DNA from: Candidatus Arthromitus sp. SFB-turkey
GTDB taxonomy: Bacteria > Bacillota > Clostridia > Clostridiales > Clostridiaceae
Direction of reading: 5' to 3'
Assembly: GCF_001655775.1 (NCBI RefSeq)
Contig: NZ_LXFF01000023.1
Span: 1-64,000, forward strand
Length of the DNA stretch: 64,000 nucleotides
This document shows positions 1 through 64,000 of the stretch, piece after piece. The notes under the pieces are model-generated. The model was not told the DNA's origin and made no database searches. It saw nothing but the letters and a program-made list of their open reading frames with translations. The translations under genes were made by a program, and so were the position numbers. The first letter of the stretch is position 1. Every line of letters begins with the position of its first letter.

Positions 1-66
1 TATATTAATTTTTGAAAAAATATCAAGAATTATATTATAAATATTTTAAAATTTGAGGAGAAAAAA

Positions 67-1125
67 TTGGATAATATAAATAAACAAAAAATTTTTATAA
101 TTAAATTTTTATATTTTATTTTAATATTAGGAATTATTTTTTCCATATTTAAATATGCATTACCAGTTTTGTTTCCATTTCTTGTGGCATTTTCTATATC
201 AATAATTTTACGTCATCCTGTTGATTTTATATCAAAACATTTAAAAATAAATAGAAAGTTTGTAGGAGTTTTATTGCTATTGCTTTTGTATGGAAGTATA
301 TCTTTTGTATTTATATTTTTTGGAACAAAACTTTTTAGATATATAGGAGAGTTGTTTCAAAAACTTCCAGAGATATATACAACAAATATAGAGCCAGCTT
401 TAAACATTATAATATATAAAATTCAGGATATAATTCCAGAACTTAATGTTGTTTTAGATTTAGAAAATATAAGTAAATACATAATAAATATAATTAATTC
501 AATTTCTCTTAGTGCGGTAAATTTAATTGCATCTATTGCTACTAAAATTCCATCTTTTTTAGTTAAATTTATATTTGCTATAATTGCTTCATTTTTATGT
601 ACACTTGATTATTATAAAGTTACTGGTTTTATAATGAGGCAGTTTCCTGAAAGAGTTCAAGAAATTATTATTAATGTTAAACAAAATATTTTTGGAACAA
701 TAGTTAAATTTCTAAAGGCATATTCAATTTTGATGTTTGTAACTTTTATTCAATTAAGTATAGGATTAACAATTTTTAATATACCAAATGCTATAACACT
801 TGCAGTTATTTTTTCTATGTTAGATGTTCTTCCCGCTATTGGTGTTGGAGGATTGCTTATTCCTTGGTCAATAATTGAGTTTATAAAAGGAAATTATGAT
901 TTGGCAATTGGTTTGTTGGTTATATATGGAATAATATCTATAGTTAGGTCTATACTTGAGCCTAAAGTTATTGGAAAACAAATTGGATTGAATCCTCTTA
1001 TAACTCTTACTAGTATGTTTTTAGGAGCAGAGATACTTGGATTTTTTGGTATATTTATTTTTCCGATAATTGCAACAATTATAAAATATTTAAATGATAG
1101 TGGTACACTTAAGTTATTTAAGTAA
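67..1125 (+). CDS. ytvI: Sporulation membrane protein, YtvI-like (AI-2E transporter family)
   Basis: A 352-residue polytopic membrane protein with about eight hydrophobic segments and the long soluble region around residues 80-150 typical of the AI-2E exporter superfamily. Size and the N-terminal pattern (two early helices, then a conserved RHPVDF-like stretch) fit the YtvI branch found in endospore formers, whose exact role in sporulation is not settled. It starts at TTG, 6 bases after GAGGAG at 55-60. The C-terminal half carries a conserved LEPKVIGKQIGLNPL motif, which is the most diagnostic part. It stands first in a run of rightward membrane-protein genes. Family assignment is firm; the sporulation label rests on subfamily resemblance. 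Confidence 0.85.
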   Translation: MDNINKQKIFIIKFLYFILILGIIFSIFKYALPVLFPFLVAFSISIILRHPVDFISKHLKINRKFVGVLLLLLLYGSISFVFIFFGTKLFRYIGELFQKLPEIYTTNIEPALNIIIYKIQDIIPELNVVLDLENISKYIINIINSISLSAVNLIASIATKIPSFLVKFIFAIIASFLCTLDYYKVTGFIMRQFPERVQEIIINVKQNIFGTIVKFLKAYSILMFVTFIQLSIGLTIFNIPNAITLAVIFSMLDVLPAIGVGGLLIPWSIIEFIKGNYDLAIGLLVIYGIISIVRSILEPKVIGKQIGLNPLITLTSMFLGAEILGFFGIFIFPIIATIIKYLNDSGTLKLFK

Positions 1126-1192
1126 AAGATATTTTTTATAAAAAATTATTATATATTTATTAATGTGTTAGTTGTTTTAAGAAGGTGGTTTT

Positions 1193-1636
1193 ATGGATGT
1201 AAATTATTTTCACCTCGCATTGTGGTTTTTAATATTTTTAATTTTAATTATTGTTGAAGTTTTAACAATAAATTTATCAACTGTATGGTTTATTATTGGA
1301 AGTGTATTTGCGTTTTTTTCTTCATTTTTTACTAGAAATTTAAATTATCAGATTATAGTCTTTATAGTATTTACTATAATTTCTATTATTTTAACAAAAA
1401 GATTTTTAACGAAGGTTTCAAATTTTAAAAAGATAAATACGAATGTTGATTCTATAATAGGTAGAACTTGTTTAGTAACAAAAGATATAAATAATTTATT
1501 GAATCAAGGTGAGATAGTTATAGATAAAAATATTTGGTCTGCATTAAGTAAAGATGATAATGTTGTTATAAAGGAAGGTACTAAAGTTAAAATATGTGAT
1601 ATAAAGGGAGTTAAAGTTATTGTTGAAGAAGTGTAG
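1193..1636 (+). CDS. NfeD-like membrane protein
   Basis: 147 residues: two or three N-terminal transmembrane segments (about residues 5-75) followed by a small beta-rich C-terminal domain (about 85-147) with the IIGRTCLVTKDI stretch typical of the NfeD OB-fold. Short NfeD proteins are partners of SPFH/stomatin-like proteins and are thought to help organise membrane microdomains. The next gene, 15 bases downstream, is exactly such an SPFH protein, so the two form the classic NfeD-SPFH pair. An AAGGTGG ribosome binding site precedes the ATG. Confidence 0.85.
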   Translation: MDVNYFHLALWFLIFLILIIVEVLTINLSTVWFIIGSVFAFFSSFFTRNLNYQIIVFIVFTIISIILTKRFLTKVSNFKKINTNVDSIIGRTCLVTKDINNLLNQGEIVIDKNIWSALSKDDNVVIKEGTKVKICDIKGVKVIVEEV

Positions 1637-1651
1637 TTAAGGGAGGTAAGT

Positions 1652-2551
1652 ATGTTTTTGTTAGTGTTTTTTTTTATATTTTTTGTAATTTTAATATTGA
1701 TATTTGGTGGAATTGTAATTGTTCCACAAGCTTATGTTTACGTAATTGAAAGGCTTGGAGCATATTATAAGACTTTAGAAGTAGGTATTCATTTTAGGAT
1801 ACCATTTGTTGATAGGGTTTCTAATAAAATATCAATAAAAGAAAGAGTTGTAGATTTTGATCCTCAACCAGTTATAACTAAAGATAATGTAACTATGATG
1901 ATAGATACTGTTGTTTTTTTTCAGATAACAGATCCAAAGCTTTATGTTTATGGAGTTGAAAATCCAATTTTAGCCATAGAGAATTTATCTGTTACAACAC
2001 TTAGAAATGTAATAGGAGAACTTGAGTTAGATGAAACATTAACTTCAAGGGATATTGTAAATGGAAAGATGAGAATTATATTAGATCAGGCAACTGATTC
2101 TTGGGGAATAAGAATAAACAGAGTTGAGCTTAAGAATATTATACCTCCTCAAGAAATACAAGATGCTATGGAAAGACAAATGAAAGCTGAACGTGAAAGA
2201 AGAGAACTTATTTTAAAGGCAGAAGGAGAGAAGAAATCTGCTATACTTCTTGCAGAAGGGGAAAAAGAATCTACGATTTTAATAGCAGAGTCAAAGAAAC
2301 AAGCTGCAATAAAAGAAGCAGAAGGTCAGGCAGAAGCAATATTAAAAATACAAACAGCGTTAGCTGAAAGTATAAAATTAATGAATGAAGCTTCTCCAAC
2401 TAAAGAAGTGTTATCAATTAAAGCGCTTGAGACTTTTGAAAAGGTTGCAGATGGAAAAGCGACTAAAATAATTATTCCGTCAGAATTGCAAAATTTATCT
2501 GCACTTACAAGTACTTTTGGAGAAATTTTTAATTCTAGTAAAGAAATATAA
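1652..2551 (+). CDS. SPFH/band 7 (stomatin/QmcA-like) membrane protein
   Basis: 299 residues. One N-terminal membrane anchor (about 1-25) is followed by an SPFH domain (about 26-180; VPQAYVYVIERLGAYYKTLE, then DNVTMMIDTVVFFQI) and a Glu/Ala-rich coiled coil (about 180-235) with repeated AEGEK/AEGQAEA units. Such proteins oligomerise at the inner membrane and scaffold proteases and other membrane proteins. It is co-transcribed with the NfeD gene just upstream and followed by a clear intrinsic terminator, so the pair is probably one transcription unit. GGGAGG lies upstream of the ATG. Confidence 0.92.
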   Translation: MFLLVFFFIFFVILILIFGGIVIVPQAYVYVIERLGAYYKTLEVGIHFRIPFVDRVSNKISIKERVVDFDPQPVITKDNVTMMIDTVVFFQITDPKLYVYGVENPILAIENLSVTTLRNVIGELELDETLTSRDIVNGKMRIILDQATDSWGIRINRVELKNIIPPQEIQDAMERQMKAERERRELILKAEGEKKSAILLAEGEKESTILIAESKKQAAIKEAEGQAEAILKIQTALAESIKLMNEASPTKEVLSIKALETFEKVADGKATKIIIPSELQNLSALTSTFGEIFNSSKEI

Positions 2552-2562
2552 AGGATTATTAC

Positions 2563-2600
2563 ATATCAATCTATAAGTTTTTATAGGTTGATATTTTTTT
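2563..2600 (+). terminator. Intrinsic terminator after the SPFH gene
   Basis: A 13-base arm at 2563-2575 pairs with 2582-2594 (one G-T pair) and is followed by seven Ts. It ends the NfeD-SPFH unit. Confidence 0.85.
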
Positions 2601-2644
2601 ATAAAATATCATATTTGAAAATAATTAAGAGTGAGGTTTTTGTT

Positions 2645-3469
2645 TTGGATGATTTGAAAAATATTTTTAAGGGTGTAATTTTGGGAGTGTCTAATATTAT
2701 TCCAGGAGTTTCTGCTGGAACTATGGCTGTAATATTGGGTATATATAATAAAATAATTGATTCTGTATCAGGAGTTTTAAGGAATTTTAAAGAAAATTTT
2801 AGGTTTTTATTTTTTATTGGAATTGGAATTTTAGGAGGGATTATATTTTTTAGTAATATTTTAGAAGAGTTTTTAAAAAAATATCCTTGGCAGATGAATT
2901 ATTTATTTATGGGATTGATTGCGGGAAGTATTGGTATTTTATTTAAAACAGCTATTTCATATAATCCTAAAAAAAGTTATTATATATATTTTATTATTAC
3001 TTTGTTAATTTTGGTTATTATGAGATTTATAAGTCCTCCGATAGATTCGAAAATTATAGTTAGTTTGAATTTTAAAAATATAATTTTTCTAATGTTAAGT
3101 GGTTTTGTAGCATCTAGTGCAATGATTCTTCCAGGAGTTAGTGGTTCGTTTGTTCTTGTTTTGTTTGGAATGTATAATTCTATTATATCTGCAATATCAA
3201 ATTTTAATATTATAGTTCTTATACCATTTGGAATTGGAGTTATTTTAGGATTAATTATTATGATAAAAATTATTGGATATTTATTGAAAAATTTTAAAGC
3301 ACAAACTTATATGGGAATAGTTGGACTTGTTGTAGGATCTATTTTTTCAATATTTCCTGGATTTGAATTTTCGATATTAGGGATAAGTTGTATAGTTGTA
3401 TTTTTAATTGGTTTTTTAATTTCATTTTGTATTTGCAAGATTAATGTAAAAAATGTAAAACAGGACTAA
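2645..3469 (+). CDS. DUF368 family membrane protein
   Basis: 274 residues from the TTG at 2645; about eight membrane helices. The duplicated signature GVSNIIPGVSAGTMAVILGIY near the N-terminus and ASSAMILPGVSGSFVLVLFG near residue 160 defines DUF368. Members have been linked to polyprenyl-phosphate flipping in cell-wall lipid recycling, which would be the likely role but is not shown here. An in-frame TTG at 2588 would be 19 codons longer but lies inside the upstream terminator hairpin, whereas GAGTGAGG sits just before 2645. Nothing else in the sequence ties it to the genes around it. Confidence 0.85.
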   Translation: MDDLKNIFKGVILGVSNIIPGVSAGTMAVILGIYNKIIDSVSGVLRNFKENFRFLFFIGIGILGGIIFFSNILEEFLKKYPWQMNYLFMGLIAGSIGILFKTAISYNPKKSYYIYFIITLLILVIMRFISPPIDSKIIVSLNFKNIIFLMLSGFVASSAMILPGVSGSFVLVLFGMYNSIISAISNFNIIVLIPFGIGVILGLIIMIKIIGYLLKNFKAQTYMGIVGLVVGSIFSIFPGFEFSILGISCIVVFLIGFLISFCICKINVKNVKQD

Positions 3470-3519
3470 AAGTAGTTTGGATTCGTTTTGGGGGCATTAT
3501 GGTAAAAAACTTTTAGTCC
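3463..3519 (+). other. Inverted repeat with a long G-rich loop at the end of the DUF368 gene
   Basis: GGACTAAAAG at 3463-3472 is perfectly complementary to CTTTTAGTCC at 3510-3519. The 37-base loop carries a GGGGG run, unusual in such AT-rich DNA. No U-tract follows, so it is not a standard terminator. The DUF368 stop codon lies in the left arm. It may be a 3' processing signal or small structured RNA. Confidence 0.4.
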
Positions 3520-3619
3520 ATATTTTAAATATATTAAGTTGAATTACAAATATTATTGTAAAGAAAAAAATAATCTAATACGAAACTATAAATATAACTA
3601 AAATTTAAGGAGAATTATA

Positions 3620-3787
3620 ATGAATTTAAGTTATTTTTTTAATAAAGATAGTTTTTTTAGAAAACTTATGTTTTGGTTTATAGCTGTAGTTTTCGTAGGA
3701 GTGGTTGTTTTATTGTTAAAGCATGGACATAGTTCTTTATCTCCAGCAGCTAAACGTATGTTTGATGCAATTTCGGTAATTAAATAA
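3620..3787 (+). CDS. Small single-pass membrane protein, 55 residues
   Basis: An ATG 6 bases after AAGGAG (3608-3613) opens a 55-residue frame closed at 3785-3787. A charged N-terminus (about 1-16) leads into one strongly hydrophobic segment (LMFWFIAVVFVGVVVLLL, about 17-34) and a short basic tail ending AAKRMFDAISVIK. A bidirectional terminator begins 11 bases after the stop, so the gene has its own ribosome binding site and terminator. I do not recognise a family. Good initiation signals and sensible composition support a real gene. Confidence 0.6.
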   Translation: MNLSYFFNKDSFFRKLMFWFIAVVFVGVVVLLLKHGHSSLSPAAKRMFDAISVIK

Positions 3788-3798
3788 ATTATATATAA

Positions 3799-3828
3799 AA
3801 AGCTACAATCTTTATTGATTGTAGCTTT
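3799..3828. terminator. Bidirectional terminator between the 55-residue gene and the MFS gene
   Basis: AAAGCTACAATC at 3799-3810 pairs with 3817-3828 around a six-base loop, flanked by A-rich and T-rich sequence. The MFS stop codon (3812-3814) lies in the loop and its last codons in the stem, so the hairpin is part of the coding region. Confidence 0.85.
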
Positions 3829-5008
3829 GTTTATTGTATAAATTTTCGTATAATACAAGAATTATAAAACACAATATTAGGCTGAAACCTGATATTAAAA
3901 ATGGAAGCTTAAACCATAAATCAAAAATTATTCCAGAGGATATTGCGCCTAAAAATGATCCTATGGCTTTAAATCCATTTTGAAGTCCCAATAATTCACC
4001 TTGATTATTTTTTGAATTTTCTATTATCATTGATTGCATAATAGGAGCTATTAATGTATGTGCAATAATAAATATCAGTAGAAAAGTTGTTAAAATAATT
4101 TTATTTGTTGAGGTCATAGAAATTACTATACTTAAACCTGAAATTAATGTAGAGGATAGATATAAAGTTTTTGAACTGAATTTTTTATTTGCAATTGGTA
4201 TAATAAATAAATTTGTAATTAATGTGAACATTCCTGTTGATCCTAAAATCAATCCATTTACTGTTGTTGGTAATTTTAAAATATCTTCAACATAATAGCT
4301 TATTGTTGAAGTATAACTTTGAATTCCTAAAAAAGTTAAAATCATTAATGAAAGTATTAAAAATATAAATTTATTTGATTTTGAAACTTTTTTAAAGTCT
4401 TTTATGCTAAATATTTTTATTGTGAATTTTGCTTCTTTATTTTTAATAGAGATATCTTTAAAAAATATAGCAATACATAATAGAGAAATAAGTGATAAAA
4501 TTATTTGAACGATAAATGTGACTCTATAATCATTTGTTCCTAAATATCCTCCTAATAATGAACCTATTGCAATTCCAAGACTTCCAGATGCGTTTAAATA
4601 TGCAAATCTTTTTAATTTTTGAGAATTTGGAGTTATATACGATACGTAAGAAATACTTGATACGTAGTATCCGGATATAAAAATTCCAGATATAATTCTT
4701 GCAATTAAAACAGTTACATGATTTGGGAAAAATCCAAAAATGACTTGTCCTATAGTATATCCTAACATTCCAAGCATCATAGGAAATTTTTTACCGTATA
4801 AATCACAAATACTTCCAAATGTTGGAGAGGCTACAAATGTTGAAATATTTAGGCATCCGTACAAAAGTCCAAAATAAAAAGTAGGTAGACCCACAGAATT
4901 TATAAGTTTTGGTGTTACAGGATGAACCATACTAAGAGAAGTAAGAACTAAAATGTTTATTAAAATTATTGTTATAAAATTTTTATTATTGTATTTAAAA
5001 TGATTCAA
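3812..5008 (-). CDS. MFS transporter (multidrug/sugar efflux type)
   Basis: 398 residues with about 12 membrane segments. The loop-2/3 motif GSICDLYGKKFPMMLGMLGY matches the major facilitator motif A consensus (G-x-L-a-D-r-x-G-r-k-x-x-l), and a helix-5-like GSLGIAIGSLLGGYLG motif follows around residue 140, as in drug/H+ antiporters. The start is TTG, preceded by AAGGAG with 8 bases of spacing; an ATG directly abutting the AAGGAG is out of frame. The substrate cannot be told from sequence. It is a single-gene leftward unit, divergent from the CYTH gene. Confidence 0.85.
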   Translation of the reverse strand: MNHFKYNNKNFITIILINILVLTSLSMVHPVTPKLINSVGLPTFYFGLLYGCLNISTFVASPTFGSICDLYGKKFPMMLGMLGYTIGQVIFGFFPNHVTVLIARIISGIFISGYYVSSISYVSYITPNSQKLKRFAYLNASGSLGIAIGSLLGGYLGTNDYRVTFIVQIILSLISLLCIAIFFKDISIKNKEAKFTIKIFSIKDFKKVSKSNKFIFLILSLMILTFLGIQSYTSTISYYVEDILKLPTTVNGLILGSTGMFTLITNLFIIPIANKKFSSKTLYLSSTLISGLSIVISMTSTNKIILTTFLLIFIIAHTLIAPIMQSMIIENSKNNQGELLGLQNGFKAIGSFLGAISSGIIFDLWFKLPFLISGFSLILCFIILVLYENLYNKQSYNQ

Positions 5009-5120
5009 GTTGGCATCTCCTTAAAATGAAATTGTTGGTATAATTATATAACAAAATTTAGTGTAATTTTAAAAAATATTATAATAAATTTTGTTATTAT
5101 TTTTTGAGGAGATTTTAGAT

Positions 5121-5663
5121 ATGGAAATAGAAGTTAGAATTTTGGATATTGATATTGAAGATATCAGAAAAAAATTATTTGAGCATAATGCAGTACTTGT
5201 AAAAAAAGAAAACCAAATTAATAAATTATTTGATTTTGAAGATGGAAGATTATTAAATAGTAAGGGCTATGCTAGAATTAGGATTATTGAAGATTTAATT
5301 TCAAATGAAAGTTCATTTTATATGACAGTTAAGAAAAAAATATCTAGTAATAATGATAAGTATAAAATTATGGATGAAAAAGAAATTAAAATAAGTGATT
5401 CATTTGTTGGTGAAGAAATTTTTAAATCTTTGGGTTTGAGAATGACGTGTTTAATAAACAGATATAGGGAAAGTTATAAAATTTTTGATGTTTTAGTTGA
5501 GATTGATGTAAATGATAAAAGTTTTTATCCTAATCCTTATATTGAAATTGAAGGCAATTGCACTAAAAATATCGAAAAAGTTGTTAATATTTTAGGATAT
5601 AGTATGGAAGATACCACTTCTAAAAGCATTTTTGATATATTGAAAGAGCGTAATAAAAATTAA
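5121..5663 (+). CDS. CYTH domain protein (class IV adenylate cyclase/ThTPase-like)
   Basis: 180 residues from the ATG at 5121, chosen because GAGGAG lies at 5106-5112; an upstream in-frame TTG would add 10 residues before that site. The N-terminus MEIEVRILD gives the E-x-E pair of the CYTH tunnel fold, and a GYARIRI strand, a TVKKKI strand, a basic NRYRESYKI strand, VEIDV and YIEIEG follow in the expected order. CYTH enzymes act on triphosphates (ATP, thiamine triphosphate or inorganic triphosphate); the substrate here is unknown. It may be relevant that a VTC-type polyphosphate polymerase, a distant CYTH relative, lies 11 kb downstream. Confidence 0.8.
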   Translation: MEIEVRILDIDIEDIRKKLFEHNAVLVKKENQINKLFDFEDGRLLNSKGYARIRIIEDLISNESSFYMTVKKKISSNNDKYKIMDEKEIKISDSFVGEEIFKSLGLRMTCLINRYRESYKIFDVLVEIDVNDKSFYPNPYIEIEGNCTKNIEKVVNILGYSMEDTTSKSIFDILKERNKN

Positions 5664-5765
5664 GTTGATAAAAAATTTTTGCTAATATATAATTGATTTG
5701 AAAATTATATATGGTGTTTAAATTTTCAAATTTAATATTAAATAAATAGAAATTTTAATTTTAAT

Positions 5766-5807
5766 ATGTCTTATAAAGTATTTTCAAAAGACATTTTTAT
5801 TTTTTTA
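5766..5807 (+). terminator. Probable terminator of the CYTH gene
   Basis: ATGTCTT at 5766-5772 pairs with AAGACAT at 5788-5794, followed by a T-rich tail. It separates the CYTH gene from the transporter operon that starts at 5823. Confidence 0.6.
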
Positions 5808-5822
5808 CAGGGAGAGAAAGAA

Positions 5823-6701
5823 TTGAAAAAATTTATACATAAGATTCCAATTTTGTTGTATTTGATTTTATTTTTGACTATTTTTACATCATGTGTAAGT
5901 CAGGATAATGTTTCAGAAAAAAATATAGAAGATAAGTTAAGAATTGTTTCTCTTGCACCTTCTAATACAGAAATTTTAGTTGGATTATCTTTAGGAGAAA
6001 ATATAATAGGTGCAGATGAGTATTCAGAAAAAGTTGAAGGTATAAATAAAGAAGCTCAAATTTTTAGAATTGGAGATCCAAATATAGAAGAATTATTAAA
6101 ATTAGATCCAGATATTGTACTATTATCTGGGCATGTTTCTTATGTGGCTAAATTTGAAGAACTCAAGAATTCAGGAGTTGAAATTATAAATATAGAAACA
6201 GCTGAAAGTATAGATGAAATTTATGATTCCATGTTGTTTATAGGAGAAAAAACTTACAAGTTAGATGAAGCAAATAAAATGGTTGAAGATTTAAAAAATA
6301 AGATTGAAGAAATTAGTAAAGATAATTCTGATCAATCTGTAACAGTTTATTTTGAAATATCTCAAGCACCGTATATTTATAGTTTTGGTAGTAATACTTT
6401 TTTAAATGAATTATTGATGCTATCAGGTGGAACAAATATATTTCAAGATTTAGATGGATGGATTTCTCCAAATGAAGAATCAATAATAAATGCTAATCCA
6501 CAAATTATTTTTACAAATGTTGATGTAACAGGAAATATTGATGAAATTAAAAGTAGAGTTGGATGGGAAAATATAGATGCTGTAAAAAATAATAGGGTTT
6601 ATTACATAGATAAGGATTATTCTTCTAGACCATCTCAGTTTTTCATAAACGCATTATATCAAATGAATGATTATATAAAACAAGTTTTAAATGAAAAATA
6701 G
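5823..6701 (+). CDS. Substrate-binding lipoprotein, BtuF/iron-complex family
   Basis: 292 residues from the TTG at 5823, chosen for GGGAG about 8 bases upstream and because it places a lipoprotein signal at the N-terminus (hydrophobic core, then lipobox ending FTSC near residue 26). The mature part has the helical-backbone binding fold of BtuF/FecB-like proteins: RIVSLAPSNTEIL near the N-terminus, ELLKLDPDIVLLSG, and the ANPQIIF segment. These bind cobalamin, heme or ferric siderophores; which one cannot be said. Its stop overlaps the permease start by 11 bases, so the genes are translationally coupled. Confidence 0.85.
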   Translation: MKKFIHKIPILLYLILFLTIFTSCVSQDNVSEKNIEDKLRIVSLAPSNTEILVGLSLGENIIGADEYSEKVEGINKEAQIFRIGDPNIEELLKLDPDIVLLSGHVSYVAKFEELKNSGVEIINIETAESIDEIYDSMLFIGEKTYKLDEANKMVEDLKNKIEEISKDNSDQSVTVYFEISQAPYIYSFGSNTFLNELLMLSGGTNIFQDLDGWISPNEESIINANPQIIFTNVDVTGNIDEIKSRVGWENIDAVKNNRVYYIDKDYSSRPSQFFINALYQMNDYIKQVLNEK

Positions 6702-7707
6702 TAAATTAATAAAGATAATATTTATAATTTGTTTTGCAATTTTTTCAGTATTTTTAGGGATAATTGTTGGTGGAAAGATAGAAAACATAAGAGATATTTT
6801 GGAGATTATTTTACATAAACTTTTTGGTTTTAATATAGATGAAAGCATTTCACAAACAAAAATTTCTATTATTTGGGATATTAGATTACCTAGAGTTTTA
6901 CTTTCTTTTTTAGTTGGAGGAATGCTTTCAGTTAGTGGTGCTGTTATTCAATCTGTTTTAAGAAATCCTCTTGCATCATCTTATACAATAGGTATTTCAT
7001 CAGGAGCTTCTTTGGGAATTGGACTTTTTATTGTTTTGGAAGTTGCAACTTCATATTTTATATATCCAGTTGTTGGCTTTATATGTTCTATTATAACTGC
7101 AATATTTGTTATTTACTTGTCTAAGAAAATTGATAAATATATGTCAAACAATACTATAATTCTTATTGGTATGGTTGTTTCATTGTTTTTAAATGCTTTT
7201 TTAACTTTCGTAACTTCTATACAAAAAGAAAGTTTATCTTCAATTATCATATGGCAAATGGGATCCTTTTCTTCTAGAGGATGGGAATATATGCTGTCCA
7301 TTATTCCGTTTTTTTTAATATCAATTATAGGAATTATGATGTTATCAAATGAAATGGATATTTTAACATTTGGTGATGAGATGTGTAGCGCAGTTGGTGT
7401 TAATTTAAATAGAACAAAAGTTAAATTGTTGATTTTTTCAACTATTTTAACGGGAGCTAGTATAGCCTCAAGTGGAATAATAGGATTTGTAGATTTAATA
7501 ACCCCTCATATATCTAGGAAATTATTTGGATCTAAACATGTTGTTATTGTACCTATAAGTATGATTTTAGGAGGTGCACTTATGGTTATGTTTGATATAA
7601 TAGCAAGAGTTGTTATATATCCAGCAGAACTTCCTATATCAACAGTTAATGTTTTAATAGGTACACCTATATTTTGTTATATATTTTTTAAGAAAAATAG
7701 GAGGTAA
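6691..7707 (+). CDS. ABC transporter permease, FecCD/BtuC family
   Basis: 338 residues with about nine or ten membrane segments. Diagnostic stretches are WDIRLPRVLLSFLVGGMLSV, followed by GAVIQSVLRNPLASSYTIGISSGASLG, the family signature around residues 85-110, and FVDLITPHISRKLFG near residue 265, the cytoplasmic coupling region that contacts the ATPase. It would form the homodimeric channel of the BtuFCD-type importer encoded by the flanking genes. It starts at ATG inside the 3' end of the binding-protein gene; its TAA stop is followed immediately by a second TAA in the next frame and then the ATPase gene. Confidence 0.92.
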   Translation: MKNSKLIKIIFIICFAIFSVFLGIIVGGKIENIRDILEIILHKLFGFNIDESISQTKISIIWDIRLPRVLLSFLVGGMLSVSGAVIQSVLRNPLASSYTIGISSGASLGIGLFIVLEVATSYFIYPVVGFICSIITAIFVIYLSKKIDKYMSNNTIILIGMVVSLFLNAFLTFVTSIQKESLSSIIIWQMGSFSSRGWEYMLSIIPFFLISIIGIMMLSNEMDILTFGDEMCSAVGVNLNRTKVKLLIFSTILTGASIASSGIIGFVDLITPHISRKLFGSKHVVIVPISMILGGALMVMFDIIARVVIYPAELPISTVNVLIGTPIFCYIFFKKNRR

Positions 7708-7713
7708 TAAGGG

Positions 7714-8502
7714 ATTTTAGAAGTTTCAAATCTTTGTTATTCTTATGGTAGAAAAAAGATCTTAGATGATATAAATTTTTGTTTAAAATCGGGAGAACAT
7801 TTAAGTGTAGTAGGTGTTAATGGATGTGGAAAATCTACACTTTTAAAATGTTTGTGTAATTTTTTAAATTATGAAGGAAGCGTTAAGATTGATGGTATTG
7901 AAATTAAAAGTATAAATCCTAAAGATTTGGCTAAAAAAATTACTATATTGCCTCAACAGATTAATATGTATTTTGATTATAAAGTTAGAGATGTTGTTAA
8001 ATTTGGAAGATATGCTCATAGTAAATGGAAGTTTTGGGATAAAAAAGAAAGTGATTATATAAATGAAATTTTAAAGGATATGAATATTTATCATTTAAAG
8101 GATAAGTATATGAGTGAGTTGTCTGGAGGCGAACGTCAGAAAGTTTTTATTGCTAGAGTTTTAGCTCAAAACTCAGATATAATTCTTTTAGATGAACTGA
8201 GTAATAATTTAGATATTAATTCACAAATTTATATGGTACAGAATATTAATCGATGGTTTAAAGATAAAATTTTAATAAGTGTTTTTCATGATTTGAATTT
8301 AATAAGGAATTTGGATAATAGAGTAATGGTTATTAAAAATTCTAAAATTTATAAATATGGTGATGTGGATAGTATTTTTACAAGGGATAATTTGAAAAAT
8401 ATTTATGGTGTAGATATTCAGGAATTTATGATAAGTTCTCTTGAAAAATGGCAGTGTAGAAAAAAGATATTTAATATTAGAAAGGAAGGTAATGAATGGT
8501 GA
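7714..8502 (+). CDS. ABC transporter ATPase, BtuD/FepC type, apparent ATT start
   Basis: 262 residues if translation starts at ATT 7714. Walker A (GVNGCGKST), the LSGGERQKVFIARV signature, Walker B (DIILLDEL) and the H-loop (VFHDL) are all intact, completing the BtuFCD-type importer. The frame is open from 7711, directly after an in-frame TAA at 7708-7710, and has no ATG, GTG or TTG before 7852. Starting at 7852 would remove Walker A. AGGAGG at 7699-7704 stands 9 bases before the ATT, ideal spacing, and the protein would begin with the usual ILEVSNLCYSYG strand. ATT initiation is rare; a start-codon mutation or base-call error is the alternative. The end overlaps the next gene by 7 bases. Confidence 0.85.
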   Translation: MLEVSNLCYSYGRKKILDDINFCLKSGEHLSVVGVNGCGKSTLLKCLCNFLNYEGSVKIDGIEIKSINPKDLAKKITILPQQINMYFDYKVRDVVKFGRYAHSKWKFWDKKESDYINEILKDMNIYHLKDKYMSELSGGERQKVFIARVLAQNSDIILLDELSNNLDINSQIYMVQNINRWFKDKILISVFHDLNLIRNLDNRVMVIKNSKIYKYGDVDSIFTRDNLKNIYGVDIQEFMISSLEKWQCRKKIFNIRKEGNEW

Positions 8503-9155
8503 TAGTTGTTGGAGGTATGATAGGACTTGGTAAGACAAGCGTATCTGAAATTATATCTGAGGAATTAAATTCTCAAGTTTTTTATGAAAGTGTTGATGAT
8601 AACCCAATTTTACCATTATTTTACAGCTCGAGTGATGAAGAAATTAAAATGAATAGATATCCTTTTTTGTTACAACTTTATTTTTTAAATAAGAGATTTG
8701 AATCTATAAAAAAAGCATTTGTACATAAAAATAATATTTTAGATCGAAGTATATATGAAGATTGGTATTTTTGTAAAAAAAATATGGAATTAGGAAGAAT
8801 ATCTGAATTAGAAATGAGTATATACGAGTCTCTTTTAAATAATATGATGGAAGAATTGAGGTTTTTTCCAAAGAAGAGTCCAGATATATTTATATATTTA
8901 AAAGGAAGTTTTGATACAGTTTTAAAGCGTATAACATCTAGAGGAAGAGAATATGAATTAGATAAAAAATTAGTATCTTATTATAAACATATATGGGAAG
9001 GTTATGATGATTGGATGTATAATGTTTATGATAAATCTGATGTATTAACAATTGATATGGATAGAATGGATGTTGTAAATAATGAAACTGATAGAAAAGA
9101 GTTATTAAAACTTGTAAAGGATAGATTAAATGTTACATCTGGAAGCTTTATTTAG
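8496..9155 (+). CDS. Deoxynucleoside kinase (dGK/dAK type)
   Basis: 219 residues. The P-loop GGMIGLGKTS lies at the N-terminus, NILDRSIYEDWYF gives the DRS motif near residue 85, and SRGREYE is the lid-like arginine motif. The family phosphorylates deoxyadenosine, deoxyguanosine or deoxycytidine to dNMPs for nucleotide salvage. The gene overlaps the ABC ATPase by 7 bases and is followed by deoD, so nucleoside salvage enzymes sit in an operon with the importer. ATG follows GGAAGGT. Confidence 0.88.
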   Translation: MVIVVGGMIGLGKTSVSEIISEELNSQVFYESVDDNPILPLFYSSSDEEIKMNRYPFLLQLYFLNKRFESIKKAFVHKNNILDRSIYEDWYFCKKNMELGRISELEMSIYESLLNNMMEELRFFPKKSPDIFIYLKGSFDTVLKRITSRGREYELDKKLVSYYKHIWEGYDDWMYNVYDKSDVLTIDMDRMDVVNNETDRKELLKLVKDRLNVTSGSFI

Positions 9156-9211
9156 TTAATTATTTATTGTAATATATTATTATGGAGTTATATTTTAGGA
9201 GGGAAAGTAAA

Positions 9212-9913
9212 GTGAATACGCCACATATAAATACGGATGGAAATAAGATAGCAGAATCAATACTTTTACCTGGAGATCCTCTTAGAGCAAAATTTATTGC
9301 TGAGAATTTTTTGACAGATGTTGTGCAGTTTAATTCAGTAAGAAATATGTTTGGATTTACGGGAAAATATAATGAAAAAGAAGTTTCTGTTATGGGAACT
9401 GGTATGGGTATGCCAAGTATAGGAATTTATTCATATGAACTTATAACTAAATTTGGTGTTAAAAATTTAATTAGAATTGGAAGTTGTGGAGCGCTACAAG
9501 AAAATTTAAAAGTATATGACGTAATAATAGCTCAGGGAGCTTCAACAAATTCAAATTATGCCTCTCAATATGGTCTTCCAGGAACTTTTGCACCAATTGC
9601 ATCATATGAGTTATTATCAAAAGCAGTTAAAGTTGCTAATGATTTAAATATAGACGTTCATGTAGGTAATATTTTATCTTCTGATACTTTTTATGATGAT
9701 AATGCAGAGGCACATTTGTTGTGGAAAAAAATGGGTATACTTGGAATTGAAATGGAAGCTGCAGCACTTTACATGAATGCAGCTAGGTTAGGAGCAAAGG
9801 CACTTAGTATACTTACGGTTAGTGATAATATAATAACCAAGGAAGAAACAACAGCAAGTGAAAGACAAAGTGCATTTGTAAATATGATGAAAATTTCTTT
9901 AGAAATGATTTAA
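9212..9913 (+). CDS. deoD: Purine-nucleoside phosphorylase, DeoD type
   Basis: 233 residues from GTG 9212, preceded by AGGAGGG at 9198-9204; this start gives the standard N-terminus TPHINTDGNKIAESILLPGD. Other conserved parts are MGTGMGMPSIGIYSYEL, the phosphate and ribose pocket region IRIGSCGALQ, and GIEMEAAALYMNAARLGAKAL. The hexameric enzyme splits purine (deoxy)ribonucleosides into base and (deoxy)ribose 1-phosphate. It is the last gene of the transporter-kinase operon and is closed by a terminator. An in-frame ATG at 9182 would add ten residues that lack family resemblance. Confidence 0.95.
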   Translation: MNTPHINTDGNKIAESILLPGDPLRAKFIAENFLTDVVQFNSVRNMFGFTGKYNEKEVSVMGTGMGMPSIGIYSYELITKFGVKNLIRIGSCGALQENLKVYDVIIAQGASTNSNYASQYGLPGTFAPIASYELLSKAVKVANDLNIDVHVGNILSSDTFYDDNAEAHLLWKKMGILGIEMEAAALYMNAARLGAKALSILTVSDNIITKEETTASERQSAFVNMMKISLEMI

Positions 9914-9923
9914 CACATTTTTA

Positions 9924-9957
9924 GATACATCTTAATACAATAGATGTATCCTTTTTT
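9924..9957 (+). terminator. Intrinsic terminator after deoD
   Basis: GATACATCT at 9924-9932 pairs with AGATGTATC at 9942-9950, followed by a T-run. Confidence 0.85.
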
Positions 9958-10025
9958 ATTTTTTAATGAATTTATTTTCATTAAATTTGTTTAGGATGTA
10001 GTTATTTGTTGGAGATAAGTTATCG

Positions 10026-12389
10026 ATGTTGTATTTTTTAAGTTTAATAATAGCACTAGTTTATTTCTATATATTTTTAAGTATTTTTAGATTTAAATTA
10101 TTATATTTTTTGAAAAAATTTATTTTTAGAATAGTACCAGAATTGATAGTTTTAATGTATTTTAATTTCTTTATGATAAGCATAATAAATTCAAAGATAA
10201 CAACTTCTTTGAGTAAGACGGGATTTTATAGTGTTGCAAATCAAATAAATACTATATTTTTTCATAAATTTTATTATGTAACATTTTTTGATTTTATTGT
10301 AATTATAATATTTTTATACTTTTTGTTTATTATAGTAAAAGCTATTTTTTGCAAAAATTATTTAAGTAAATTGAAATATTTAAAAACTACGGTAATGTAT
10401 AAATATTTTGATGAAATAAAGTGGTTAATTATTTGTTTCTATATAATTTATTTTATAATTTTATTTGTATCTCGGGAATATTTTATATATTCATTACAAC
10501 AGTATATAAATATATTTACCATCTTTAATATATATTTTATTATAAATATGTTTCTTATGATGAAAGAATTAGAAATAATTCTTATATCTGATTTGTTTAA
10601 TTACAAAATAAATAAATTTGATGTTAAAGATTTCATTAAAGATGAAAATTATCGAATTTATGACTTTGATGTAATGTTTGAAGAAAAGAAATATTTATTT
10701 AGAGAAGTTAATAATTATTTAAATTATTATCAAAAAGAAGCGCTTACTATATGTATAGATGGAAAATGTGGATGTGGTAAGACTAGTTTTGCGGGAGTTT
10801 TACAAAAACAATTAAATGATGATTATTATGTTTTTGAGATAAATAGTTTAATAGTTACAGAGAATAATAGATTAAATGACTATTTTAATTTCATTATGGG
10901 GAATTTATTTAAAGCTCATGGTATATATAACTCTAAACTTTTAAAAAATTATATGAATATAATAAGTTATGTTATAAGTGATAAAATTTCTAATGTTGTT
11001 AATTATTTTTTAGATGAAAATTTTAAAAAGAGTTATTTTGATTTAAGAGACGAAATTAATTTGTATACAAAGAAGATATTTGATTCTAATTTTAATAAAA
11101 ATCTAGATAAAAAAGGAATAATATTTATAGTTGATGATTTAGAAAGGGTTTATAATGAGGCTCAAATTGTTAACATGCTAATTTTTTCTCAATATATAAT
11201 TAGTTTTGATTATGTAAAGTTTATATTTGTTACTAATTTAGATATTTTGAATGAGAAAATAGAAAGTAGATATTTAAACATGTTTATCCATAAAGTCTTT
11301 AAAATTGATGATACGAATACAAATGCTATACTTTCAAAATATTTTAAAGAACTTGATATGTATGAAAATATTAATAGAAGAGAAAATTTGACAGAGTGGT
11401 TTAAAATTTTGGCTACGATTGAGTTCGATAAAAATATTAAAGAATTTGGAATGTATTTATATAATAATATTAATCTTGAGTATTATATTTTTTCTAAAAA
11501 ATGGACGGAATACAAAAGTAAACTATTTGAAAAATTGGATGAAAGTAAACTCATGGAAGGATCATTTATAAAAATTAATTTCGATAATAATTTAGATTAT
11601 GAAATTATGAATGATTACTATAATTATATTTATTTTAAGAAATCATTTCTGGGAGATATTAGAGATGTAATATTAGATAATATTTATATGATAAATAGAT
11701 TAGCAAAAATAAAATTTGATTTATATAATGATGAGCAGGTAATTGCTATTTGGATATGTCTAGAAAAAAAAGGTTTATTAGATAGTACAATGTATTTAGA
11801 TAAAGAAAAGTATAGAATATATAAAAATCTTACTAAGTATAAACAAAATATTAATAAAATAAGTACACTTGTAAATCTAAAACTTGAAAAAAATCCTAGA
11901 AATTTAAAAAGACAAGTATCATTTTTTTGGTATAGTTTTGAAAAATTAAATGAATATTTAAAAGAAATAGAAACACATGAGCATTTTGATGATGTTTTAA
12001 AATTAGTTACACAAAGAGATTTTATATTGTTTTTTATGCTTATATGTTTTTTTAAAATATCAAATTTTATAGAAGATCCTAAAGAAGAATTCAAGGTTAG
12101 TTTTAAAAATAATGTGGATATTATGGGGATATATAAATTTTTAAATTCAAATTATGAAGATTTGAAAAGGTGTTCCGTTAGGGGATTAACATCATTTGTA
12201 AATGAAAATGCAAATGATGTGGATATTGAAACTTATGTATCTTTAAAAGGATTTGATAAGGGAATAAATTATATATTTTTATGTTTTTATATTCAAACTT
12301 ATATATACAAAAAGATGATATTAGAAGATGTTAATGAGGAAGGATTTGAACTTCTTGTAAGATTTATATATGATTTAAATAGAAATTAA
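10026..12389 (+). CDS. Membrane-anchored KAP-family P-loop NTPase
   Basis: 787 residues. About five hydrophobic helices occupy the first 185 residues (for example LYFLSLIIALVYFYIFLSIF and FIVIIIFLYFLFIIV). They are followed by a KAP-type NTPase domain: Walker A CIDGKCGCGKTSFAG at about 240-255 and Walker B GIIFIVDDLERVY near 365-377. The rest is a long, helical, unrecognised C-terminal region. KAP NTPases include animal Kidins220 and phage-exclusion protein PifA, and bacterial members often occur in mobile or defence contexts. Here the gene stands alone between two terminators, so no partner suggests its job. Composition matches its neighbours. The family call is fairly safe; the function is open. 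Confidence 0.75.
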   Translation: MLYFLSLIIALVYFYIFLSIFRFKLLYFLKKFIFRIVPELIVLMYFNFFMISIINSKITTSLSKTGFYSVANQINTIFFHKFYYVTFFDFIVIIIFLYFLFIIVKAIFCKNYLSKLKYLKTTVMYKYFDEIKWLIICFYIIYFIILFVSREYFIYSLQQYINIFTIFNIYFIINMFLMMKELEIILISDLFNYKINKFDVKDFIKDENYRIYDFDVMFEEKKYLFREVNNYLNYYQKEALTICIDGKCGCGKTSFAGVLQKQLNDDYYVFEINSLIVTENNRLNDYFNFIMGNLFKAHGIYNSKLLKNYMNIISYVISDKISNVVNYFLDENFKKSYFDLRDEINLYTKKIFDSNFNKNLDKKGIIFIVDDLERVYNEAQIVNMLIFSQYIISFDYVKFIFVTNLDILNEKIESRYLNMFIHKVFKIDDTNTNAILSKYFKELDMYENINRRENLTEWFKILATIEFDKNIKEFGMYLYNNINLEYYIFSKKWTEYKSKLFEKLDESKLMEGSFIKINFDNNLDYEIMNDYYNYIYFKKSFLGDIRDVILDNIYMINRLAKIKFDLYNDEQVIAIWICLEKKGLLDSTMYLDKEKYRIYKNLTKYKQNINKISTLVNLKLEKNPRNLKRQVSFFWYSFEKLNEYLKEIETHEHFDDVLKLVTQRDFILFFMLICFFKISNFIEDPKEEFKVSFKNNVDIMGIYKFLNSNYEDLKRCSVRGLTSFVNENANDVDIETYVSLKGFDKGINYIFLCFYIQTYIYKKMILEDVNEEGFELLVRFIYDLNRN

Positions 12390-12420
12390 AATAGTAACTA
12401 CAATATGTAGTTACTATTTT
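12388..12420. terminator. Bidirectional terminator between the KAP gene and the amino-acid binding protein gene
   Basis: AAATAGTAACTACA ending at 12402 pairs with TGTAGTTACTATTT from 12406 around a three-base loop, with A- and T-rich flanks. Confidence 0.9.
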
Positions 12421-13227
12421 TTATTTTGTATCAAAGAAGAATGGAATATTAAGCTCGTCAAATACTTGCTTTAATTCAGATAAATATTTTTCAGCTAGTT
12501 TGTTAAAACCACCGTCTTGTTGAAATTCTGTTATGTATTGATTTATTTTGTTTAAAAGTTCTTCATTTCCTTTTTTTACAGCTATTCCCCAATATTGAGT
12601 ATCTCCTATTGGTTCTAAATTAATTTTTGTAGTATCTTGATTTTGAGTATGAGCTTTATAAATTGTATCTTGTCCATATATAAATATATCTGCTTTTCCT
12701 TGTGCAACTTCTAATATTGCTGCAGATTCTTTATCAAAAATCATTATTTCAGCGTTTTGTAGATTATTTTCTGCAAATATGTGTCCTGTTGTACCTTTTT
12801 TTACAGCAACTTTTATTCCCTGTTTGTTTGCATCATCTATTGATTCTACTTCTGAATTTATATTTATAAGCATTGCTAAATTTGATACTGCATAAGGAAT
12901 AGAAAAATCTACAACTTTTGATCTTTCTTCTGTTATTGTCATAGATGATAAAATAATATCTATTTTTCCTGCTTGAAGCGATGGTATTAATCCACTGTAA
13001 GCGGTGTTTATAATTTCAAGATCCATATTTAATTTATCAGCTAAATATTGGGCTAATTCTACTGAAAGTCCATATGGATTACCTTGATTATCAATTGTCT
13101 CAAATGGAGGAAATTGGAGTTCCATACCAACTCTTAGAGTTTGTCTCTCGTTTTTTGTTGATGAACAAGAAACTGTAAAAAGTAATATTGAAATAGAAAG
13201 TATAAATTTTCTTATAAACTTTTTCAT
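12421..13227 (-). CDS. Amino-acid ABC transporter substrate-binding lipoprotein (family 3)
   Basis: 268 residues with a lipoprotein signal (hydrophobic core, lipobox ending TVSC near residue 21). The mature part is a type 3 solute-binding protein: LRVGMELQFPPFETIDNQGN, then GLSVELAQYLADKLN, and the conserved GLIPSLQAGKIDIILSSMTITEERSKVVDFS block. The DIILSS-type segment and Arg in TEERSK are the ligand carboxylate contacts in this family. It lies alone between terminator and promoter, without permease or ATPase in the window, so it must use components encoded elsewhere. AAAGGAG precedes the ATG. Confidence 0.9.
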   Translation of the reverse strand: MKKFIRKFILSISILLFTVSCSSTKNERQTLRVGMELQFPPFETIDNQGNPYGLSVELAQYLADKLNMDLEIINTAYSGLIPSLQAGKIDIILSSMTITEERSKVVDFSIPYAVSNLAMLININSEVESIDDANKQGIKVAVKKGTTGHIFAENNLQNAEIMIFDKESAAILEVAQGKADIFIYGQDTIYKAHTQNQDTTKINLEPIGDTQYWGIAVKKGNEELLNKINQYITEFQQDGGFNKLAEKYLSELKQVFDELNIPFFFDTK

Positions 13228-13403
13228 AAATTGCTCCTTTAATTTAAAAAATTTTTTCTAAGTACATTATATATTAAAAGGTGTTATTTCATCTAGTATT
13301 AAAATTTTGATAATAAATAGAAGCAATATTTGTATATAAATTAGAAAAAGTTCACAAAATAAAAATATGTTTGATTTTTAATTTACCAATTGGGAGAAGT
13401 ATC

Positions 13404-14264
13404 ATGGATCTTAATATTTTAGATAAGCTAATTGAATATGCCATAATAGATGTTTTTGAAGATACTAAACTCAAAATTTTGGGATTTCCGTATAAATGTA
13501 AGTTTATAAAAAGAAGAGAACAAGAAAATTTTTATATAAAAGATGCAACTCTTAATTTTACAATGATCGCTAAAGATAATAAAATCGTTCATTTTGAGTT
13601 TAAAAAAGAGTATTTTTATAATGATATATATAAATTTCTTGTATATTCATCATTTTTGATATATGAAAATAAGGATGATTTTGAACTTATACTAGTTTAT
13701 CCGAGAAAAGCAAGAAAAATAGTTAAAAGTATGGCTTTTACTTCTTTAAGATTTGTGTATACAGATGTTTATTTAGATTGTTTTAATGGCGATAAGCTTC
13801 TTATGAAATTGGCCGCTAAGGCTTCTAAAAATAGAAGATTTAAAGATGAAGAATATTTAGCATTATCGCTTATTCCATATATGTATTCCAAACGTGAAAG
13901 AATTACTTTGATAATAGAAGGATTAAGACTTGCAAATTCTTTAAATTCTAAAAAGAAACATAGTATTATTATAATTATTCTTATTCTATCTGAAGGTTTT
14001 TTGGATGAATCAGATATGCTTAAACTTAAAAAGGAGATAAAAATGTATAAAATTGGTAAAATGCTATTAGAAGAAGGGAAGAAAAAAGCAGCAGATGAAG
14101 TTGAAAGAGAAATTTCTGGAAAAATGGTTGAAAAAGGTAAAAATCAAGCTAAAGTTGAAATTGCTATCGATATGATGAGAAACAAAGAACCTCTTGATAA
14201 AATTATGAAATATACAGGATTTGATAAAAGGACTCTTGAAAAAATTTATTATAATTTTAAATAA
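13404..14264 (+). CDS. Rpn-like/PD-(D/E)XK nuclease family protein
   Basis: 286 residues from ATG 13404 (GGGAG at 13392-13396). Residues about 50-75 give a core with DATLNFTMIAKDNKIVHFEFKKEY, consistent with a PD-(D/E)XK nuclease (D, then E-x-K in HFEFKKE). The C-terminus has the highly helical EEGKKKAADEV region and ends LDKIMKYTGFDKRTLEKIY, the tail typical of Rpn/PD-(D/E)XK 'transposase-like' proteins. Family members are nucleases often annotated as transposases although they are not always mobile. No inverted terminal repeats were found here. The assignment rests on motif layout and the C-terminal tail and is moderate. Confidence 0.6.
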   Translation: MDLNILDKLIEYAIIDVFEDTKLKILGFPYKCKFIKRREQENFYIKDATLNFTMIAKDNKIVHFEFKKEYFYNDIYKFLVYSSFLIYENKDDFELILVYPRKARKIVKSMAFTSLRFVYTDVYLDCFNGDKLLMKLAAKASKNRRFKDEEYLALSLIPYMYSKRERITLIIEGLRLANSLNSKKKHSIIIIILILSEGFLDESDMLKLKKEIKMYKIGKMLLEEGKKKAADEVEREISGKMVEKGKNQAKVEIAIDMMRNKEPLDKIMKYTGFDKRTLEKIYYNFK

Positions 14265-14267
14265 TAG

Positions 14268-14298
14268 CTGGGGTAAATTTTATTTACTTCAGTTTTTT
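14268..14298 (+). terminator. Intrinsic terminator after the Rpn-like gene
   Basis: CTGGGGTAAAT at 14268-14278 pairs with ATTTACTTCAG at 14282-14292 (two G-T pairs), followed by a T-run. Confidence 0.75.
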
Positions 14299-14304
14299 GT
14301 TTTT

Positions 14305-14348
14305 TGATATTTTAAATTTAAGTATTTTTAAATTTAAAATGATATAAT
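14305..14348 (+). promoter_or_regulatory. Promoter of the two-component system with AT inverted repeat
   Basis: A TATAAT -10 hexamer lies at 14343-14348. Just upstream, two TTTAAATTTAA-like arms form an inverted repeat (about 14309-14338) where a -35 box would be. It could be an autoregulatory site. In AT-rich DNA such repeats are common, so this is tentative. Confidence 0.4.
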
Positions 14349-14380
14349 TAGTTAAAAAATTTGAAAAAGGATGATTAGTT

Positions 14381-15073
14381 ATGAAATTGTTGTTGGCTGA
14401 GGATGAAAAAGAGTTTGCTAATGCTTTAGTTGCTGTATTTAAACATAATAATTATTCTGTTGATGTTGTTTATAATGGACAAGATGCTTTGGATTGGGCT
14501 TTAAATACAGATTATGATGGAATTATTTTAGATATAATGATGCCTAAACTTAGTGGACTTGAAGTTTTAGAAAGACTGCGTAAAGAAGGAAGTAGTGTTC
14601 CTATTTTACTGCTTACTGCAAAAGGTGAGGTATATGATAAAGTAAAGGGGTTAGATATGGGAGCTGATGATTATTTACCAAAACCCTTTGCTATGAAAGA
14701 GCTTTTAGCTAGAATTCGTGCAATGACAAGAAGAAAATCAGAATTTTTATCAAATACTTTGAATTTTAATGGAATGAGTTTAAATAGAGAAAATTTTGAG
14801 TTATCTTATAAAAATCAAAGTTTAAGATTAGGAAATAAAGAATATCAAATGATGGAGATGTTAATGAGTAATCCCAATATGTTAATATCTACGGATCAGT
14901 TTATGGAAAAAATTTGGGGATATAATTCTGACGCAGAGATTAATGGAGTTTGGGTTTATATATCTTATTTAAGAAAAAAGCTAGTTTATATTAATGCTCC
15001 TTTTGAAATTAAAGCTGCTAGAGGAATTGGATATAAGTTAGAGAAAAAAAGAGGTATAAGTATAAATGATTAA
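14381..15073 (+). CDS. OmpR/PhoB-family response regulator
   Basis: 230 residues. The receiver domain (about 1-118) has the acidic pair E7/D8, the phospho-acceptor D51 in GIILDIMMPKLSG, the conserved Thr in LLLTAKG and Lys in YLPKPFAM. The C-terminal winged helix (about 128-225) ends with the usual VYISYLRKKL and RGIGYKLE strands. It overlaps the sensor kinase gene by 8 bases. Its likely target is the VTC/DUF4956 operon directly downstream, where paired direct repeats replace a -35 box. Confidence 0.95.
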   Translation: MKLLLAEDEKEFANALVAVFKHNNYSVDVVYNGQDALDWALNTDYDGIILDIMMPKLSGLEVLERLRKEGSSVPILLLTAKGEVYDKVKGLDMGADDYLPKPFAMKELLARIRAMTRRKSEFLSNTLNFNGMSLNRENFELSYKNQSLRLGNKEYQMMEMLMSNPNMLISTDQFMEKIWGYNSDAEINGVWVYISYLRKKLVYINAPFEIKAARGIGYKLEKKRGISIND

Positions 15074-16334
15074 AAAATTACAAAGAAAATTTATATTTAT
15101 AACTATTTCTTCTTTATTCATTGTTCTTTTAATAGTTGTAGGTACTATTAATGCTATTAATATTATTCAAACTGAAAATAAAACTAATGAATTAATTAAC
15201 ATAATTTTAGATCATGATGGAGTACTTCCAAGAGACTTTAAAGGGCCTAAAATTAAACCTAAAGATGATTTTAATAAAATGGATTCTCCATTTCGTTTTG
15301 AATATTCTAAGGAAACTCCTTTTCAAACAAGATACTTTTCAATAAAGTTTTTTGATAATGGGGATACAGTTATAGACATTAAAAATATTGCCTCTATAGA
15401 TTATTTAGAAGCAAGTGATTTAGCTGAATTAGTTATTAATTCTGGAAAAACTTCAGGTTATAAAGGAATATATAAGTTTAAAATTTCTGAGAAAGATGGA
15501 TATAAACTTCTTGTGTTTCTTGATTGTAGGAAAGATATTTTAGTTATTAGAGATTTTGCTATAGTATCTATATTTGTTGGAATATTATTTTTAATTCTTG
15601 TTTTAATTTTATTGAGTATTTTGTCTAAAAGAGCTATTAAGCCTTTTATTGAAAGTATGGAGAAACAAAAAAGATTTATAACAGATGCAGGACATGAGAT
15701 AAAAACGCCTCTTGCAATTATATCTGCAAATACTGAAGTTATAGAAATGTACAATGGTGAAAATGAATGGACTCAGAGTATTAGAAATCAAGTTAATAGA
15801 TTAAGTGAACTTATTAAAAGTTTGTTATCTCTTGCTAAAATGGATGAGAATGATTTTAATTTAGAGATGGAAGAGTTTTCTTGTGGAGATGTTGTTTGTA
15901 ATTTAGTAGATAATTTTGATGCACTTTTTAATAATAAAAATTTAGATTTACAAAAAAATATAGATTCTAGATTAAAAATGGTTGGAAATAGAAATGATTT
16001 TTATAATTTAATTTCTATTCTTTTAGATAATTCTGTAAAGTATACACCAGATGGTGGAAAGATAGAAATATTTTTTGGTAAAAAAGATAATAAAGTAGAA
16101 TTCTCAATTTTAAATACATGTGAAGAATTTTTACAAGGTGATTTAAGGTATCTTTTTGATAGGTTTTATAGATTAGATAATTCTCGTTCAAGAGAAGGTG
16201 GAGGGTATGGTATAGGATTATCGATAGCTGAGTCCATTGTAAAGGCGCATAAAGGTAAGATAACAGCTATTGGAAAAGGAAATGAAGTTTGTTTTAGGTT
16301 TTTATTACCTCAAAATTTAGATAAGAGAAAATAA
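15066..16334 (+). CDS. Sensor histidine kinase
   Basis: 422 residues. Two membrane helices (about 10-32 and 160-185) enclose an extracellular sensor of about 125 residues that I do not recognise. The phospho-acceptor H-box is FITDAGHEIKTPLAII, followed by the N-box (ILLDNSVKYTPDGG), F-box (FDRFYRLDNSRSREGGG) and GIGLSIAESI. There is no HAMP domain of usual length, since the H-box begins about 20 residues after the second helix. It is translationally coupled to the response regulator and presumably phosphorylates it. Confidence 0.94.
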   Translation: MIKKLQRKFIFITISSLFIVLLIVVGTINAINIIQTENKTNELINIILDHDGVLPRDFKGPKIKPKDDFNKMDSPFRFEYSKETPFQTRYFSIKFFDNGDTVIDIKNIASIDYLEASDLAELVINSGKTSGYKGIYKFKISEKDGYKLLVFLDCRKDILVIRDFAIVSIFVGILFLILVLILLSILSKRAIKPFIESMEKQKRFITDAGHEIKTPLAIISANTEVIEMYNGENEWTQSIRNQVNRLSELIKSLLSLAKMDENDFNLEMEEFSCGDVVCNLVDNFDALFNNKNLDLQKNIDSRLKMVGNRNDFYNLISILLDNSVKYTPDGGKIEIFFGKKDNKVEFSILNTCEEFLQGDLRYLFDRFYRLDNSRSREGGGYGIGLSIAESIVKAHKGKITAIGKGNEVCFRFLLPQNLDKRK

Positions 16335-16375
16335 TTTTCAAATTCGCTTTTATAGTGGGTTTGAAAATTTTTTTT
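16333..16375 (+). terminator. Terminator after the sensor kinase gene
   Basis: AATTTTCAAA at 16333-16342 pairs with TTTGAAAATT at 16360-16369, followed by a T-run. It separates the regulator genes from the VTC operon. Confidence 0.65.
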
Positions 16376-16389
16376 GAGAAAATTGAAAG

Positions 16390-16422
16390 TTTAAAGTTAA
16401 TTTAAGGTTGGATATATATACT
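16390..16422 (+). promoter_or_regulatory. Candidate response-regulator box and promoter of the VTC-DUF4956 operon
   Basis: TTTAAAGTT at 16390-16398 and TTTAAGGTT at 16401-16409 are direct repeats with an 11-base period, typical of OmpR-family operators. They lie where a -35 box would be, ahead of a TATACT -10 candidate at 16417-16422. No -35 hexamer is visible. This suggests an activator-dependent promoter, probably used by the adjacent regulator. Confidence 0.5.
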
Positions 16423-16486
16423 TGTTTACATAGAAGGAACGATGTTCACATCAAACTTAATAATTATTTATAAGGAGGAGAAAAAA

Positions 16487-17233
16487 ATGGGAAAAATTAA
16501 ATCAACGTTTCAAAGGTATGAAAAAAAATATCTTTTAGATGAGAATAAATATTATAAATTTTTAAACAAAATTGAAGATAAAATGAGAATTGATGATTAT
16601 GGTAAAGTTACCATTTGTAATATATATTTTGATACAGAAGATTCAAGACTTATAAGATATTCTCTTGATAAACCTGTTTATAAAGAAAAATTAAGGATGA
16701 GGAGTTATGATGTTCCAAATAGTAAGAGCACAGTTTTTGTAGAACTTAAGAAAAAATATGATGGAGTTGTGTATAAGAGGAGAGAAAATATGCTTATTGT
16801 TGAAGCGGAAAATTATTTGTATCGTGGAGAATATCCATCATTTGAAAGTCAAGTTTTACATGAGATAGATTGGTTTATAAATCATTACAAGACTATACAA
16901 CCTAGTATGTATATTTCTTATGAACGAATTGCAATGTATGGAATAGAAGATTCAGAAATTAGGATTACCTTTGATGAAAATATTTTATGGAGAGATACGG
17001 AGCTTGATTTGAAAAAAGGATCATGGGGTAATCCAATAATTAATAAAAATGAGTATTTAATGGAAGTAAAAATTGCTGGAGGAATGCCATTTTGGTTGTG
17101 TGATGCTTTAAATAGTTTGGAAATTTATCCTAGATCATTTTCAAAATATGGAATAGCGTATCAAATGCAACAAGGATATATAGATATGATTAACACAGAA
17201 GAGAGTTATGAAAGAGAAGTTTTTGCTTGTTAG
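16487..17233 (+). CDS. Polyphosphate polymerase (VTC) domain protein
   Basis: 248 residues from ATG 16487, preceded by AAGGAGGAG. The sequence follows the VTC/tunnel-fold pattern: FQRYEKKYLLDE at the N-terminus, VTICNIYFDTEDSRL, KEKLRMRSYD, VFVELKKKYDGVVYKRR, then LMEVKI and FSKYGIAY at the end. Basic residues in these strands line the tunnel in yeast Vtc4, which makes polyphosphate from ATP. Bacterial relatives usually stand beside DUF4956 and CotH-type genes, as partly seen here; their product has not been clearly settled. The next gene begins 31 bases downstream. Confidence 0.88.
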   Translation: MGKIKSTFQRYEKKYLLDENKYYKFLNKIEDKMRIDDYGKVTICNIYFDTEDSRLIRYSLDKPVYKEKLRMRSYDVPNSKSTVFVELKKKYDGVVYKRRENMLIVEAENYLYRGEYPSFESQVLHEIDWFINHYKTIQPSMYISYERIAMYGIEDSEIRITFDENILWRDTELDLKKGSWGNPIINKNEYLMEVKIAGGMPFWLCDALNSLEIYPRSFSKYGIAYQMQQGYIDMINTEESYEREVFAC

Positions 17234-17264
17234 AAATTTTTAGAGATTTTAGGAGGAGAAGAAG

Positions 17265-17954
17265 TTGTTAGATTCATTATTTGCTTCAATTTTATCAACA
17301 GAGGCTACAAGTTCGATTTCAGGTAAAGAATTGATAATTTGTATGCTTGTAGCATTAGCTTTAGGGGTAGTTATAGCACTGATTTATATGTTTAGAAGTG
17401 TTTATAACAAAGGTTTTGTTATAACTTTGGCATTAATGCCAGCTGTTATACAAATGGTAATTATGCTAGTTAATGGTAATTTAGGTACAGGGGTTGCAGT
17501 TACTGGGGCGTTTTCTTTAGTTCGTTTCAGGTCTGCTCCAGGTACTGCTAAAGAAATAATAAGTATATTTTTAGCTATGGCAGTTGGTCTTGCTACAGGA
17601 ATGGGATATATAGGTTTAGCGGTATTTTTCGTGATAGTAATGGGAATAGCAAGTATAGTACTAAATTTAAGTAATTTTGGTAGTTCAAATTCTTCTGAAA
17701 AATCTTTAAGGATTACAATACCAGAGTCTTTAGATTATGGAAGTATATTTGAAGATGTATTTGAAAAATATTTAAGAAAGTGGGAACTTGTACAGGTGAG
17801 GACAATGAATATGGGAAGTTTATTTAGATTAGAATATAGGATTACTGTTAAGAATGTTATTCAAGAAAAGCAAATGATAGATGACTTAAGGTGTCGTAAT
17901 GGAAATTTAGAAATACTTTGTGGAAGAGTTTCATCATCTAAGGAGGAATTATAA
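17265..17954 (+). CDS. DUF4956 membrane protein
   Basis: 229 residues from TTG 17265 after AGGAGGAG. About four membrane helices fill residues 20-140; the segment VTGAFSLVRFRSAPGTAKEI followed by AVGLATGMGYIGLA is the hallmark of DUF4956. The remaining soluble domain (about 145-229) looks like a small alpha/beta fold. The protein nearly always accompanies VTC-domain proteins in Firmicutes and is presumed to be their membrane partner; its chemistry is unknown. The stop lies 2 bases before the ATG of the following lipoprotein gene, so all three are one operon. Confidence 0.88.
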   Translation: MLDSLFASILSTEATSSISGKELIICMLVALALGVVIALIYMFRSVYNKGFVITLALMPAVIQMVIMLVNGNLGTGVAVTGAFSLVRFRSAPGTAKEIISIFLAMAVGLATGMGYIGLAVFFVIVMGIASIVLNLSNFGSSNSSEKSLRITIPESLDYGSIFEDVFEKYLRKWELVQVRTMNMGSLFRLEYRITVKNVIQEKQMIDDLRCRNGNLEILCGRVSSSKEEL

Positions 17955-17956
17955 TA

Positions 17957-19798
17957 ATGAAGAGAGATAAGTATAAAAAGTTTTTAGGTGTTGCTTTATC
18001 AACGATGTTTTTATTTGGTTTAAGTTCATGTACAAATACAAATGCAAGTGCTACTAATAATGTAACTCAATCTAGTGTAAGTACAGATAATTCAAATCAA
18101 CCTATGCCAAGAATGATGAATGTTTCTTTAGAATGAGTTGATTTAAATGCAGAATTAACTTCTTCTGTGGTTGATAAAGAAATTAAAAATAAGGATAAGG
18201 AAGTAAATTATGATAGAAATACGTCTACAATAATTACATTAAATGGTGATAGTATAAGTTTTCAAGGTGAAGGGGTTACAGTAGGTAATTCTACTGTTAC
18301 AATTACACAAGCAGGAACTTATGTTATAAGTGGTAATTTAAATAATGGTCAAATAATTATTGATGCAGCTGATACTGATGATGTTAGAATTGTGCTAGAA
18401 AATGTTAATATTCATTCTGAAACAAGTGCTGCTATATATGTTAGAAATGCAGATAAATTAATCGTAACTCTGCCTAGTGGTACTACAAACACTTTAAGTG
18501 GAGGAAGTACTTACGAGAATATAGATGAAAATAATATAGATGGAGTTATTTTTAGTAAAGATGATCTTACTATAAATGGAGAAGGAACTTTAAATATTAA
18601 TGCAAATTATAAACATGGAATAGTTTCTAAAAATGATTTAAATATAGTAGGAGGAACTTTTAATATAAATTCTGTTTCTCAAGCTTTATCAGGTAAAGAT
18701 GCTGTTAAAATATATGGGGGAGTATTTAATATAGAGTCTCAAGGAAAAGGAATAAAGAGTGAAAATGTAGATGAAACAGAAAAAGGAAATATTTATATTA
18801 ACGGCGGGGAATTTAATTTAAATACTTTAGATGATGCACTTCACACAAGCGGAAGTATAGTTATAGATGAGGGTAATTTTACTATAAAGACTGAAGATGA
18901 TGGAATGCACGCAGATAAAGATCTTGTAATAAATGGAGGAAATATAAATATAACTGAATCTTATGAAGGTCTTGAGGGATATAAGGTTGTAATAAATGGA
19001 GGAGAAATAAACATTGTTTCTAGTGATGATGGTATAAATGCAGCAAATCCAGAAAGTACCAATACTGTAGAGGTTATACCAGATACAACAAATACTACAA
19101 CTACTCAAGAAGCTACACAAAATACAACAAATAATATGAATACTGTACCAGTTCCTCCAACTGATGGAAATACAATGGTGCCAGGTAAAATGGGAAGACC
19201 AAATACAGATAATGGAATGATTAATGATCCAAGTGCTTATATAAAAATAACTGGAGGAAATACTACCGTTAATGCTTCAGGAGATGGTATTGATTCAAAT
19301 GGAAGTTTTTTAGTTACTGGTGGAAGTCTGTTTGTATCAGGCGCTTTAACTAGAGGAGATGCAGCAATAGATTATAATGGTGGAGCTAAAATTGAAGGAG
19401 GAACTGTTGTGGCTGTTGGAGGGATAGGAATGAACCAATCATTTGGTTCAGAATCTACTCAGTACAGTATTTTTTATAGTGTAAATGCTCAAGGATCAGA
19501 AAATAATGCTGTAAAACTTATTGATGATTCTGGAAACGTAGTTGTTTCATGGGAAAATCCTCCTAAAGCATATTCATCCGTTGTTGTTTCATCACCTGAT
19601 TTAAAACAAAATGGAAATTATAAACTTCAGACAGGTAGTGATATTATTGAATTAATTTTACAAAATGTTGTTACTACAAATATTTCCCAAGGAATGGGTA
19701 TGGGTGGAAGAGGACAAAGAGGACAAAGACCTCAAGAATTACCTGTGAATCCAAATACTAGTGGTACAACTGAAACTCAAACAACAGGTAGTTTTTAG
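17957..19798 (+). pseudogene. Carbohydrate-binding domain lipoprotein (DUF4353) gene interrupted by TGA
   Basis: The reading frame from ATG 17957 (AGGAGG at 17941-17946) encodes a lipoprotein signal with lipobox LSSC near residue 23, then a Ser/Asn/Thr-rich linker. At codon 60 (18134-18136) an in-frame TGA interrupts it; the same frame then continues uninterrupted for 553 codons. That part has DUF4353-type repeats (ITLNGDSISFQGEG, ITQAGTYVISGNL, then many GGxxNI strands predicting a beta helix), a Thr/Asn-rich insert at about 350-400 and a Gly/Arg-rich tail. Such proteins are surface-attached and accompany VTC/DUF4956/CotH genes. Either a recent nonsense mutation, a base-call error, or readthrough. 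The GTG at 18167 has no ribosome binding site and would lack the signal. Confidence 0.8.
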
Positions 19799-19805
19799 TT
19801 ATATA

Positions 19806-19833
19806 AAAGAGAATAGTTTAACCTATTCTCTTT
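19806..19833. terminator. Bidirectional terminator
   Basis: AAAGAGAATAG at 19806-19816 pairs with CTATTCTCTTT at 19823-19833, serving the lipoprotein gene and the P-type ATPase gene. Confidence 0.85.
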
Positions 19834-22417
19834 ATTTTTTTGTATGGAATAATTTAAATATTTCATTAATTATGAGAGGTAGCAAGGAAAGAAAAATTGA
19901 TATTATCCAATCATTTGAGTTTAAATTTTTTACATTGAAAAAATTATTGAAAAATGGAATTGTTACAAGTATTGTTTGAATGATTATGCCAATTAAAATT
20001 GAGTATATAAGTTTTATATTTGAAAATAATCCTATTTTTAAAATTGTTTTATCTTCAGATCTAATACTTAATGATAAAAATAGTTGTGAAAATGATAAAA
20101 CGATAAAAGCCATAGTTTGACCGTAAATTGTTCCGTATTTTCTAAAGCCTATTAAAAATGATATTAAACTTATTATTCCTATTAGTAATCCTCCAAAAAA
20201 TAATTTTAAAATGCTTGAATTTGAAAATATTCTTTCATTAACTTTCTTCGGTTTTTGTTTCATTACATCTTTATCGTGAGTATCAACGCCTAAACTCAAT
20301 GCAGGTAGTGAATCAGTGATTAGATTTATCCATAAAAGGTGAGTTGGATTTAATGGAATTGGAAAATTAAATAATATTGATAGAAAAATTGTAATTATTT
20401 CTCCTAAGTTACAAGTTAATAAGAATAAAATAGATTTTTTAATATTGTTGAAAATGTTTCGTCCTTCTTCAACAGCTGTTATAATAGTTTTAAAATTATC
20501 ATCAGTAAGGATTATATCTGAAGCGTTTTTAGAAACGTCAGTTCCTGTTATTCCCATTGCAATTCCTACGTCAGCCATTTTTAAAGAAGGTGCGTCGTTT
20601 ACCCCATCTCCAGTCATAGAAACAATATTTCCACTAGATTTTAAAGCTCTAACAATTTTAACTTTATGTTCTGGGGAAACACGGGCGAAAACACTTATAT
20701 TTTTAATTTTTTCTTTAAATTCTTCATCTGTTAAATTGTCAATTTCACTTCCAAGCATTGCTTGATTTATATTATCAGCAATTTTCAAATCTTTAGCAAT
20801 TGTAAATGCTGTATTTTTGTGGTCTCCTGTAATCATAATTGTTTTTATTCCAGATTTTTTTGCTTTTTCAATGGAATCTTTCACTTCTTCTCTAGGAGGG
20901 TCAATCATACCAACTATACCTAAAAATACTAGGTTATTTTCAAATTCTTCTTCTCTTAAGTGAACAATTTCTTTGTATGCAAAACCTAAGGTTCTTAAGG
21001 CATTATTTGCCATGGTTTCTGCATTTTCTAAAATTTTGTTTTTTATTGAATCTGTTAAATCTAAAATCTCATTATTTATTAAAACTTTTGTACAAAGAGA
21101 AAGTAAATTGTCAACGGCACCTTTTGTGAAAGAGTAAAATTTATCATTTATATTGTTTACTGTTGTCATAAGTTTTCTATCTGAATCAAAAGGAATTTCT
21201 CTTAGTCTTTTATAATTCATTTTTTGATTGTGTACTGATGAAAATTCTAAAAGTGCTATTTCAGTTGGATCACCAGTTTTGGAATTTTCAGAATATGTTG
21301 CATCATTACATAAACACATATTTTTTATTAGAAGTTTATTTGCTTCGTTGTTAATGTCAAACTTAGAGGCATCAAGAAGTGTGTTGTTTGAGAAAAATTT
21401 TACAACAGTCATTTTATTTACTGTTAGAGTTCCAGTTTTATCTGAACAAATTATATTTACAGAGCCTAAAGTCTCAACAGCAGATAATTTTCTAACAATT
21501 GCATTTTTCTTAATCATTTTTTGTACGCCAATAGCTAACACCATTGCTATAATTGTTGGTAATCCTTCTGGAATTGCAGCAACTGCTAAAGAAATAGATG
21601 TTAAGAAAATTTCAAACAAATCATTTCCTTGAATTAATCCAATTACCATAATGATAATGCTTATTGCAATTGTTAAAATTCCTAATTGTTTTCCTAAATT
21701 GTTTAATTTCTTCTGTAATGGAGTTAGTTCTGTTTGAGAATTATCTAAGAAAGAAGCAATTTTTCCAATTTCTGTATTCATACCAGTTTCTACAACAACA
21801 CCTGTTCCACGTCCATAAATAACTGTTGTTGACATGAATGCAAGATTTTTTTTATCACCAAGAGGTAAATTTATATCTTCATAGGTTTCATTAGAATTTT
21901 TATCGATGGGAATAGATTCGCCAGTTAATGTTGATTCATCAATTTTTAGGTTAACAGATTCAATTAATCTTAAATCTGCCGGTATGATTCTACCTGTTTC
22001 AAGAATTACAATATCACCTACAACTAGATCTTCAGAATTTATTTCTATAATTTCATTATCACGTTTAACAAGAGCTTTTGGAGATGAAAGATTTTTTAAA
22101 GCTTCTAAAGATTTTTCAGCTTTGGATTCTTGAAATATTCCAATGGAAGCATTAAGTATAATCACTAGAAATATAATAAGTGCTTCTTTAGGTTCTCCGA
22201 GAAAAAATGAAAGAATTGCCGCGATTATTAAAATGTAAATGAGGATATTATTTAGTTGCTCAAAAATCATTTTTAATATGCTTTTTTTTGCTGTTTTATT
22301 TAATGAATTTTTTCCATTTTTAGATATGAGTTCAGAAGCTTGAGAAGTTGAAAGTCCAGTAGAAGCGTTTGAATTTAATTCTTTTATTACGTCATCGATT
22401 TTTTTCGTATGCCACAT
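19832..22417 (-). CDS. Cation-translocating P-type ATPase, Ca2+-ATPase-like
   Basis: 861 residues from the ATG at 22417, which follows GGAGG; an in-frame TTG at 22435 lies upstream of that site and is less likely. N-terminal cation-ATPase domain (about 1-70), the actuator TGES motif (DESTLTGES), the phosphorylation site ICSDKTGTLTVNKM, and the hinge MTGDGVNDAPSLKMADVG are intact. The PEGLPTI motif in the fourth transmembrane helix is that of type IIA/IIB calcium pumps. It probably exports Ca2+ (or Mn2+) at the expense of ATP. It is a leftward single-gene unit. Confidence 0.93.
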   Translation of the reverse strand: MWHTKKIDDVIKELNSNASTGLSTSQASELISKNGKNSLNKTAKKSILKMIFEQLNNILIYILIIAAILSFFLGEPKEALIIFLVIILNASIGIFQESKAEKSLEALKNLSSPKALVKRDNEIIEINSEDLVVGDIVILETGRIIPADLRLIESVNLKIDESTLTGESIPIDKNSNETYEDINLPLGDKKNLAFMSTTVIYGRGTGVVVETGMNTEIGKIASFLDNSQTELTPLQKKLNNLGKQLGILTIAISIIIMVIGLIQGNDLFEIFLTSISLAVAAIPEGLPTIIAMVLAIGVQKMIKKNAIVRKLSAVETLGSVNIICSDKTGTLTVNKMTVVKFFSNNTLLDASKFDINNEANKLLIKNMCLCNDATYSENSKTGDPTEIALLEFSSVHNQKMNYKRLREIPFDSDRKLMTTVNNINDKFYSFTKGAVDNLLSLCTKVLINNEILDLTDSIKNKILENAETMANNALRTLGFAYKEIVHLREEEFENNLVFLGIVGMIDPPREEVKDSIEKAKKSGIKTIMITGDHKNTAFTIAKDLKIADNINQAMLGSEIDNLTDEEFKEKIKNISVFARVSPEHKVKIVRALKSSGNIVSMTGDGVNDAPSLKMADVGIAMGITGTDVSKNASDIILTDDNFKTIITAVEEGRNIFNNIKKSILFLLTCNLGEIITIFLSILFNFPIPLNPTHLLWINLITDSLPALSLGVDTHDKDVMKQKPKKVNERIFSNSSILKLFFGGLLIGIISLISFLIGFRKYGTIYGQTMAFIVLSFSQLFLSLSIRSEDKTILKIGLFSNIKLIYSILIGIIIQTILVTIPFFNNFFNVKNLNSNDWIISIFLSLLPLIINEIFKLFHTKK

Positions 22418-22556
22418 AATATAGATAACCTCCAATTTTAAGAATATAATAATATATTTATTTTGTGCATTTTTAAAAAGTTTATAAAAAGAATTAATAT
22501 AAATTTAAAAATAGATAATCATATATTTAAGGTTATTTTTTGAGAGGTATAGTTTT

Positions 22557-22988
22557 ATGAAAATATCTGGATTAGAGTATAAAGATAAAAGTAATTTTGT
22601 GTTAAACAAAAAGATAACTAATGATAGGGTAGATAGTTTTTCTAAAGAAATGGATAATAGTTTTTTTGATAAATCAAAAAAGGATTTAAAAGAATTGTTA
22701 GACTCCATAAGAAAGAAAGGAAATAGAATTGTTTTAACAAAAAATCATAGTGATGTTGTTGATTATAAAAATTTAGTTAAACAATATTTAAAAAGAGTTT
22801 TAGACGATATGTATGAATTAAATAAATGTTCAGATACATTTAATTCACGATATTATTTAACTGTGGAGACTATTGATAAAAAACTTCAAGAACTTACAGA
22901 TAAGATTATAGGAAATGAAAAAGATAATATTTCTATTTTAAATACTCTTGATGAAATTCAGGGATTGATGATAGACGTGTACAAATAA
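22557..22988 (+). CDS. yaaR: YaaR family protein (DUF327)
   Basis: 143 residues, largely helical, without membrane segments. The stretch SFSKEMDNSFFDKSKKDLKELLDSIRKKGNRI, followed by VVDYKNLVKQYLKRVLDDMYEL, is the conserved core of the YaaR family of Firmicutes, usually about 145 residues. The function is unknown; in Bacillus and Clostridium it lies near DNA-metabolism genes, but here it stands alone. GAGAGG lies about 13 bases upstream of the ATG. Shares a bidirectional terminator with yciI. Confidence 0.75.
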   Translation: MKISGLEYKDKSNFVLNKKITNDRVDSFSKEMDNSFFDKSKKDLKELLDSIRKKGNRIVLTKNHSDVVDYKNLVKQYLKRVLDDMYELNKCSDTFNSRYYLTVETIDKKLQELTDKIIGNEKDNISILNTLDEIQGLMIDVYK

Positions 22989-23017
22989 AGAAGAATGTTT
23001 ATTGTTCTTCTTTATTT
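22983..23017. terminator. Bidirectional terminator between yaaR and the YciI gene
   Basis: AAATAAAGAAGAA at 22983-22995 pairs with 23005-23017. It includes the last codons of yaaR and of the YciI gene. Confidence 0.85.
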
Positions 23018-23310
23018 TCATTTACAAACCATTTATTTGATGAATTGAAATAATGAGGGTAAAATTCTGTGATTTTATAATCTTGTATATTGTATTTCTT
23101 AAGAGGTTCATTATTTAAATAATTTTCTATATTTTCTTTAGAGTTTGATTTCATCATAAATATTGAACCGCTCATATCAGATTTTAGCCCTGAAATTAAT
23201 ATAAGATTTTCATTCATTGCTTTTTGAGTATAGCTTATGTGTTCTTTCATTATATCATCATTAATCATATCAGGATTTTTTAACATGCTTTCTATAACAA
23301 AATATTTCAT
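22999..23310 (-). CDS. YciI-like protein
   Basis: 103 residues with the YCII alpha/beta dimer pattern: FVIESMLKNPD, HISYTQKAMNENLILISGLKSD, GSIFMMKSNSKENIENYLNNEPL, and YKITEFYPHYFN. These positions correspond to the small barrel fold, with His in MKEHISYTQ matching the usual conserved His. The function of most YciI proteins is unknown. AAGGAG stands upstream of ATG. Its 3' codons are inside the shared terminator. Confidence 0.8.
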   Translation of the reverse strand: MKYFVIESMLKNPDMINDDIMKEHISYTQKAMNENLILISGLKSDMSGSIFMMKSNSKENIENYLNNEPLKKYNIQDYKITEFYPHYFNSSNKWFVNENKEEQ

Positions 23311-23342
23311 TTATATGCTCCTTTTGTTTATATAAAATTATT

Positions 23343-23385
23343 AAAAAAAGAAGGTGAATTATTTTTAGGAATTACCTTCTTTTTA
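23343..23385 (-). terminator. Terminator for the 50-residue gene
   Basis: AAAAGAAGGT at the left arm pairs with ACCTTCTTTT at the right arm; an A-run on the left gives the U-tract for leftward transcription. Confidence 0.7.
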
Positions 23386-23398
23386 ATTATGTAGGATA

Positions 23399-23551
23399 TT
23401 ATTTTTTATCTTCAAGTTTATTTTTATCTTTTTTAGGTTTATCTTCTTTGAATTTGTAAACTTGAACATTAACGTAATTGTTTTTACTATAAATTGCAAA
23501 CAATAATATGAAAACAGATATCCAAACGTAATTATAACCATTATTTTTCAT
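23399..23551 (-). CDS. Small membrane protein, 50 residues
   Basis: A leftward frame with ATG at 23551, AAAGGAG 11 bases upstream and a terminator directly after the stop. It encodes one hydrophobic segment (YVWISVFILLFAIY, about 8-21) and a very charged tail ending KPKKDKNKLEDKK. I know no family for it. Initiation site, terminator and membrane-plus-charged-tail pattern make it a credible small gene. Confidence 0.6.
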   Translation of the reverse strand: MKNNGYNYVWISVFILLFAIYSKNNYVNVQVYKFKEDKPKKDKNKLEDKK

Positions 23552-23725
23552 GTTGAATTTAGCTCCTTTACAAAATTATTTCTTAGTAAATATATTAACA
23601 AAATTTTGTCTAAAATTAAATATTATTAGTAATTAAATTTTATCTATAAAGCACTAAATATTAAAATATTTGCAAATAAATTTTACATATAGTAACATAT
23701 ATCTCTGAAAGGAAAGGGAGAGTCA

Positions 23726-24343
23726 TTGTTAAAGAGATTAAATTTAAAAGATTTATGTTATTTTTTAATTGGAATTATTTTTTTAACTTTGGGAATTCGT
23801 ATAATAGGTGTTTCAAATCTCGGACTTTCATTTTCAGATGCGATACCTATAAAATTATCTGAACTTTTGAAAATTCCAGTATCTTTATCAAGTCTTATGC
23901 TTGGTATATTTACCTTATTGGTAGCTAGTGTTATAAAAAAGAGTAAAATTCCCCAATTTGAATGTTTAATAACTTCGTTTGTATTAGGATTTTTTATTGA
24001 TTTTTGGTTGTTTGTAATTCCTGATATTTATTTTGAAGGACTTCTTTTAAGTGTGAGTGTATTTGTATTAGGAGCATTTGTTTTATCTTTAGGTATTTCC
24101 ATTTATCTACAACCTAATAAATATCCACCGCATCCAAATGATTTACTTCTTATGGCTGTAACTAATAGGTTTAACTTTTCAATTTTAAAGTCTAAAATTT
24201 TAATAGATTCTATGTATGCTGCAATAGCAATTTTACTTTTAGCTCCAATTGGAATTGGAAGTGTTTTTAATACTATTTGTTTAGGGTTTTTTATAAACAA
24301 GCTATTTGATTTTTTTGAAAAAATTTATAATAAAAAATGCTAA
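23726..24343 (+). CDS. YczE/YitT-like membrane protein
   Basis: 205 residues with five or six membrane helices. The N-terminal half resembles the YczE group of the YitT-like family: LIGIIFLTLGIRIIGVSNLGLSF then DAIPIKLSELLKI, and later PPHPNDLLLMAVT in place of the usual pattern. YczE-type proteins have no firmly established role. TTG start after GGAAAGGGAG. It is followed by rubrerythrin with its own leader. Family assignment is moderate. Confidence 0.7.
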   Translation: MLKRLNLKDLCYFLIGIIFLTLGIRIIGVSNLGLSFSDAIPIKLSELLKIPVSLSSLMLGIFTLLVASVIKKSKIPQFECLITSFVLGFFIDFWLFVIPDIYFEGLLLSVSVFVLGAFVLSLGISIYLQPNKYPPHPNDLLLMAVTNRFNFSILKSKILIDSMYAAIAILLLAPIGIGSVFNTICLGFFINKLFDFFEKIYNKKC

Positions 24344-24410
24344 TTATATAACAATGATTAAAATAATTCATAATATACTTCAGAGGTTTAAAATTATTTA
24401 GGAGTATATT

Positions 24411-24965
24411 ATGGAAGATAAAAATATTAAAAAAAAGCTTAAGGGAACTGAAACGGAAAAAAATTTATGGACAGCATTTTCTGGAGAGTGTGAAGCTAGA
24501 GTTAGATATGAATTTTTTGCAGATGTAGCTAAAAAAGAAGGGTATGAACAAATTGGGGCTATATTTGATGAAACTTCACATAATGAAAGAGAACATGCTG
24601 AACTTTGGTATGATTATTTGGGGCAAATTTATGACACTGAAAAAAATCTTAAAAGATCTTCTAAACTTGAAGATTATGAATCTACTCAAATGTATATAGA
24701 TTTTGCTAATATTGCAAGGCAAGAGGGATTTGATGAAATAGGAGATAAGTTTCAGAAAGTTGCTGGTATTGAGAAAGCTCACAGTGATAGATTTTCTAAA
24801 CTTAGAGATAACATATTAGATGGAAAAGTGTTTAATAGAAATAAAAAAGTTATGTGGCAGTGTAGAAATTGTGGTTATTTAATTTTTGAGGAAAGTGCTC
24901 CAGAAATTTGTCCAGTTTGTGAATATCCACAAGCGTTTTATCAATTACAAGAAAATAATTTTTAG
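24411..24965 (+). CDS. Rubrerythrin family protein
   Basis: 184 residues. A ferritin-like di-iron four-helix domain (about 10-145) contains the metal-ligating Glu/His residues in FSGECEARVRYEF, SHNEREHAELWYDYL, EGFDEIGDKF and EKAHSDRF. The C-terminal rubredoxin-like domain has four Cys (CRNCGY and CPVCEY). Rubrerythrin reduces hydrogen peroxide to water in anaerobes, with electrons from NADH via rubredoxin or an oxidoreductase. GGAG lies about 6 bases upstream of the ATG. Ends beside a long bidirectional terminator. Confidence 0.94.
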   Translation: MEDKNIKKKLKGTETEKNLWTAFSGECEARVRYEFFADVAKKEGYEQIGAIFDETSHNEREHAELWYDYLGQIYDTEKNLKRSSKLEDYESTQMYIDFANIARQEGFDEIGDKFQKVAGIEKAHSDRFSKLRDNILDGKVFNRNKKVMWQCRNCGYLIFEESAPEICPVCEYPQAFYQLQENNF

Positions 24966-24969
24966 GAAA

Positions 24970-25021
24970 AATAAAGACAATAAAGTAAGCAGTGTTTACT
25001 GCCTACATTATTGTCTTTATT
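24970..25021. terminator. Long bidirectional terminator after rubrerythrin
   Basis: A two-part hairpin: AATAAAGACAATAA at 24970-24983 pairs with 25008-25021, and an inner 9-base stem (GTAAGCAGT with ACTGCCTAC, one G-T pair) extends it. The stop codon of the leftward 460-residue gene lies in the inner stem. Confidence 0.9.
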
Positions 25022-26385
25022 ATTGTATTTTTTAGGTTAGATAAAATGAAAAATATTAATTTCATATTTATTAGGGAATCAAATTTAATTTTTGGTTTTG
25101 AAAATTTGTTTTTATCGTGAGAAAAATGTAAATTTTTACAAATAATAGGTGTTAAATTTGCTTCATTCATGGTTTTATATGAATTTGGTTTGAAAAATTT
25201 ATCTGGTATTATATTTTGTTCTTTGTGTTCAAACTGAAAATATTTTTCACTTTCATATTTTTTAGGTATGTTAGGAAAACATGAAAATATTTTTGAAGGA
25301 AGTAGGGTATCATTATAAAAATTATTGGATTTTTGTTTATCTAATTGTGTTAAATAAATTTGATATGAAATTAAATCTTGAGCATTTAAAATTTCATTCA
25401 TTTCAAAATTTGGGTTAGAGAAAAAATCTTCAAGTTCCCATATATATTCAGACATTAAATTATTTGCTTGATTAAAATTACATTGTTTATTTAACAAATA
25501 GGATTTTAAATGTGAAAATGTTTTGTAGAGTGAAATTTTGTCATACGTTCCTATGGATGAAATGGAGTTTTTCTGCGAAAAGTATTCTATAATATTAAAT
25601 AGTAAATTTAAAAATTCATCACTGATTTGTGGTTTTACGTCTATATATAGCTGAAAAGCATTAAGAAGTTCAACTAATTTTTTAGGTTTACATTCTAGAA
25701 TGTTTTCTTTAAAATCTATAAACATTTTTTCAATTTCACATGAAAAATTAAGAAAAGGTATTTTATATGGGCTTGTGTCTTTAAGCATATTTGAACACTT
25801 TAAAAAAGCGATCATCAAATATGCTTGAGATGAAAAATCAAAAGAATTATCTGTAGATTCAAAGGAAATAGTGTTATTTTCCTTTTTTTGTTTTTTATCT
25901 CCTTTAACGTTTTTATTTACAAATAAACCAAGTTCATTTCTAAAATTGTTAATGTAGTAATTTAATTGACATTTTACACTTGATACATAAAACTTAACGA
26001 TTTCTTTTCGCTTCTTTTCATCTTTAATAATTTTTTGGTAGTATTCTGCAAGAGTTAAAATTGAAAGGGACATATAGGCGTTACTTAATATGTTAATCTT
26101 TTTTTTGATTTTATCTTCTTTCCAATGGAATATGTGATTTTCTGGTTTTATTTTTGGTTTTGCTTTTTTATAAACGTAGATTAAAGGATATATATTTTTT
26201 GTTCCTACAAGATCAGAATTTGAAGGCTTGTCCTTAAACTCTTTTCCATTTATTATTTCCCCGCATTTAGAATTTAGAAAAATTTGTTTTAAACTTTCTT
26301 TACCAAAATTAAATAGTTGATATTCAACTATTGGGGAGTTAAGAGAGCTTAATTTTAAAAATTTTCCTAAATGGTTTTGTTCCAT
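25003..26385 (-). CDS. Hypothetical protein, 460 residues
   Basis: I do not recognise this protein. It is soluble, Lys/Asn/Phe-rich and predicted to be mainly alpha-helical, with tracts such as AYMSLSILTLAEYYQKIIKDE and AYLMIAFLKCSNML suggesting helical repeats; no signal peptide or membrane segment is evident. Residues about 165-180 form a short charged linker (KGDKKQKKENNT). The start ATG is preceded by GAGGTG with 8-base spacing, and this site is the right arm of a perfect hairpin (see separate entry). It shares a terminator with rubrerythrin but is transcribed in the opposite direction. Confidence 0.8.
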   Translation of the reverse strand: MEQNHLGKFLKLSSLNSPIVEYQLFNFGKESLKQIFLNSKCGEIINGKEFKDKPSNSDLVGTKNIYPLIYVYKKAKPKIKPENHIFHWKEDKIKKKINILSNAYMSLSILTLAEYYQKIIKDEKKRKEIVKFYVSSVKCQLNYYINNFRNELGLFVNKNVKGDKKQKKENNTISFESTDNSFDFSSQAYLMIAFLKCSNMLKDTSPYKIPFLNFSCEIEKMFIDFKENILECKPKKLVELLNAFQLYIDVKPQISDEFLNLLFNIIEYFSQKNSISSIGTYDKISLYKTFSHLKSYLLNKQCNFNQANNLMSEYIWELEDFFSNPNFEMNEILNAQDLISYQIYLTQLDKQKSNNFYNDTLLPSKIFSCFPNIPKKYESEKYFQFEHKEQNIIPDKFFKPNSYKTMNEANLTPIICKNLHFSHDKNKFSKPKIKFDSLINMKLIFFILSNLKNTIIKTIM

Positions 26386-26393
26386 AAAAAAAT

Positions 26394-26418
26394 CACCTCA
26401 TTAGTATATTATGAGGTG
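26394..26418 (-). promoter_or_regulatory. Palindrome that covers the ribosome binding site of the 460-residue gene
   Basis: CACCTCAT at 26394-26401 and ATGAGGTG at 26411-26418 form a perfect 8-bp stem with a nine-base loop. On the minus strand the 3' arm is the Shine-Dalgarno sequence, 8 bases before the ATG, so folding would hide it. It could alternatively be an operator. Either would put this gene under special control. Confidence 0.55.
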
Positions 26419-26533
26419 AAAAAATTATTATTTCTTAATATAACGAAATATAATGAGGTTTAATTTGAATTATTTTTGTTTATTGAATTAGATAGAGTTT
26501 TACTCATAGTATGATCATATTTGAGTATTATTT

Positions 26534-26626
26534 ATGCTATTTAGTGTAGTTGCTCGTAAAACTCTTCCATCAAAAGTTAAAGCAGATTTAAACACTGCAC
26601 TTGATGTTTGGATGAGTAGTAACTAA
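26534..26626 (+). other. 30-codon open frame, probably not a gene
   Basis: An ATG at 26534 opens a 30-codon frame ending at 26626 with sensible composition (VARKTLPSKVKADLNTALD). No ribosome binding site is visible. It lies in a decayed stretch between the 460-residue gene and the small secreted protein gene and may be a fragment of a lost gene. Confidence 0.25.
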
Positions 26627-26705
26627 ATGTACACCTATTATAGATAGTGGATAATATTTTATAATTTGAAGTTTTATTTAATTTTTTGCATTTCAGATTA
26701 TTCAT
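26577..26705 (-). pseudogene. Decayed duplicate of the small secreted basic protein
   Basis: On the minus strand AAGGAGG precedes an ATG at 26705 and a start identical in pattern to the intact gene 400 bases away (MNNLK-x-KK). About 60 bases covering the leader, the ribosome binding site and first codons (26682-26745) resemble 27068-27135 closely, by eye about 85%. After the first nine codons the resemblance ends: the frame runs through unrelated residues to a stop 42 codons later. It is a truncated duplicate. Confidence 0.6.
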
Positions 26706-26801
26706 TTTCTAAACCTCCTTATTTTTAAGTGTTGATTTCAAGTATTGTTATTTTGTTTGTGAGGTTTAAATCTAATTAATTATTTAAACTTTTTACTGTT
26801 T

Positions 26802-27104
26802 TTAAGAAGCTTTCTTAGTATTATTTTTTAAACATCTTTTTACAGAAGTTTTTTTACGTTTTTTATCATCCTCTAGCTTTGTTGATAAAATACATGGATC
26901 AGTTATAGAAACACCTAAATGATTTTTAGTTAAATTAGAAGTAGCAAAATTATAGCTAAGGCGTGCTCTGAAAAGTCTACGAACTTTAACAACTGCCGAT
27001 GTTTTTAGAGGAATTAAAAGTAGTCCAAATACAAGCGCAACCAGGAGAGAAAAAAACTTATAAATTGAAGTCATACTAAATTTTTTACGTTTCAAATTAT
27101 TCAT
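26802..27104 (-). CDS. Small secreted basic protein, 100 residues
   Basis: AAGGAGG stands 9 bases upstream of ATG 27104. The N-terminus has a basic n-region, a hydrophobic core (FFSLLVALVFGLLLIPL, about 18-33) and a likely signal-peptidase site at TSA near 37. The mature part (about 63 residues) is strongly basic, contains two Cys (about 71 and 90) and ends KKRKKTSVKRCLKNNTKKAS. I do not recognise a family. A truncated duplicate lies next to it. A secreted, Lys/Arg-rich peptide could be a toxin, an antimicrobial or a surface protein; none is shown. Confidence 0.65.
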   Translation of the reverse strand: MNNLKRKKFSMTSIYKFFSLLVALVFGLLLIPLKTSAVVKVRRLFRARLSYNFATSNLTKNHLGVSITDPCILSTKLEDDKKRKKTSVKRCLKNNTKKAS

Positions 27105-27404
27105 TTTCTAAAACCTCCTTATAAATGTTGATTGCAAAACTATTTTTTGATAAAAGAAGCTTTACTTTTATTTAATTAAGTAAGTTTTAATTGAATTTAA
27201 AGTAAAGTTGTTGTTTTATTTGTTTTAATTTTTGTATAATTAGTTATTTTGGTGTTCAATTATATGAAAAATCTATTTTATAGACTAATTGTAAACAAAC
27301 TATTTCTAAAATGCAAATAATTTTAATAAAATTTCGTATTTTTTAAGTGTTTTATTTTTAAGAAATTTAGAATATGGTGTGTTATAATTGTTTTGAGGTG
27401 AGTT
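27105..27404. other. AT-rich gap of 300 bases
   Basis: Non-coding spacer between the secreted protein gene and the HypE-like gene. It holds a CTTTACTTT/AAAGTAAAG inverted repeat (about 27160-27210) of uncertain meaning, and AT-rich sequence. No gene or clear promoter could be seen apart from a weak TATAAT-like stretch near 27382. Confidence 0.4.
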
Positions 27405-27407
27405 TTG

Positions 27408-28394
27408 GTGAAAAAAGGAAAAATTGATTTGAATAATTTGAATGAAGTAATTAAAACATATACAGGGGTGCAAAAAAAACAAACTTTGTTAAGCTCAAGT
27501 ATTGGGGAAGATTCTTGTTTAATAGATTTGAAGTCTTTTGATGACGATATTATGTTAATTTCTTCTGATCCTATAACTTTTACATCAAAAAATATTGGGA
27601 AATTGTCTGTTATTATAAATACTAACGATATATACGCAAGTGGTGGATTAGGATATGGAATAATTTTAAATGTATTTATCCCGCCTAATAAAACTATTGA
27701 TGATTTTAAAAATTTAATGGAAGAAATTCATAAAGAATGTATTTTTCATAATCTCCAAATTTTAGGTGGACACACTGAGGTAACAGATGTGGTAAATGAT
27801 ATTGTTGTTTCTGTTACTATAATTGGAACTAGTAAGAAAAAGTATGTTGTAAAGACAAGCTCATCTAACAAAGGAGATTTAATATTTTTAACCAAAACTC
27901 TTGGAATAGAAGGAACAGTTGTACTTTTTGATGAATTTAGATGCGAACTTGAAAAAATTTTAACAAGTAATGAAATAGAAGAAATTGAAAAATTTAGAGA
28001 TAAAATTTCTATAAGAAAAGAGTGTGAAATTCTAAGAAGTTTAAAAATATCTTCGATGCACGATATAACAGAAGGTGGATTAATTGGAGCACTTTTTGAA
28101 ATGAGTATGTCTTCCAAAAATGGATTTAGAATTTTTAAACACAATGTAATTATACATAGTGTTACAAAAAAGATTTGTGATTATTTAAAGAAAGATATAT
28201 ATCATTTGATTTCATCTGGAAATTTATTATTTACTTGTGAACCAAAATATGAAAATCTTATTAAAACAGCTTTTTCAAATGAAAATATGGAGTGTTTTTT
28301 AATTGGAGAAGTTATAGAAGGTGGAAAGTATATAATAAATGAAGATTTTGATAAAGAAATTCCATTAAATATATCGGATTCATTTTTTGATTAG
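27408..28394 (+). CDS. AIR synthase-related protein (HypE-like)
   Basis: 328 residues from GTG 27408 (GAGGTG at 27395-27400; TTG 27405 is the alternative). The N-terminal PurM-like domain shows GEDSCLIDL, ISSDPITFTSKNIGKLSVIINTNDIYASGG and GIILNVFIPPNKT, and the second half has GGHTEVTD, HDITEGGLIGALFEMS and the closing FLIGEV strand. This is the AIR synthase/HypE/ThiL fold that binds ATP. No hydrogenase genes lie in the window, so a HypE role in NiFe-hydrogenase maturation is unsupported; a stand-alone AIR-synthase-like role is more likely. Followed by rdgB 15 bases downstream. Confidence 0.8.
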   Translation: MKKGKIDLNNLNEVIKTYTGVQKKQTLLSSSIGEDSCLIDLKSFDDDIMLISSDPITFTSKNIGKLSVIINTNDIYASGGLGYGIILNVFIPPNKTIDDFKNLMEEIHKECIFHNLQILGGHTEVTDVVNDIVVSVTIIGTSKKKYVVKTSSSNKGDLIFLTKTLGIEGTVVLFDEFRCELEKILTSNEIEEIEKFRDKISIRKECEILRSLKISSMHDITEGGLIGALFEMSMSSKNGFRIFKHNVIIHSVTKKICDYLKKDIYHLISSGNLLFTCEPKYENLIKTAFSNENMECFLIGEVIEGGKYIINEDFDKEIPLNISDSFFD

Positions 28395-28409
28395 GAGGAA
28401 AAATCAAAT

Positions 28410-29018
28410 ATGAAATTAATTATTGCAAGTAATAATCAAAACAAAGTTAATGAGATAAAAGATATATGTAGAGATTTAAATTATGAAATTGTTTCTCTTA
28501 AAGATGAAGGAATTTTTATAGATATAATTGAAGATGGAAGTACAATTGAAGAAAATTCGTTTAAAAAGGCAAATGAAATTTATAAATATATATCTAAAAG
28601 AGGAGATAAAAATTTTTTAGTACTTAGTGATGATAGTGGACTTATGGTAGATTATTTAAATGGAGAACCTGGAGTTTTGAGTGCAAGATTTTCAGGAGAA
28701 AATTCTAGTGATGAAAAAAATAGTGAAAAAGTTTTGAAACTTTTAGATGGAGTAAATTATTCTAAAAGGGGAGCAAAATTTTTAACAGTTTTAACTTTGA
28801 TTGATGATAATGGAAAGAAAAATCAATTTCATGGAGATATTTACGGTAAAATATTGGAAGAAAAAAGAGGAGAAAATGGTTTTGGATATGATTCTATATT
28901 TTATATAGAAGAAATACAAAAAACTTTTGCGGAACTTTCAAAAGATGAAAAAAACTTGATTTCACATAGATATAAAGCTTTAATGAAATTAAGAGAATAT
29001 TTTAAGACTAACATGTAA
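28410..29018 (+). CDS. rdgB: XTP/dITP diphosphatase (HAM1/RdgB)
   Basis: 202 residues: LIIASNNQNKVNEIKDI at the N-terminus, then EEDGSTIEENSFKKA-like residues, VLSDDSGLMVDYLNGEPGVLSARF and the closing FGYDSIFYIEE...FAEL and HRYKAL motifs of HAM1 proteins. The enzyme hydrolyses non-canonical purine triphosphates (XTP, dITP, ITP) to monophosphates, protecting DNA and RNA. It is in one operon with the HypE-like gene. AGGAGG precedes the ATG. Confidence 0.94.
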   Translation: MKLIIASNNQNKVNEIKDICRDLNYEIVSLKDEGIFIDIIEDGSTIEENSFKKANEIYKYISKRGDKNFLVLSDDSGLMVDYLNGEPGVLSARFSGENSSDEKNSEKVLKLLDGVNYSKRGAKFLTVLTLIDDNGKKNQFHGDIYGKILEEKRGENGFGYDSIFYIEEIQKTFAELSKDEKNLISHRYKALMKLREYFKTNM

Positions 29019-29051
29019 ATAATAAATTTTATTATAAAATTAAAAAAAATA

Positions 29052-29080
29052 TTGACAAGATAATTAAAGTGTTATATTAT
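29052..29080 (+). promoter_or_regulatory. Promoter of the tRNA cluster
   Basis: TTGACA at 29052-29057 and TATTAT at 29075-29080 with a 17-base spacer, about 54 bases before the first tRNA. A typical vegetative sigma-70-type promoter for a stable RNA operon. Confidence 0.75.
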
Positions 29081-29133
29081 TAAATACGTTGAGGGCAACG
29101 GCATTTAATTTGTAGTTGTTGTTTGTGGTAAAT

Positions 29134-29209
29134 CGGGGTGTGGCGCAGATGGGAGCGCGCGTGCTTTGGGAGCATGAGGTCGCAGGTTCGAGCCCTGTCA
29201 CCCCGACCA
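29134..29209 (+). tRNA. tRNA-Pro (TGG)
   Basis: Cloverleaf with acceptor CGGGGTG pairing to CACCCCG, GTTCGAGCC T-arm and encoded CCA. The anticodon loop TTTGGGA gives TGG. Confidence 0.93.
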
Positions 29210-29212
29210 CTT

Positions 29213-29286
29213 GCGGGTATCGTATATCGGTAATACTCCAGCCTTCCAAGCTGGCAAGGTGGGTTCGATTCCCACTACCCGCTCCA
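29213..29286 (+). tRNA. tRNA-Gly (TCC), first copy
   Basis: Acceptor GCGGGTA pairs with TACCCGC. Loop CTTCCAA gives anticodon TCC; CCA encoded. Identical over all 74 bases to the copy at 29732-29805. Confidence 0.95.
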
Positions 29287-29303
29287 AATTTTAGATGTCT
29301 TGT

Positions 29304-29380
29304 GGTGAATGTAGTTCAGTTGGTAGAGCGCCAGATTGTGGTTCTGGTTGTCGTGGGTTCGAGTCCCATCATTCACCCCA
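29304..29380 (+). tRNA. tRNA-His (GTG)
   Basis: Anticodon GTG in loop TTGTGGT; acceptor GTGAATG pairs with CATTCAC. An extra 5' G at 29304 faces C at 29377, the encoded G-1 typical of tRNA-His. CCA encoded. Confidence 0.94.
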
Positions 29381-29390
29381 TATCAATTAT

Positions 29391-29466
29391 AGGGATATAG
29401 CCAAGTTGGTAAGGCAACGGACTTTGACTCCGTCATGCGTAGGTTCGAGTCCTGCTATCCCTGCCA
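29391..29466 (+). tRNA. tRNA-Gln (TTG)
   Basis: Acceptor AGGGATA pairs with TATCCCT; loop CTTTGAC gives TTG. CCA encoded. Confidence 0.93.
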
Positions 29467-29470
29467 ATAT

Positions 29471-29546
29471 GGTTCGTTAGCTCAGGTGGTAGAGCACATG
29501 ACTTTTAATCATGGTGTCCGGGGTTCGAGTCCCCGACGAATCACCA
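29471..29546 (+). tRNA. tRNA-Lys (TTT)
   Basis: Acceptor GGTTCGT pairs with ACGAATC; loop CTTTTAA gives TTT. CCA encoded. Confidence 0.94.
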
Positions 29547-29549
29547 AAT

Positions 29550-29634
29550 GCAGGTGTGGCGGAATTGGCAGACGCACTAGACTTAGGATCTAGCGCCTTA
29601 GGGCGTGGGGGTTCGACTCCCTTCACCTGCACCA
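29550..29634 (+). tRNA. tRNA-Leu (TAG)
   Basis: 85 bases with the long variable arm of a class II tRNA. Loop CTTAGGA gives TAG; acceptor GCAGGTG pairs with CACCTGC. CCA encoded. Confidence 0.94.
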
Positions 29635-29650
29635 TACAATGATAAAATGT

Positions 29651-29726
29651 GCGGGAGTAACTCAGTTGGTAGAGTGCCACCTTGCCAAGGTGGATGTCGC
29701 GAGTTCGAGCCTCGTCTTCCGCTCCA
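29651..29726 (+). tRNA. tRNA-Gly (GCC)
   Basis: Acceptor GCGGGAG pairs with CTTCCGC (one G-T); loop TTGCCAA gives GCC. CCA encoded. Confidence 0.93.
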
Positions 29727-29731
29727 ACTAT

Positions 29732-29805
29732 GCGGGTATCGTATATCGGTAATACTCCAGCCTTCCAAGCTGGCAAGGTGGGTTCGATTCCCACTACCCG
29801 CTCCA
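29732..29805 (+). tRNA. tRNA-Gly (TCC), second copy
   Basis: Identical to the gene at 29213-29286, including CCA. Anticodon TCC. Confidence 0.95.
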
Positions 29806-29808
29806 TAT

Positions 29809-29885
29809 GTGTCTTTAGCTCAGCTGGATAGAGCAACGGCCTTCTAAGCCGTAGGTCAGGAGTTCGAATCTCTTAAGACACGCCA
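29809..29885 (+). tRNA. tRNA-Arg (TCT)
   Basis: Acceptor GTGTCTT pairs with AAGACAC; loop CTTCTAA gives TCT, decoding AGA/AGG, the main Arg codons of this genome. CCA encoded. Last gene of the cluster. Confidence 0.94.
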
Positions 29886-29897
29886 TATTTGTTATTT

Positions 29898-29928
29898 AGA
29901 AACGATACGAAGTATCGTTTCTTTTTTT
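29898..29928 (+). terminator. Terminator of the tRNA cluster
   Basis: AGAAACGATAC at 29898-29908 pairs with GTATCGTTTCT at 29912-29922 around GAA, followed by seven Ts. Confidence 0.92.
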
Positions 29929-30014
29929 GTTTACTTGCTAAATGATATAAGAAATTATATAATAATAGTTATTGATAATATAATAATATTTGATTGTGAG
30001 AAGGAGAGGGTTAA

Positions 30015-30914
30015 ATGACTATTGGTTTAATCGGATTAGGGAGAATGGGATTTAATTTAGCGCTGAATATGAAGGATAATGGACATAAAGTTATTTGCTT
30101 TAATAGATCTAAAGATAAAGTTGAGCAAGCTATAAAAGAAGGATTAGAAGGAGTCTTTTCTATTGAAGATTTAGTAAATAAATTGGAATCAAGAAAAGTT
30201 ATTTGGCTTATGCTTCCAGCTGGTGAGATTATTGATACAATGATTAAAACACTTGTGCCTTTATTAAATAAAGGAGACATTATAATTGATGGAGGAAACT
30301 CTAATTATAAAGATACTTTAAGAAGATATGAAGAATTAAAATTACAAGGTATAGATTTTGTTGATATTGGAACAAGTGGTGGTATAGATGGAGCTAGAAA
30401 TGGAGCTTGCACTATGATTGGTGCTGAAGATTCAGTATTTGCATACATAGAAGAGTTAGTAAGAGATATAAGTGTTGAAAATGGATATTTACACTGTGGA
30501 AAAAATGGATCAGGGCATTTTGTAAAAATGGTTCATAATGGTATTGAATATGGAATGATGGCAGCAATTGGAGAAGGATTTGAAATATTAGAGAAAAGTA
30601 GATTTGATTTTGATTTTGAGAAGATTGCTAGAGTTTGGAATAATGGTTCTGTTGTACGTAGTTGGCTTATGGAACTTGCAGAGAATGCTTTTAAGAAAGA
30701 TTCTAATTTAGATAAGATAAAAGGCGTTATGTATTCTTCAGGTGAAGGACTTTGGACAGTCCAAGAAGCTTTAGAATTAAAAGTTCCAGCAACGGTAATA
30801 ACTGAATCTTTAATGATGAGATATAGAAGTGAGCAAGAAGACACTTTTACAGGAAAAGTTGTTGCAGCGCTTAGAAATGAATTTGGAGGACACGCAGTAA
30901 AAGAGAATAAATAA
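30015..30914 (+). CDS. gnd: 6-phosphogluconate dehydrogenase, decarboxylating (short type)
   Basis: 299 residues, the short YqeC/GntZ-like type of the enzyme. N-terminal Rossmann motif GLIGLGRMGFNLALNM, then the signature DIGTSGGIDGARNGACTMIG and HCGKNGSGHFVKMVHNGIEYG, which hold the catalytic Lys and the Asn/His pair. It makes ribulose 5-phosphate, CO2 and NAD(P)H from 6-phosphogluconate. Followed 25 bases later by zwf, so the two oxidative pentose phosphate dehydrogenases are an operon; no 6-phosphogluconolactonase gene is in the window. GAAGGAGAGGG precedes the ATG. Confidence 0.94.
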   Translation: MTIGLIGLGRMGFNLALNMKDNGHKVICFNRSKDKVEQAIKEGLEGVFSIEDLVNKLESRKVIWLMLPAGEIIDTMIKTLVPLLNKGDIIIDGGNSNYKDTLRRYEELKLQGIDFVDIGTSGGIDGARNGACTMIGAEDSVFAYIEELVRDISVENGYLHCGKNGSGHFVKMVHNGIEYGMMAAIGEGFEILEKSRFDFDFEKIARVWNNGSVVRSWLMELAENAFKKDSNLDKIKGVMYSSGEGLWTVQEALELKVPATVITESLMMRYRSEQEDTFTGKVVAALRNEFGGHAVKENK

Positions 30915-30939
30915 ATTTTGAAATAAGTTTGGAGGTAAT

Positions 30940-32418
30940 ATGAAAGAATTGAAAATTGTTGAACCAAATATTTTTGTAATATTTGGTGCTACTGGAGATT
31001 TAACTTATAGAAAGTTAATGCCAGCAGTTTATAATTTATACATTCAAGATCTTCTTCCGAAAAATTTTTCTATAGTTTGTATTGGACGTAGAGAATTTTC
31101 CCAAGAAGATTATAGTGGAAATGTTAAAAATTCTATAAAAGAATTTTCTAAAAATACTTTTGATGAAGAAAAATGGAAAGAATTTTCCCTTATATTCGAG
31201 TATTTAAAATTAGATTTTGTTAAAGATGATACGTATGCTTCTCTTAAAGATTTAATTAATAACTTATGTAATAAATACGGTTGTTCTGAAAATATAATGT
31301 ACTACATGGCTGTTTCTCCTGAGTATTTTTCAGTTATAGCTGACAAACTTAATAAAAATGGTTTAGTTCGTAAGGATAAAGGAATTAAAAGAATAATAAT
31401 TGAGAAACCTTTTGGTGAAAATTTAAAATCTGCAAGAGAACTTAATAAAAAAATAACTGAGATTTTTACGGAGAAAGATATTTATAGAATTGATCATTAT
31501 CTTGGTAAAGAAATGATTCAAAATATAATGGCCATTAGATTTGCAAACCCTATACTTGAATCTATTTGGAATCATAGATACATTGATAATATTCAAATAA
31601 CAAGTAATGAATCTTTAGGGGTATTATCAAGAGGTCAGTATTATGAAAAATCAGGTGCTCTTAAAGATATGTTACAAAATCATATGCTTCAGTTATTGAC
31701 TCTTATTGCTATGGAACCTCCAACATCGTTAGATACTGAAAGCATTAGAGATGAAAAAGTTAAGGTATTAAGAGCGATTCCCAAAGTTGATGAGGAATTT
31801 GTTTTAAATAATATTGTTAGAGCTCAATATTTAGAAGATAAAGAGGGGACTTTAAAGGCTTATAGGGATGAAGAAAATGTTTCGAAAGATTCTAATGTTG
31901 AGACATTTGTAGCACTTAAGTGTTTTATAAATAACTATAGATGGACAGGAGTTCCTTTTTATATAAGAACAGGTAAAAGATTAAGAAAGAAAATAACTGA
32001 GGTTATAATTGAGTTTAAAAATGCTCCATTTGTTTTATATAATGGAGAAAATAATATTCAACCTAATTTACTTGTTATAAGAATTCACCCAGATGAAAGA
32101 ATATTTTTAAATTTAAATGTGAAAAAACAAGGGAATGAAAATGAAATTATTCCTATTCAAATGGATTTTTGTCAAAATTGTCATTCTATAGTTTCAGCTG
32201 AAGCTTATGAAAAATTAATGTATGATGCAATAAGAGGAGATTCAACATTATTTACACGATGGGATGAAACAGAGTTTTCTTGGAAGTTTGTAGAGAAGAT
32301 ATTGGATATATGGAAAAATAAAGATATTCCATTGTATACATATACCTCTTTAACAGATGGTCCTAAGGAAATGGATGGGCTTTTAGATAGAAAAAATATG
32401 AAATGGTGGGATTTTTAA
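30940..32418 (+). CDS. zwf: Glucose-6-phosphate 1-dehydrogenase
   Basis: 492 residues, full length. Rossmann motif FGATGDLTYRKLMPAVYNLY, IEKPFGENLKSA, and the active-site RIDHYLGKEMIQN with catalytic His; later YIRTGKRL. It oxidises glucose 6-phosphate to 6-phosphogluconolactone with NADP+ (or NAD+). Placed directly after gnd with AGGAGGT-like site (GGAGGT) before ATG. It overlaps nothing but ends two bases before the next gene. Confidence 0.96.
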   Translation: MKELKIVEPNIFVIFGATGDLTYRKLMPAVYNLYIQDLLPKNFSIVCIGRREFSQEDYSGNVKNSIKEFSKNTFDEEKWKEFSLIFEYLKLDFVKDDTYASLKDLINNLCNKYGCSENIMYYMAVSPEYFSVIADKLNKNGLVRKDKGIKRIIIEKPFGENLKSARELNKKITEIFTEKDIYRIDHYLGKEMIQNIMAIRFANPILESIWNHRYIDNIQITSNESLGVLSRGQYYEKSGALKDMLQNHMLQLLTLIAMEPPTSLDTESIRDEKVKVLRAIPKVDEEFVLNNIVRAQYLEDKEGTLKAYRDEENVSKDSNVETFVALKCFINNYRWTGVPFYIRTGKRLRKKITEVIIEFKNAPFVLYNGENNIQPNLLVIRIHPDERIFLNLNVKKQGNENEIIPIQMDFCQNCHSIVSAEAYEKLMYDAIRGDSTLFTRWDETEFSWKFVEKILDIWKNKDIPLYTYTSLTDGPKEMDGLLDRKNMKWWDF

Positions 32419-32420
32419 AA

Positions 32421-33041
32421 ATGAAAATACATGATATTTCAACTTTAATTCATCCAGATATGATTGTTTATAAAAATAAAATTGATAAAAAGCCTGTAAT
32501 TACAGTTGTAAGTGATTATTCTAAAGGAACAAGTTATGAAAGTAGAGCTCTTTTAGATATGCATGTTGGAACTCATATGGATGCACCGCTGCACATGGTT
32601 GAAGGTGGAGATACTATAGATAATCAGGATTTATATAAATGTGTAACTGATTGTAAGGTTTTTGATTTGGCTCATGTTGAAGAGAAAATAGAAATGAGTC
32701 ATATACAAGGCTTTAGTATTGAGGAAGATGATTTTATAATTTTTAAAACTAGAAATTCATTTGCTAAGGAATTTGATTTTAAATTTGTATTTATTTCAAC
32801 AGAAGTTGCAGAGTTTTTAGCTAGCAAAAAAATTAAAGGTGTTGGAATAGATGCATTAAGTGTTGAAAGAGATCAACCTAATCATGAAACACATGAAGCT
32901 TTTTTGAAAAATAATATTGCTGTTCTTGAGGGATTAAATTTAAAAGATATAAACGAAGGGAAATATTTTTTAGTTGCACTTCCTTTAAAAATTAAAGGTG
33001 CAGAGGGAGCACCTTCAAGGGCAATTCTTATAGAAAAGTAA
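32421..33041 (+). CDS. Cyclase family hydrolase (kynurenine formamidase-like)
   Basis: 206 residues from ATG 32421, two bases after the zwf stop; an ATG at 32403 inside zwf would add six residues. The family's metal-binding motif H-x-G-T-H-x-D-x-P is present (MHVGTHMDAPLHM) near residue 50, and PNHETHEAFLKNNIAVLEGL fits the later conserved block. Members are Mn/Zn amidohydrolases including kynurenine formamidase; the substrate is unknown and there are no tryptophan genes nearby. GGTGGG about 11 bases upstream is the only ribosome binding site and lies within zwf. Confidence 0.88.
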   Translation: MKIHDISTLIHPDMIVYKNKIDKKPVITVVSDYSKGTSYESRALLDMHVGTHMDAPLHMVEGGDTIDNQDLYKCVTDCKVFDLAHVEEKIEMSHIQGFSIEEDDFIIFKTRNSFAKEFDFKFVFISTEVAEFLASKKIKGVGIDALSVERDQPNHETHEAFLKNNIAVLEGLNLKDINEGKYFLVALPLKIKGAEGAPSRAILIEK

Positions 33042-33047
33042 TGTTTT

Positions 33048-33078
33048 AAAAGGATATAAATTTTATATCCTTTTTTTG
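33048..33078 (+). terminator. Terminator after the gnd-zwf-cyclase operon
   Basis: AGGATATAAA at 33051-33060 pairs with TTTATATCCT at 33062-33071, followed by Ts. Confidence 0.85.
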
Positions 33079-33182
33079 TTGGCAAAAATTACACATTAAT
33101 AAATTAAATTTAAAAAAGTTTTATTGAACATAATAAAAATAAGCAGATTTTATAATTTATAAAAATTTGGAGTTATAAGATT

Positions 33183-34409
33183 ATGTTTGATAAATTAAAA
33201 TGTTTATTTAGTTTTAATTGGTTTTATATAGTCTTGTTTTTAGTGTTGAGTATTTTTAGTTTTGGAGATGAAATAACTGTAGGAAGAGAAACTATAAAAA
33301 TGATCATTAAAGATAAACAAGATTTTAGTCAAAAATCTCAGTATGTAAATTCTAAAAATAATAAATTTAATTTTATTGATATAGATAAAATTTCATCTAA
33401 TGATGATATGGTAATTTATACAGGTGAAATTGAGTACATATTTTTTCATCCTCTTATTTTAGATAGTCAAAATGGGTTTGATATTAGAAAAAACAATAAT
33501 AGAAAATTGTATAACTTATTTATAACTACTGATGAATTTAAAAAATGTTTGGAAAAGCTTTATGAAAATGACTATATGCTTGTAGATATTTTTGATGTTT
33601 ATAAGGAAGTATACAAAGAGGGAAAATTTAAAATTCAAAGGCAGGATTTAAAGATACCAAAGGGTAAGAAACCATTTATACTTTTTGTTGATGATTTAAG
33701 TTATAATAGGTACATGTTAAACTCTACATCTTCAAAATTAGTATTAGATGAAAGTGATTTTAAAATAAAAAGTTTAAATGTAGAAGATGGGAAAGAAGTT
33801 TTAAGTGATGATAAGGAAATAATACCAATTTTAAATAAATTTATTGAGGAACATGAGGATTTTTCTTTAAATAATGCTAAGGGAGTAATATCTTTGACGG
33901 GTTCTGAAGGTGTTTTTGGATACAATACGGGGAAATATGCTAGAAGAAATGAAAAAAACGTTGAAACATTAAGAAGACTTTCAAAAGATATTTTTGATGC
34001 TAAGAAGGTAGCGGATAAATTAAAAGAAGATGGCTGGAAATTTGCATGTCATACTTATGACCATATAAATTTTAAAAATGTTACGATGGATTATATAAAA
34101 AATGACATAGAGAACTGGTTTAAATATGTTTCAAATATTGTTGGAACAACCAATATATTTGTTTATCCTTATGATAATTCTATAAATGAAGGTGATGAAA
34201 GATTTAAATATTTAAATTCAAATGGGTTTAATATTTTTTGTTCTTCAGATAAGGGAATAAATAGAGATTCATTTACATTAAAAGATCATGTGAATATTCA
34301 TAGAGACTTAATTTGTTACGAAACAATAAAATCTAATAAGAAAAATTTTTATAAAATATTTGAAGATGTAATAAATAAAGATACTAGAAAAATTAAGAAA
34401 AAAATTTAA
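33183..34409 (+). CDS. Polysaccharide deacetylase-like (NodB) exported protein
   Basis: 408 residues, with one N-terminal hydrophobic segment (about 12-32, NWFYIVLFLVLSIFSFG) acting as signal anchor. A NodB-type domain is visible: FILFVDDLSYNRYM with paired Asp, KGVISLTGSEGVFGYNTGKY, and FACHTYDHINFKNV containing the H-x3-H metal site (HTYDH). Compared with common members the first motif VDDLSY departs from the usual FDDG. It would remove acetyl groups from peptidoglycan or another cell-wall glycan. It lies 20 bases upstream of an ABC transporter pair. Confidence 0.82.
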   Translation: MFDKLKCLFSFNWFYIVLFLVLSIFSFGDEITVGRETIKMIIKDKQDFSQKSQYVNSKNNKFNFIDIDKISSNDDMVIYTGEIEYIFFHPLILDSQNGFDIRKNNNRKLYNLFITTDEFKKCLEKLYENDYMLVDIFDVYKEVYKEGKFKIQRQDLKIPKGKKPFILFVDDLSYNRYMLNSTSSKLVLDESDFKIKSLNVEDGKEVLSDDKEIIPILNKFIEEHEDFSLNNAKGVISLTGSEGVFGYNTGKYARRNEKNVETLRRLSKDIFDAKKVADKLKEDGWKFACHTYDHINFKNVTMDYIKNDIENWFKYVSNIVGTTNIFVYPYDNSINEGDERFKYLNSNGFNIFCSSDKGINRDSFTLKDHVNIHRDLICYETIKSNKKNFYKIFEDVINKDTRKIKKKI

Positions 34410-34429
34410 TTTATTAAAGGGATGCGTTT

Positions 34430-35134
34430 ATGAGTAAAATTGTAGAATTTAAAAATGTTGGTAAGAAGTATAAAGTTGGGGAAGTTTGTATTAATGCTTT
34501 GGAGAATGTTAATTTTTCTATTGATGAAGGAGAATTTGTAGTAATTCTTGGAGCTAGTGGAGCAGGGAAGACCACAATTTTAAATATTTTAGGTGGAATG
34601 GATTCAGCATCTTGTGGAGAAGTTTTAGTTAATGGAAACTGCATTACTAAATTTAATAAAAAACAGTTAACTAAATACAGAAGGGAAGAGATAGGATTTG
34701 TTTTTCAATTTTATAATTTAATTCCTAATTTAACTGCTTTAGAAAATGTAGAGTTTGCAACAAGTGTATGTAAGGATTTTTTAAATGCAAAAGAAATGCT
34801 TGAGAAAGTTGGTTTATCTGAACGTATAAATAATTTTCCGACACAGTTATCAGGGGGAGAACAGCAGAGAGTTGCAATAGCTCGTGCAATAGCAAAAAAT
34901 CCATTACTTTTATTATGTGATGAACCTACTGGAGCATTAGATTATGAAACTGGAAAGAAAGTTTTAAAACTTTTGTATGAGATAAATCAAAACTTTAATA
35001 AAACTGTTGCCTTGATTACTCACAATTCGCTTATAGCACCTATGGCTGATAAAGTTATACATGTTAAAAATGGTACTATTGATAATATTGAAATTAATAC
35101 AAATAAAATCCCAGTTGAGGAGATTGAGTGGTAA
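34430..35134 (+). CDS. ABC transporter ATP-binding protein (MacB/LolD type)
   Basis: 234 residues. Walker [25 protein letters not shown] (Q-loop region typical of the LolD/MacB group), signature [14 protein letters not shown], Walker [14 protein letters not shown] and H-loop ALITHNS. It powers the FtsX-like permease that starts one base after its stop. Such systems do not import; they export or act on envelope processes such as lipoprotein or peptide handling. GGGATG-type leader (AAAGGGATG) precedes the ATG. Confidence 0.95.
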
Positions 35135-37462
35135 ATGAAGACGTTGTTATTGAAATTATTAAGAGATATTAAAACATCCATTGGTGGATTTATTTCTATA
35201 ATATTTGTTATTGGAATTGGGTCGGCTTTTTTTTCAGGACTTTTAAACTCAGTAAATTCAGTTGATAATTTAATAAATAATTATTATGAACAACAAAATT
35301 TTATGGATTATATAGCTTATTTTAAAGGTGTTAGTGAAGAAGAAATTTTAAAATATAGAGATAATGAAAATATAGAACAATTGGAGTTAAGACATTCATT
35401 TGATGTTGTATTTAATATTAACAATAAGGATACTGACTTAAGAATACATACCCTTACTGAAAATGTTAATAAGCCTTATTTGTATGAAGGAAAATTTCCA
35501 GAACTTAATGAAATAATTTTAGACAAAACATATATGGAACTTAATAATTTAAAAATCGGAGATACAATCAATTTTAAATATAATTCTTTTGATTTTGAAT
35601 TAAGAATTTCTGGTATTATGGATTCACCTGAGTACGTTTATAAGGTTAAAGATACATTTTCTGGAAATGTAGATTTTGATGGATTTGGTATTGGATACAT
35701 AAAAGAAGAAACTTTGAAAAATAAGTTTGATGAAATAAATTCACCTTTTGTTTATACAGATGTGATTATTAAATCTAAAAATAGTTTAGATGGATTGAAT
35801 TTGTTTGAAGATATAAATTCGTTTGTTAGAATGATTGATAGAGAAGATCACATTAGTTTCAAATCTTTTGAAGGCGCACTTAGTCAAATTGAAAAAGTTG
35901 TTGTAATATTTCCAATAATATTTTTCTTAGTTGCAGGTATTATAACATTTATTTCAATGTCTAAAACAGTTGAAAATCAAAGAACTCAAATTGGAATTAT
36001 GGGAGCATTAGGATTTTCAAATTTTAGAATTTATTTTAATTATGTTATGTATTCGTTTATAGGAGGTTTTATAGGTGCGATTTTAGGAGGAATAATCGGA
36101 ATTTATACCATACCTGAAAGTATTTCAGGTACTTTCTCTGCACAATATGTTTTTCCAATAACTCCTTTAAAGCTTTATCCTGAGTTTATAATTTATGGAA
36201 TAATTATTTCAATTTTATTTTCTATCACTGCAACTATAATTTCTTGTTATAAAACTTTAAGAGAAGTTCCAGCCAACACTTTAAAACCGAAACCACCTAA
36301 AAAGTCAAGTCATATTTTTATTGATAAGTTTTTCATTTGGAATAAGATGTCATTTACCTATAAAATTATACTGAGAAATATTTTTTACAATAAGATGAGG
36401 TTAATTTTAAGTTCAATAGGTGTAATTGGAAGTATAGCATTTTTAATTACAGGATTTTCTTTAAAGGCATCTGTTGAAGAACTTTTAGATTATGAAACTA
36501 GAACAAGAAAATATGATTTTGAAATAAGAACTGTTAATTATGTAAATGAGGAAGAAATAAAAAATTACAGTGAGAATATAAACATAGTTAATTTAAGCAC
36601 TACTATTTTAGGGAAATTTTATGAAAACAATAATGATAAAATTGATATTCCTGTTGTTGTTGTTAAAAGTGATAATAATTTAATTTCTATTGAAAATACA
36701 AATGATGAAATTATAAAATTCAATGATAATAGTGTTGTGATTCCTCATAAATTTGTTGAAGATTATGAGCTTAAAATTGGAGATAAAATAACTTTAGAAT
36801 TTGATATTGGAGATGAAATAAAAAATATTGATGTTTTTATAACAGATATTGGAAATATGTATTCCACTCAAATGATATATGTTTCAGAGAATATTTTAAA
36901 AAATAATGGAATGGATATTTCCTTTAATTCGGCTTTTGTAAAAGTTAAAGAGGGAGTTTCAATAGATGATTTAATAACTGAGTTAAAAGAGAATGAAAAT
37001 ATTGATGGAATAACTTTAGTTGGAGATATACGAGAGTTTGCTAAAAATATTATAAGTATGATAAATTCGGTTATTATGATTATAATTATTGGATCTGCAA
37101 TTTTATCTATTTCTGTAATTTATAACATAACATCTATAAATATTTTTGAAAGAGTTCGTGAGATTTCAACTTTACTAGTTTTGGGTTATTATGATAATGA
37201 AATAAATAAACTTATTTTTATTGAAAATATAGTTTTAACTATTTTTGGAGGAATCTTGGGAATTCCTTGCGGTATTGTTTTGTTTGATTATATGCAATCA
37301 CTTATTTCTGAAAGAGGAGCGAATTTACCTCAATTTATTTCAGCAGAAAGTATTATTATTTCGTTTATAATGATATTAATTTTTTCAATGGTAACAAATT
37401 TATTTTTGAAACGAAAAGTTTTAAAAATTAACATGATAGAAGCACTTAAAGGTGTGGAATAA
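35135..37462 (+). CDS. FtsX-like ABC transporter permease (MacB family)
   Basis: 775 residues, ATG directly after the ATPase stop. One N-terminal helix (about 15-37) is followed by an extracellular domain (about 40-255), a helix group near 255-380, a second extracellular domain (about 435-640), and three C-terminal helices. The repeat IGIMGALGFSNFRIYFNYVMYSF and the later ISTLLVLGYYDNEINKLIF are the FtsX coupling regions, present twice, so both halves of the usual dimer are fused in one chain. Together with the upstream ATPase it probably drives an envelope mechanotransmission or export step, perhaps tied to the deacetylase. Confidence 0.92.
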   Translation: MKTLLLKLLRDIKTSIGGFISIIFVIGIGSAFFSGLLNSVNSVDNLINNYYEQQNFMDYIAYFKGVSEEEILKYRDNENIEQLELRHSFDVVFNINNKDTDLRIHTLTENVNKPYLYEGKFPELNEIILDKTYMELNNLKIGDTINFKYNSFDFELRISGIMDSPEYVYKVKDTFSGNVDFDGFGIGYIKEETLKNKFDEINSPFVYTDVIIKSKNSLDGLNLFEDINSFVRMIDREDHISFKSFEGALSQIEKVVVIFPIIFFLVAGIITFISMSKTVENQRTQIGIMGALGFSNFRIYFNYVMYSFIGGFIGAILGGIIGIYTIPESISGTFSAQYVFPITPLKLYPEFIIYGIIISILFSITATIISCYKTLREVPANTLKPKPPKKSSHIFIDKFFIWNKMSFTYKIILRNIFYNKMRLILSSIGVIGSIAFLITGFSLKASVEELLDYETRTRKYDFEIRTVNYVNEEEIKNYSENINIVNLSTTILGKFYENNNDKIDIPVVVVKSDNNLISIENTNDEIIKFNDNSVVIPHKFVEDYELKIGDKITLEFDIGDEIKNIDVFITDIGNMYSTQMIYVSENILKNNGMDISFNSAFVKVKEGVSIDDLITELKENENIDGITLVGDIREFAKNIISMINSVIMIIIIGSAILSISVIYNITSINIFERVREISTLLVLGYYDNEINKLIFIENIVLTIFGGILGIPCGIVLFDYMQSLISERGANLPQFISAESIIISFIMILIFSMVTNLFLKRKVLKINMIEALKGVE

Positions 37463-37467
37463 AATTT

Positions 37468-37497
37468 AGGTTTGAGAGATTATCTCAAACCTTTTTG
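37468..37497 (+). terminator. Terminator of the deacetylase-ABC operon
   Basis: AGGTTTGAGA at 37468-37477 pairs with TCTCAAACCT at 37483-37492, followed by Ts. Confidence 0.88.
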
Positions 37498-37570
37498 TTT
37501 TAAAAAAGTTTAACATATTCTAAAAAAATAAAATACAATATGTATTATTAATAAATTAAGGTGAATTTAT

Positions 37571-39814
37571 TTGCAAAAAGGTTATTTAGTTTTTGAATTG
37601 AAAAAAGATAATGGAGCTACGCCTGTGTGTGATGCACAAGTGAAAATAATTAACATAGATGGTCGTGAAGTTAATCTATTATTACATGTGAATGAGGATG
37701 GAAAAACTAATGAAGTTGAAATATATACAAAAGATTCTAATTTAACCTTTGATAAATCAAATAGAGAGACTCCATACACAAAAGTTGATGCGGAAGTTAG
37801 ATTTGAAAACGATAAAATAATTTCTATTGATGGTATTCAGGTTTATTCAAACGTAACATCAATTCAAGAAGTTAAACTTGATAATAGAGAAAATAATTTT
37901 AGAGTTAGTAAAGATAAAAAAGGCAAATCTAAAAAAGAACATATTCACTTGAAAAATGAATCTCCTTGTATATTTCAAAATGATGAAAATAAATCAAAAG
38001 ATATTTTAAATGAAGATGATAAGGGCATAAAGCCAATTGTGAAAATGGATAAGGTATGTATACCTGAATTTATAACTATTCATATTGGTGAATTAAATGA
38101 AAATGGTGAAATAATTACAGTTCCATTTATTGATTATATAAAAAATGTTTCTTGTTCATGTGTATATCCTACATGGAAAGAAGAAGCAATAAGAGCAAAT
38201 GTTTATGCCATAGTTTCTTTTGCTTTAAGTAGAATTTATACAGATTGGTATAAAAGCAAAGGCTATGGATTTGAGATTACAAGTAGTAAAAAAAATGATC
38301 AAATGTACGTTAGAGGAAGAAATTTATTTAGAAACGTTTGTGATATTGTTGATGAAATTTTTGATATGTGTATAAAAATTAAAGGGTTTAATCAACCTTT
38401 TCTTTCTAGATGTTATAATTTGACAAATCAAGATAGAGTATTGTCAAGATGGGGAAGTTTAGATTTAGCAGAAGATGGACTTGATGCTTTAGAAATTTTG
38501 AAAAAATACTATGGAAATAATATTGAAATTGTTAATGTTCCAAATATTCAAGGGATTATAAAAAAATATCCTCAAAAGGAATTGTCAAAAGGTTCTACTG
38601 GTGAGGATGTTAAATTTATACAAAAGGCATTAAATAGTATTGGTAAAAAATATACAGGTATTACAAAAATTCCTGAGGAAGATGGTATCTTTGGAGATTA
38701 CACTGAAAAAGCTGTTAGAGATTTTCAGAGAATTTTTAATTTAGATAAAGATGGTATAGTAGGACCTAAAACTTGGAATAAAATTTCTTTAATGTATGCT
38801 TTAACAAAGAAAGTATTTGGAAATGGTAATAGTAATGATGTTGAAGAGATAAATTATAATTCACTTCCTTTAAAATTAGGTAATAAGGGTGAAGATGTAA
38901 AAAATCTTCAAAAATCTTTAAATTATATACTTGGTCATTATAAATTTTTTGATAAATTAAAAGAAGATGGTTATTTTGGAGAAAAAACTAAGGAAGCTGT
39001 TGAAGAATTTCAAAAAATATTTGGTTTAGTTGTTGATGGTATTGTTGGTAAAAATACTCTTGAAAGAATTGAATATGTCGAAAGAAATATAAATGCTCTT
39101 CAGGATTTTATTAATAAACAGTTGAAAGTTAATTATAATGCAAATGATCAAAAAGTTAAAAGTGAAAATGTACAAAATCAAAGTAGATTAATTTTAAGTG
39201 AAAAAGAGATTTTAGTACCTATAAAAATGGGAGATGTTGGAGAAAACGTAAAACAGTTACAAGTTGAATTAAATAATTTATCAAAATATTATGGATTTTT
39301 AGGAAAAATTACAGAGGATGGAATGTTTGGACCTAAAACTCAAGATGTTGTTATTAAATTTCAGAAGAAATTTGGTTTACCAGTTGATGGTATATTTGGA
39401 GAAGAAAGTTTAAAAAAATTAATTGTATTAAACAAAGCTTTAGAGGAATTAAAACTTGATGATAGTATGTGTAAAGTTGAGCAAAAAAGTAATGTTACAC
39501 GAACAGAAATTGAACTTAACAAGAAGGATTTTAAATCCGAATATTCTATGGAATATCCAAATTTTGATTTAGAATTTGGTTGTACATGTGGTTATATTAC
39601 CCTTGTTCAGAAGTATATAAACGCTATTAAGAAAAGCGGTGAGAATTATTTTTCAAGTAAAATTGAGTTGTTAGAAGATGGAAAATTTGGACAAAATACA
39701 CTTATGCATATTAAAGAATTTCAAAGAAAATTTAATTGTGATGAAAGTAACAAAATTGATAAGTGTACTTGGAATAAGCTTGTTATGGAATATGAAAAAA
39801 TTTATAGTAAATAG
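37571..39814 (+). CDS. Peptidoglycan-binding protein with SpoIID-like core and four PG repeats
   Basis: 747 residues from TTG 37571 (AAGGTG upstream). Residues about 165-330 hold a conserved clostridial core: IPEFITIHIGELNENGEIITV, YIKNVSCSCVYPTWKEEAIRANVYAIVSFALSRIYTDWY, and RWGSLDLAEDGLDALEILKKYYG, resembling the SpoIID/sporulation domain. Then four PG_binding_1-like units follow at about 340-405, 435-500, 552-620 and 669-745, each with DGxFGxxT...FQxxF. Two linkers are low complexity. No signal peptide is visible, so export or a forespore/mother-cell role is open. Related clostridial proteins are thought to act in spore-cortex metabolism. Confidence 0.85.
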   Translation: MQKGYLVFELKKDNGATPVCDAQVKIINIDGREVNLLLHVNEDGKTNEVEIYTKDSNLTFDKSNRETPYTKVDAEVRFENDKIISIDGIQVYSNVTSIQEVKLDNRENNFRVSKDKKGKSKKEHIHLKNESPCIFQNDENKSKDILNEDDKGIKPIVKMDKVCIPEFITIHIGELNENGEIITVPFIDYIKNVSCSCVYPTWKEEAIRANVYAIVSFALSRIYTDWYKSKGYGFEITSSKKNDQMYVRGRNLFRNVCDIVDEIFDMCIKIKGFNQPFLSRCYNLTNQDRVLSRWGSLDLAEDGLDALEILKKYYGNNIEIVNVPNIQGIIKKYPQKELSKGSTGEDVKFIQKALNSIGKKYTGITKIPEEDGIFGDYTEKAVRDFQRIFNLDKDGIVGPKTWNKISLMYALTKKVFGNGNSNDVEEINYNSLPLKLGNKGEDVKNLQKSLNYILGHYKFFDKLKEDGYFGEKTKEAVEEFQKIFGLVVDGIVGKNTLERIEYVERNINALQDFINKQLKVNYNANDQKVKSENVQNQSRLILSEKEILVPIKMGDVGENVKQLQVELNNLSKYYGFLGKITEDGMFGPKTQDVVIKFQKKFGLPVDGIFGEESLKKLIVLNKALEELKLDDSMCKVEQKSNVTRTEIELNKKDFKSEYSMEYPNFDLEFGCTCGYITLVQKYINAIKKSGENYFSSKIELLEDGKFGQNTLMHIKEFQRKFNCDESNKIDKCTWNKLVMEYEKIYSK

Positions 39815-39823
39815 TTAAATTTT

Positions 39824-39869
39824 AAAGATTTTCTTGCATTATTATTTAATGTTTAGAAAATCTTTTTTT
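39824..39869 (+). terminator. Terminator after the peptidoglycan-binding gene
   Basis: AAAGATTTTCT at 39824-39834 pairs with AGAAAATCTTT at 39855-39865, followed by Ts. Confidence 0.8.
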
Positions 39870-39929
39870 ATAAAAATTTAAAAATGGTATATAATTTAAT
39901 TATTATTTAATAGTAAGAAGGTGTTTTAA

Positions 39930-40556
39930 TTGCAAAGAATGTGTATATTGAAAAAAAATATAGCATTTTTTTTGGTTGTAATAAGCGTGTTATTCGTATT
40001 TGTTTCTTGTGGATTTAACAATCACACTAAAGTTATAGAAAAGTTTTTGACTAATTTTAAAAATCAAAAATTTACAGAAAGTTATGTTTATTTAATGGAT
40101 AATGAAGAATCGTCAATTTTTAAAGGTTATATGGAAACAGTTATAAATTCACAAAATTCTGATAATGAACTTGGTAAACTTAATAAGGCAATTATAGATA
40201 AAATTTTTGATTTTACATATGAAATTGGAGAAGTTAATGAAGAGGGAGAATCTGTAAAAGTAAATGTTAATTTTAAATATTTTGAGTTATTAAAAGCATA
40301 TGAAGGTGCTTTAAATGATTTTTTGACAAAATCTTTGGATTTTGAAAATTTGGATAATTTGTATAGTGTTGAATATATAACAAATCTTTTGATAGAACAC
40401 ATTAACAAACTTGAAAAACAAGAGAAAAATTTAGAGATTGAAGTTATTAAAGATAAAGATTGGAAACTTGTAATGAATAGAGAATTAACAGAGATATTAA
40501 CAGCAAATTCTATTAAATTTATTGATTCTGTGAAAGAAAATATATCTATTGAGTGA
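39930..40556 (+). CDS. Lipoprotein, 208 residues, unknown
   Basis: TTG start 7 bases after AAGGTG. The N-terminus is basic and hydrophobic with lipobox FVSC near residue 27, so the mature protein is lipid-anchored outside the membrane. The mature part is Lys/Glu-rich and mostly helical, for example HTKVIEKFLTNFKNQKFTESYVYL and IEVIKDKDWKLVMN, resembling NTF2/DUF-type small envelope lipoproteins of Firmicutes (DUF4878-like; not certain). It ends in TGA, showing TGA works as a stop here. The following 150 bases are AT-rich. Confidence 0.75.
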   Translation: MQRMCILKKNIAFFLVVISVLFVFVSCGFNNHTKVIEKFLTNFKNQKFTESYVYLMDNEESSIFKGYMETVINSQNSDNELGKLNKAIIDKIFDFTYEIGEVNEEGESVKVNVNFKYFELLKAYEGALNDFLTKSLDFENLDNLYSVEYITNLLIEHINKLEKQEKNLEIEVIKDKDWKLVMNRELTEILTANSIKFIDSVKENISIE

Positions 40557-40708
40557 AATTTATAAAAAATAATAAAAGATTTATAAATATAAATATTTAA
40601 ATTTTGTAACAATATAAAATATAAAAAATTTAAAAATTTGTATTTTTAAATATTGTAAATGTGGTATATTATAGTTGAGTTATTTTGATTATTTAGGAGG
40701 ATGGAGTT

Positions 40709-42043
40709 TTGAGTAAAATTGTTTTTGTTGGAGCTAATCATGCAGGAACAGCTGCTATTAATACAGTTTTAGATAATTATAGTAATAATGAAGTTGTTGT
40801 TTTTGATAGAAATTCAAATATAAGTTTTCTAGGTTGTGGAATGGCTTTATGGATTGGAAATGTAATTGATGGACCAGAAGGTTTATTCTATTCATCCAAA
40901 GAAAAAATGGAAGCTAAAGGTGCTACTGTTCACATGGAGTCAGAGATTAGTGATATAGATTTTGAAAATAAAGTTATATTAGGTAAATATAAAGATGGAA
41001 AAGAGTTTAAAGAAAGTTATGATAAATTAATATTAGCTACAGGATCTCTTCCAATTTCTCCTAATATTCCAGGAAAAGATTTAGAGAACGTACAGTTTGT
41101 AAAATTATATCAAGATGCGGCTCAAACAATTGAAAGATTAAATAATCCTAACATTAAAAATGTAACTGTTATTGGAGCAGGATACATTGGAGTTGAGCTT
41201 GCAGAAGCATTTGAAAAACATGGAAAAAATGTTACTCTTTTAGATTTGGCTTCAACTTGTTTGGAAAGATATTATGACAGACCATTTACAGAAATGATGG
41301 AGAAAAATTTAAGAGATCATAATATTAATACTAGATTTGGAGAAAAAGTTGTTGAGCTTAGAGGAAATGGAAAAGTTGAGAAGGTTGTAACTGATAAAGG
41401 TGAAATTGATGCTGATATGGTTGTTTTAGCAATAGGATTTGTTCCAAATACATCACTTGGAAAAGATAAAATTGATAAAATAGCTAATGGGGCTTACAAA
41501 GTTAATTTAAAAGGTGAAACTAGTGTTAAAGATGTTTATGCGATTGGTGACTGTGCGACTGTTTATGATAATTCAAGACAGGAAACAAATTATATAGCGC
41601 TTGCTACTAATGCTGTTAGAAGTGGTATTGTTGCAGCTCATAATGCTTGTGGAACTGAAATTGAATCAATTGGGGTTCAAGGTTCAAATGGTATTTCTAT
41701 TTGTGGATTAAATATGGTTTCTACAGGATTAACTTTAAATACTGCTAAACAATTAGGTTTTGATGCAGATTATACAGAATTTGAAGATACACAAAAACCA
41801 GCATTTATGAAACATAATAATGAACAAGTTAAGTTGAGAATAGTATTTGATAAGGCTACAAGAAGAATTTTAGGAGCTCAAATGGCATCAAGACAAGATA
41901 TATCTATGGGAATACATATGTTCTCACTAGCTATTCAAGAGAAGGTTACAATTGACAAGTTAAAGCTTCTTGATTTATTTTTCTTACCACACTTTAACCA
42001 ACCATATAACTATATAACTATGGCTGCTCTTTCAGCTAAGTAA
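40709..42043 (+). CDS. nox: NADH oxidase (H2O-forming, Nox/CoADR family)
   Basis: 444 residues from TTG 40709 after AGGAGG. N-terminal FAD motif [18 protein letters not shown], the redox Cys43 in [18 protein letters not shown]-binding [18 protein letters not shown], and the second FAD motif [13 protein letters not shown]. Cys43 is the position of the sulfenic acid Cys of enterococcal H2O-forming Nox. The enzyme oxidises NADH with oxygen and protects an anaerobe while regenerating NAD+. Related CoA-disulfide reductases share the same Cys, so substrate is not absolutely certain. Ends at a perfect terminator. Confidence 0.9.
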
Positions 42044-42049
42044 ATTTAA

Positions 42050-42086
42050 AAATGAGTTATCTTAAAAGATAACTCATTTTTTTGTT
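42050..42086 (+). terminator. Terminator after nox
   Basis: AAATGAGTTATCTT at 42050-42063 pairs with AAGATAACTCATTT at 42066-42079 and is followed by a T-run. Confidence 0.92.
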
Positions 42087-42108
42087 TTTTCAAAATTATT
42101 GACAATAA

Positions 42109-42120
42109 ATGTACGTACAT
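42109..42120. promoter_or_regulatory. Palindromic operator-like site upstream of the treR-like pseudogene
   Basis: ATGTACGTACAT is a perfect 12-base palindrome, 45 bases upstream of the pseudogene ATG and close to a TATATT -10 candidate at 42133-42138. HutC/TreR-type regulators bind palindromes of this design, so it may be the former autoregulatory operator. Confidence 0.45.
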
Positions 42121-42164
42121 GTTAGGATTTTTTATATTAAAAATTTCATTTTGAGGAGTTAGAA

Positions 42165-42825
42165 ATGAGTAAATATTTGGTAACTATGATGGTGTTAATA
42201 TAATTGATAATGAAATAAATATAATGTTTCAAGAGATACAATTAGAAAATTATTGTCTATATTAGAAAAGGAAGGATATATACAAAAGATTAAAGGTAAA
42301 GGATCAATTGTTTTAGATATACAGAGATATGATTTTTTTGTAACAAGAATCTATACTTTTAAAGAAATTTTTAGTAATTTAGGGAAAAAATATGTTACAA
42401 AAGTCAAAAGTTTAGGTTTAGTTTTTCCAAATGATAAAATTAAAAAAGAACTTTCACTTAGTGAAAATGATAAAGTTTGGAGAATAATAAGAGTACGGGA
42501 AATAGATAATGAAAATATAATTTTGGATAAAGATTATTTATGTCATAGTAGCGTTGAGTCTATAACAGAAGAAATTTGTGAAAATTCTATATATGAATAT
42601 ATTGAAAATGAATTGAATCTTAAGATTGCGTATGCAAAGAAAGAAATAACTACACAAATGGCCAGTGAAGATGATATTAAATATTTGGATATGAAAGATT
42701 ATCAAATGGTGGTTGTTGTTAAAAGTTATACGTATTTAGATGATACAACACTTTTTCATTACACAGAATTTAGACATATACCAGATAAATTTAATTTTAT
42801 ATATTTTGCAAAGAAGATAATTTAA
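42165..42825 (+). pseudogene. treR: TreR-like GntR/HutC regulator, N-terminal domain truncated
   Basis: GAGGAG at 42153 and an ATG at 42165 begin as a GntR protein (MSKY) but the frame hits a stop at codon 13 (42201-42203). The wing part of the DNA-binding domain reappears in another frame from about 42226 (VSRDTIRK, then LSILEKEGYIQKIKGKG) and the complete UTRA effector domain follows to the end (WRIIRVREID, HYTEFRHIPDKFNFIYFAKK), a pattern closest to trehalose regulator TreR. About 45-60 bases of the helix-turn-helix region are missing. No trehalose PTS or hydrolase gene is near, so the regulator probably lost its target. The remaining 190-codon frame from 42253 has no ribosome binding site. 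Confidence 0.8.
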
Positions 42826-42837
42826 AATATATTTGTT

Positions 42838-42880
42838 AAAAATTTGCCCTAGTAGATTTTATTTATTAGGGCAAATTTTT
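42838..42880. terminator. Bidirectional terminator
   Basis: AATTTGCCCTA near 42841-42851 pairs with TAGGGCAAATT at 42867-42877. Serves the treR-like pseudogene and the leftward asparaginase gene whose stop is at 42882. Confidence 0.88.
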
Positions 42881-42881
42881 T

Positions 42882-43820
42882 TTAATCATAATCGTAATTT
42901 TTTAACCATTCTTCATCTGGTTCAAATATTTCCATTTTTAGATTGCTATTTTTGCAAACTAATATTTTTGTTTTAAGATTTTCACTTGCTACAACAAATG
43001 GAAACTCTTCACGATTTGTTGCTGCACCAAAATTACCATTTTTATCTAATGCTATTACTGACATAGTTCCAGGTGTATAATTTGTATTTTTAAAACGTTC
43101 GATGTGATCCTTTATAGAATTTTCACAAGCAGTTTGTACATCTTCTCCCATTTTCATGCGATTTACTATTGAAATTGATAAACATCCTTTCATTATGTCT
43201 TCTCCTACTCCAGTTGCAGCAGCACCACCTATAAGTGAATCGCAATAAAATCCTGAACCTATAACTGGAGAATCTCCAACTCTTCCTGATTGTTTCATGA
43301 ATAAACCAGAAGTAGATACTCCGACAGCCATATTTTTATTAGAATCAAGACCAATCATACAAACAGTATCATGTCCATCGTATGCCTCTAGATTATCTGG
43401 ATCAAAATTATTTTTTATTTCTTTATTCCATCTGTCTATGGCAATATCATTTAACATATTTTTAAATTCAAACTTGTTAAGTCTAGCAAATTTTTCTGCA
43501 CCGTGAGAACTTAAATAACAATTACGCTTACGCTCGCTTAAAAGATGAGCAACTTTTATTGGATTTTTAATATTTTTTACGGAACATATAGCTCCAAATG
43601 ATAAATCATTTCCATCCATGAAGGCAGCGTCTAATTCAAGTTCACCTTCTATATTTGGAAGACTCCCAAAACCAACAGAATTAAATGATGGATTATCTTC
43701 AATATGAGATATAGATTCCTCAATAGCAGTTTTTACATTTCCGTCATTTTTTAAAATATTTTCACCAATAATAATTCCATCAAATGCCATTTTCCAAGTA
43801 CCAATCATTGAATATTTCAT
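42882..43820 (-). CDS. N4-(beta-N-acetylglucosaminyl)-L-asparaginase family (Ntn hydrolase)
   Basis: 312 residues. The autoproteolytic site HDTV (H150-D151-T152) is followed by MAVGVSTSGL and by GRVGDSPVIGSGFYCDSLIGGAAATGVGED, hallmarks of glycosylasparaginase. T152 should become the new N-terminal nucleophile after self-cleavage into two subunits. The enzyme cleaves the GlcNAc-Asn bond of glycopeptides, useful for host-glycoprotein scavenging. No signal peptide is present, so uptake of glyco-asparagine would be needed. GAGG precedes the ATG. Confidence 0.9.
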   Translation of the reverse strand: MKYSMIGTWKMAFDGIIIGENILKNDGNVKTAIEESISHIEDNPSFNSVGFGSLPNIEGELELDAAFMDGNDLSFGAICSVKNIKNPIKVAHLLSERKRNCYLSSHGAEKFARLNKFEFKNMLNDIAIDRWNKEIKNNFDPDNLEAYDGHDTVCMIGLDSNKNMAVGVSTSGLFMKQSGRVGDSPVIGSGFYCDSLIGGAAATGVGEDIMKGCLSISIVNRMKMGEDVQTACENSIKDHIERFKNTNYTPGTMSVIALDKNGNFGAATNREEFPFVVASENLKTKILVCKNSNLKMEIFEPDEEWLKNYDYD

Positions 43821-43984
43821 AAATATACCTCAATTTAAATATTTCCTAATTTAATATATAAACATACAAACTTAAAGTCAATAATAAAAAAATAAAAAAA
43901 TTTTTGTATAAATGTATAAAAATCTTAAAAAATGAAATTAATTAGATATCCTTAATTTTTACTATAACTTACTATACAAATTTA

Positions 43985-44018
43985 AAATCTCTAACCATAT
44001 TTTGGTTGGAGATTTTTT
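43985..44018 (+). terminator. Terminator-like hairpin without an upstream gene
   Basis: AATCTCTAACCA at 43986-43997 pairs with TGGTTGGAGATT at 44003-44014 (one G-T pair) and is followed by eight Ts. The preceding 165 bases lead back to a divergent leftward gene and hold no recognised coding sequence; it may end a small RNA or act as an attenuator for the zinc-ribbon gene. Confidence 0.6.
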
Positions 44019-44112
44019 TTATGAAAATTTGTTATTAAAATTGCAATAAATATTTACGAAAATATAAGAAAGATGTTCGGACTTAAATTTTATGTTGATT
44101 GGGGTGAATTTT

Positions 44113-45159
44113 GTGAAGTCATGTAATGTATGTAAAACAGTAGTTAAAGATAATGATAATTTTTGTACATTTTGCGGGAGTAAGATTCAATCTTTAAGTG
44201 AGCTTATACAGGAAAAAAGAAATGAAATGTTATTAAATGATAATAAAGAATCGATAGATAATTTTAATAATGGATTTTTAAGTACTGAAGTAAGAAAATT
44301 TAAAAAAAACAGAAGGACTTTAGTTTTAAGTTTGATTTTTTTATTAATAGCTATATTTTTAGGTTTGTTAGTAGGAAATCAGATAGATGGAGAAAATGTT
44401 CAAAAAGAGAATGTTGTTATAGAAAGTCAACTTGATAAAAACGATTATGGTGATGTTTATAATAATGGGAATAACGTTGCAGATAAACAAGAACAAGAAA
44501 ATTTATTTGATGGTGAGTTTAAACCTATTAATGAAATGGAATATAATTTTCAAAATAATAAAGTTGTGGGAAATACACAAGAATATTTAACTCCACCTGG
44601 TAATGTTAATGAAAAAGTATCTATGAGTGGGGATATGTTTTTACAATTATATAATGCAACTGATAGTTTGAAAATGGATAGAGATAAAATTTTATTTACA
44701 TCTTTAGTTAGAGATTTAAATGGAAAAGATTTGTGTAAATTTGTTTATAATGCACATCAATTTACAGCAACTTATGGAGATAATGATAAACTTTTATATA
44801 TTATGAATTCATTTGGTGAAAAAGTTTTTGAAGATGGACAAGTTATAAAATCTATAGAAGAATTTTTAGTTTCCTATGAAGATATGTTAAATATAAGCAA
44901 GATTAGTAAAATGATTATAAATTTGATACATGATGAGCCTACCATTTCAAAGTTTCCTAGTATAATTAATCAGCAGTATTTATGGAATATAACTGTTCAA
45001 AATAATCTTATTACAGTTGTATCTTATGTTGATCATAGAAGTGAAAAAGGTGGAAAAATTAGAGAGAATTTCAAAATTATTTTGAAGAAAGATGGTAGTA
45101 TATATAAAATAGTTGATTTGATTTTTAATGGAGAAAAAAGTGAAAAGATAATTTATTAA
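44113..45159 (+). CDS. Zinc-ribbon membrane protein
   Basis: 348 residues from GTG 44113 (GGGGTGAA upstream; ATG-free TTG-type start at 44092 is less likely). The N-terminus has a CxxC...CxxC zinc ribbon (CNVCKTVVKDNDNFCTFCG), then a basic stretch and one transmembrane segment (LVLSLIFLLIAIFLGLLVG, about 72-90). The extracellular part (about 95-348) is of unknown fold, beginning with Asn/Glu-rich linker. Zinc-ribbon plus single helix proteins are common in Firmicutes and poorly characterised. The gene appears monocistronic. Confidence 0.8.
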   Translation: MKSCNVCKTVVKDNDNFCTFCGSKIQSLSELIQEKRNEMLLNDNKESIDNFNNGFLSTEVRKFKKNRRTLVLSLIFLLIAIFLGLLVGNQIDGENVQKENVVIESQLDKNDYGDVYNNGNNVADKQEQENLFDGEFKPINEMEYNFQNNKVVGNTQEYLTPPGNVNEKVSMSGDMFLQLYNATDSLKMDRDKILFTSLVRDLNGKDLCKFVYNAHQFTATYGDNDKLLYIMNSFGEKVFEDGQVIKSIEEFLVSYEDMLNISKISKMIINLIHDEPTISKFPSIINQQYLWNITVQNNLITVVSYVDHRSEKGGKIRENFKIILKKDGSIYKIVDLIFNGEKSEKIIY

Positions 45160-45219
45160 CAAGACAGAGTTTGTGTGATATAATTATCACTCAAGTTCAT
45201 TTTTAAAAGGGTGATATAT

Positions 45220-46254
45220 TTGAAATTTGTTGGAATTTTTATTACCGTAATTTTAGCCTTAGTATCAAATTTCATAAGCGATTTAATTCCAATGCACTTA
45301 ATATCGGCTGGAGTTTTTGCTATGATATTGGGTATGTTTTTTCATAAATTTATAATTAAAAGTTCTGATATAGAATATGGATTGAAATTTGTAGCGAAAA
45401 AGATACTTAAATTTTCAATAATTTTAATGGGATTTACTCTTAGTTTTTCTCAAGTGTTTTATGTTGGAAAATACTCTTTAATTGTTATGGTTTTTACATT
45501 GGTAGCTGCATTTGGTGGAGGGTATTTATTAGGAAAATTATTTAAAATGGATTGGAAGCTTTCAGGATTAATTTCTGCTGGTACAGGTATTTGTGGTGGA
45601 AGTGCTATTGCGGCAATTGCTCCTACTATTGAGGCTGAAGATAAATTTGTAGCTTATGCAATTTCAGCGACATTTATATTTGATATTCTTATGGTTATTT
45701 TATTTCCGATTATGGGAAAAAAATTAGGAATGAGTGATTTAGGTTTTGGTCTTTGGGCTGGAACTGCTATAAATGATACATCTTCAGTTGTTGCAGCAGG
45801 ATATGCGTTTTCTGATTTAGCAGGAAAATTTTCTACTATTGTAAAATTAACAAGAACTCTTTCAATAATACCGGTAGTTTTAATTTTTGGATATATTCAT
45901 CAAAGAGAAAAAATAAGAATGAATATTAGTTCTAATGAAAAGATAAAAGTTTCAATTAAGTCTATTTTTCCATGGTTTATAATATTTTTCTTATTGATGG
46001 TTCTTGTAAGAAGTTTGTGTGATGCTTTTCTTGTTGGAAGGTTTATTACATCAGAAATGATTGGAAATATGTCTAATGTTATTTCTACTGTGAGTAAATT
46101 TTTGATGGTTATGGCACTTGGAGCAATTGGACTTTTAACTGATTTTAAAAAAGTTATGAAAAGTGGTTTCAAACCCATGTTACACGGATTTATAATATCA
46201 GCTTTGGTGGTTGTTGTTGCATATGTTGTTCAACTTATGATAGGTCAAGTTTAA
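45220..46254 (+). CDS. YeiH/UPF0324 family putative sulfate exporter
   Basis: 344 residues from TTG 45220 (AAAGGGTG upstream). About ten membrane segments; LGMFFHKFIIKSSDIEYGLKFVAKKILKF, GTGICGGSAIAAIAPTIEAED and LWAGTAINDTSSVVAAGYAFS are conserved YeiH-family blocks. The family is named as putative sulfate exporters from a single experimental lineage, and the substrate is not secure. Strong terminator follows. Confidence 0.88.
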   Translation: MKFVGIFITVILALVSNFISDLIPMHLISAGVFAMILGMFFHKFIIKSSDIEYGLKFVAKKILKFSIILMGFTLSFSQVFYVGKYSLIVMVFTLVAAFGGGYLLGKLFKMDWKLSGLISAGTGICGGSAIAAIAPTIEAEDKFVAYAISATFIFDILMVILFPIMGKKLGMSDLGFGLWAGTAINDTSSVVAAGYAFSDLAGKFSTIVKLTRTLSIIPVVLIFGYIHQREKIRMNISSNEKIKVSIKSIFPWFIIFFLLMVLVRSLCDAFLVGRFITSEMIGNMSNVISTVSKFLMVMALGAIGLLTDFKKVMKSGFKPMLHGFIISALVVVVAYVVQLMIGQV

Positions 46255-46264
46255 GGGCAACAAT

Positions 46265-46298
46265 AAAATAAGGATGCAGTTTTCTGCATCCTTATTTT
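46265..46298 (+). terminator. Terminator after the YeiH-like gene
   Basis: AAAATAAGGATGCAG at 46265-46279 pairs with CTGCATCCTTATTTT at 46284-46298. Confidence 0.92.
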
Positions 46299-46398
46299 AT
46301 TTGTAGAAATTTAAAAATTATATAACTTTATTTTAAATATAAAAATTGTTATCATTTATTTGTATTTTTGAGAAATATTTGAGGAGAGAAAAACTTTT

Positions 46399-46712
46399 AT
46401 GTCAAATAGGAAAAGAGTTTCAGTTATGGTTATTGCACATATTCCAATGATAATTGGAGCTGTTGTTTTAGGTTTAAAAGGTGGATTAATAATGGGAATT
46501 GTTTATGGTGTTTTAAGTTTTTGGTTTGGACATTCATGCCATCATCACCTATAGCATTTTTATTTACGTCGTTTTATTCTTTGGGAGAGATAAGTGGGAA
46601 TTTTTGGAGCTTAATTATTTGTTTTGTTCCTAGAATATTGATAGGATTGTTAACTTATTTTCTTATTAGTGCAATTTATAAGGTTTCTAAAAATAAATTT
46701 GTGTGTAATTAA
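46399..46712 (+). pseudogene. Broken ECF transporter S component, PanT-like (pantothenate uptake)
   Basis: ATG 46399 follows GAGGAGAG. The first frame gives RVSVMVIAHIPMIIGAVVLG and then VYGVLSFWFGH, but stops at 46552-46554. The continuation (FMPSSPIAFLFTSFYSLGE, ICFVPRILIGLLTYFLI) is in another frame starting around 46535, so one base was gained or lost near 46535-46545. The C-terminal third of a normal S component (about 180-200 residues) is missing. The PRILVG-type motif and location before a pantothenate kinase remnant suggest PanT, but other vitamins are possible. Confidence 0.75.
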
Positions 46713-47297
46713 AGTTGATGAATTTTATGCCATTGGTTATGGTGGTTTATATTCATTAGGTAAAAGTTGAGCTATCGTTGTTAGTATGGGAACTGGAACT
46801 GTATATGTTAAGGCAACAGAAAATTTTATAGTACATATAAGAGGAAGTGGAGTTGGTAGAGGTACATTAATTTGATTTTCAGAAAAGTTACTTAATATTA
46901 CGAATTTAGATTTAATTGATAAGTATATAAAAAAGGATCTCTTTCAAAAGTTGATTTAGCTATTGAAGATATTTGTAATGAGTTGATTCCATTTTTACCC
47001 TCAGATACAACAGCATCAAATTTTGGAAGTATTAAATTTGATGCAACAAAAAATGATTTAGTATTTGTAATAATAAATATGATTTATCAAACTATAGGAT
47101 TACTTGCAGTGTTTTATATAAAAAATGATAATATTAAAGATATTGTATTAACAGGAAGTTTAACTACATTTTCTGTTATAACTCAAGTTTTTAAGAAACT
47201 TGAGATTTTATATAATGTTAAGTTTAATATTCCAAATGATAGTGTATTTTCCACAGCCATAGGAACAATTATTTATTATAAAAAATTTTTGCAATAA
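46713..47297 (+). pseudogene. coaW: Broken type II pantothenate kinase
   Basis: Directly after the truncated transporter the frame reads VDEFYAIGYGGLYSLGKS, then TGA (46768-46770), AIVVSMGTGTVYVKATENF, GSGVGRGTLI, TGA (46873-46875), FSEKLLNITNLDLIDKYI. A one-base change in an A-run near 46930 shifts to KGSLSKVDLAIEDICNELI and a final part with TTASNFGSIKFD and IVLTGSLTTFSV, ending at 47297. These are the ASKHA motifs of type II (Fumble/CoaW) pantothenate kinase, without an N-terminal phosphate-binding strand. It needs at least two nonsense changes and one frameshift to be read. Confidence 0.88.
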
Positions 47298-47360
47298 TTG
47301 CATATTTATGTCGAGAAAGGAAATAATTTTAAAAAGATTATTTTCCAGGAGGCTTATTAT

Positions 47361-47885
47361 ATGGTAAAAAATATCATTGCATTAATTTTGAGTTTTATGT
47401 TTATTATTTTTATAGCTAGTTATAGAGTTTCGGCACTTAGAGATAAAGAGTCGTATGAGTATGCTTGTTATGAGACTGAAAATAGTTTTTTAAATAATAT
47501 TGGTTTAGATAAACTTAGAAGCAAATTTTTTGATAAATTTAAAATATTTGACGCAAATAGAGAAGAGAATAAGAATCTTATTAAAGCAAATCGTGAATTA
47601 AACAAAGAGATAAAAGAGAAACTTAAAGAAAATAAATCAAATCTTTCTCAAGATACATGGAAAGAAATTAGATCTTATAAGAATGAAATAAACGATATGA
47701 AAATTTCAACGAGAGAAAAAGTTAAAGATTTGATTGATAAGCAAAAAGAATATTTGCAAAATTCTAATTATAGTGATGAATCTATTGAAGAGTTTATAAA
47801 TGTTTTGATAAGTGCTCAAGAGTTGAAAAGAGAAAGTATAGAGTTTGAAAAAAATTATTTACACAAAATAAATGATTTAATATGA
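47361..47885 (+). CDS. Secreted helical protein, 174 residues
   Basis: AGGAGG 9 bases upstream of ATG 47361. A signal peptide or anchor (KNIIALILSFMFIIFIASYRVSA, cleavage possible near residue 27) leads into a charged, mostly alpha-helical mature part with heptad-like ANRELNKEIKEKLKENKSNL and EINDMKISTREKVKDLIDKQ, a likely coiled coil. I do not recognise a family. Its stop lies next to a long bidirectional terminator. Intact gene right after a block of decay. Confidence 0.7.
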   Translation: MVKNIIALILSFMFIIFIASYRVSALRDKESYEYACYETENSFLNNIGLDKLRSKFFDKFKIFDANREENKNLIKANRELNKEIKEKLKENKSNLSQDTWKEIRSYKNEINDMKISTREKVKDLIDKQKEYLQNSNYSDESIEEFINVLISAQELKRESIEFEKNYLHKINDLI

Positions 47886-47923
47886 TAAAGGTACTTAATT
47901 TTTTAAGTACCTTTATCATTTTT
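47882..47923. terminator. Strong bidirectional terminator
   Basis: ATGATAAAGGTACTTAA at 47882-47898 pairs perfectly with 47903-47919 around TTTT. The 3' codons of the leftward GNAT gene are inside the stem. Confidence 0.93.
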
Positions 47924-48445
47924 TATATAATAGAGCACGTGAGGATATAATTTTGAATTTTTAGAAACTCTTGGATGGTTAAAATCTTTTAAATAATTCA
48001 TTTTGATTTTTTTCATAACTTTTTGGGATGGTATATTTAATTTAGATGTAAAACTATAAATTTGCTGAAAATTTAAATTTGTGAAACCGTGTTTAATACA
48101 CGCTAAAGCTCCTTCACTAGCAAAGCCATTATTCCAATAAATTTTGTTAATTCTCCATCCTATTTCAATAAAGTTATCGTTGATTATACCAGGTAAAGTT
48201 GTATTATGAAATCCAATGAATCCGATAAAATTTTTATTTGATTTCAGTTCACATGCATATAAACCGTATCCATATGTATTTAATTCATCATTGATTTTAT
48301 TATAAAAATTTATTGTTTCGTCTTTGGTTAGTATATTTGGGAAAAATTTCATTATTTCTTTATCAGAATTCATTTTTATGAATGTGTGGAGATCTTCGTT
48401 TTTCCAATTTCTTAAAATTAATCTATTTGTTTCTAAATGTATCAT
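47903..48445 (-). CDS. GNAT family N-acetyltransferase (RimJ/L type)
   Basis: 180 residues. The N-terminal LETNRLILRNWKNEDL is the RimJ/RimL signature; IGWRINKIYWNNGFASEGALACIKHGF contains the acetyl-CoA pyrophosphate-binding motif A, and SQKVMKKIKM the final helix. Such enzymes acetylate N-terminal amines or small molecules; the target is unknown. ATG follows AGGAGACAT. The stop codon lies in a terminator stem. Confidence 0.9.
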   Translation of the reverse strand: MIHLETNRLILRNWKNEDLHTFIKMNSDKEIMKFFPNILTKDETINFYNKINDELNTYGYGLYACELKSNKNFIGFIGFHNTTLPGIINDNFIEIGWRINKIYWNNGFASEGALACIKHGFTNLNFQQIYSFTSKLNIPSQKVMKKIKMNYLKDFNHPRVSKNSKLYPHVLYYIKNDKGT

Positions 48446-48488
48446 GAGGTATGTCTCCTAAAAAAATTTAAAATGGAGGTTTTTTAAG

Positions 48489-49229
48489 ATGATAGCAATA
48501 ATATCACCGTCACTTACAATGGAAGAATGTAGTGATAATTATACAAATTTAACGATACCTTTTCAAGTTGACATGGCTAAGAAAATTGTTTCTAGAATAA
48601 ATGAACTTAATATTCAAGATATGAAATCTATAATGAATATTAATGAAAAATTAGCTACAATTAATAAATTGAGATATAAAAAAATAAAATTTGATAATAA
48701 TGGAAGTCCAGCCATACTTTCTTATACTGGAACAGTTTATAAAAATATTAACGCATCAATATTTGATTTAGATGAAATTGAGTTTTGTAAAAAACATGTT
48801 AGGATTTTAAGTGGTCTTTATGGGATTTTAAAACCTTATGATAGTATCTACGAATATAGACTTGAGCTTAAAACTAAGATTGATATTGAAGATAGTAATA
48901 ATTTGTATGATTATTTTGGGAATTCAATATATAAATGCTTAATTTCAGAAGATAGAGAAATTGTAAATCTTTGTTCTGGTGAATATAGCAAAGCGATAAT
49001 TCCATATTTAACAAATGAGGATAAGTTTATAACATGCAGTTTTAAAATTAATAAAAATGGAGTTTTGAAAACTTTTGCAACAGATGCTAAAGATACAAGA
49101 GGAAGAATGATAAATTTTATCGTAAAAAATAAAATAAATAATGTAGAGTTATTAAAGAATTTTAATGAAAACGGATATGTTTTTAGAGAAGAATTATCCA
49201 ATGATAGTGAATATGTTTTTGTAAAATAA
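48489..49229 (+). CDS. yaaA: Peroxide stress protein YaaA
   Basis: 246 residues. The sequence follows UPF0246: IAIISPSLTMEE at the start, PAILSYTGTVYKNI, HVRILSGLYGILKPYDSIYEYRLEL, SGEYSKAIIPY and KDTRGRMINFIVKN. In E. coli YaaA limits intracellular iron during peroxide stress and binds DNA through an HhH-like motif. GGAGGTTTTTTAAG precedes ATG. Fits with rubrerythrin and Nox in an anaerobe's oxygen defence. Confidence 0.92.
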   Translation: MIAIISPSLTMEECSDNYTNLTIPFQVDMAKKIVSRINELNIQDMKSIMNINEKLATINKLRYKKIKFDNNGSPAILSYTGTVYKNINASIFDLDEIEFCKKHVRILSGLYGILKPYDSIYEYRLELKTKIDIEDSNNLYDYFGNSIYKCLISEDREIVNLCSGEYSKAIIPYLTNEDKFITCSFKINKNGVLKTFATDAKDTRGRMINFIVKNKINNVELLKNFNENGYVFREELSNDSEYVFVK

Positions 49230-49254
49230 AAGTACTCATTAAGAGTACTTTTTT
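49228..49254. terminator. Bidirectional terminator
   Basis: AAAAGTACTC at 49228-49237 pairs with GAGTACTTTT at 49243-49252; shared by yaaA and the ZIP gene. Confidence 0.82.
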
Positions 49255-50041
49255 AATTTAATATGATTTCTAACATTAATAATAGTATAAAGCCTAATAT
49301 AAAACCAATGGTTCCATGATTTTTAGATTTATTTGAATTACATTCTGGTATTAATTCATCAATAACAACAATTATTATAGTTCCGGCAGCAAACGAAAGT
49401 ATAAAAGGTAGAAGGGAAACAATTTTATTTGCTAAAATAATTCCTAGTATACCTCCTAATGGTTCTAGTAATCCAGGAATGGATCCTATAACAAATGATT
49501 TTAGTGTTGAAATTCTTTCATTTTTTAATGGTATGGAAAGAGAAAAACCTTCTGGGAAATTTTGTAGTACCATAGCGATTGATAAGGTGATTGCGCCAGC
49601 TAGACTTCCGGTTAGATTTTGAGAACTACTTAAAGAGAAAGCTATACCTATTGAAATTCCTTCAATCATATTGCGCAGTGCAGAGGATAAAATTATAAGA
49701 GATTTTTTCTTTAGAGACATGGATATAGGTAGATTATTTTTTAAAATTATACATGATATAAATTTATCTGTTAATTTGAATGATAAAGCTCCTAAAATGA
49801 AACCTAAAGTTATGGAAAACAAATTAGTTAGTTTATTATCTGATAATTCTGTAGCTGGTATGAGTAATGACCAAATAGAAGATGAAATCATCATACCTGC
49901 AGTGAAACCTAAAAATATTTTATAATATTTTATACTTAAATTATTTTTGATAAACAATACACAAGAAGCACCTAGTATAGTTGATATCATTGCTATTGTT
50001 GTACTTATTAATGTTAGTTTCAATGATGAGAAAGTATACAT
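49253..50041 (-). CDS. ZIP family metal transporter
   Basis: 262 residues with about eight membrane segments. SALRNMIEGISIGIAFSLSS and AMVLQNFPEGFSLSIPL hold the family's conserved metal-site residues (HNIPEG-type motifs, here NMIEG and NFPEG), with ILGIILANKIVSLLPF and AGTIIIVVIDELIPE following. These transporters move Zn2+, Mn2+ or Fe2+ into the cytosol. CAGGAG is about 13 bases before ATG, somewhat far. The gene is leftward and alone. Confidence 0.88.
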   Translation of the reverse strand: MYTFSSLKLTLISTTIAMISTILGASCVLFIKNNLSIKYYKIFLGFTAGMMISSSIWSLLIPATELSDNKLTNLFSITLGFILGALSFKLTDKFISCIILKNNLPISMSLKKKSLIILSSALRNMIEGISIGIAFSLSSSQNLTGSLAGAITLSIAMVLQNFPEGFSLSIPLKNERISTLKSFVIGSIPGLLEPLGGILGIILANKIVSLLPFILSFAAGTIIIVVIDELIPECNSNKSKNHGTIGFILGFILLLMLEIILN

Positions 50042-50459
50042 TATTTAAGAAAAACTCCTGAAGACTTCTAAGATAAATTAAATAAAAATACGAATTTATT
50101 TTAATAATATTAAATAGATTTAATATTGTGATTATAGAAAAATATATTTTTTATTTTTGATTTTAGGAATTTAGATTAATGCAATTTTGGATATGTATTA
50201 AAAAATAGAGTATTTAAATTTAAAATATTTAAATTTATTATATAAAATTATAGAATTTCGTTAAAAAAAAGTATATATGCTTGATAAATGTGTAATTAGT
50301 AATCTTGATTTTTAATTAAGTAATGTTATATTATATTGTAGCCTACTAATGGTAAATGCTATTAATAATATCTAAATTAAAATATCATTTTTATCATGTT
50401 TATAGTGATGTGATTGTTTGATTAGTATTTAGTTTGGTTTTGAATTTTAGGAGGTTTTC
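50042..50459. other. AT-rich intergenic region with a candidate promoter for the NlpC/P60 gene
   Basis: 418 bases without a gene. A rightward promoter candidate is TTGATT at 50305-50310 with TATATT at 50327-50332 (16-base spacer), leaving a 120-base leader. AAATTTAAA-type repeats near 50215-50240 are probably just composition. No known riboswitch pattern was seen in the leader. Confidence 0.45.
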
Positions 50460-51137
50460 ATGAACAGTAGATTAAAGAAGCTTTTGGGAGGAATTGTTTT
50501 AAGTTCTACTTTATTTTGTGTTGTTCCAAAGGCTGACCCACTACCTGTTAATGAACAAGTTAATCAGGATGATGAAGAGGGAATTTTTGAAACTATTTAC
50601 GATAAAATAGCAGGTGGAGATACTAATATTTCTGTTTCAAACGATGACGATTTAGGAATAAGACCAAATATTGATGTTGATGATCCACCGAAACAAGATG
50701 TTCCTCAAAAAAATAGAAGCACAGAGGTTAAAGAAGGTACAGAGCAAAAAGTAGAAAAAAGTAGTAATGAGAGCATGGGCAGTAATATTGCAAATTTTGC
50801 TAAAAGTTTAGTTGGAAAACCATATGTTTATGGTTCAACAGGACCTAACTCTTTTGATTGTTCGGGATTTGTAGTTTATGTTTATAAAAAATTTGGAATT
50901 AATCTTCCAAGAACTAGTCAAGCTCAGGCTTATGTAGGAAAGAGAATAAGTAAAAGTGAGTTACAACCTGGTGACTTGGTATTTTCAAATACGTATTCAT
51001 CTTTGTCTCATGTTGGAGTTTATATAGGTAATGGACAGTTTGTTCATGCGGCAAATTCAAGCACAGGTGTTACAATTTCTAATATAAATGATGGTTATTA
51101 TGGTCCAAGATATGCTTGGTCAACGAGACCATATTAA
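50460..51137 (+). CDS. NlpC/P60 cell-wall endopeptidase
   Basis: 225 residues. Signal peptide about 1-25, a low-complexity acidic linker (26-105), then an NlpC/P60 domain (about 110-225): GKPYVYGSTGPNSFDCSGF with catalytic Cys, LSHVGVYIGNGQFVHAAN with catalytic His and second His. It cleaves gamma-D-Glu to diamino acid bonds in peptidoglycan stem peptides. It precedes the shape cluster and is probably used in wall expansion or cell separation. AGGAGG precedes the ATG. Confidence 0.94.
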   Translation: MNSRLKKLLGGIVLSSTLFCVVPKADPLPVNEQVNQDDEEGIFETIYDKIAGGDTNISVSNDDDLGIRPNIDVDDPPKQDVPQKNRSTEVKEGTEQKVEKSSNESMGSNIANFAKSLVGKPYVYGSTGPNSFDCSGFVVYVYKKFGINLPRTSQAQAYVGKRISKSELQPGDLVFSNTYSSLSHVGVYIGNGQFVHAANSSTGVTISNINDGYYGPRYAWSTRPY

Positions 51138-51142
51138 GATTG

Positions 51143-51173
51143 AAGGCAATGTTTTAAAACATTGCCTTTTTTA
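51143..51173 (+). terminator. Terminator after the NlpC/P60 gene
   Basis: AAGGCAATGTTTT at 51143-51155 is followed directly by its complement AAAACATTGCCTT at 51156-51168 and Ts. Confidence 0.88.
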
Positions 51174-51233
51174 TTATTATATTTAGAAAAAAAATACATA
51201 TATTTTTATTATAGTTTATTTTGGGGGGATAAT

Positions 51234-51953
51234 ATGAATTGTAGAAGAGATAAGTATAAAAAAAATATGAGAAGTAAAGGCATATTTATTTCAATTTTAT
51301 CTATGGTTTTAGTTTTAGGATTATCTTTCGTTATTGCTAATGGTTTAGCTATGGTTATATATAAAGGTGGCATTTCAGAAAATTTACAACAAAATGTTGG
51401 TGATAAAGAGAGTGTTTTGGAAGAGAAAGAGAAAAATTATCAAAATGAATTGTTAGAAGATAATTTGGTATTATTTCAAGGTGGAGTTTTCACAGATTTA
51501 GAGAATGCCGAAGAATTTAAAGATAGTATAGAAGATAAAACTTTAGCTAGTATTGTTAACGATGGAAAATATGAAAGAATAGTTTTAGGAGTATCTACTA
51601 AGGATACATTTTTAGATATGGTTGAAATGTTTAAAAAGAATAATATTCAATTTGTAAAGCAAGTGTACAGAATTCCTACTGATGTAAAATACAATTCTGA
51701 AATATTGGAAATTATAGATTTATTTACTAATTTTGTTTTGGATAATTTTGAATATTTGACAGATGAATTTGATATAGAAGATTTTAAACAAGATGTTATA
51801 GAAGTAGAAGCAAATTATGGTAAGGTAGGTTCGTATAAACAATTCAAAGATCTTAAAGAGTTGATTTTAGAACTTGATGATAAAATTGTTAAGGAAGATT
51901 TAGAGAGTATAGTTGATTTTATATATTTTAGTTTTAAAGATTACAAGATTTAA
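51234..51953 (+). CDS. Membrane protein with SPOR-like domain
   Basis: 239 residues from ATG 51234 (GGGGGG at 51223-51228 upstream). A cytoplasmic basic N-terminus is followed by one helix (about 19-42, ILSMVLVLGLSFVIANGLAMVI), then LVLFQGGVFTDLENAEEFKDSIEDK and later FLDMVEMFKKNNIQFVKQVYRI, which match the SPOR-fold pattern of a beta-alpha-beta repeat binding denuded glycans. The C-terminal 90 residues are helical. Clostridial mreB loci often have a SPOR-type protein upstream. It may help septal or lateral wall assembly. Confidence 0.65.
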   Translation: MNCRRDKYKKNMRSKGIFISILSMVLVLGLSFVIANGLAMVIYKGGISENLQQNVGDKESVLEEKEKNYQNELLEDNLVLFQGGVFTDLENAEEFKDSIEDKTLASIVNDGKYERIVLGVSTKDTFLDMVEMFKKNNIQFVKQVYRIPTDVKYNSEILEIIDLFTNFVLDNFEYLTDEFDIEDFKQDVIEVEANYGKVGSYKQFKDLKELILELDDKIVKEDLESIVDFIYFSFKDYKI

Positions 51954-52186
51954 ATTCGTATTCAATAATGCTTGTTTAAATTAGTCTTAAATGATAGAAT
52001 AATATAGAAATTTTGTATTTAATGTAAATTAATGCCAGTACATATAAAAAATATTTTAAAATTTATAAAAGTGTATATTAATTGAATAATAAAGTATAAA
52101 AATGTAACAATCTTAAAATGAGCGATGCAAAAATATTGTAAATGAGTGTGAAGAAAATAATTAAGTTATTTGAGAGGAGATAGATT

Positions 52187-53206
52187 ATGGGGTTGTTTGG
52201 TATAAGTAAGGATATGGGAATAGATCTTGGAACTGCAAACACACTTGTATATGTAAAAGGAAAAGGTATAGTTTTAAGAGAACCATCAGTTGTTGCGATA
52301 AATGACATTACAAAAAGAGCTTTAGCTGTAGGTAGAGAAGCTAAGCAGATGATTGGAAGGACACCAGGAAATATTGTTGCAATAAGGCCACTTAAAGATG
52401 GAGTTATAGCAGATTTTGAAGTTACACAAACAATGTTAAAGAGATTCATTGAGAAAGTTACATCTAAAAGTATTTTGGCTAGTCCGAGAATTATAGTATG
52501 TTTTCCATCAGGAGTTACAGGTGTTGAAAAAAGAGCTATTGAAGAAGCTACTAAGCAAGCTGGTGCTAGAGAGGTTGTTCTGATGGAAGAGCCTATGGCT
52601 GCAGCCATAGGGGCTGGTTTGCCTGTTGATGATGCTACTGGAAGTATGATAGTTGACATTGGAGGTGGAACTACTGAAGTGGCAGTTATATCTCTTGGAG
52701 GTATTGTAACAAGTAAATCTTTGAGAATAGCTGGAAATGAATTAGATCAGTCTATAACTAGTTACATAAAAAAAGAATTCAATCTTATGATTGGAGAAAG
52801 AACTGCAGAACAAGTTAAAATGGAGATAGGTTCGGCTTTTCAATTAGATGAGGTAGAAAGAGTTATAGATATAAAGGGAAGAGATTTAGTAACTGGATTA
52901 CCTAAAACTATTAAGGTAACTGAAGATCAGATAAGAGATGCTCTTAAAGAGCCGGTGTCTGCTATAATAGATTCTATTAAAACAACTCTTGAGAAAACTC
53001 CTCCAGAGTTAGCGGCGGATATTATGGAAAAGGGTATAATGCTTGCTGGTGGTGGAGCTTTGTTAAGAAATTTAGATGCTTTGATAAATTATGAAACTCA
53101 CATGCCTGTTCATATAGCAGAGCAACCTTTAGATTGTGTTGCTTTAGGAGCTGGAAAGGCACTTGAAAATTTTGATAGGATAGCTAAAAATCAAAGAGGA
53201 TATTAG
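52187..53206 (+). CDS. mreB: Rod shape-determining protein MreB
   Basis: 339 residues. Actin-fold phosphate loops [17 protein letters not shown] and [19 protein letters not shown], and [21 protein letters not shown] are present, as in MreB/Mbl. N-terminal GLFGISKDM is the membrane-binding hydrophobic tip typical of Firmicutes MreB. It polymerises under the membrane to guide wall synthesis. Followed by mreC and mreD, so it is the mreB of the operon. GAGAGGAG precedes the ATG. Confidence 0.97.
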
Positions 53207-53213
53207 TATTTAA

Positions 53214-54056
53214 ATGAAATTTTTAAAAAATAAGATAAATATAGTTATATCGTTATTAGTTGTAATCATGGTAGTTCTTATTTTATTTTCTTCTAATAGA
53301 GATAGTAAATCTAAATTAGAAGGTATTGTTGGAGATACTTTAAGTCCAGTGCAAAGGATGGTTTATACAGTATCTAAGGTTGTATCAGATACTTATCAAG
53401 GAATTGTAAAATATTCAGGGTTAGTCAATAAAATTGAATTATTAAGTAAAGAAAATGGTGAATTAAAAGCTAGGATTAATTCATATGAACAGTTGAAGGT
53501 AGAAAATCATAGATTGAGAGAAATTTTGAATTTTAAAAACAGGCTTGATGATTATAAATTTGTAGGAGCTAATATTATTGGTAAAAATGGGGCGTATACC
53601 AATGAGTACATAATAGATGTAGGTATAAATAATGGATTAAAAAATGGAATGGTAGTTATTGCTAATGGTGGACTTTTTGGTATGGTTACATCAGTATCAG
53701 ACAATTGGAGCTTAGTTTCACCTATAATTAATGGTAATATTGCTGTTAGCGGAATTGTACAGAGAACAAATGGTAATCAGGGAATAATTAGAGGTTATGA
53801 AGGCGGAAGTAGTGATTATAATTTAAAAATGGAATATTTACCTATTGATGAAGAAGTTTTAGTTGGTGATATTATTGTAACTTCAGGGTTAGGGGGTGTT
53901 TATCCTTCTAGTATACCCATTGGAGAGGTGATGTCAGTGGAAAGTGATAAACGTAATTTAAGTAAAAGTCTTTTTATAAAATCACATGTTGATTTTGAGT
54001 TTGTAAGTGAGTTGTTTGTTATATTACCAAACAGTATTGATGAGGTAGAATATTAA
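53214..54056 (+). CDS. mreC: Rod shape-determining protein MreC
   Basis: 280 residues. One N-terminal helix (about 8-25), then a coiled coil (about 60-95; ELLSKENGELKARINSYEQL) and beta domains with GANIIGKNGAYTNEYIIDVG and VGDIIVTSGLGGVYPSSIPIGEV, the typical MreC periplasmic barrels. Bridges MreB and PBP2. Starts 7 bases after mreB; no strong ribosome binding site, so it is probably translationally coupled. Confidence 0.95.
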   Translation: MKFLKNKINIVISLLVVIMVVLILFSSNRDSKSKLEGIVGDTLSPVQRMVYTVSKVVSDTYQGIVKYSGLVNKIELLSKENGELKARINSYEQLKVENHRLREILNFKNRLDDYKFVGANIIGKNGAYTNEYIIDVGINNGLKNGMVVIANGGLFGMVTSVSDNWSLVSPIINGNIAVSGIVQRTNGNQGIIRGYEGGSSDYNLKMEYLPIDEEVLVGDIIVTSGLGGVYPSSIPIGEVMSVESDKRNLSKSLFIKSHVDFEFVSELFVILPNSIDEVEY

Positions 54057-54064
54057 TTTTAATT

Positions 54065-54556
54065 ATGAAAGTGTTAGTTTTATCTTTTATTACGTTTGTT
54101 TTTTTAGTGTTAGACACATCGTTTGCGATATTTTTTGATTTTAATGATTGGTATCCTAGTATTGTATCTTTGTATTTTTTTATATATTCTTTGAATAATG
54201 AAAAGTATGGTATTACTTTCTTTGCATTGTTTGTAGGATTTTTACAAGATATATTTTTTTATAATGGATTTGGAGTAAATATATTTTTGAATTTAGTTAT
54301 AGGATTTATAGTGCATTATTTATCAGTTAAGTATAATAAAAATAAATATATTTTATCTATTTTTTTGGTTGCTAGTGCGTCATTATTGAAAAGTTTTTTG
54401 GTGATTATATATATGAATATTGCTTTTGGTGTAAATATATATATAGTTAAATTGTTGTATGAATTTGTATATACATTTGTAGTGTTATTGTTTATGTATC
54501 CAATTTTCAACAGTATGTTTAAAAGTAAGTTGTTTAGAAAAACCTTGGAATTTTAG
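54065..54556 (+). CDS. mreD: Rod shape-determining protein MreD
   Basis: 163 residues with about five membrane helices (LVLSFITFVFLVLDTSFAIFF, YGITFFALFVGFLQDIFFYNG, and others). FVGFLQDIF and the pattern of helices fit MreD, an integral partner of MreC. It lies 8 bases after mreC and its stop is next to the PBP2 gene. Confidence 0.9.
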   Translation: MKVLVLSFITFVFLVLDTSFAIFFDFNDWYPSIVSLYFFIYSLNNEKYGITFFALFVGFLQDIFFYNGFGVNIFLNLVIGFIVHYLSVKYNKNKYILSIFLVASASLLKSFLVIIYMNIAFGVNIYIVKLLYEFVYTFVVLLFMYPIFNSMFKSKLFRKTLEF

Positions 54557-54577
54557 TTGGTAAATGGAGGTAACATA

Positions 54578-57376
54578 ATGGGTACTAAGCAAAGAAAGAG
54601 TACTGATTATAGATATTTAGTTATTATTATATCTATGTTTGTACTTTTTTTTATTATCTTGATGAGATTATTTAAATTACAGGTTAGAGATTTTGAAGAG
54701 AATTTAAAACTTTCTAATTATTATTCGCAACGCCAAATACCGATACTTGCTCCTAGAGGTGAAATTTTGGATAAAGATGGAGAAGTTTTAGCCACAAATG
54801 TTGAAAGTTATATTTTGGAGTATTCGTATAGGAATAATAGTAAAAGTTTTTTTAAAGTTATATCAGAGGTTTTAGATATTTTAGAAAGATATGATGAAGA
54901 ATTGTATGATAATTTTGAACTTAAGGTTAATCCATTTAGATTTGAATTTGGTGGATTAAATGAATCAGATAAAAAAAGTAGGGAGTTAAGATTTAAAACG
55001 GATAGAGGTTACTATGAAAAATTAAAAAAGAAGTATTTTCCGTCAGTTAAAGAACTTACGGATACACAAAAGAGAGAATTAGAAAATTATATTTTAGATA
55101 TAAGTGTTGAGGAAGTATTTTATGATTTAATTAAGGAGTATGATTTATATAAACTTTTAGATGAAAGTACATTGGATTCTAATAGTACAGGTAAAGAAAT
55201 ATATGATAGCTTGACTAGTGAGTATACAGACGAGTATATTAGAAAGTATATGTTTATAAAGGATAGTATAAAAATGAATAGTTTTTCTGAATTTAATCCA
55301 GTTATTTTGGCTACTGATTTGAAAAAGGAAACTGCATTTGAAATAATGCAAAAACAAAATATGTTGCAGGGAATAAATGTATCACAGAAGTCTATCAGAT
55401 ATTATCCAGAAGGTGAATTTGCTTCAAATATTATAGGTTATATAGGACCTATTGACGATAATCAAAAGGAAAGGTATCAACAAGAAGGTTATAATATTGC
55501 TTATGATGTTATAGGTAGAGCAGGAGTGGAATCTGTGTTTGAATCCAATTTGAGGGGAAATCATGGAGGTAATGTTATAAAAGTTGATAATAATGGGGTT
55601 AAAAAACAAGAAATATTTGAAAAGGAGTCAAGGCCAGGTGATAATCTTTATCTGACGATAGATAAAGATTTGCAAAAAGTAGCAGAAAGAGCTTTATCTG
55701 ATGTAATGTTGGGTTTGCAAAAAACAGGAAATAACCATGGTTCAGGACTCGATACAAGTAATGCAACTCGAGGAGCAGCAGTTGTTATGGATGTTAATAA
55801 TGGTAATATTTTATCATTGGTGTCATTGCCAAATTATGATCCTAATGTCTTTGTTTCAGAAGATAATATGACTGAAGAAACTAGAGAAAAGTATTTTGCG
55901 ACGAATTTAAAAGAATTTGGAGAAAATTATATTAAAGAACGTAATTTAGATATAGATGTTGATACATTATTTCCATTATCAGATAAAGATAATATGAATA
56001 GTTTAAGAGATGATCCTAATGATATATACCCTAAAGTTTTTTTTAATTATGCTACACAAGGATTGATACCTCCTGGATCTACTTTTAAACCGTTAACTGC
56101 TATAGCAGCTTTAGAAGAAGGAGTGATTAAACCAGACGAGTTAATTAAAGATAACGTTATATTTGAAGCTTATAATAATCAATGGAGAAATCTTATAGAT
56201 TATAGTTTGGGTAGTATTGATGTTAAAGATGCGTTAAGAACGTCTAATAATCATTTTTTCTATGAAGTTGGTAATAGGATGTATAATAGTAAAAATTCAA
56301 ATCTTGAAGGTTTGGATGTTTTAGCTAATTGGGCTTGGAAATTTGGGCTTGGTAGGCCACCTAATAGTACTAAATATATTTCAACAACAGGAATAGAGTT
56401 GATAGAGACAACAGGTCAAGTATTTAATTCGCAAAGTATGAAATCAAATATTGTAGCATTATCATCGTATAATATTGTTGATATTTTGAATAGAGGAGAA
56501 TTCGGAAAGTATAAATTTAAACCTATTGATATATCTAAAAAAAATAGTGATGGAGAAAAATTGTCAAAATTAAAGAAGGAAATTAAAGACTTAGTAAAGA
56601 AAATATTAAGTGAAGATTTGCCATTAGATATAGAACAAGAAATATTAAATGAAAAAGTTAATTACTTAAGTACAAATCTTAAAGAGTTGTTTATTCAATT
56701 AGTGGGATATTATGCAAAAGAATTTGGTATGAATTATGAGCAAAGTGATATTGATAATATGACAAATGCTATCACTGATTATATTTTGTATTCTTTAAGA
56801 ACTGAGATTTATACACCTGGAAACGTTATAAATGCTTCTATAGGTCAAGGGATAAGTTTATTTACTCCAGTACAGCTTGTGAGTTATATTGCAACGCTTG
56901 TTAATGGAGGAATTAGATATAAATTAAATTTGGTTGATAAAATAGTTGATGTTGATAATAATTTAGTAAAAGAATATAATCCTGAAATTTTGGAAAAAGT
57001 TTATTTGAAGCAAGAGAATGTAGATGCAGTGATAGAAGGTATGAGGAGAGTTAATAGGACTGGTAGTACTGCTAATGTATTTACAAATGGTAACTATTTT
57101 CCTATAGAGACTGGAGGCAAAACAGGGACTGCAACGTTTAAAGAAGATGGGATGCAAGAAAAAGTAGGTAGGGCTGCTTATGGTGTTTTTGTAGGATTTG
57201 CTCCGGTAGAAAATCCAGAAATAGCTGTATGTGTTGTTTTATATGATGGTGGACATGGTTATTTTGGTGCGTATGTAGCAAGAGCTATATTTGAAGCTTA
57301 TTTTAAAGAAAGGTTACAGAAGGATTATCCTAAATATGTTCCAATGTTTCCTTATACTTATACTTTGATGGATTAA
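54578..57376 (+). CDS. mrdA: Penicillin-binding protein 2 (elongasome transpeptidase)
   Basis: 932 residues from ATG 54578 after GGAGGT; an upstream TTG at 54557 is less likely. One N-terminal helix (about 13-35), a dimerisation/pedestal domain with the ILAPRGEILDKDGEVLATN motif, and a transpeptidase domain with active-site STFK (GSTFKPLTA), SNN (TSNNHFF) and KTGT (GGKTGTAT). It is longer than E. coli PBP2 (about 630) owing to insertions near residues 80-230 and 640-740. It cross-links peptidoglycan with RodA, encoded 1.8 kb downstream. Confidence 0.95.
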   Translation: MGTKQRKSTDYRYLVIIISMFVLFFIILMRLFKLQVRDFEENLKLSNYYSQRQIPILAPRGEILDKDGEVLATNVESYILEYSYRNNSKSFFKVISEVLDILERYDEELYDNFELKVNPFRFEFGGLNESDKKSRELRFKTDRGYYEKLKKKYFPSVKELTDTQKRELENYILDISVEEVFYDLIKEYDLYKLLDESTLDSNSTGKEIYDSLTSEYTDEYIRKYMFIKDSIKMNSFSEFNPVILATDLKKETAFEIMQKQNMLQGINVSQKSIRYYPEGEFASNIIGYIGPIDDNQKERYQQEGYNIAYDVIGRAGVESVFESNLRGNHGGNVIKVDNNGVKKQEIFEKESRPGDNLYLTIDKDLQKVAERALSDVMLGLQKTGNNHGSGLDTSNATRGAAVVMDVNNGNILSLVSLPNYDPNVFVSEDNMTEETREKYFATNLKEFGENYIKERNLDIDVDTLFPLSDKDNMNSLRDDPNDIYPKVFFNYATQGLIPPGSTFKPLTAIAALEEGVIKPDELIKDNVIFEAYNNQWRNLIDYSLGSIDVKDALRTSNNHFFYEVGNRMYNSKNSNLEGLDVLANWAWKFGLGRPPNSTKYISTTGIELIETTGQVFNSQSMKSNIVALSSYNIVDILNRGEFGKYKFKPIDISKKNSDGEKLSKLKKEIKDLVKKILSEDLPLDIEQEILNEKVNYLSTNLKELFIQLVGYYAKEFGMNYEQSDIDNMTNAITDYILYSLRTEIYTPGNVINASIGQGISLFTPVQLVSYIATLVNGGIRYKLNLVDKIVDVDNNLVKEYNPEILEKVYLKQENVDAVIEGMRRVNRTGSTANVFTNGNYFPIETGGKTGTATFKEDGMQEKVGRAAYGVFVGFAPVENPEIAVCVVLYDGGHGYFGAYVARAIFEAYFKERLQKDYPKYVPMFPYTYTLMD

Positions 57377-57393
57377 TTTTTAGGAGGAAATTT

Positions 57394-58020
57394 ATGGGTA
57401 GTAATGGAGTGAAGATTAAAGGTGGTAAGGATGGATTAGAAATAATATTTGATGATGATAGATATACTTATGATAAATTAGCTGTAGAGTTAATTGATAA
57501 AATGAAAGGAAATCTCAGATTTTTTAGGGAGTCATCCATCAAATTGATTATAGATTTTAATAAAATAGATAATGACATATTAAATGATATAAAAAGGTTT
57601 TTTGAAGATGATATACAGGTAAAAAATTTAGTTTTAGAAGATAAAAATAATTATTGTTTGGAAAATAGTTCTTATTTTAGTGGTATAGATGAAGGGAAAA
57701 CTAAGTTTATATATAAAACAATAAGAAGTGGACAAAAAGTTTTTTTTAATGGTAATGTCGTTGTAATTGGAGATATAAATAGTGGAGCAGAAGTTATAGC
57801 AACTGGGAATGTTATTGTTTTAGGTGAGTTGAAAGGAAGAGTTCATGCTGGGTTTAGTGGGAATAGGCAAACTGTTATTGCTGCATTTAGATTGTATCCT
57901 GAAATTTTACAAATAAGTGATACTGTAGCTACTTCACCTGAAGGATATCCAGAAGTTGCAAAATTAAAAAATGGTTGCATTGAAGTGGAACCATATAGTA
58001 TAAATAAATATGTATATTAG
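57394..58020 (+). CDS. minC: Septum site-determining protein MinC
   Basis: 208 residues. The N-terminal part (about 1-95) is a MinC N-domain-like alpha/beta region and the C-terminal beta helix (about 110-205) shows KTIRSGQKVFFNGNVVVIGDIN, SGAEVIATGNVIVLGELKGRVHAG, with the regular turns of MinC. It inhibits FtsZ assembly at the poles. First gene of minCDE, AGGAGG upstream of ATG. Confidence 0.95.
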   Translation: MGSNGVKIKGGKDGLEIIFDDDRYTYDKLAVELIDKMKGNLRFFRESSIKLIIDFNKIDNDILNDIKRFFEDDIQVKNLVLEDKNNYCLENSSYFSGIDEGKTKFIYKTIRSGQKVFFNGNVVVIGDINSGAEVIATGNVIVLGELKGRVHAGFSGNRQTVIAAFRLYPEILQISDTVATSPEGYPEVAKLKNGCIEVEPYSINKYVY

Positions 58021-58098
58021 TAAAAATTTCCAATTCTTAATCATTAAATTTTATTAAAGTTATATTTTAATAATAGTGGTATTTGTAGGGGGTATACT

Positions 58099-58890
58099 AT
58101 GAGTGAATCAATAGTTATAACATCAGGAAAAGGTGGAGTAGGTAAAACTACTACAACTGCTAATATAGGAACTGCACTTGCTTCTTTTGATAAAAGTGTT
58201 ATAGTCGTTGATGGAGATACGGGGTTAAGAAATTTAGACGTTTTGATGGGGTTAGAAAATAGGATAGTTTATACTCTATTAGATGTTATTGAAGGTAAAT
58301 GTAAACTTAAGCAAGCTATTATAAAGGATAAGAGGTTTAATAATTTATATCTTCTTCCTACGGCTCAGACTAGAGATAAAAATGATATTACTACTAAGCA
58401 GATGCAAAAATTAATAAATGAGCTTAAACAAGATTTTGATTATGTTTTGATAGATTGTCCTGCAGGTATTGAACAAGGATTTGAAAATGCAATTATAGGT
58501 GCTGATAGAGCAATAGTTGTAGTTAATCCTGAAATAACATCTGTTAGGGATGCGGATAGAGTTATAGGGAAATTAGATGCCAAAGGTCTTGATAGGCATC
58601 AATTAATAATAAATAAGCTTAATTATTCAATGACTAAAAAAGGTGATATGTTAGATGTTGATGATATAATGGAGACGTTATCAATAAAACTTTTGGGAGT
58701 TGTACCTGATGATAAGGGTATAACTATATCTACGAATAAGGGTGAACCTGTAGTTCTGTCTAATAAGTCTAAAGCAGGTAGTGCTTATATTAATATTGCT
58801 AGAAGAATAATGGGTGAAGAAGTTCCATTTATGAATTTAGGAGATGAAAATGGATTTTTTAAGTCTTTAGTTAATATTTTTAAAAGATAG
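58099..58890 (+). CDS. minD: Septum site-determining protein MinD
   Basis: 263 residues with deviant Walker A SGKGGVGKTTTTANIGTALA, VDGDTGLRNLDVLMGLENR and the DYVLIDCPAGIE (Walker B). The C-terminal amphipathic helix (NGFFKSLVNIFKR) binds the membrane. It recruits MinC and is released by MinE. GGGGGT precedes the ATG. Confidence 0.97.
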   Translation: MSESIVITSGKGGVGKTTTTANIGTALASFDKSVIVVDGDTGLRNLDVLMGLENRIVYTLLDVIEGKCKLKQAIIKDKRFNNLYLLPTAQTRDKNDITTKQMQKLINELKQDFDYVLIDCPAGIEQGFENAIIGADRAIVVVNPEITSVRDADRVIGKLDAKGLDRHQLIINKLNYSMTKKGDMLDVDDIMETLSIKLLGVVPDDKGITISTNKGEPVVLSNKSKAGSAYINIARRIMGEEVPFMNLGDENGFFKSLVNIFKR

Positions 58891-58915
58891 TAAAGGTTTT
58901 GGGAGGTGTGTCATA

Positions 58916-59182
58916 ATGTTAAAATTTCTTTATAGTAGACCTTTACCTAAAGAAATAGCTAGAGATAGACTTAAGTTTATAATTATTAATGATAGGGACG
59001 GTATAACACCTTATGTTTTAGATATTATTAAAAATGAAATTCTAACAATAATTGTTAAGTATGTAAATATTGATGTTAATAGTGTTTCAATTAATTTGTA
59101 CAATGGTGGAGAATTTGATGTTGAGGGGAAATCTTCGAGGTTAGTGCTAACGGTTCCTTTTTATCAAAATTGTAATAAATAA
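58916..59182 (+). CDS. minE: Cell division topological specificity factor MinE
   Basis: 88 residues. AKEIARDRLKFII-like (KEIARDRLKFIIINDR) gives the anti-MinCD helix and the C-terminal dimerisation strands end in LVLTVPF. It stimulates MinD ATPase to create pole-to-pole or polar patterning. The presence of MinE rather than DivIVA is a notable trait for Firmicutes and is typical of Clostridia. GGGAGGTG precedes the ATG. Confidence 0.95.
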   Translation: MLKFLYSRPLPKEIARDRLKFIIINDRDGITPYVLDIIKNEILTIIVKYVNIDVNSVSINLYNGGEFDVEGKSSRLVLTVPFYQNCNK

Positions 59183-59195
59183 AGGTGAGAGTTTA

Positions 59196-60314
59196 TTGAA
59201 ATATATTTTGTTAAAAATTCGTCAGGTTAGGCGAATTGATTTTGTTATATTATTTAGTGTAATTGTTTTAGCTTTATATGGAGTTATCAACATATTTAAT
59301 GCAACTAATTCTAATTCTGCAAGAAGACAATTGTTGTTTGTTATAGTGTCATTAATTATTTTATGTATAATTTTGTTTATAGATTATTCCAATATAAAGC
59401 CATTTATATCTTTGTTGTATTATTCGAATGTTATATTACTTATATTTACAAAGATATTTAGTGAAAAAGTAAATGGTGCGAATGGATGGATTCAAATAGG
59501 TAGTTTTACTTTACAACCTTCTGAGTTTATGAAAATTTCTTTGATTTTAATGTTAGCTAAGGTTATAGATGAGAATGAGGGTAAGATAAATGAAAAAAAT
59601 ATGATTTTTAAATTAATGTATTATATAATTGTACCTGTTATAGCTATTGTTATTCAACCCGATATGGGAATGACCTTGGTTTGTTTTATAATGAGTATGG
59701 GTATTTTATTTGTGGCTGGATTAAATATTAAATTTTTTTTGGGAGGTTTTTTACTTTCTATTTTTTCTGTGTTATTAATTTGGGATACAGATATTTTACC
59801 TCAGTATTGGAAAAGTAGAATAATTTCTTTTCTTAATCCGTCAGCAGATTCTTTAGGAAATGGACTTCAAGTGTTACAGTCTAAGATTGGGGTAGGGTCT
59901 GGAGGAATTTGGGGTAAGCATAATATTCTTTCGGGTAATAATCAAGATAGTTATGTATCTCAGTTCGTGCCTGAACCACAAAATGATTTTATATTTTCAA
60001 TTATTGGAGAGTATTGGGGATTCGTAGGTGCTATAGTATTATTAGTTATATTTTTAATTATAATTTTAAGAATGATTAAGGTAGCTAGAAATTCTAAAGA
60101 TGTTTTTGGAGAATTATTTTGTGTTGGAATGATATTTTACATATTATATTCGGTTTTTCAAAATATTGGAATGACTATAGGATTGTTACCTGTTACTGGT
60201 ATTAATCTTCCTTTTATAAGTTATGGAGGAAGTTCAATATTAAGTAATATGATTGGTATTGCTATGGTTTTAAATATTAATATGCGTAAAGATCCTATTG
60301 CATTTAGTGTTTAG
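59196..60314 (+). CDS. rodA: Peptidoglycan polymerase RodA (SEDS family)
   Basis: 372 residues from TTG 59196 (AAAGGTGAG upstream). About ten membrane helices; NGANGWIQIGSFTLQPSEFMKI and VPEPQNDFIFSIIGEYWGFVGA are SEDS hallmarks, ending with PVTGINLPFISYGGSSIL. RodA polymerises glycan strands with PBP2 as its partner. RodA rather than FtsW is inferred from its neighbours. Directly follows minE. Confidence 0.93.
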   Translation: MKYILLKIRQVRRIDFVILFSVIVLALYGVINIFNATNSNSARRQLLFVIVSLIILCIILFIDYSNIKPFISLLYYSNVILLIFTKIFSEKVNGANGWIQIGSFTLQPSEFMKISLILMLAKVIDENEGKINEKNMIFKLMYYIIVPVIAIVIQPDMGMTLVCFIMSMGILFVAGLNIKFFLGGFLLSIFSVLLIWDTDILPQYWKSRIISFLNPSADSLGNGLQVLQSKIGVGSGGIWGKHNILSGNNQDSYVSQFVPEPQNDFIFSIIGEYWGFVGAIVLLVIFLIIILRMIKVARNSKDVFGELFCVGMIFYILYSVFQNIGMTIGLLPVTGINLPFISYGGSSILSNMIGIAMVLNINMRKDPIAFSV

Positions 60315-60388
60315 TTTTTATTAGTTATATAAAGTTAATTCGGGAAATATATTTATAAAATAATTAATTAAATTTTATAGGTGTATTT

Positions 60389-61246
60389 TTGTATAGTGAT
60401 TATAGAATATTAAAATTCATTTTAATTATTTTATATTGTGTTATTTTTATAAAGAATATCGAGTATGTTTTATTTTCAGTTTTGGCTATTTGTATACACG
60501 AATTAGCACATATTGTATTTTTGAAAATTAGTGGTGTAAGTATAGTAAATTTTAAAGTTTCATTTTTAGGTTTTGAAATATATTTAAGAGAAAAAAAATG
60601 TATTAATAGGGAACTTATTGTATATTTTGTAGGAAGTTTATCTAATATATTGATTGGTATTTTATTTTTGGTTATTAAAAATATATTTACTGTGGAGATT
60701 TTTGATAAATTTATAATTGTTAATTTTGTAATTGGATTTGTAAATTTGATTCCGGTATTTCCTTTAGATGGTGCTATTATTCTTAAAAATATATTATTTA
60801 GAAAGTTTAGATTAAATACTGCAGTGTTTATAAGTATTTTTGTAAGTGTATTTTTAGCAATTATTATATTGATATTTATTATGAGTTTATTTTTAAAATT
60901 TTCATTTATTAATATTACTTATGTAGTAGTGTTTATTTTTGTAATTGTAAGTACATATAAAGAGTATAGGTTATTTATAAGTACTTTTGTAGTTAGTAAA
61001 ATTGATTATAAAAAATATTTGTTTTTGAAAGAAAAGTATCTTAAGACTGTTTTAATTTCAGTGACTTATGATACTGAATTATTAGATCTAATTAGATTAT
61101 ATAAGTTTAGTAGATTCTCAGTATTTTGTTTTTTAGATGGTGAACTTAAAATTATAGGAATGATGAACGAATTTAATGTATTGGAATGTTATAAGAAATT
61201 TGGAAATATTACGATTAGGAAGTATTATGAAAAAAATTTAAAATAG
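60389..61246 (+). CDS. Site-2 protease family M50, SpoIVFB-like
   Basis: 285 residues, TTG 60389. CIHELAHIVFLKISG holds the HExxH metalloprotease site (HELAH) in a membrane helix and NLIPVFPLDGAIIL the third zinc ligand (LDG). About five membrane helices follow and a CBS-like C-terminal region. SpoIVFB cleaves pro-sigma-K in spore formers; its location beside rodA and rplU is the classic clostridial and bacillar order. The sporulation role is inferred from homology. Confidence 0.85.
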   Translation: MYSDYRILKFILIILYCVIFIKNIEYVLFSVLAICIHELAHIVFLKISGVSIVNFKVSFLGFEIYLREKKCINRELIVYFVGSLSNILIGILFLVIKNIFTVEIFDKFIIVNFVIGFVNLIPVFPLDGAIILKNILFRKFRLNTAVFISIFVSVFLAIIILIFIMSLFLKFSFINITYVVVFIFVIVSTYKEYRLFISTFVVSKIDYKKYLFLKEKYLKTVLISVTYDTELLDLIRLYKFSRFSVFCFLDGELKIIGMMNEFNVLECYKKFGNITIRKYYEKNLK

Positions 61247-61277
61247 ATTGGGAAATATTTTCCCAATCTATTTTTTT
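61241..61277. terminator. Terminator after the M50 gene
   Basis: AAATAGATTGGGAA at 61241-61254 pairs with TTCCCAATCTATTT at 61260-61273 and is followed by Ts. The M50 stop is inside the stem. It may also end leftward transcripts from the small gene at 61276-61347. Confidence 0.9.
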
Positions 61278-61347
61278 AATTTAATACAAGACCGATAAAT
61301 AAAATGAATATTATCCAAAATGAAAATAATGCAACCTGAAGTTTCAT
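61276..61347 (-). CDS. Candidate 23-residue membrane peptide
   Basis: A leftward frame begins with ATG 61347, 8 bases after GCAGGAG, and ends at 61276, next to a terminator. It encodes an almost wholly hydrophobic peptide (LFSFWIIFILFIGLVL) after a short MKLQVA start. It resembles single-helix membrane peptides that modulate other membrane proteins, but no family is recognisable. Chance open frames of this size are common; the good ribosome binding site and terminator are the main support. Confidence 0.45.
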   Translation of the reverse strand: MKLQVALFSFWIIFILFIGLVLN

Positions 61348-61433
61348 TTAATATCTCCTGCAATATATTTGTGCAAATACGATGACAATTATAATATAAA
61401 ATTTTAAAATTTACAATATAAATATGTTTATAT

Positions 61434-61462
61434 TTGCATTTTTTCATGAAATATGTTACAAT
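61434..61462 (+). promoter_or_regulatory. Promoter of the rplU operon
   Basis: TTGCAT at 61434-61439 and TACAAT at 61457-61462 with a 17-base spacer, just upstream of the L21 leader. Confidence 0.7.
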
Positions 61463-61530
61463 CTCTCAAGTAACCGCACTTTATAGGTATTTAAGATAAT
61501 GGTTCACCTATTGGGGCGAGTCTTATTTTT
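61463..61530 (+). ncRNA. Ribosomal protein L21 leader RNA
   Basis: The leader before rplU has the pattern of the Firmicutes L21 leader: AACCGCACTTTATAGG, GTATTTAAGATAA, CACCTATTGGGGCGAG. Parts are self-complementary (ATAGGT at 61484 region with ACCTAT at 61505 region). Such leaders bind L21 (or L27) for autogenous control. The call is from recollection of the motif and position, not a covariance search. Confidence 0.7.
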
Positions 61531-61546
61531 ATTGAGGAGGTTTTTT

Positions 61547-61861
61547 ATGTATGCTATTATAGAAACTGGTGGAAAACAGTATAAAGTAAAAGAAGGGGAC
61601 ATTATATACATAGAAAAATTGGATTTGAATGCTAATGATTCATATGAGTTTAACAATGTTTTAGCTGTTTTTGGTGAAGGTTCAAATGTTAAATTTGGAA
61701 AACCTTTTGTAGATGGAGCTAAGGTTAAAGCAAGTGTTGTTGCTCAAGTTAAAGGTAAAAAAATAATAGTTTTTAAATATAAGCCAAAGAAAGATTATAG
61801 AAGAAAAAATGGACATAGACAGCCTTATACAAAGGTAAAGATTGAAAAGATAGAGGCTTAA
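61547..61861 (+). CDS. rplU: 50S ribosomal protein L21
   Basis: 104 residues from ATG 61547 after [57 protein letters not shown] and IEKI at the end are all canonical. It is the first gene of the L21-Prp-L27-Obg operon and is preceded by a structured leader. An upstream in-frame ATG at 61499 lies within the leader and is not used. Confidence 0.97.
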
Positions 61862-61863
61862 TT

Positions 61864-62199
61864 TTGATTAATATACGATTAGTTCGTAAAAATGATAATT
61901 TTATTAAATTAGAAGTATGTGGTCATTCAGGTTATGATATATTAGGTAGAGATATTGTTTGTGCTGCGGTTTCTACTATTACTCAAGGTGTTGTTATTGG
62001 GTTAGAGGAAGTTATATGTAAAGATTTTTATTATCGTATAGATGATAAAAATGCTTCTGTTTTTATAGACATTTCTCGTTATGATAAAGGTAATATGAGT
62101 AAAGCACAAATATTATTAAATACTTTTAAGTATACTATTGATAGTTTGATTTTAGATTATGGAAAATATATTAAAATGAGAATTGAGGAGGAGCAATAA
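61864..62199 (+). CDS. prp: Ribosomal-processing cysteine protease Prp
   Basis: 111 residues, TTG start two bases after rpl[25 protein letters not shown] has the catalytic His and Cys of the Prp family. Prp removes the N-terminal extension of L27 in Firmicutes; its gene is always between rplU and rpmA as here, and the L27 encoded next has such an extension. Confidence 0.94.
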
Positions 62200-62201
62200 G
62201 G

Positions 62202-62489
62202 ATGAGAATTAATATTCAATTGTTTGCATCTAAAAAAGGTGTTGGTAGCTCCAAGAATGGTAGAGAAAGTCATTCTAAAAGACTTGGGGTTAAAAGATCA
62301 GATGGTCAATTTGTTTTAGCTGGTAACATATTGATGAGACAAAGAGGTACCAAAATTCATCCAGGTACTAATGTTGGTCTAGGTAAAGATCATACTCTTT
62401 TTGCAAAAGTTGATGGTGTTGTTAGATTTGAAACATTCGGTAAAAACAAAAAGAGAGCTAGTGTTTATCCAGTTGAAGTGAGTATTTAG
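62202..62489 (+). CDS. rpmA: 50S ribosomal protein L27 with Prp-cleaved extension
   Basis: 95 residues. The N-terminus [20 protein letters not shown] shows the Firmicutes extension ending in the Prp recognition LFA, cleaved before SKKGVG, which would expose the conserved mature N-terminus near the peptidyl-transferase centre. The rest ([38 protein letters not shown]) is standard. GAGGAGGAG precedes the ATG. Confidence 0.97.
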
Positions 62490-62507
62490 TTTTATTTAAT
62501 ATTTTAA

Positions 62508-63875
<1,368 letters not shown>

Positions 63876-63911
63876 AATAATCTTAAAAAATTTAATTGAA
63901 GGTGTTTAACT

Positions 63912-64000
63912 TTGAAGTTTGGAATTTTTGGAGGAACATTTAATCCAATTCATAATGGACATATAAATATAGCTTTAAAAATTTATGATAAATTTTCTCT
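63912..64000 (+). CDS. nadD: Nicotinate-nucleotide adenylyltransferase NadD, 5' part
   Basis: TTG 63912 after AAGGTG; the first 29 codons read KFGIFGGTFNPIHNGHINIA, the HxGH nucleotidyl-transferase signature (HNGH). The window ends inside the gene. NadD makes nicotinate adenine dinucleotide from NaMN and ATP. Its position after obgE is the usual clostridial order. Confidence 0.93.
   Translation, partial: MKFGIFGGTFNPIHNGHINIALKIYDKFS

Follow-up and report, generated by a model that had tools for sequence, protein, structure and literature searches.

The gene for the ATP-binding subunit of an ABC importer in a segmented filamentous bacterium (SFB) from turkey very probably begins with AUU, judging by the presence of ATT at this place, behind an identical Shine-Dalgarno sequence, in all three genomes of the genus examined. 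The start is another case of the known near-cognate AUU starts, and gene starts compared over a larger part of the genomes suggest a wider pattern, in which SFB seem to use AUU and AUA starts repeatedly and to keep them. The DNA analysed here (the window) is the first 64,000 bases of contig C23 of the turkey SFB genome (G000; 1,631,326 bases in 41 contigs). The other two genus genomes examined are G001, a single contig of 1,515,556 bases, and G002.

The importer locus

The ATPase gene (7714..8502; 262 aa; Pfam ABC_tran, E 6.7e-32) lies on the forward strand, as do its neighbors. Its product is the ATP-binding subunit of a FecCD/BtuCD-type ABC importer, with an H-loop and the three motifs that the first-pass annotation had described as intact: Walker A (GVNGCGKST, 7813..7839), the ABC signature (LSGGE, 8119..8133), and Walker B (IILLDE, 8179..8196). 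The gene adjoins an open reading frame for a FecCD-type permease (6691..7707; PF01032, E 6e-86), which is preceded by a gene for the substrate-binding lipoprotein of the transporter (Peripla_BP_2, 5766..6701; PF01497, E 1.1e-34); the real start of the latter may lie some codons inside the frame. The end of the ATPase gene is overlapped by a deoxynucleoside kinase gene (8496..9155; PF01712, E 2.5e-38).

By their domains, the genes at 5766..8502 are predicted to encode an importer of the FecCD/BtuCD type that takes up iron complexes, heme or cobalamin. The gene order (binding protein, permease, ATPase) and the ATPase motifs are those of the FecE, BtuD and HmuV-like importers; in contrast to these, the ATPase of the window falls below the curated cut-off of every substrate-specific NCBIfam equivalog shown, scoring 195.6 against 261 for the heme family NF010068, 174.1 against 375 for FecE (NF008409), and 113 against 281 for BtuD (NF002981). 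The lipoprotein gene was likewise under the cut-off of all NCBIfam equivalogs, and no regulatory RNA was detected at the transporter operon when the window was scanned with Rfam. Following Walker B (8179-8210), the SFB ATPases read DELSNNLD, DEFNNNMD and DEFNNNLD where relatives have DEPTNHLD, an unusual change in a conserved stretch.

The ATT codon is conserved across the genus

The ATPase frame (7711-8502) consists of 263 open codons directly after an in-frame TAA (7708-7710), and contains no ATG, GTG or TTG until the TTG at 7852..7854, 12 bases beyond the Walker A motif. The Shine-Dalgarno sequence AGGAGG (7699..7704) forms the final two codons of the permease gene and is separated by 9 bases from the ATT at 7714..7716. 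The first of the two consecutive TAA codons at 7705..7710 is the permease stop (7705-7707), which thus sits between the Shine-Dalgarno sequence and the ATT, while the second closes the ATPase frame upstream. The details given in the first-pass annotation all hold. The predicted duplex with the anti-Shine-Dalgarno sequence has an energy of -11.6 kcal/mol, compared to a median of -9.9 for frames with canonical starts; since 24% of the latter have a Shine-Dalgarno sequence equal to or stronger than that of the ATPase gene, it is strong and unexceptional. Counting both strands, AGGAGG occurs at 28 sites in the window, and at only two of them does an ATT stand 5-10 bases on and open 150 codons with no canonical start in the first 40. 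The second of these sites (36101) was rejected, as it falls within a longer gene that has ATGs upstream in the same frame.

The first-pass annotation had put forward the ATT as the real start, and alignment with close relatives bears this out. The start was aligned in 12 sequences, three from the genus and nine from outside it. In the three genus genomes, AGGAGGTAATA is kept unbroken over the junction and is followed by a few variable bases and then by ATT TTA GA(A/G) GT, the spacing between GGAGG and ATT being 9 bases in G000, 8 in G001 and 7 in G002. No ATG, GTG or TTG stands upstream in the ATPase frame in any of them. In G002 the ATT is doubled (ATT ATT TTA), so that the exact start codon there is ambiguous. 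Canonical codons appear in this column only outside the genus, ATG in four sequences (G019, G031, G035 and G054) and GTG in one (G009); the other four outside sequences have longer N-termini and are not informative on the start codon. Between the window (ATT TTA GAA GTT) and G031 (ATG TTA GAA GTT) the difference is a plain exchange of the start codon. A search of genome contigs yielded the G002 genome as the sole close one, and a search of viral contigs yielded no relative.

The protein of the window is 62-66% identical to those of G001 and G002. At a pS of 0.57-0.60, dN/dS is 0.21-0.24 over the whole gene, in line with the earlier remark that the rest of the gene shows no decay, and 0.11-0.25 over the first 50 codons. 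This purifying selection on the N-terminal stretch indicates that what precedes TTG 7852 is real protein and that the gene is not decaying.

Alternative readings of the frame

A frame with no canonical start could have lost it through a miscalled base or by recent mutation, and would then be a fresh pseudogene; the turkey SFB genome, UMNCA01, is a draft assembled from short reads, in which 60 pseudogenes are annotated (PMC6979296). We regard this reading, which the first-pass annotation had kept as its alternative in the form of a single-base loss, as practically excluded, because three separate genomes, among them a single-contig one, have the same ATT with proteins that are 62-66% identical, and a dN/dS of about 0.2 argues against a pseudogene. 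Initiation at TTG 7852, the first canonical start codon of the frame, would yield a shortened protein. Such a start removes Walker A together with a stretch that is under purifying selection, and the first canonical codons of the frame lie at non-homologous places in the three genus genomes, those of G001 and G002 being elsewhere; an internal start is accordingly very improbable.

In the window, the permease and the ATPase share one frame and are separated by TAA TAA GGG, an arrangement that could be taken for a permease-ATPase fusion made by stop read-through or frameshifting. However, the two genes lie in different frames in G001 and G002, so neither read-through nor a fixed frameshift can be the shared mechanism, and the window has two consecutive stops between them. 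No common recoding signal was seen, and local RNA folding at the ATPase start was no better than that of shuffled sequences (z -0.66, 0.26, 1.05). We give the fusion as little credence as the internal start.

Further candidate AUU and AUA starts in SFB genomes

For a wider view of start codons we scanned a sample of 496,959 bases of G000 (30% of the genome, window included) with 356 frames carrying a coding signal, and flagged those in which a Shine-Dalgarno run of at least 6 precedes an AUH or CUG codon and no canonical start competes with it. Twelve frames were flagged, and seven starts were accepted after ortholog comparison, that of the ATPase gene and six more, most of them common to the genus. 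The infC gene starts with ATA in all three genus genomes; its in-frame GTG and TTG codons lie within or before its Shine-Dalgarno sequence and cannot serve as a start. As is the known rule for infC, its start in those relatives from the family and order where it could be read seems to be AUU in most cases and AUA or AUC in some. A histidine kinase gene has ATT in all three genomes, each time 9 bases after GGAGG and in two of them directly behind an in-frame stop. Conserved as well is the ATT-TTT that opens a gene with a rhodanese domain, which we take to be mnmH, at a spacing of 9 (G000), 7 (G001) and 8 (G002) bases.

The remaining three starts are more variable. spoIIIAA reads ATT ATT in G000, ATT ATC in G002 and GTC ATT in G001, with no canonical start near in any of the three. 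aroC begins ATT TTA AGA in G000 and G002, and has ATG AGA one codon on in G001; in the six relatives listed, of 13 outside the genus with a match, ATG stands in the ATT column in five and a codon further on in one. A gene with a NAGPA domain, compared in two genomes, has ATT in G000 and ATA in G001. Three candidates were left out of the count: an ATA in L057 (frame 3647-4774), an ATA in L051 (frame 251-862), and a pilin-like frame at L047:10880, a candidate for ATT or ATA with no Pfam match. Two other candidate ATT starts were rejected, one at L038:3264, which has only an A-rich match, and one at L038:3809, which, like its G001 partner in L066, is the part of a selD-like gene that follows an in-frame TGA. 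The selD-like frame was also one of two dropped from the four flagged in G001, the other being a frame in L080 with a TTG behind a good Shine-Dalgarno sequence.

Starts were also compared in a homology survey of coding frames. Among 116 reciprocal gene pairs of the G000 and G001 samples, both members have, by our reading, an AUH start in four: the ATPase, the kinase, the NAGPA-domain gene and infC. The pair screen returned 12 pairs with no early canonical start, the first three of these genes, selD and eight others, the eight being either alignments that start ahead of an ordinary start or unclear cases; infC was missed by the screen because of ATG codons upstream in its frame.

As a control, six further genomes from the family were scanned in the same way over 200 kb each, with 754 coding frames in total. 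Five frames were flagged and none was accepted, these frames having been judged by eye on their context and not by ortholog comparison, a shallower judgement than that given to the SFB frames. Accepted starts thus numbered 7 of 356 in G000 versus 0 of 754 in the control (Fisher p 3e-4), and 5 of 354 versus 0 of 754 when the ATPase and infC were set aside (p 0.003); infC lies outside the control stretches, and the control genomes have a G+C content of 26.5-33% versus 25.7% in G000. The excess of AUH starts is to be taken as an indication, not as a measured rate. A cruder count, of frames whose coding start has no canonical start codon within 20 codons, sets SFB apart from the controls only weakly (9 of 356 in G000, 5 of 240 in G001, and 6 of 500 in four controls). 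A comparison of Shine-Dalgarno strength (Mann-Whitney p 6e-5) involves some circularity, since a strong Shine-Dalgarno sequence had been a condition for finding five of the seven genes, a requirement from which the ATPase and infC were free.

Probable initiation at AUU and its possible role

Taken together, the conserved codon and the conserved sequence before it make it very probable that the ATPase gene is translated from a genuine AUU at 7714 carried by its strong Shine-Dalgarno sequence. We envisage that the sequence AGGAGGU would hold ribosomes, some of which would just have terminated on the permease stop at TAA 7705, and that the ordinary initiator tRNA would be placed on the AUU, so that the protein would begin fMet-Leu-Glu-Val. 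With the permease stop lying between the Shine-Dalgarno sequence and the ATT, ribosomes finishing the permease could re-initiate. infC and pcnB are established cases of such initiation by the normal initiator tRNA on an AUU held by a strong Shine-Dalgarno sequence (work cited in PMC13009471). The initiator tRNAs of G001 and G002 are ordinary, with three G-C pairs and a CAT anticodon, and we discarded an altered initiator tRNA as the cause. Searches by pattern and by similarity did not find this tRNA in G000, most likely owing to an assembly gap. The 16S tail GGATCACCTCCTTT, present in G001, is ordinary too, and an alignment of IF3 showed lineage-specific changes, none of which we could link to fidelity.

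How much protein such a start would give can be gauged from reporters. For AUU, AUA, AUC and CUG in Clostridium butyricum and C. sporogenes, the yield relative to AUG was 5-20% behind one leader and 40-100% behind a second, compared with 0.04-3% for the same codons in Escherichia coli (PMC9680021); Staphylococcus aureus reporters with conserved AUU and AUA starts reached about 10% of the AUG level in poor medium (PMC13009471). From these yields, an SFB ribosome would be expected to initiate at AUU often enough to be useful. The yield of the ATPase would be lower than from AUG, within the span of about 5-100% of AUG set by the clostridial reporters, and we think it likely that it is clearly below AUG.

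IF3 discriminates against AUU, so the output of the ATPase would be expected to fall as IF3 rises, and excess IF3 inhibits non-canonical starts and, where a Shine-Dalgarno sequence is lacking, re-initiation (PMC2268962). That the AUU at 7714 confers an IF3-dependent regulation that matters to the cell is conceivable and, in our judgement, somewhat less likely than not. Drift under A+T pressure accounts for these observations as well. It would turn AUG into AUU or AUA, which clostridial ribosomes tolerate given a good Shine-Dalgarno sequence, and the start would be real while having no regulatory role, a reading on which we are evenly divided. The G+C content of 26% in G000 and the high use of TTG starts (55 of the 301 frames in which a canonical start was scored) speak for drift, as do the state of aroC, in which two species have ATT and the third an ATG one codon further along, and the tolerance of AUU in clostridial reporters (PMC9680021). 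The AUH-start genes are unrelated in function with no common pathway, which favors drift as much as regulation. Against drift stands the long retention of ATT in the ATPase, kinase and mnmH genes across the genus, with no return to ATG.

A broader proposal, which we advance tentatively and hold at somewhat less than even, is that SFB are a lineage with an enlarged set of start codons, in which some 1-3% of genes, or dozens in each genome, might begin with AUU, AUA or AUC and do so in SFB of different hosts. Such genes, among them those for iron/B12-type uptake, a sensor kinase, sporulation (spoIIIAA) and tRNA modification, would make up a standing group whose expression is kept low and is linked via IF3.

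Known systems offer several points of comparison. The first-pass annotation had stated that ATT starts are known mainly from infC, a view that is dated, since pcnB, S. aureus cvfC1 and others have been published. Like the ATPase gene, infC combines a near-cognate start with a strong Shine-Dalgarno sequence, but it encodes a translation factor subject to autoregulation; the ATPase is no translation factor, so that an autoregulatory loop does not arise. Closest to the present case are S. aureus cvfC1 (AUU), ccpN and citZ (AUA), in which an AUU or AUA start is joined to an extended Shine-Dalgarno sequence in a Gram-positive bacterium, and of which cvfC1 and ccpN are conserved. These starts are demonstrated by Ribo-Ret and reporters (PMC13009471), whereas those of SFB are supported by conservation; they also concern other genes in another lineage, and such genes are apparently more numerous per genome in SFB. 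E. coli pcnB, as cited in the same paper, resembles the ATPase gene in being a non-infC gene whose AUU start limits translation, but the gene is unrelated and the enteric ribosome has a far lower AUU yield. Streptomyces sigR is, like the ATPase gene, an operon gene with a non-canonical start missed by annotation, but its codon is GUC and IF3 control was demonstrated there (PMC5472188).

Gene finders usually accept only ATG, GTG and TTG, and genes of this kind are truncated or filed as pseudogenes. SFB are uncultured and host-bound, and their biology is read from the genome; standard gene-finding software probably misreads SFB genes and so distorts gene lists, spoIIIAA, aroC and mnmH included. 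A re-examination of clostridial annotations is urged in PMC9680021, and the SFB starts provide natural, conserved cases on which to test the far better acceptance of AUU by clostridial than by E. coli ribosomes reported there. We found no report of AUU or AUA starts in SFB or Arthromitus in the literature searched, which had most subscription journals outside its coverage, and no SFB proteome or ribosome profiling paper was among the matches listed.

Other observations

The selD-like gene, presumably selD itself, has an in-frame TGA (S-G-TGA-G-A-K) at L038:3806-3808 (G000:C23, about 67.8 kb) and before L066:6517 in G001, and this codon probably encodes selenocysteine. Together with mnmH, the gene suggests a selenium pathway in SFB. 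The histidine kinase gene (L040:8718-10067) has 449 codons in G000 and matches only 262 residues in a frame of 254 codons in G001 (L091), where the gene may be broken or shortened. In the pilin-like frame (L047:10880-11347; KKSGSMLLESVV), the leader seemingly starts at ATT or ATA behind GGAGGTG, and the sole early ATG stands at the expected cleavage site. Elsewhere in the window, a frame at 49320-49622 with coding-like codon use has no start before codon 53 and may be the shadow of another frame, nine tRNA genes are clustered at 29134-29885, and a ribosomal protein L21 leader (RF00559) is located at 61462-61533.
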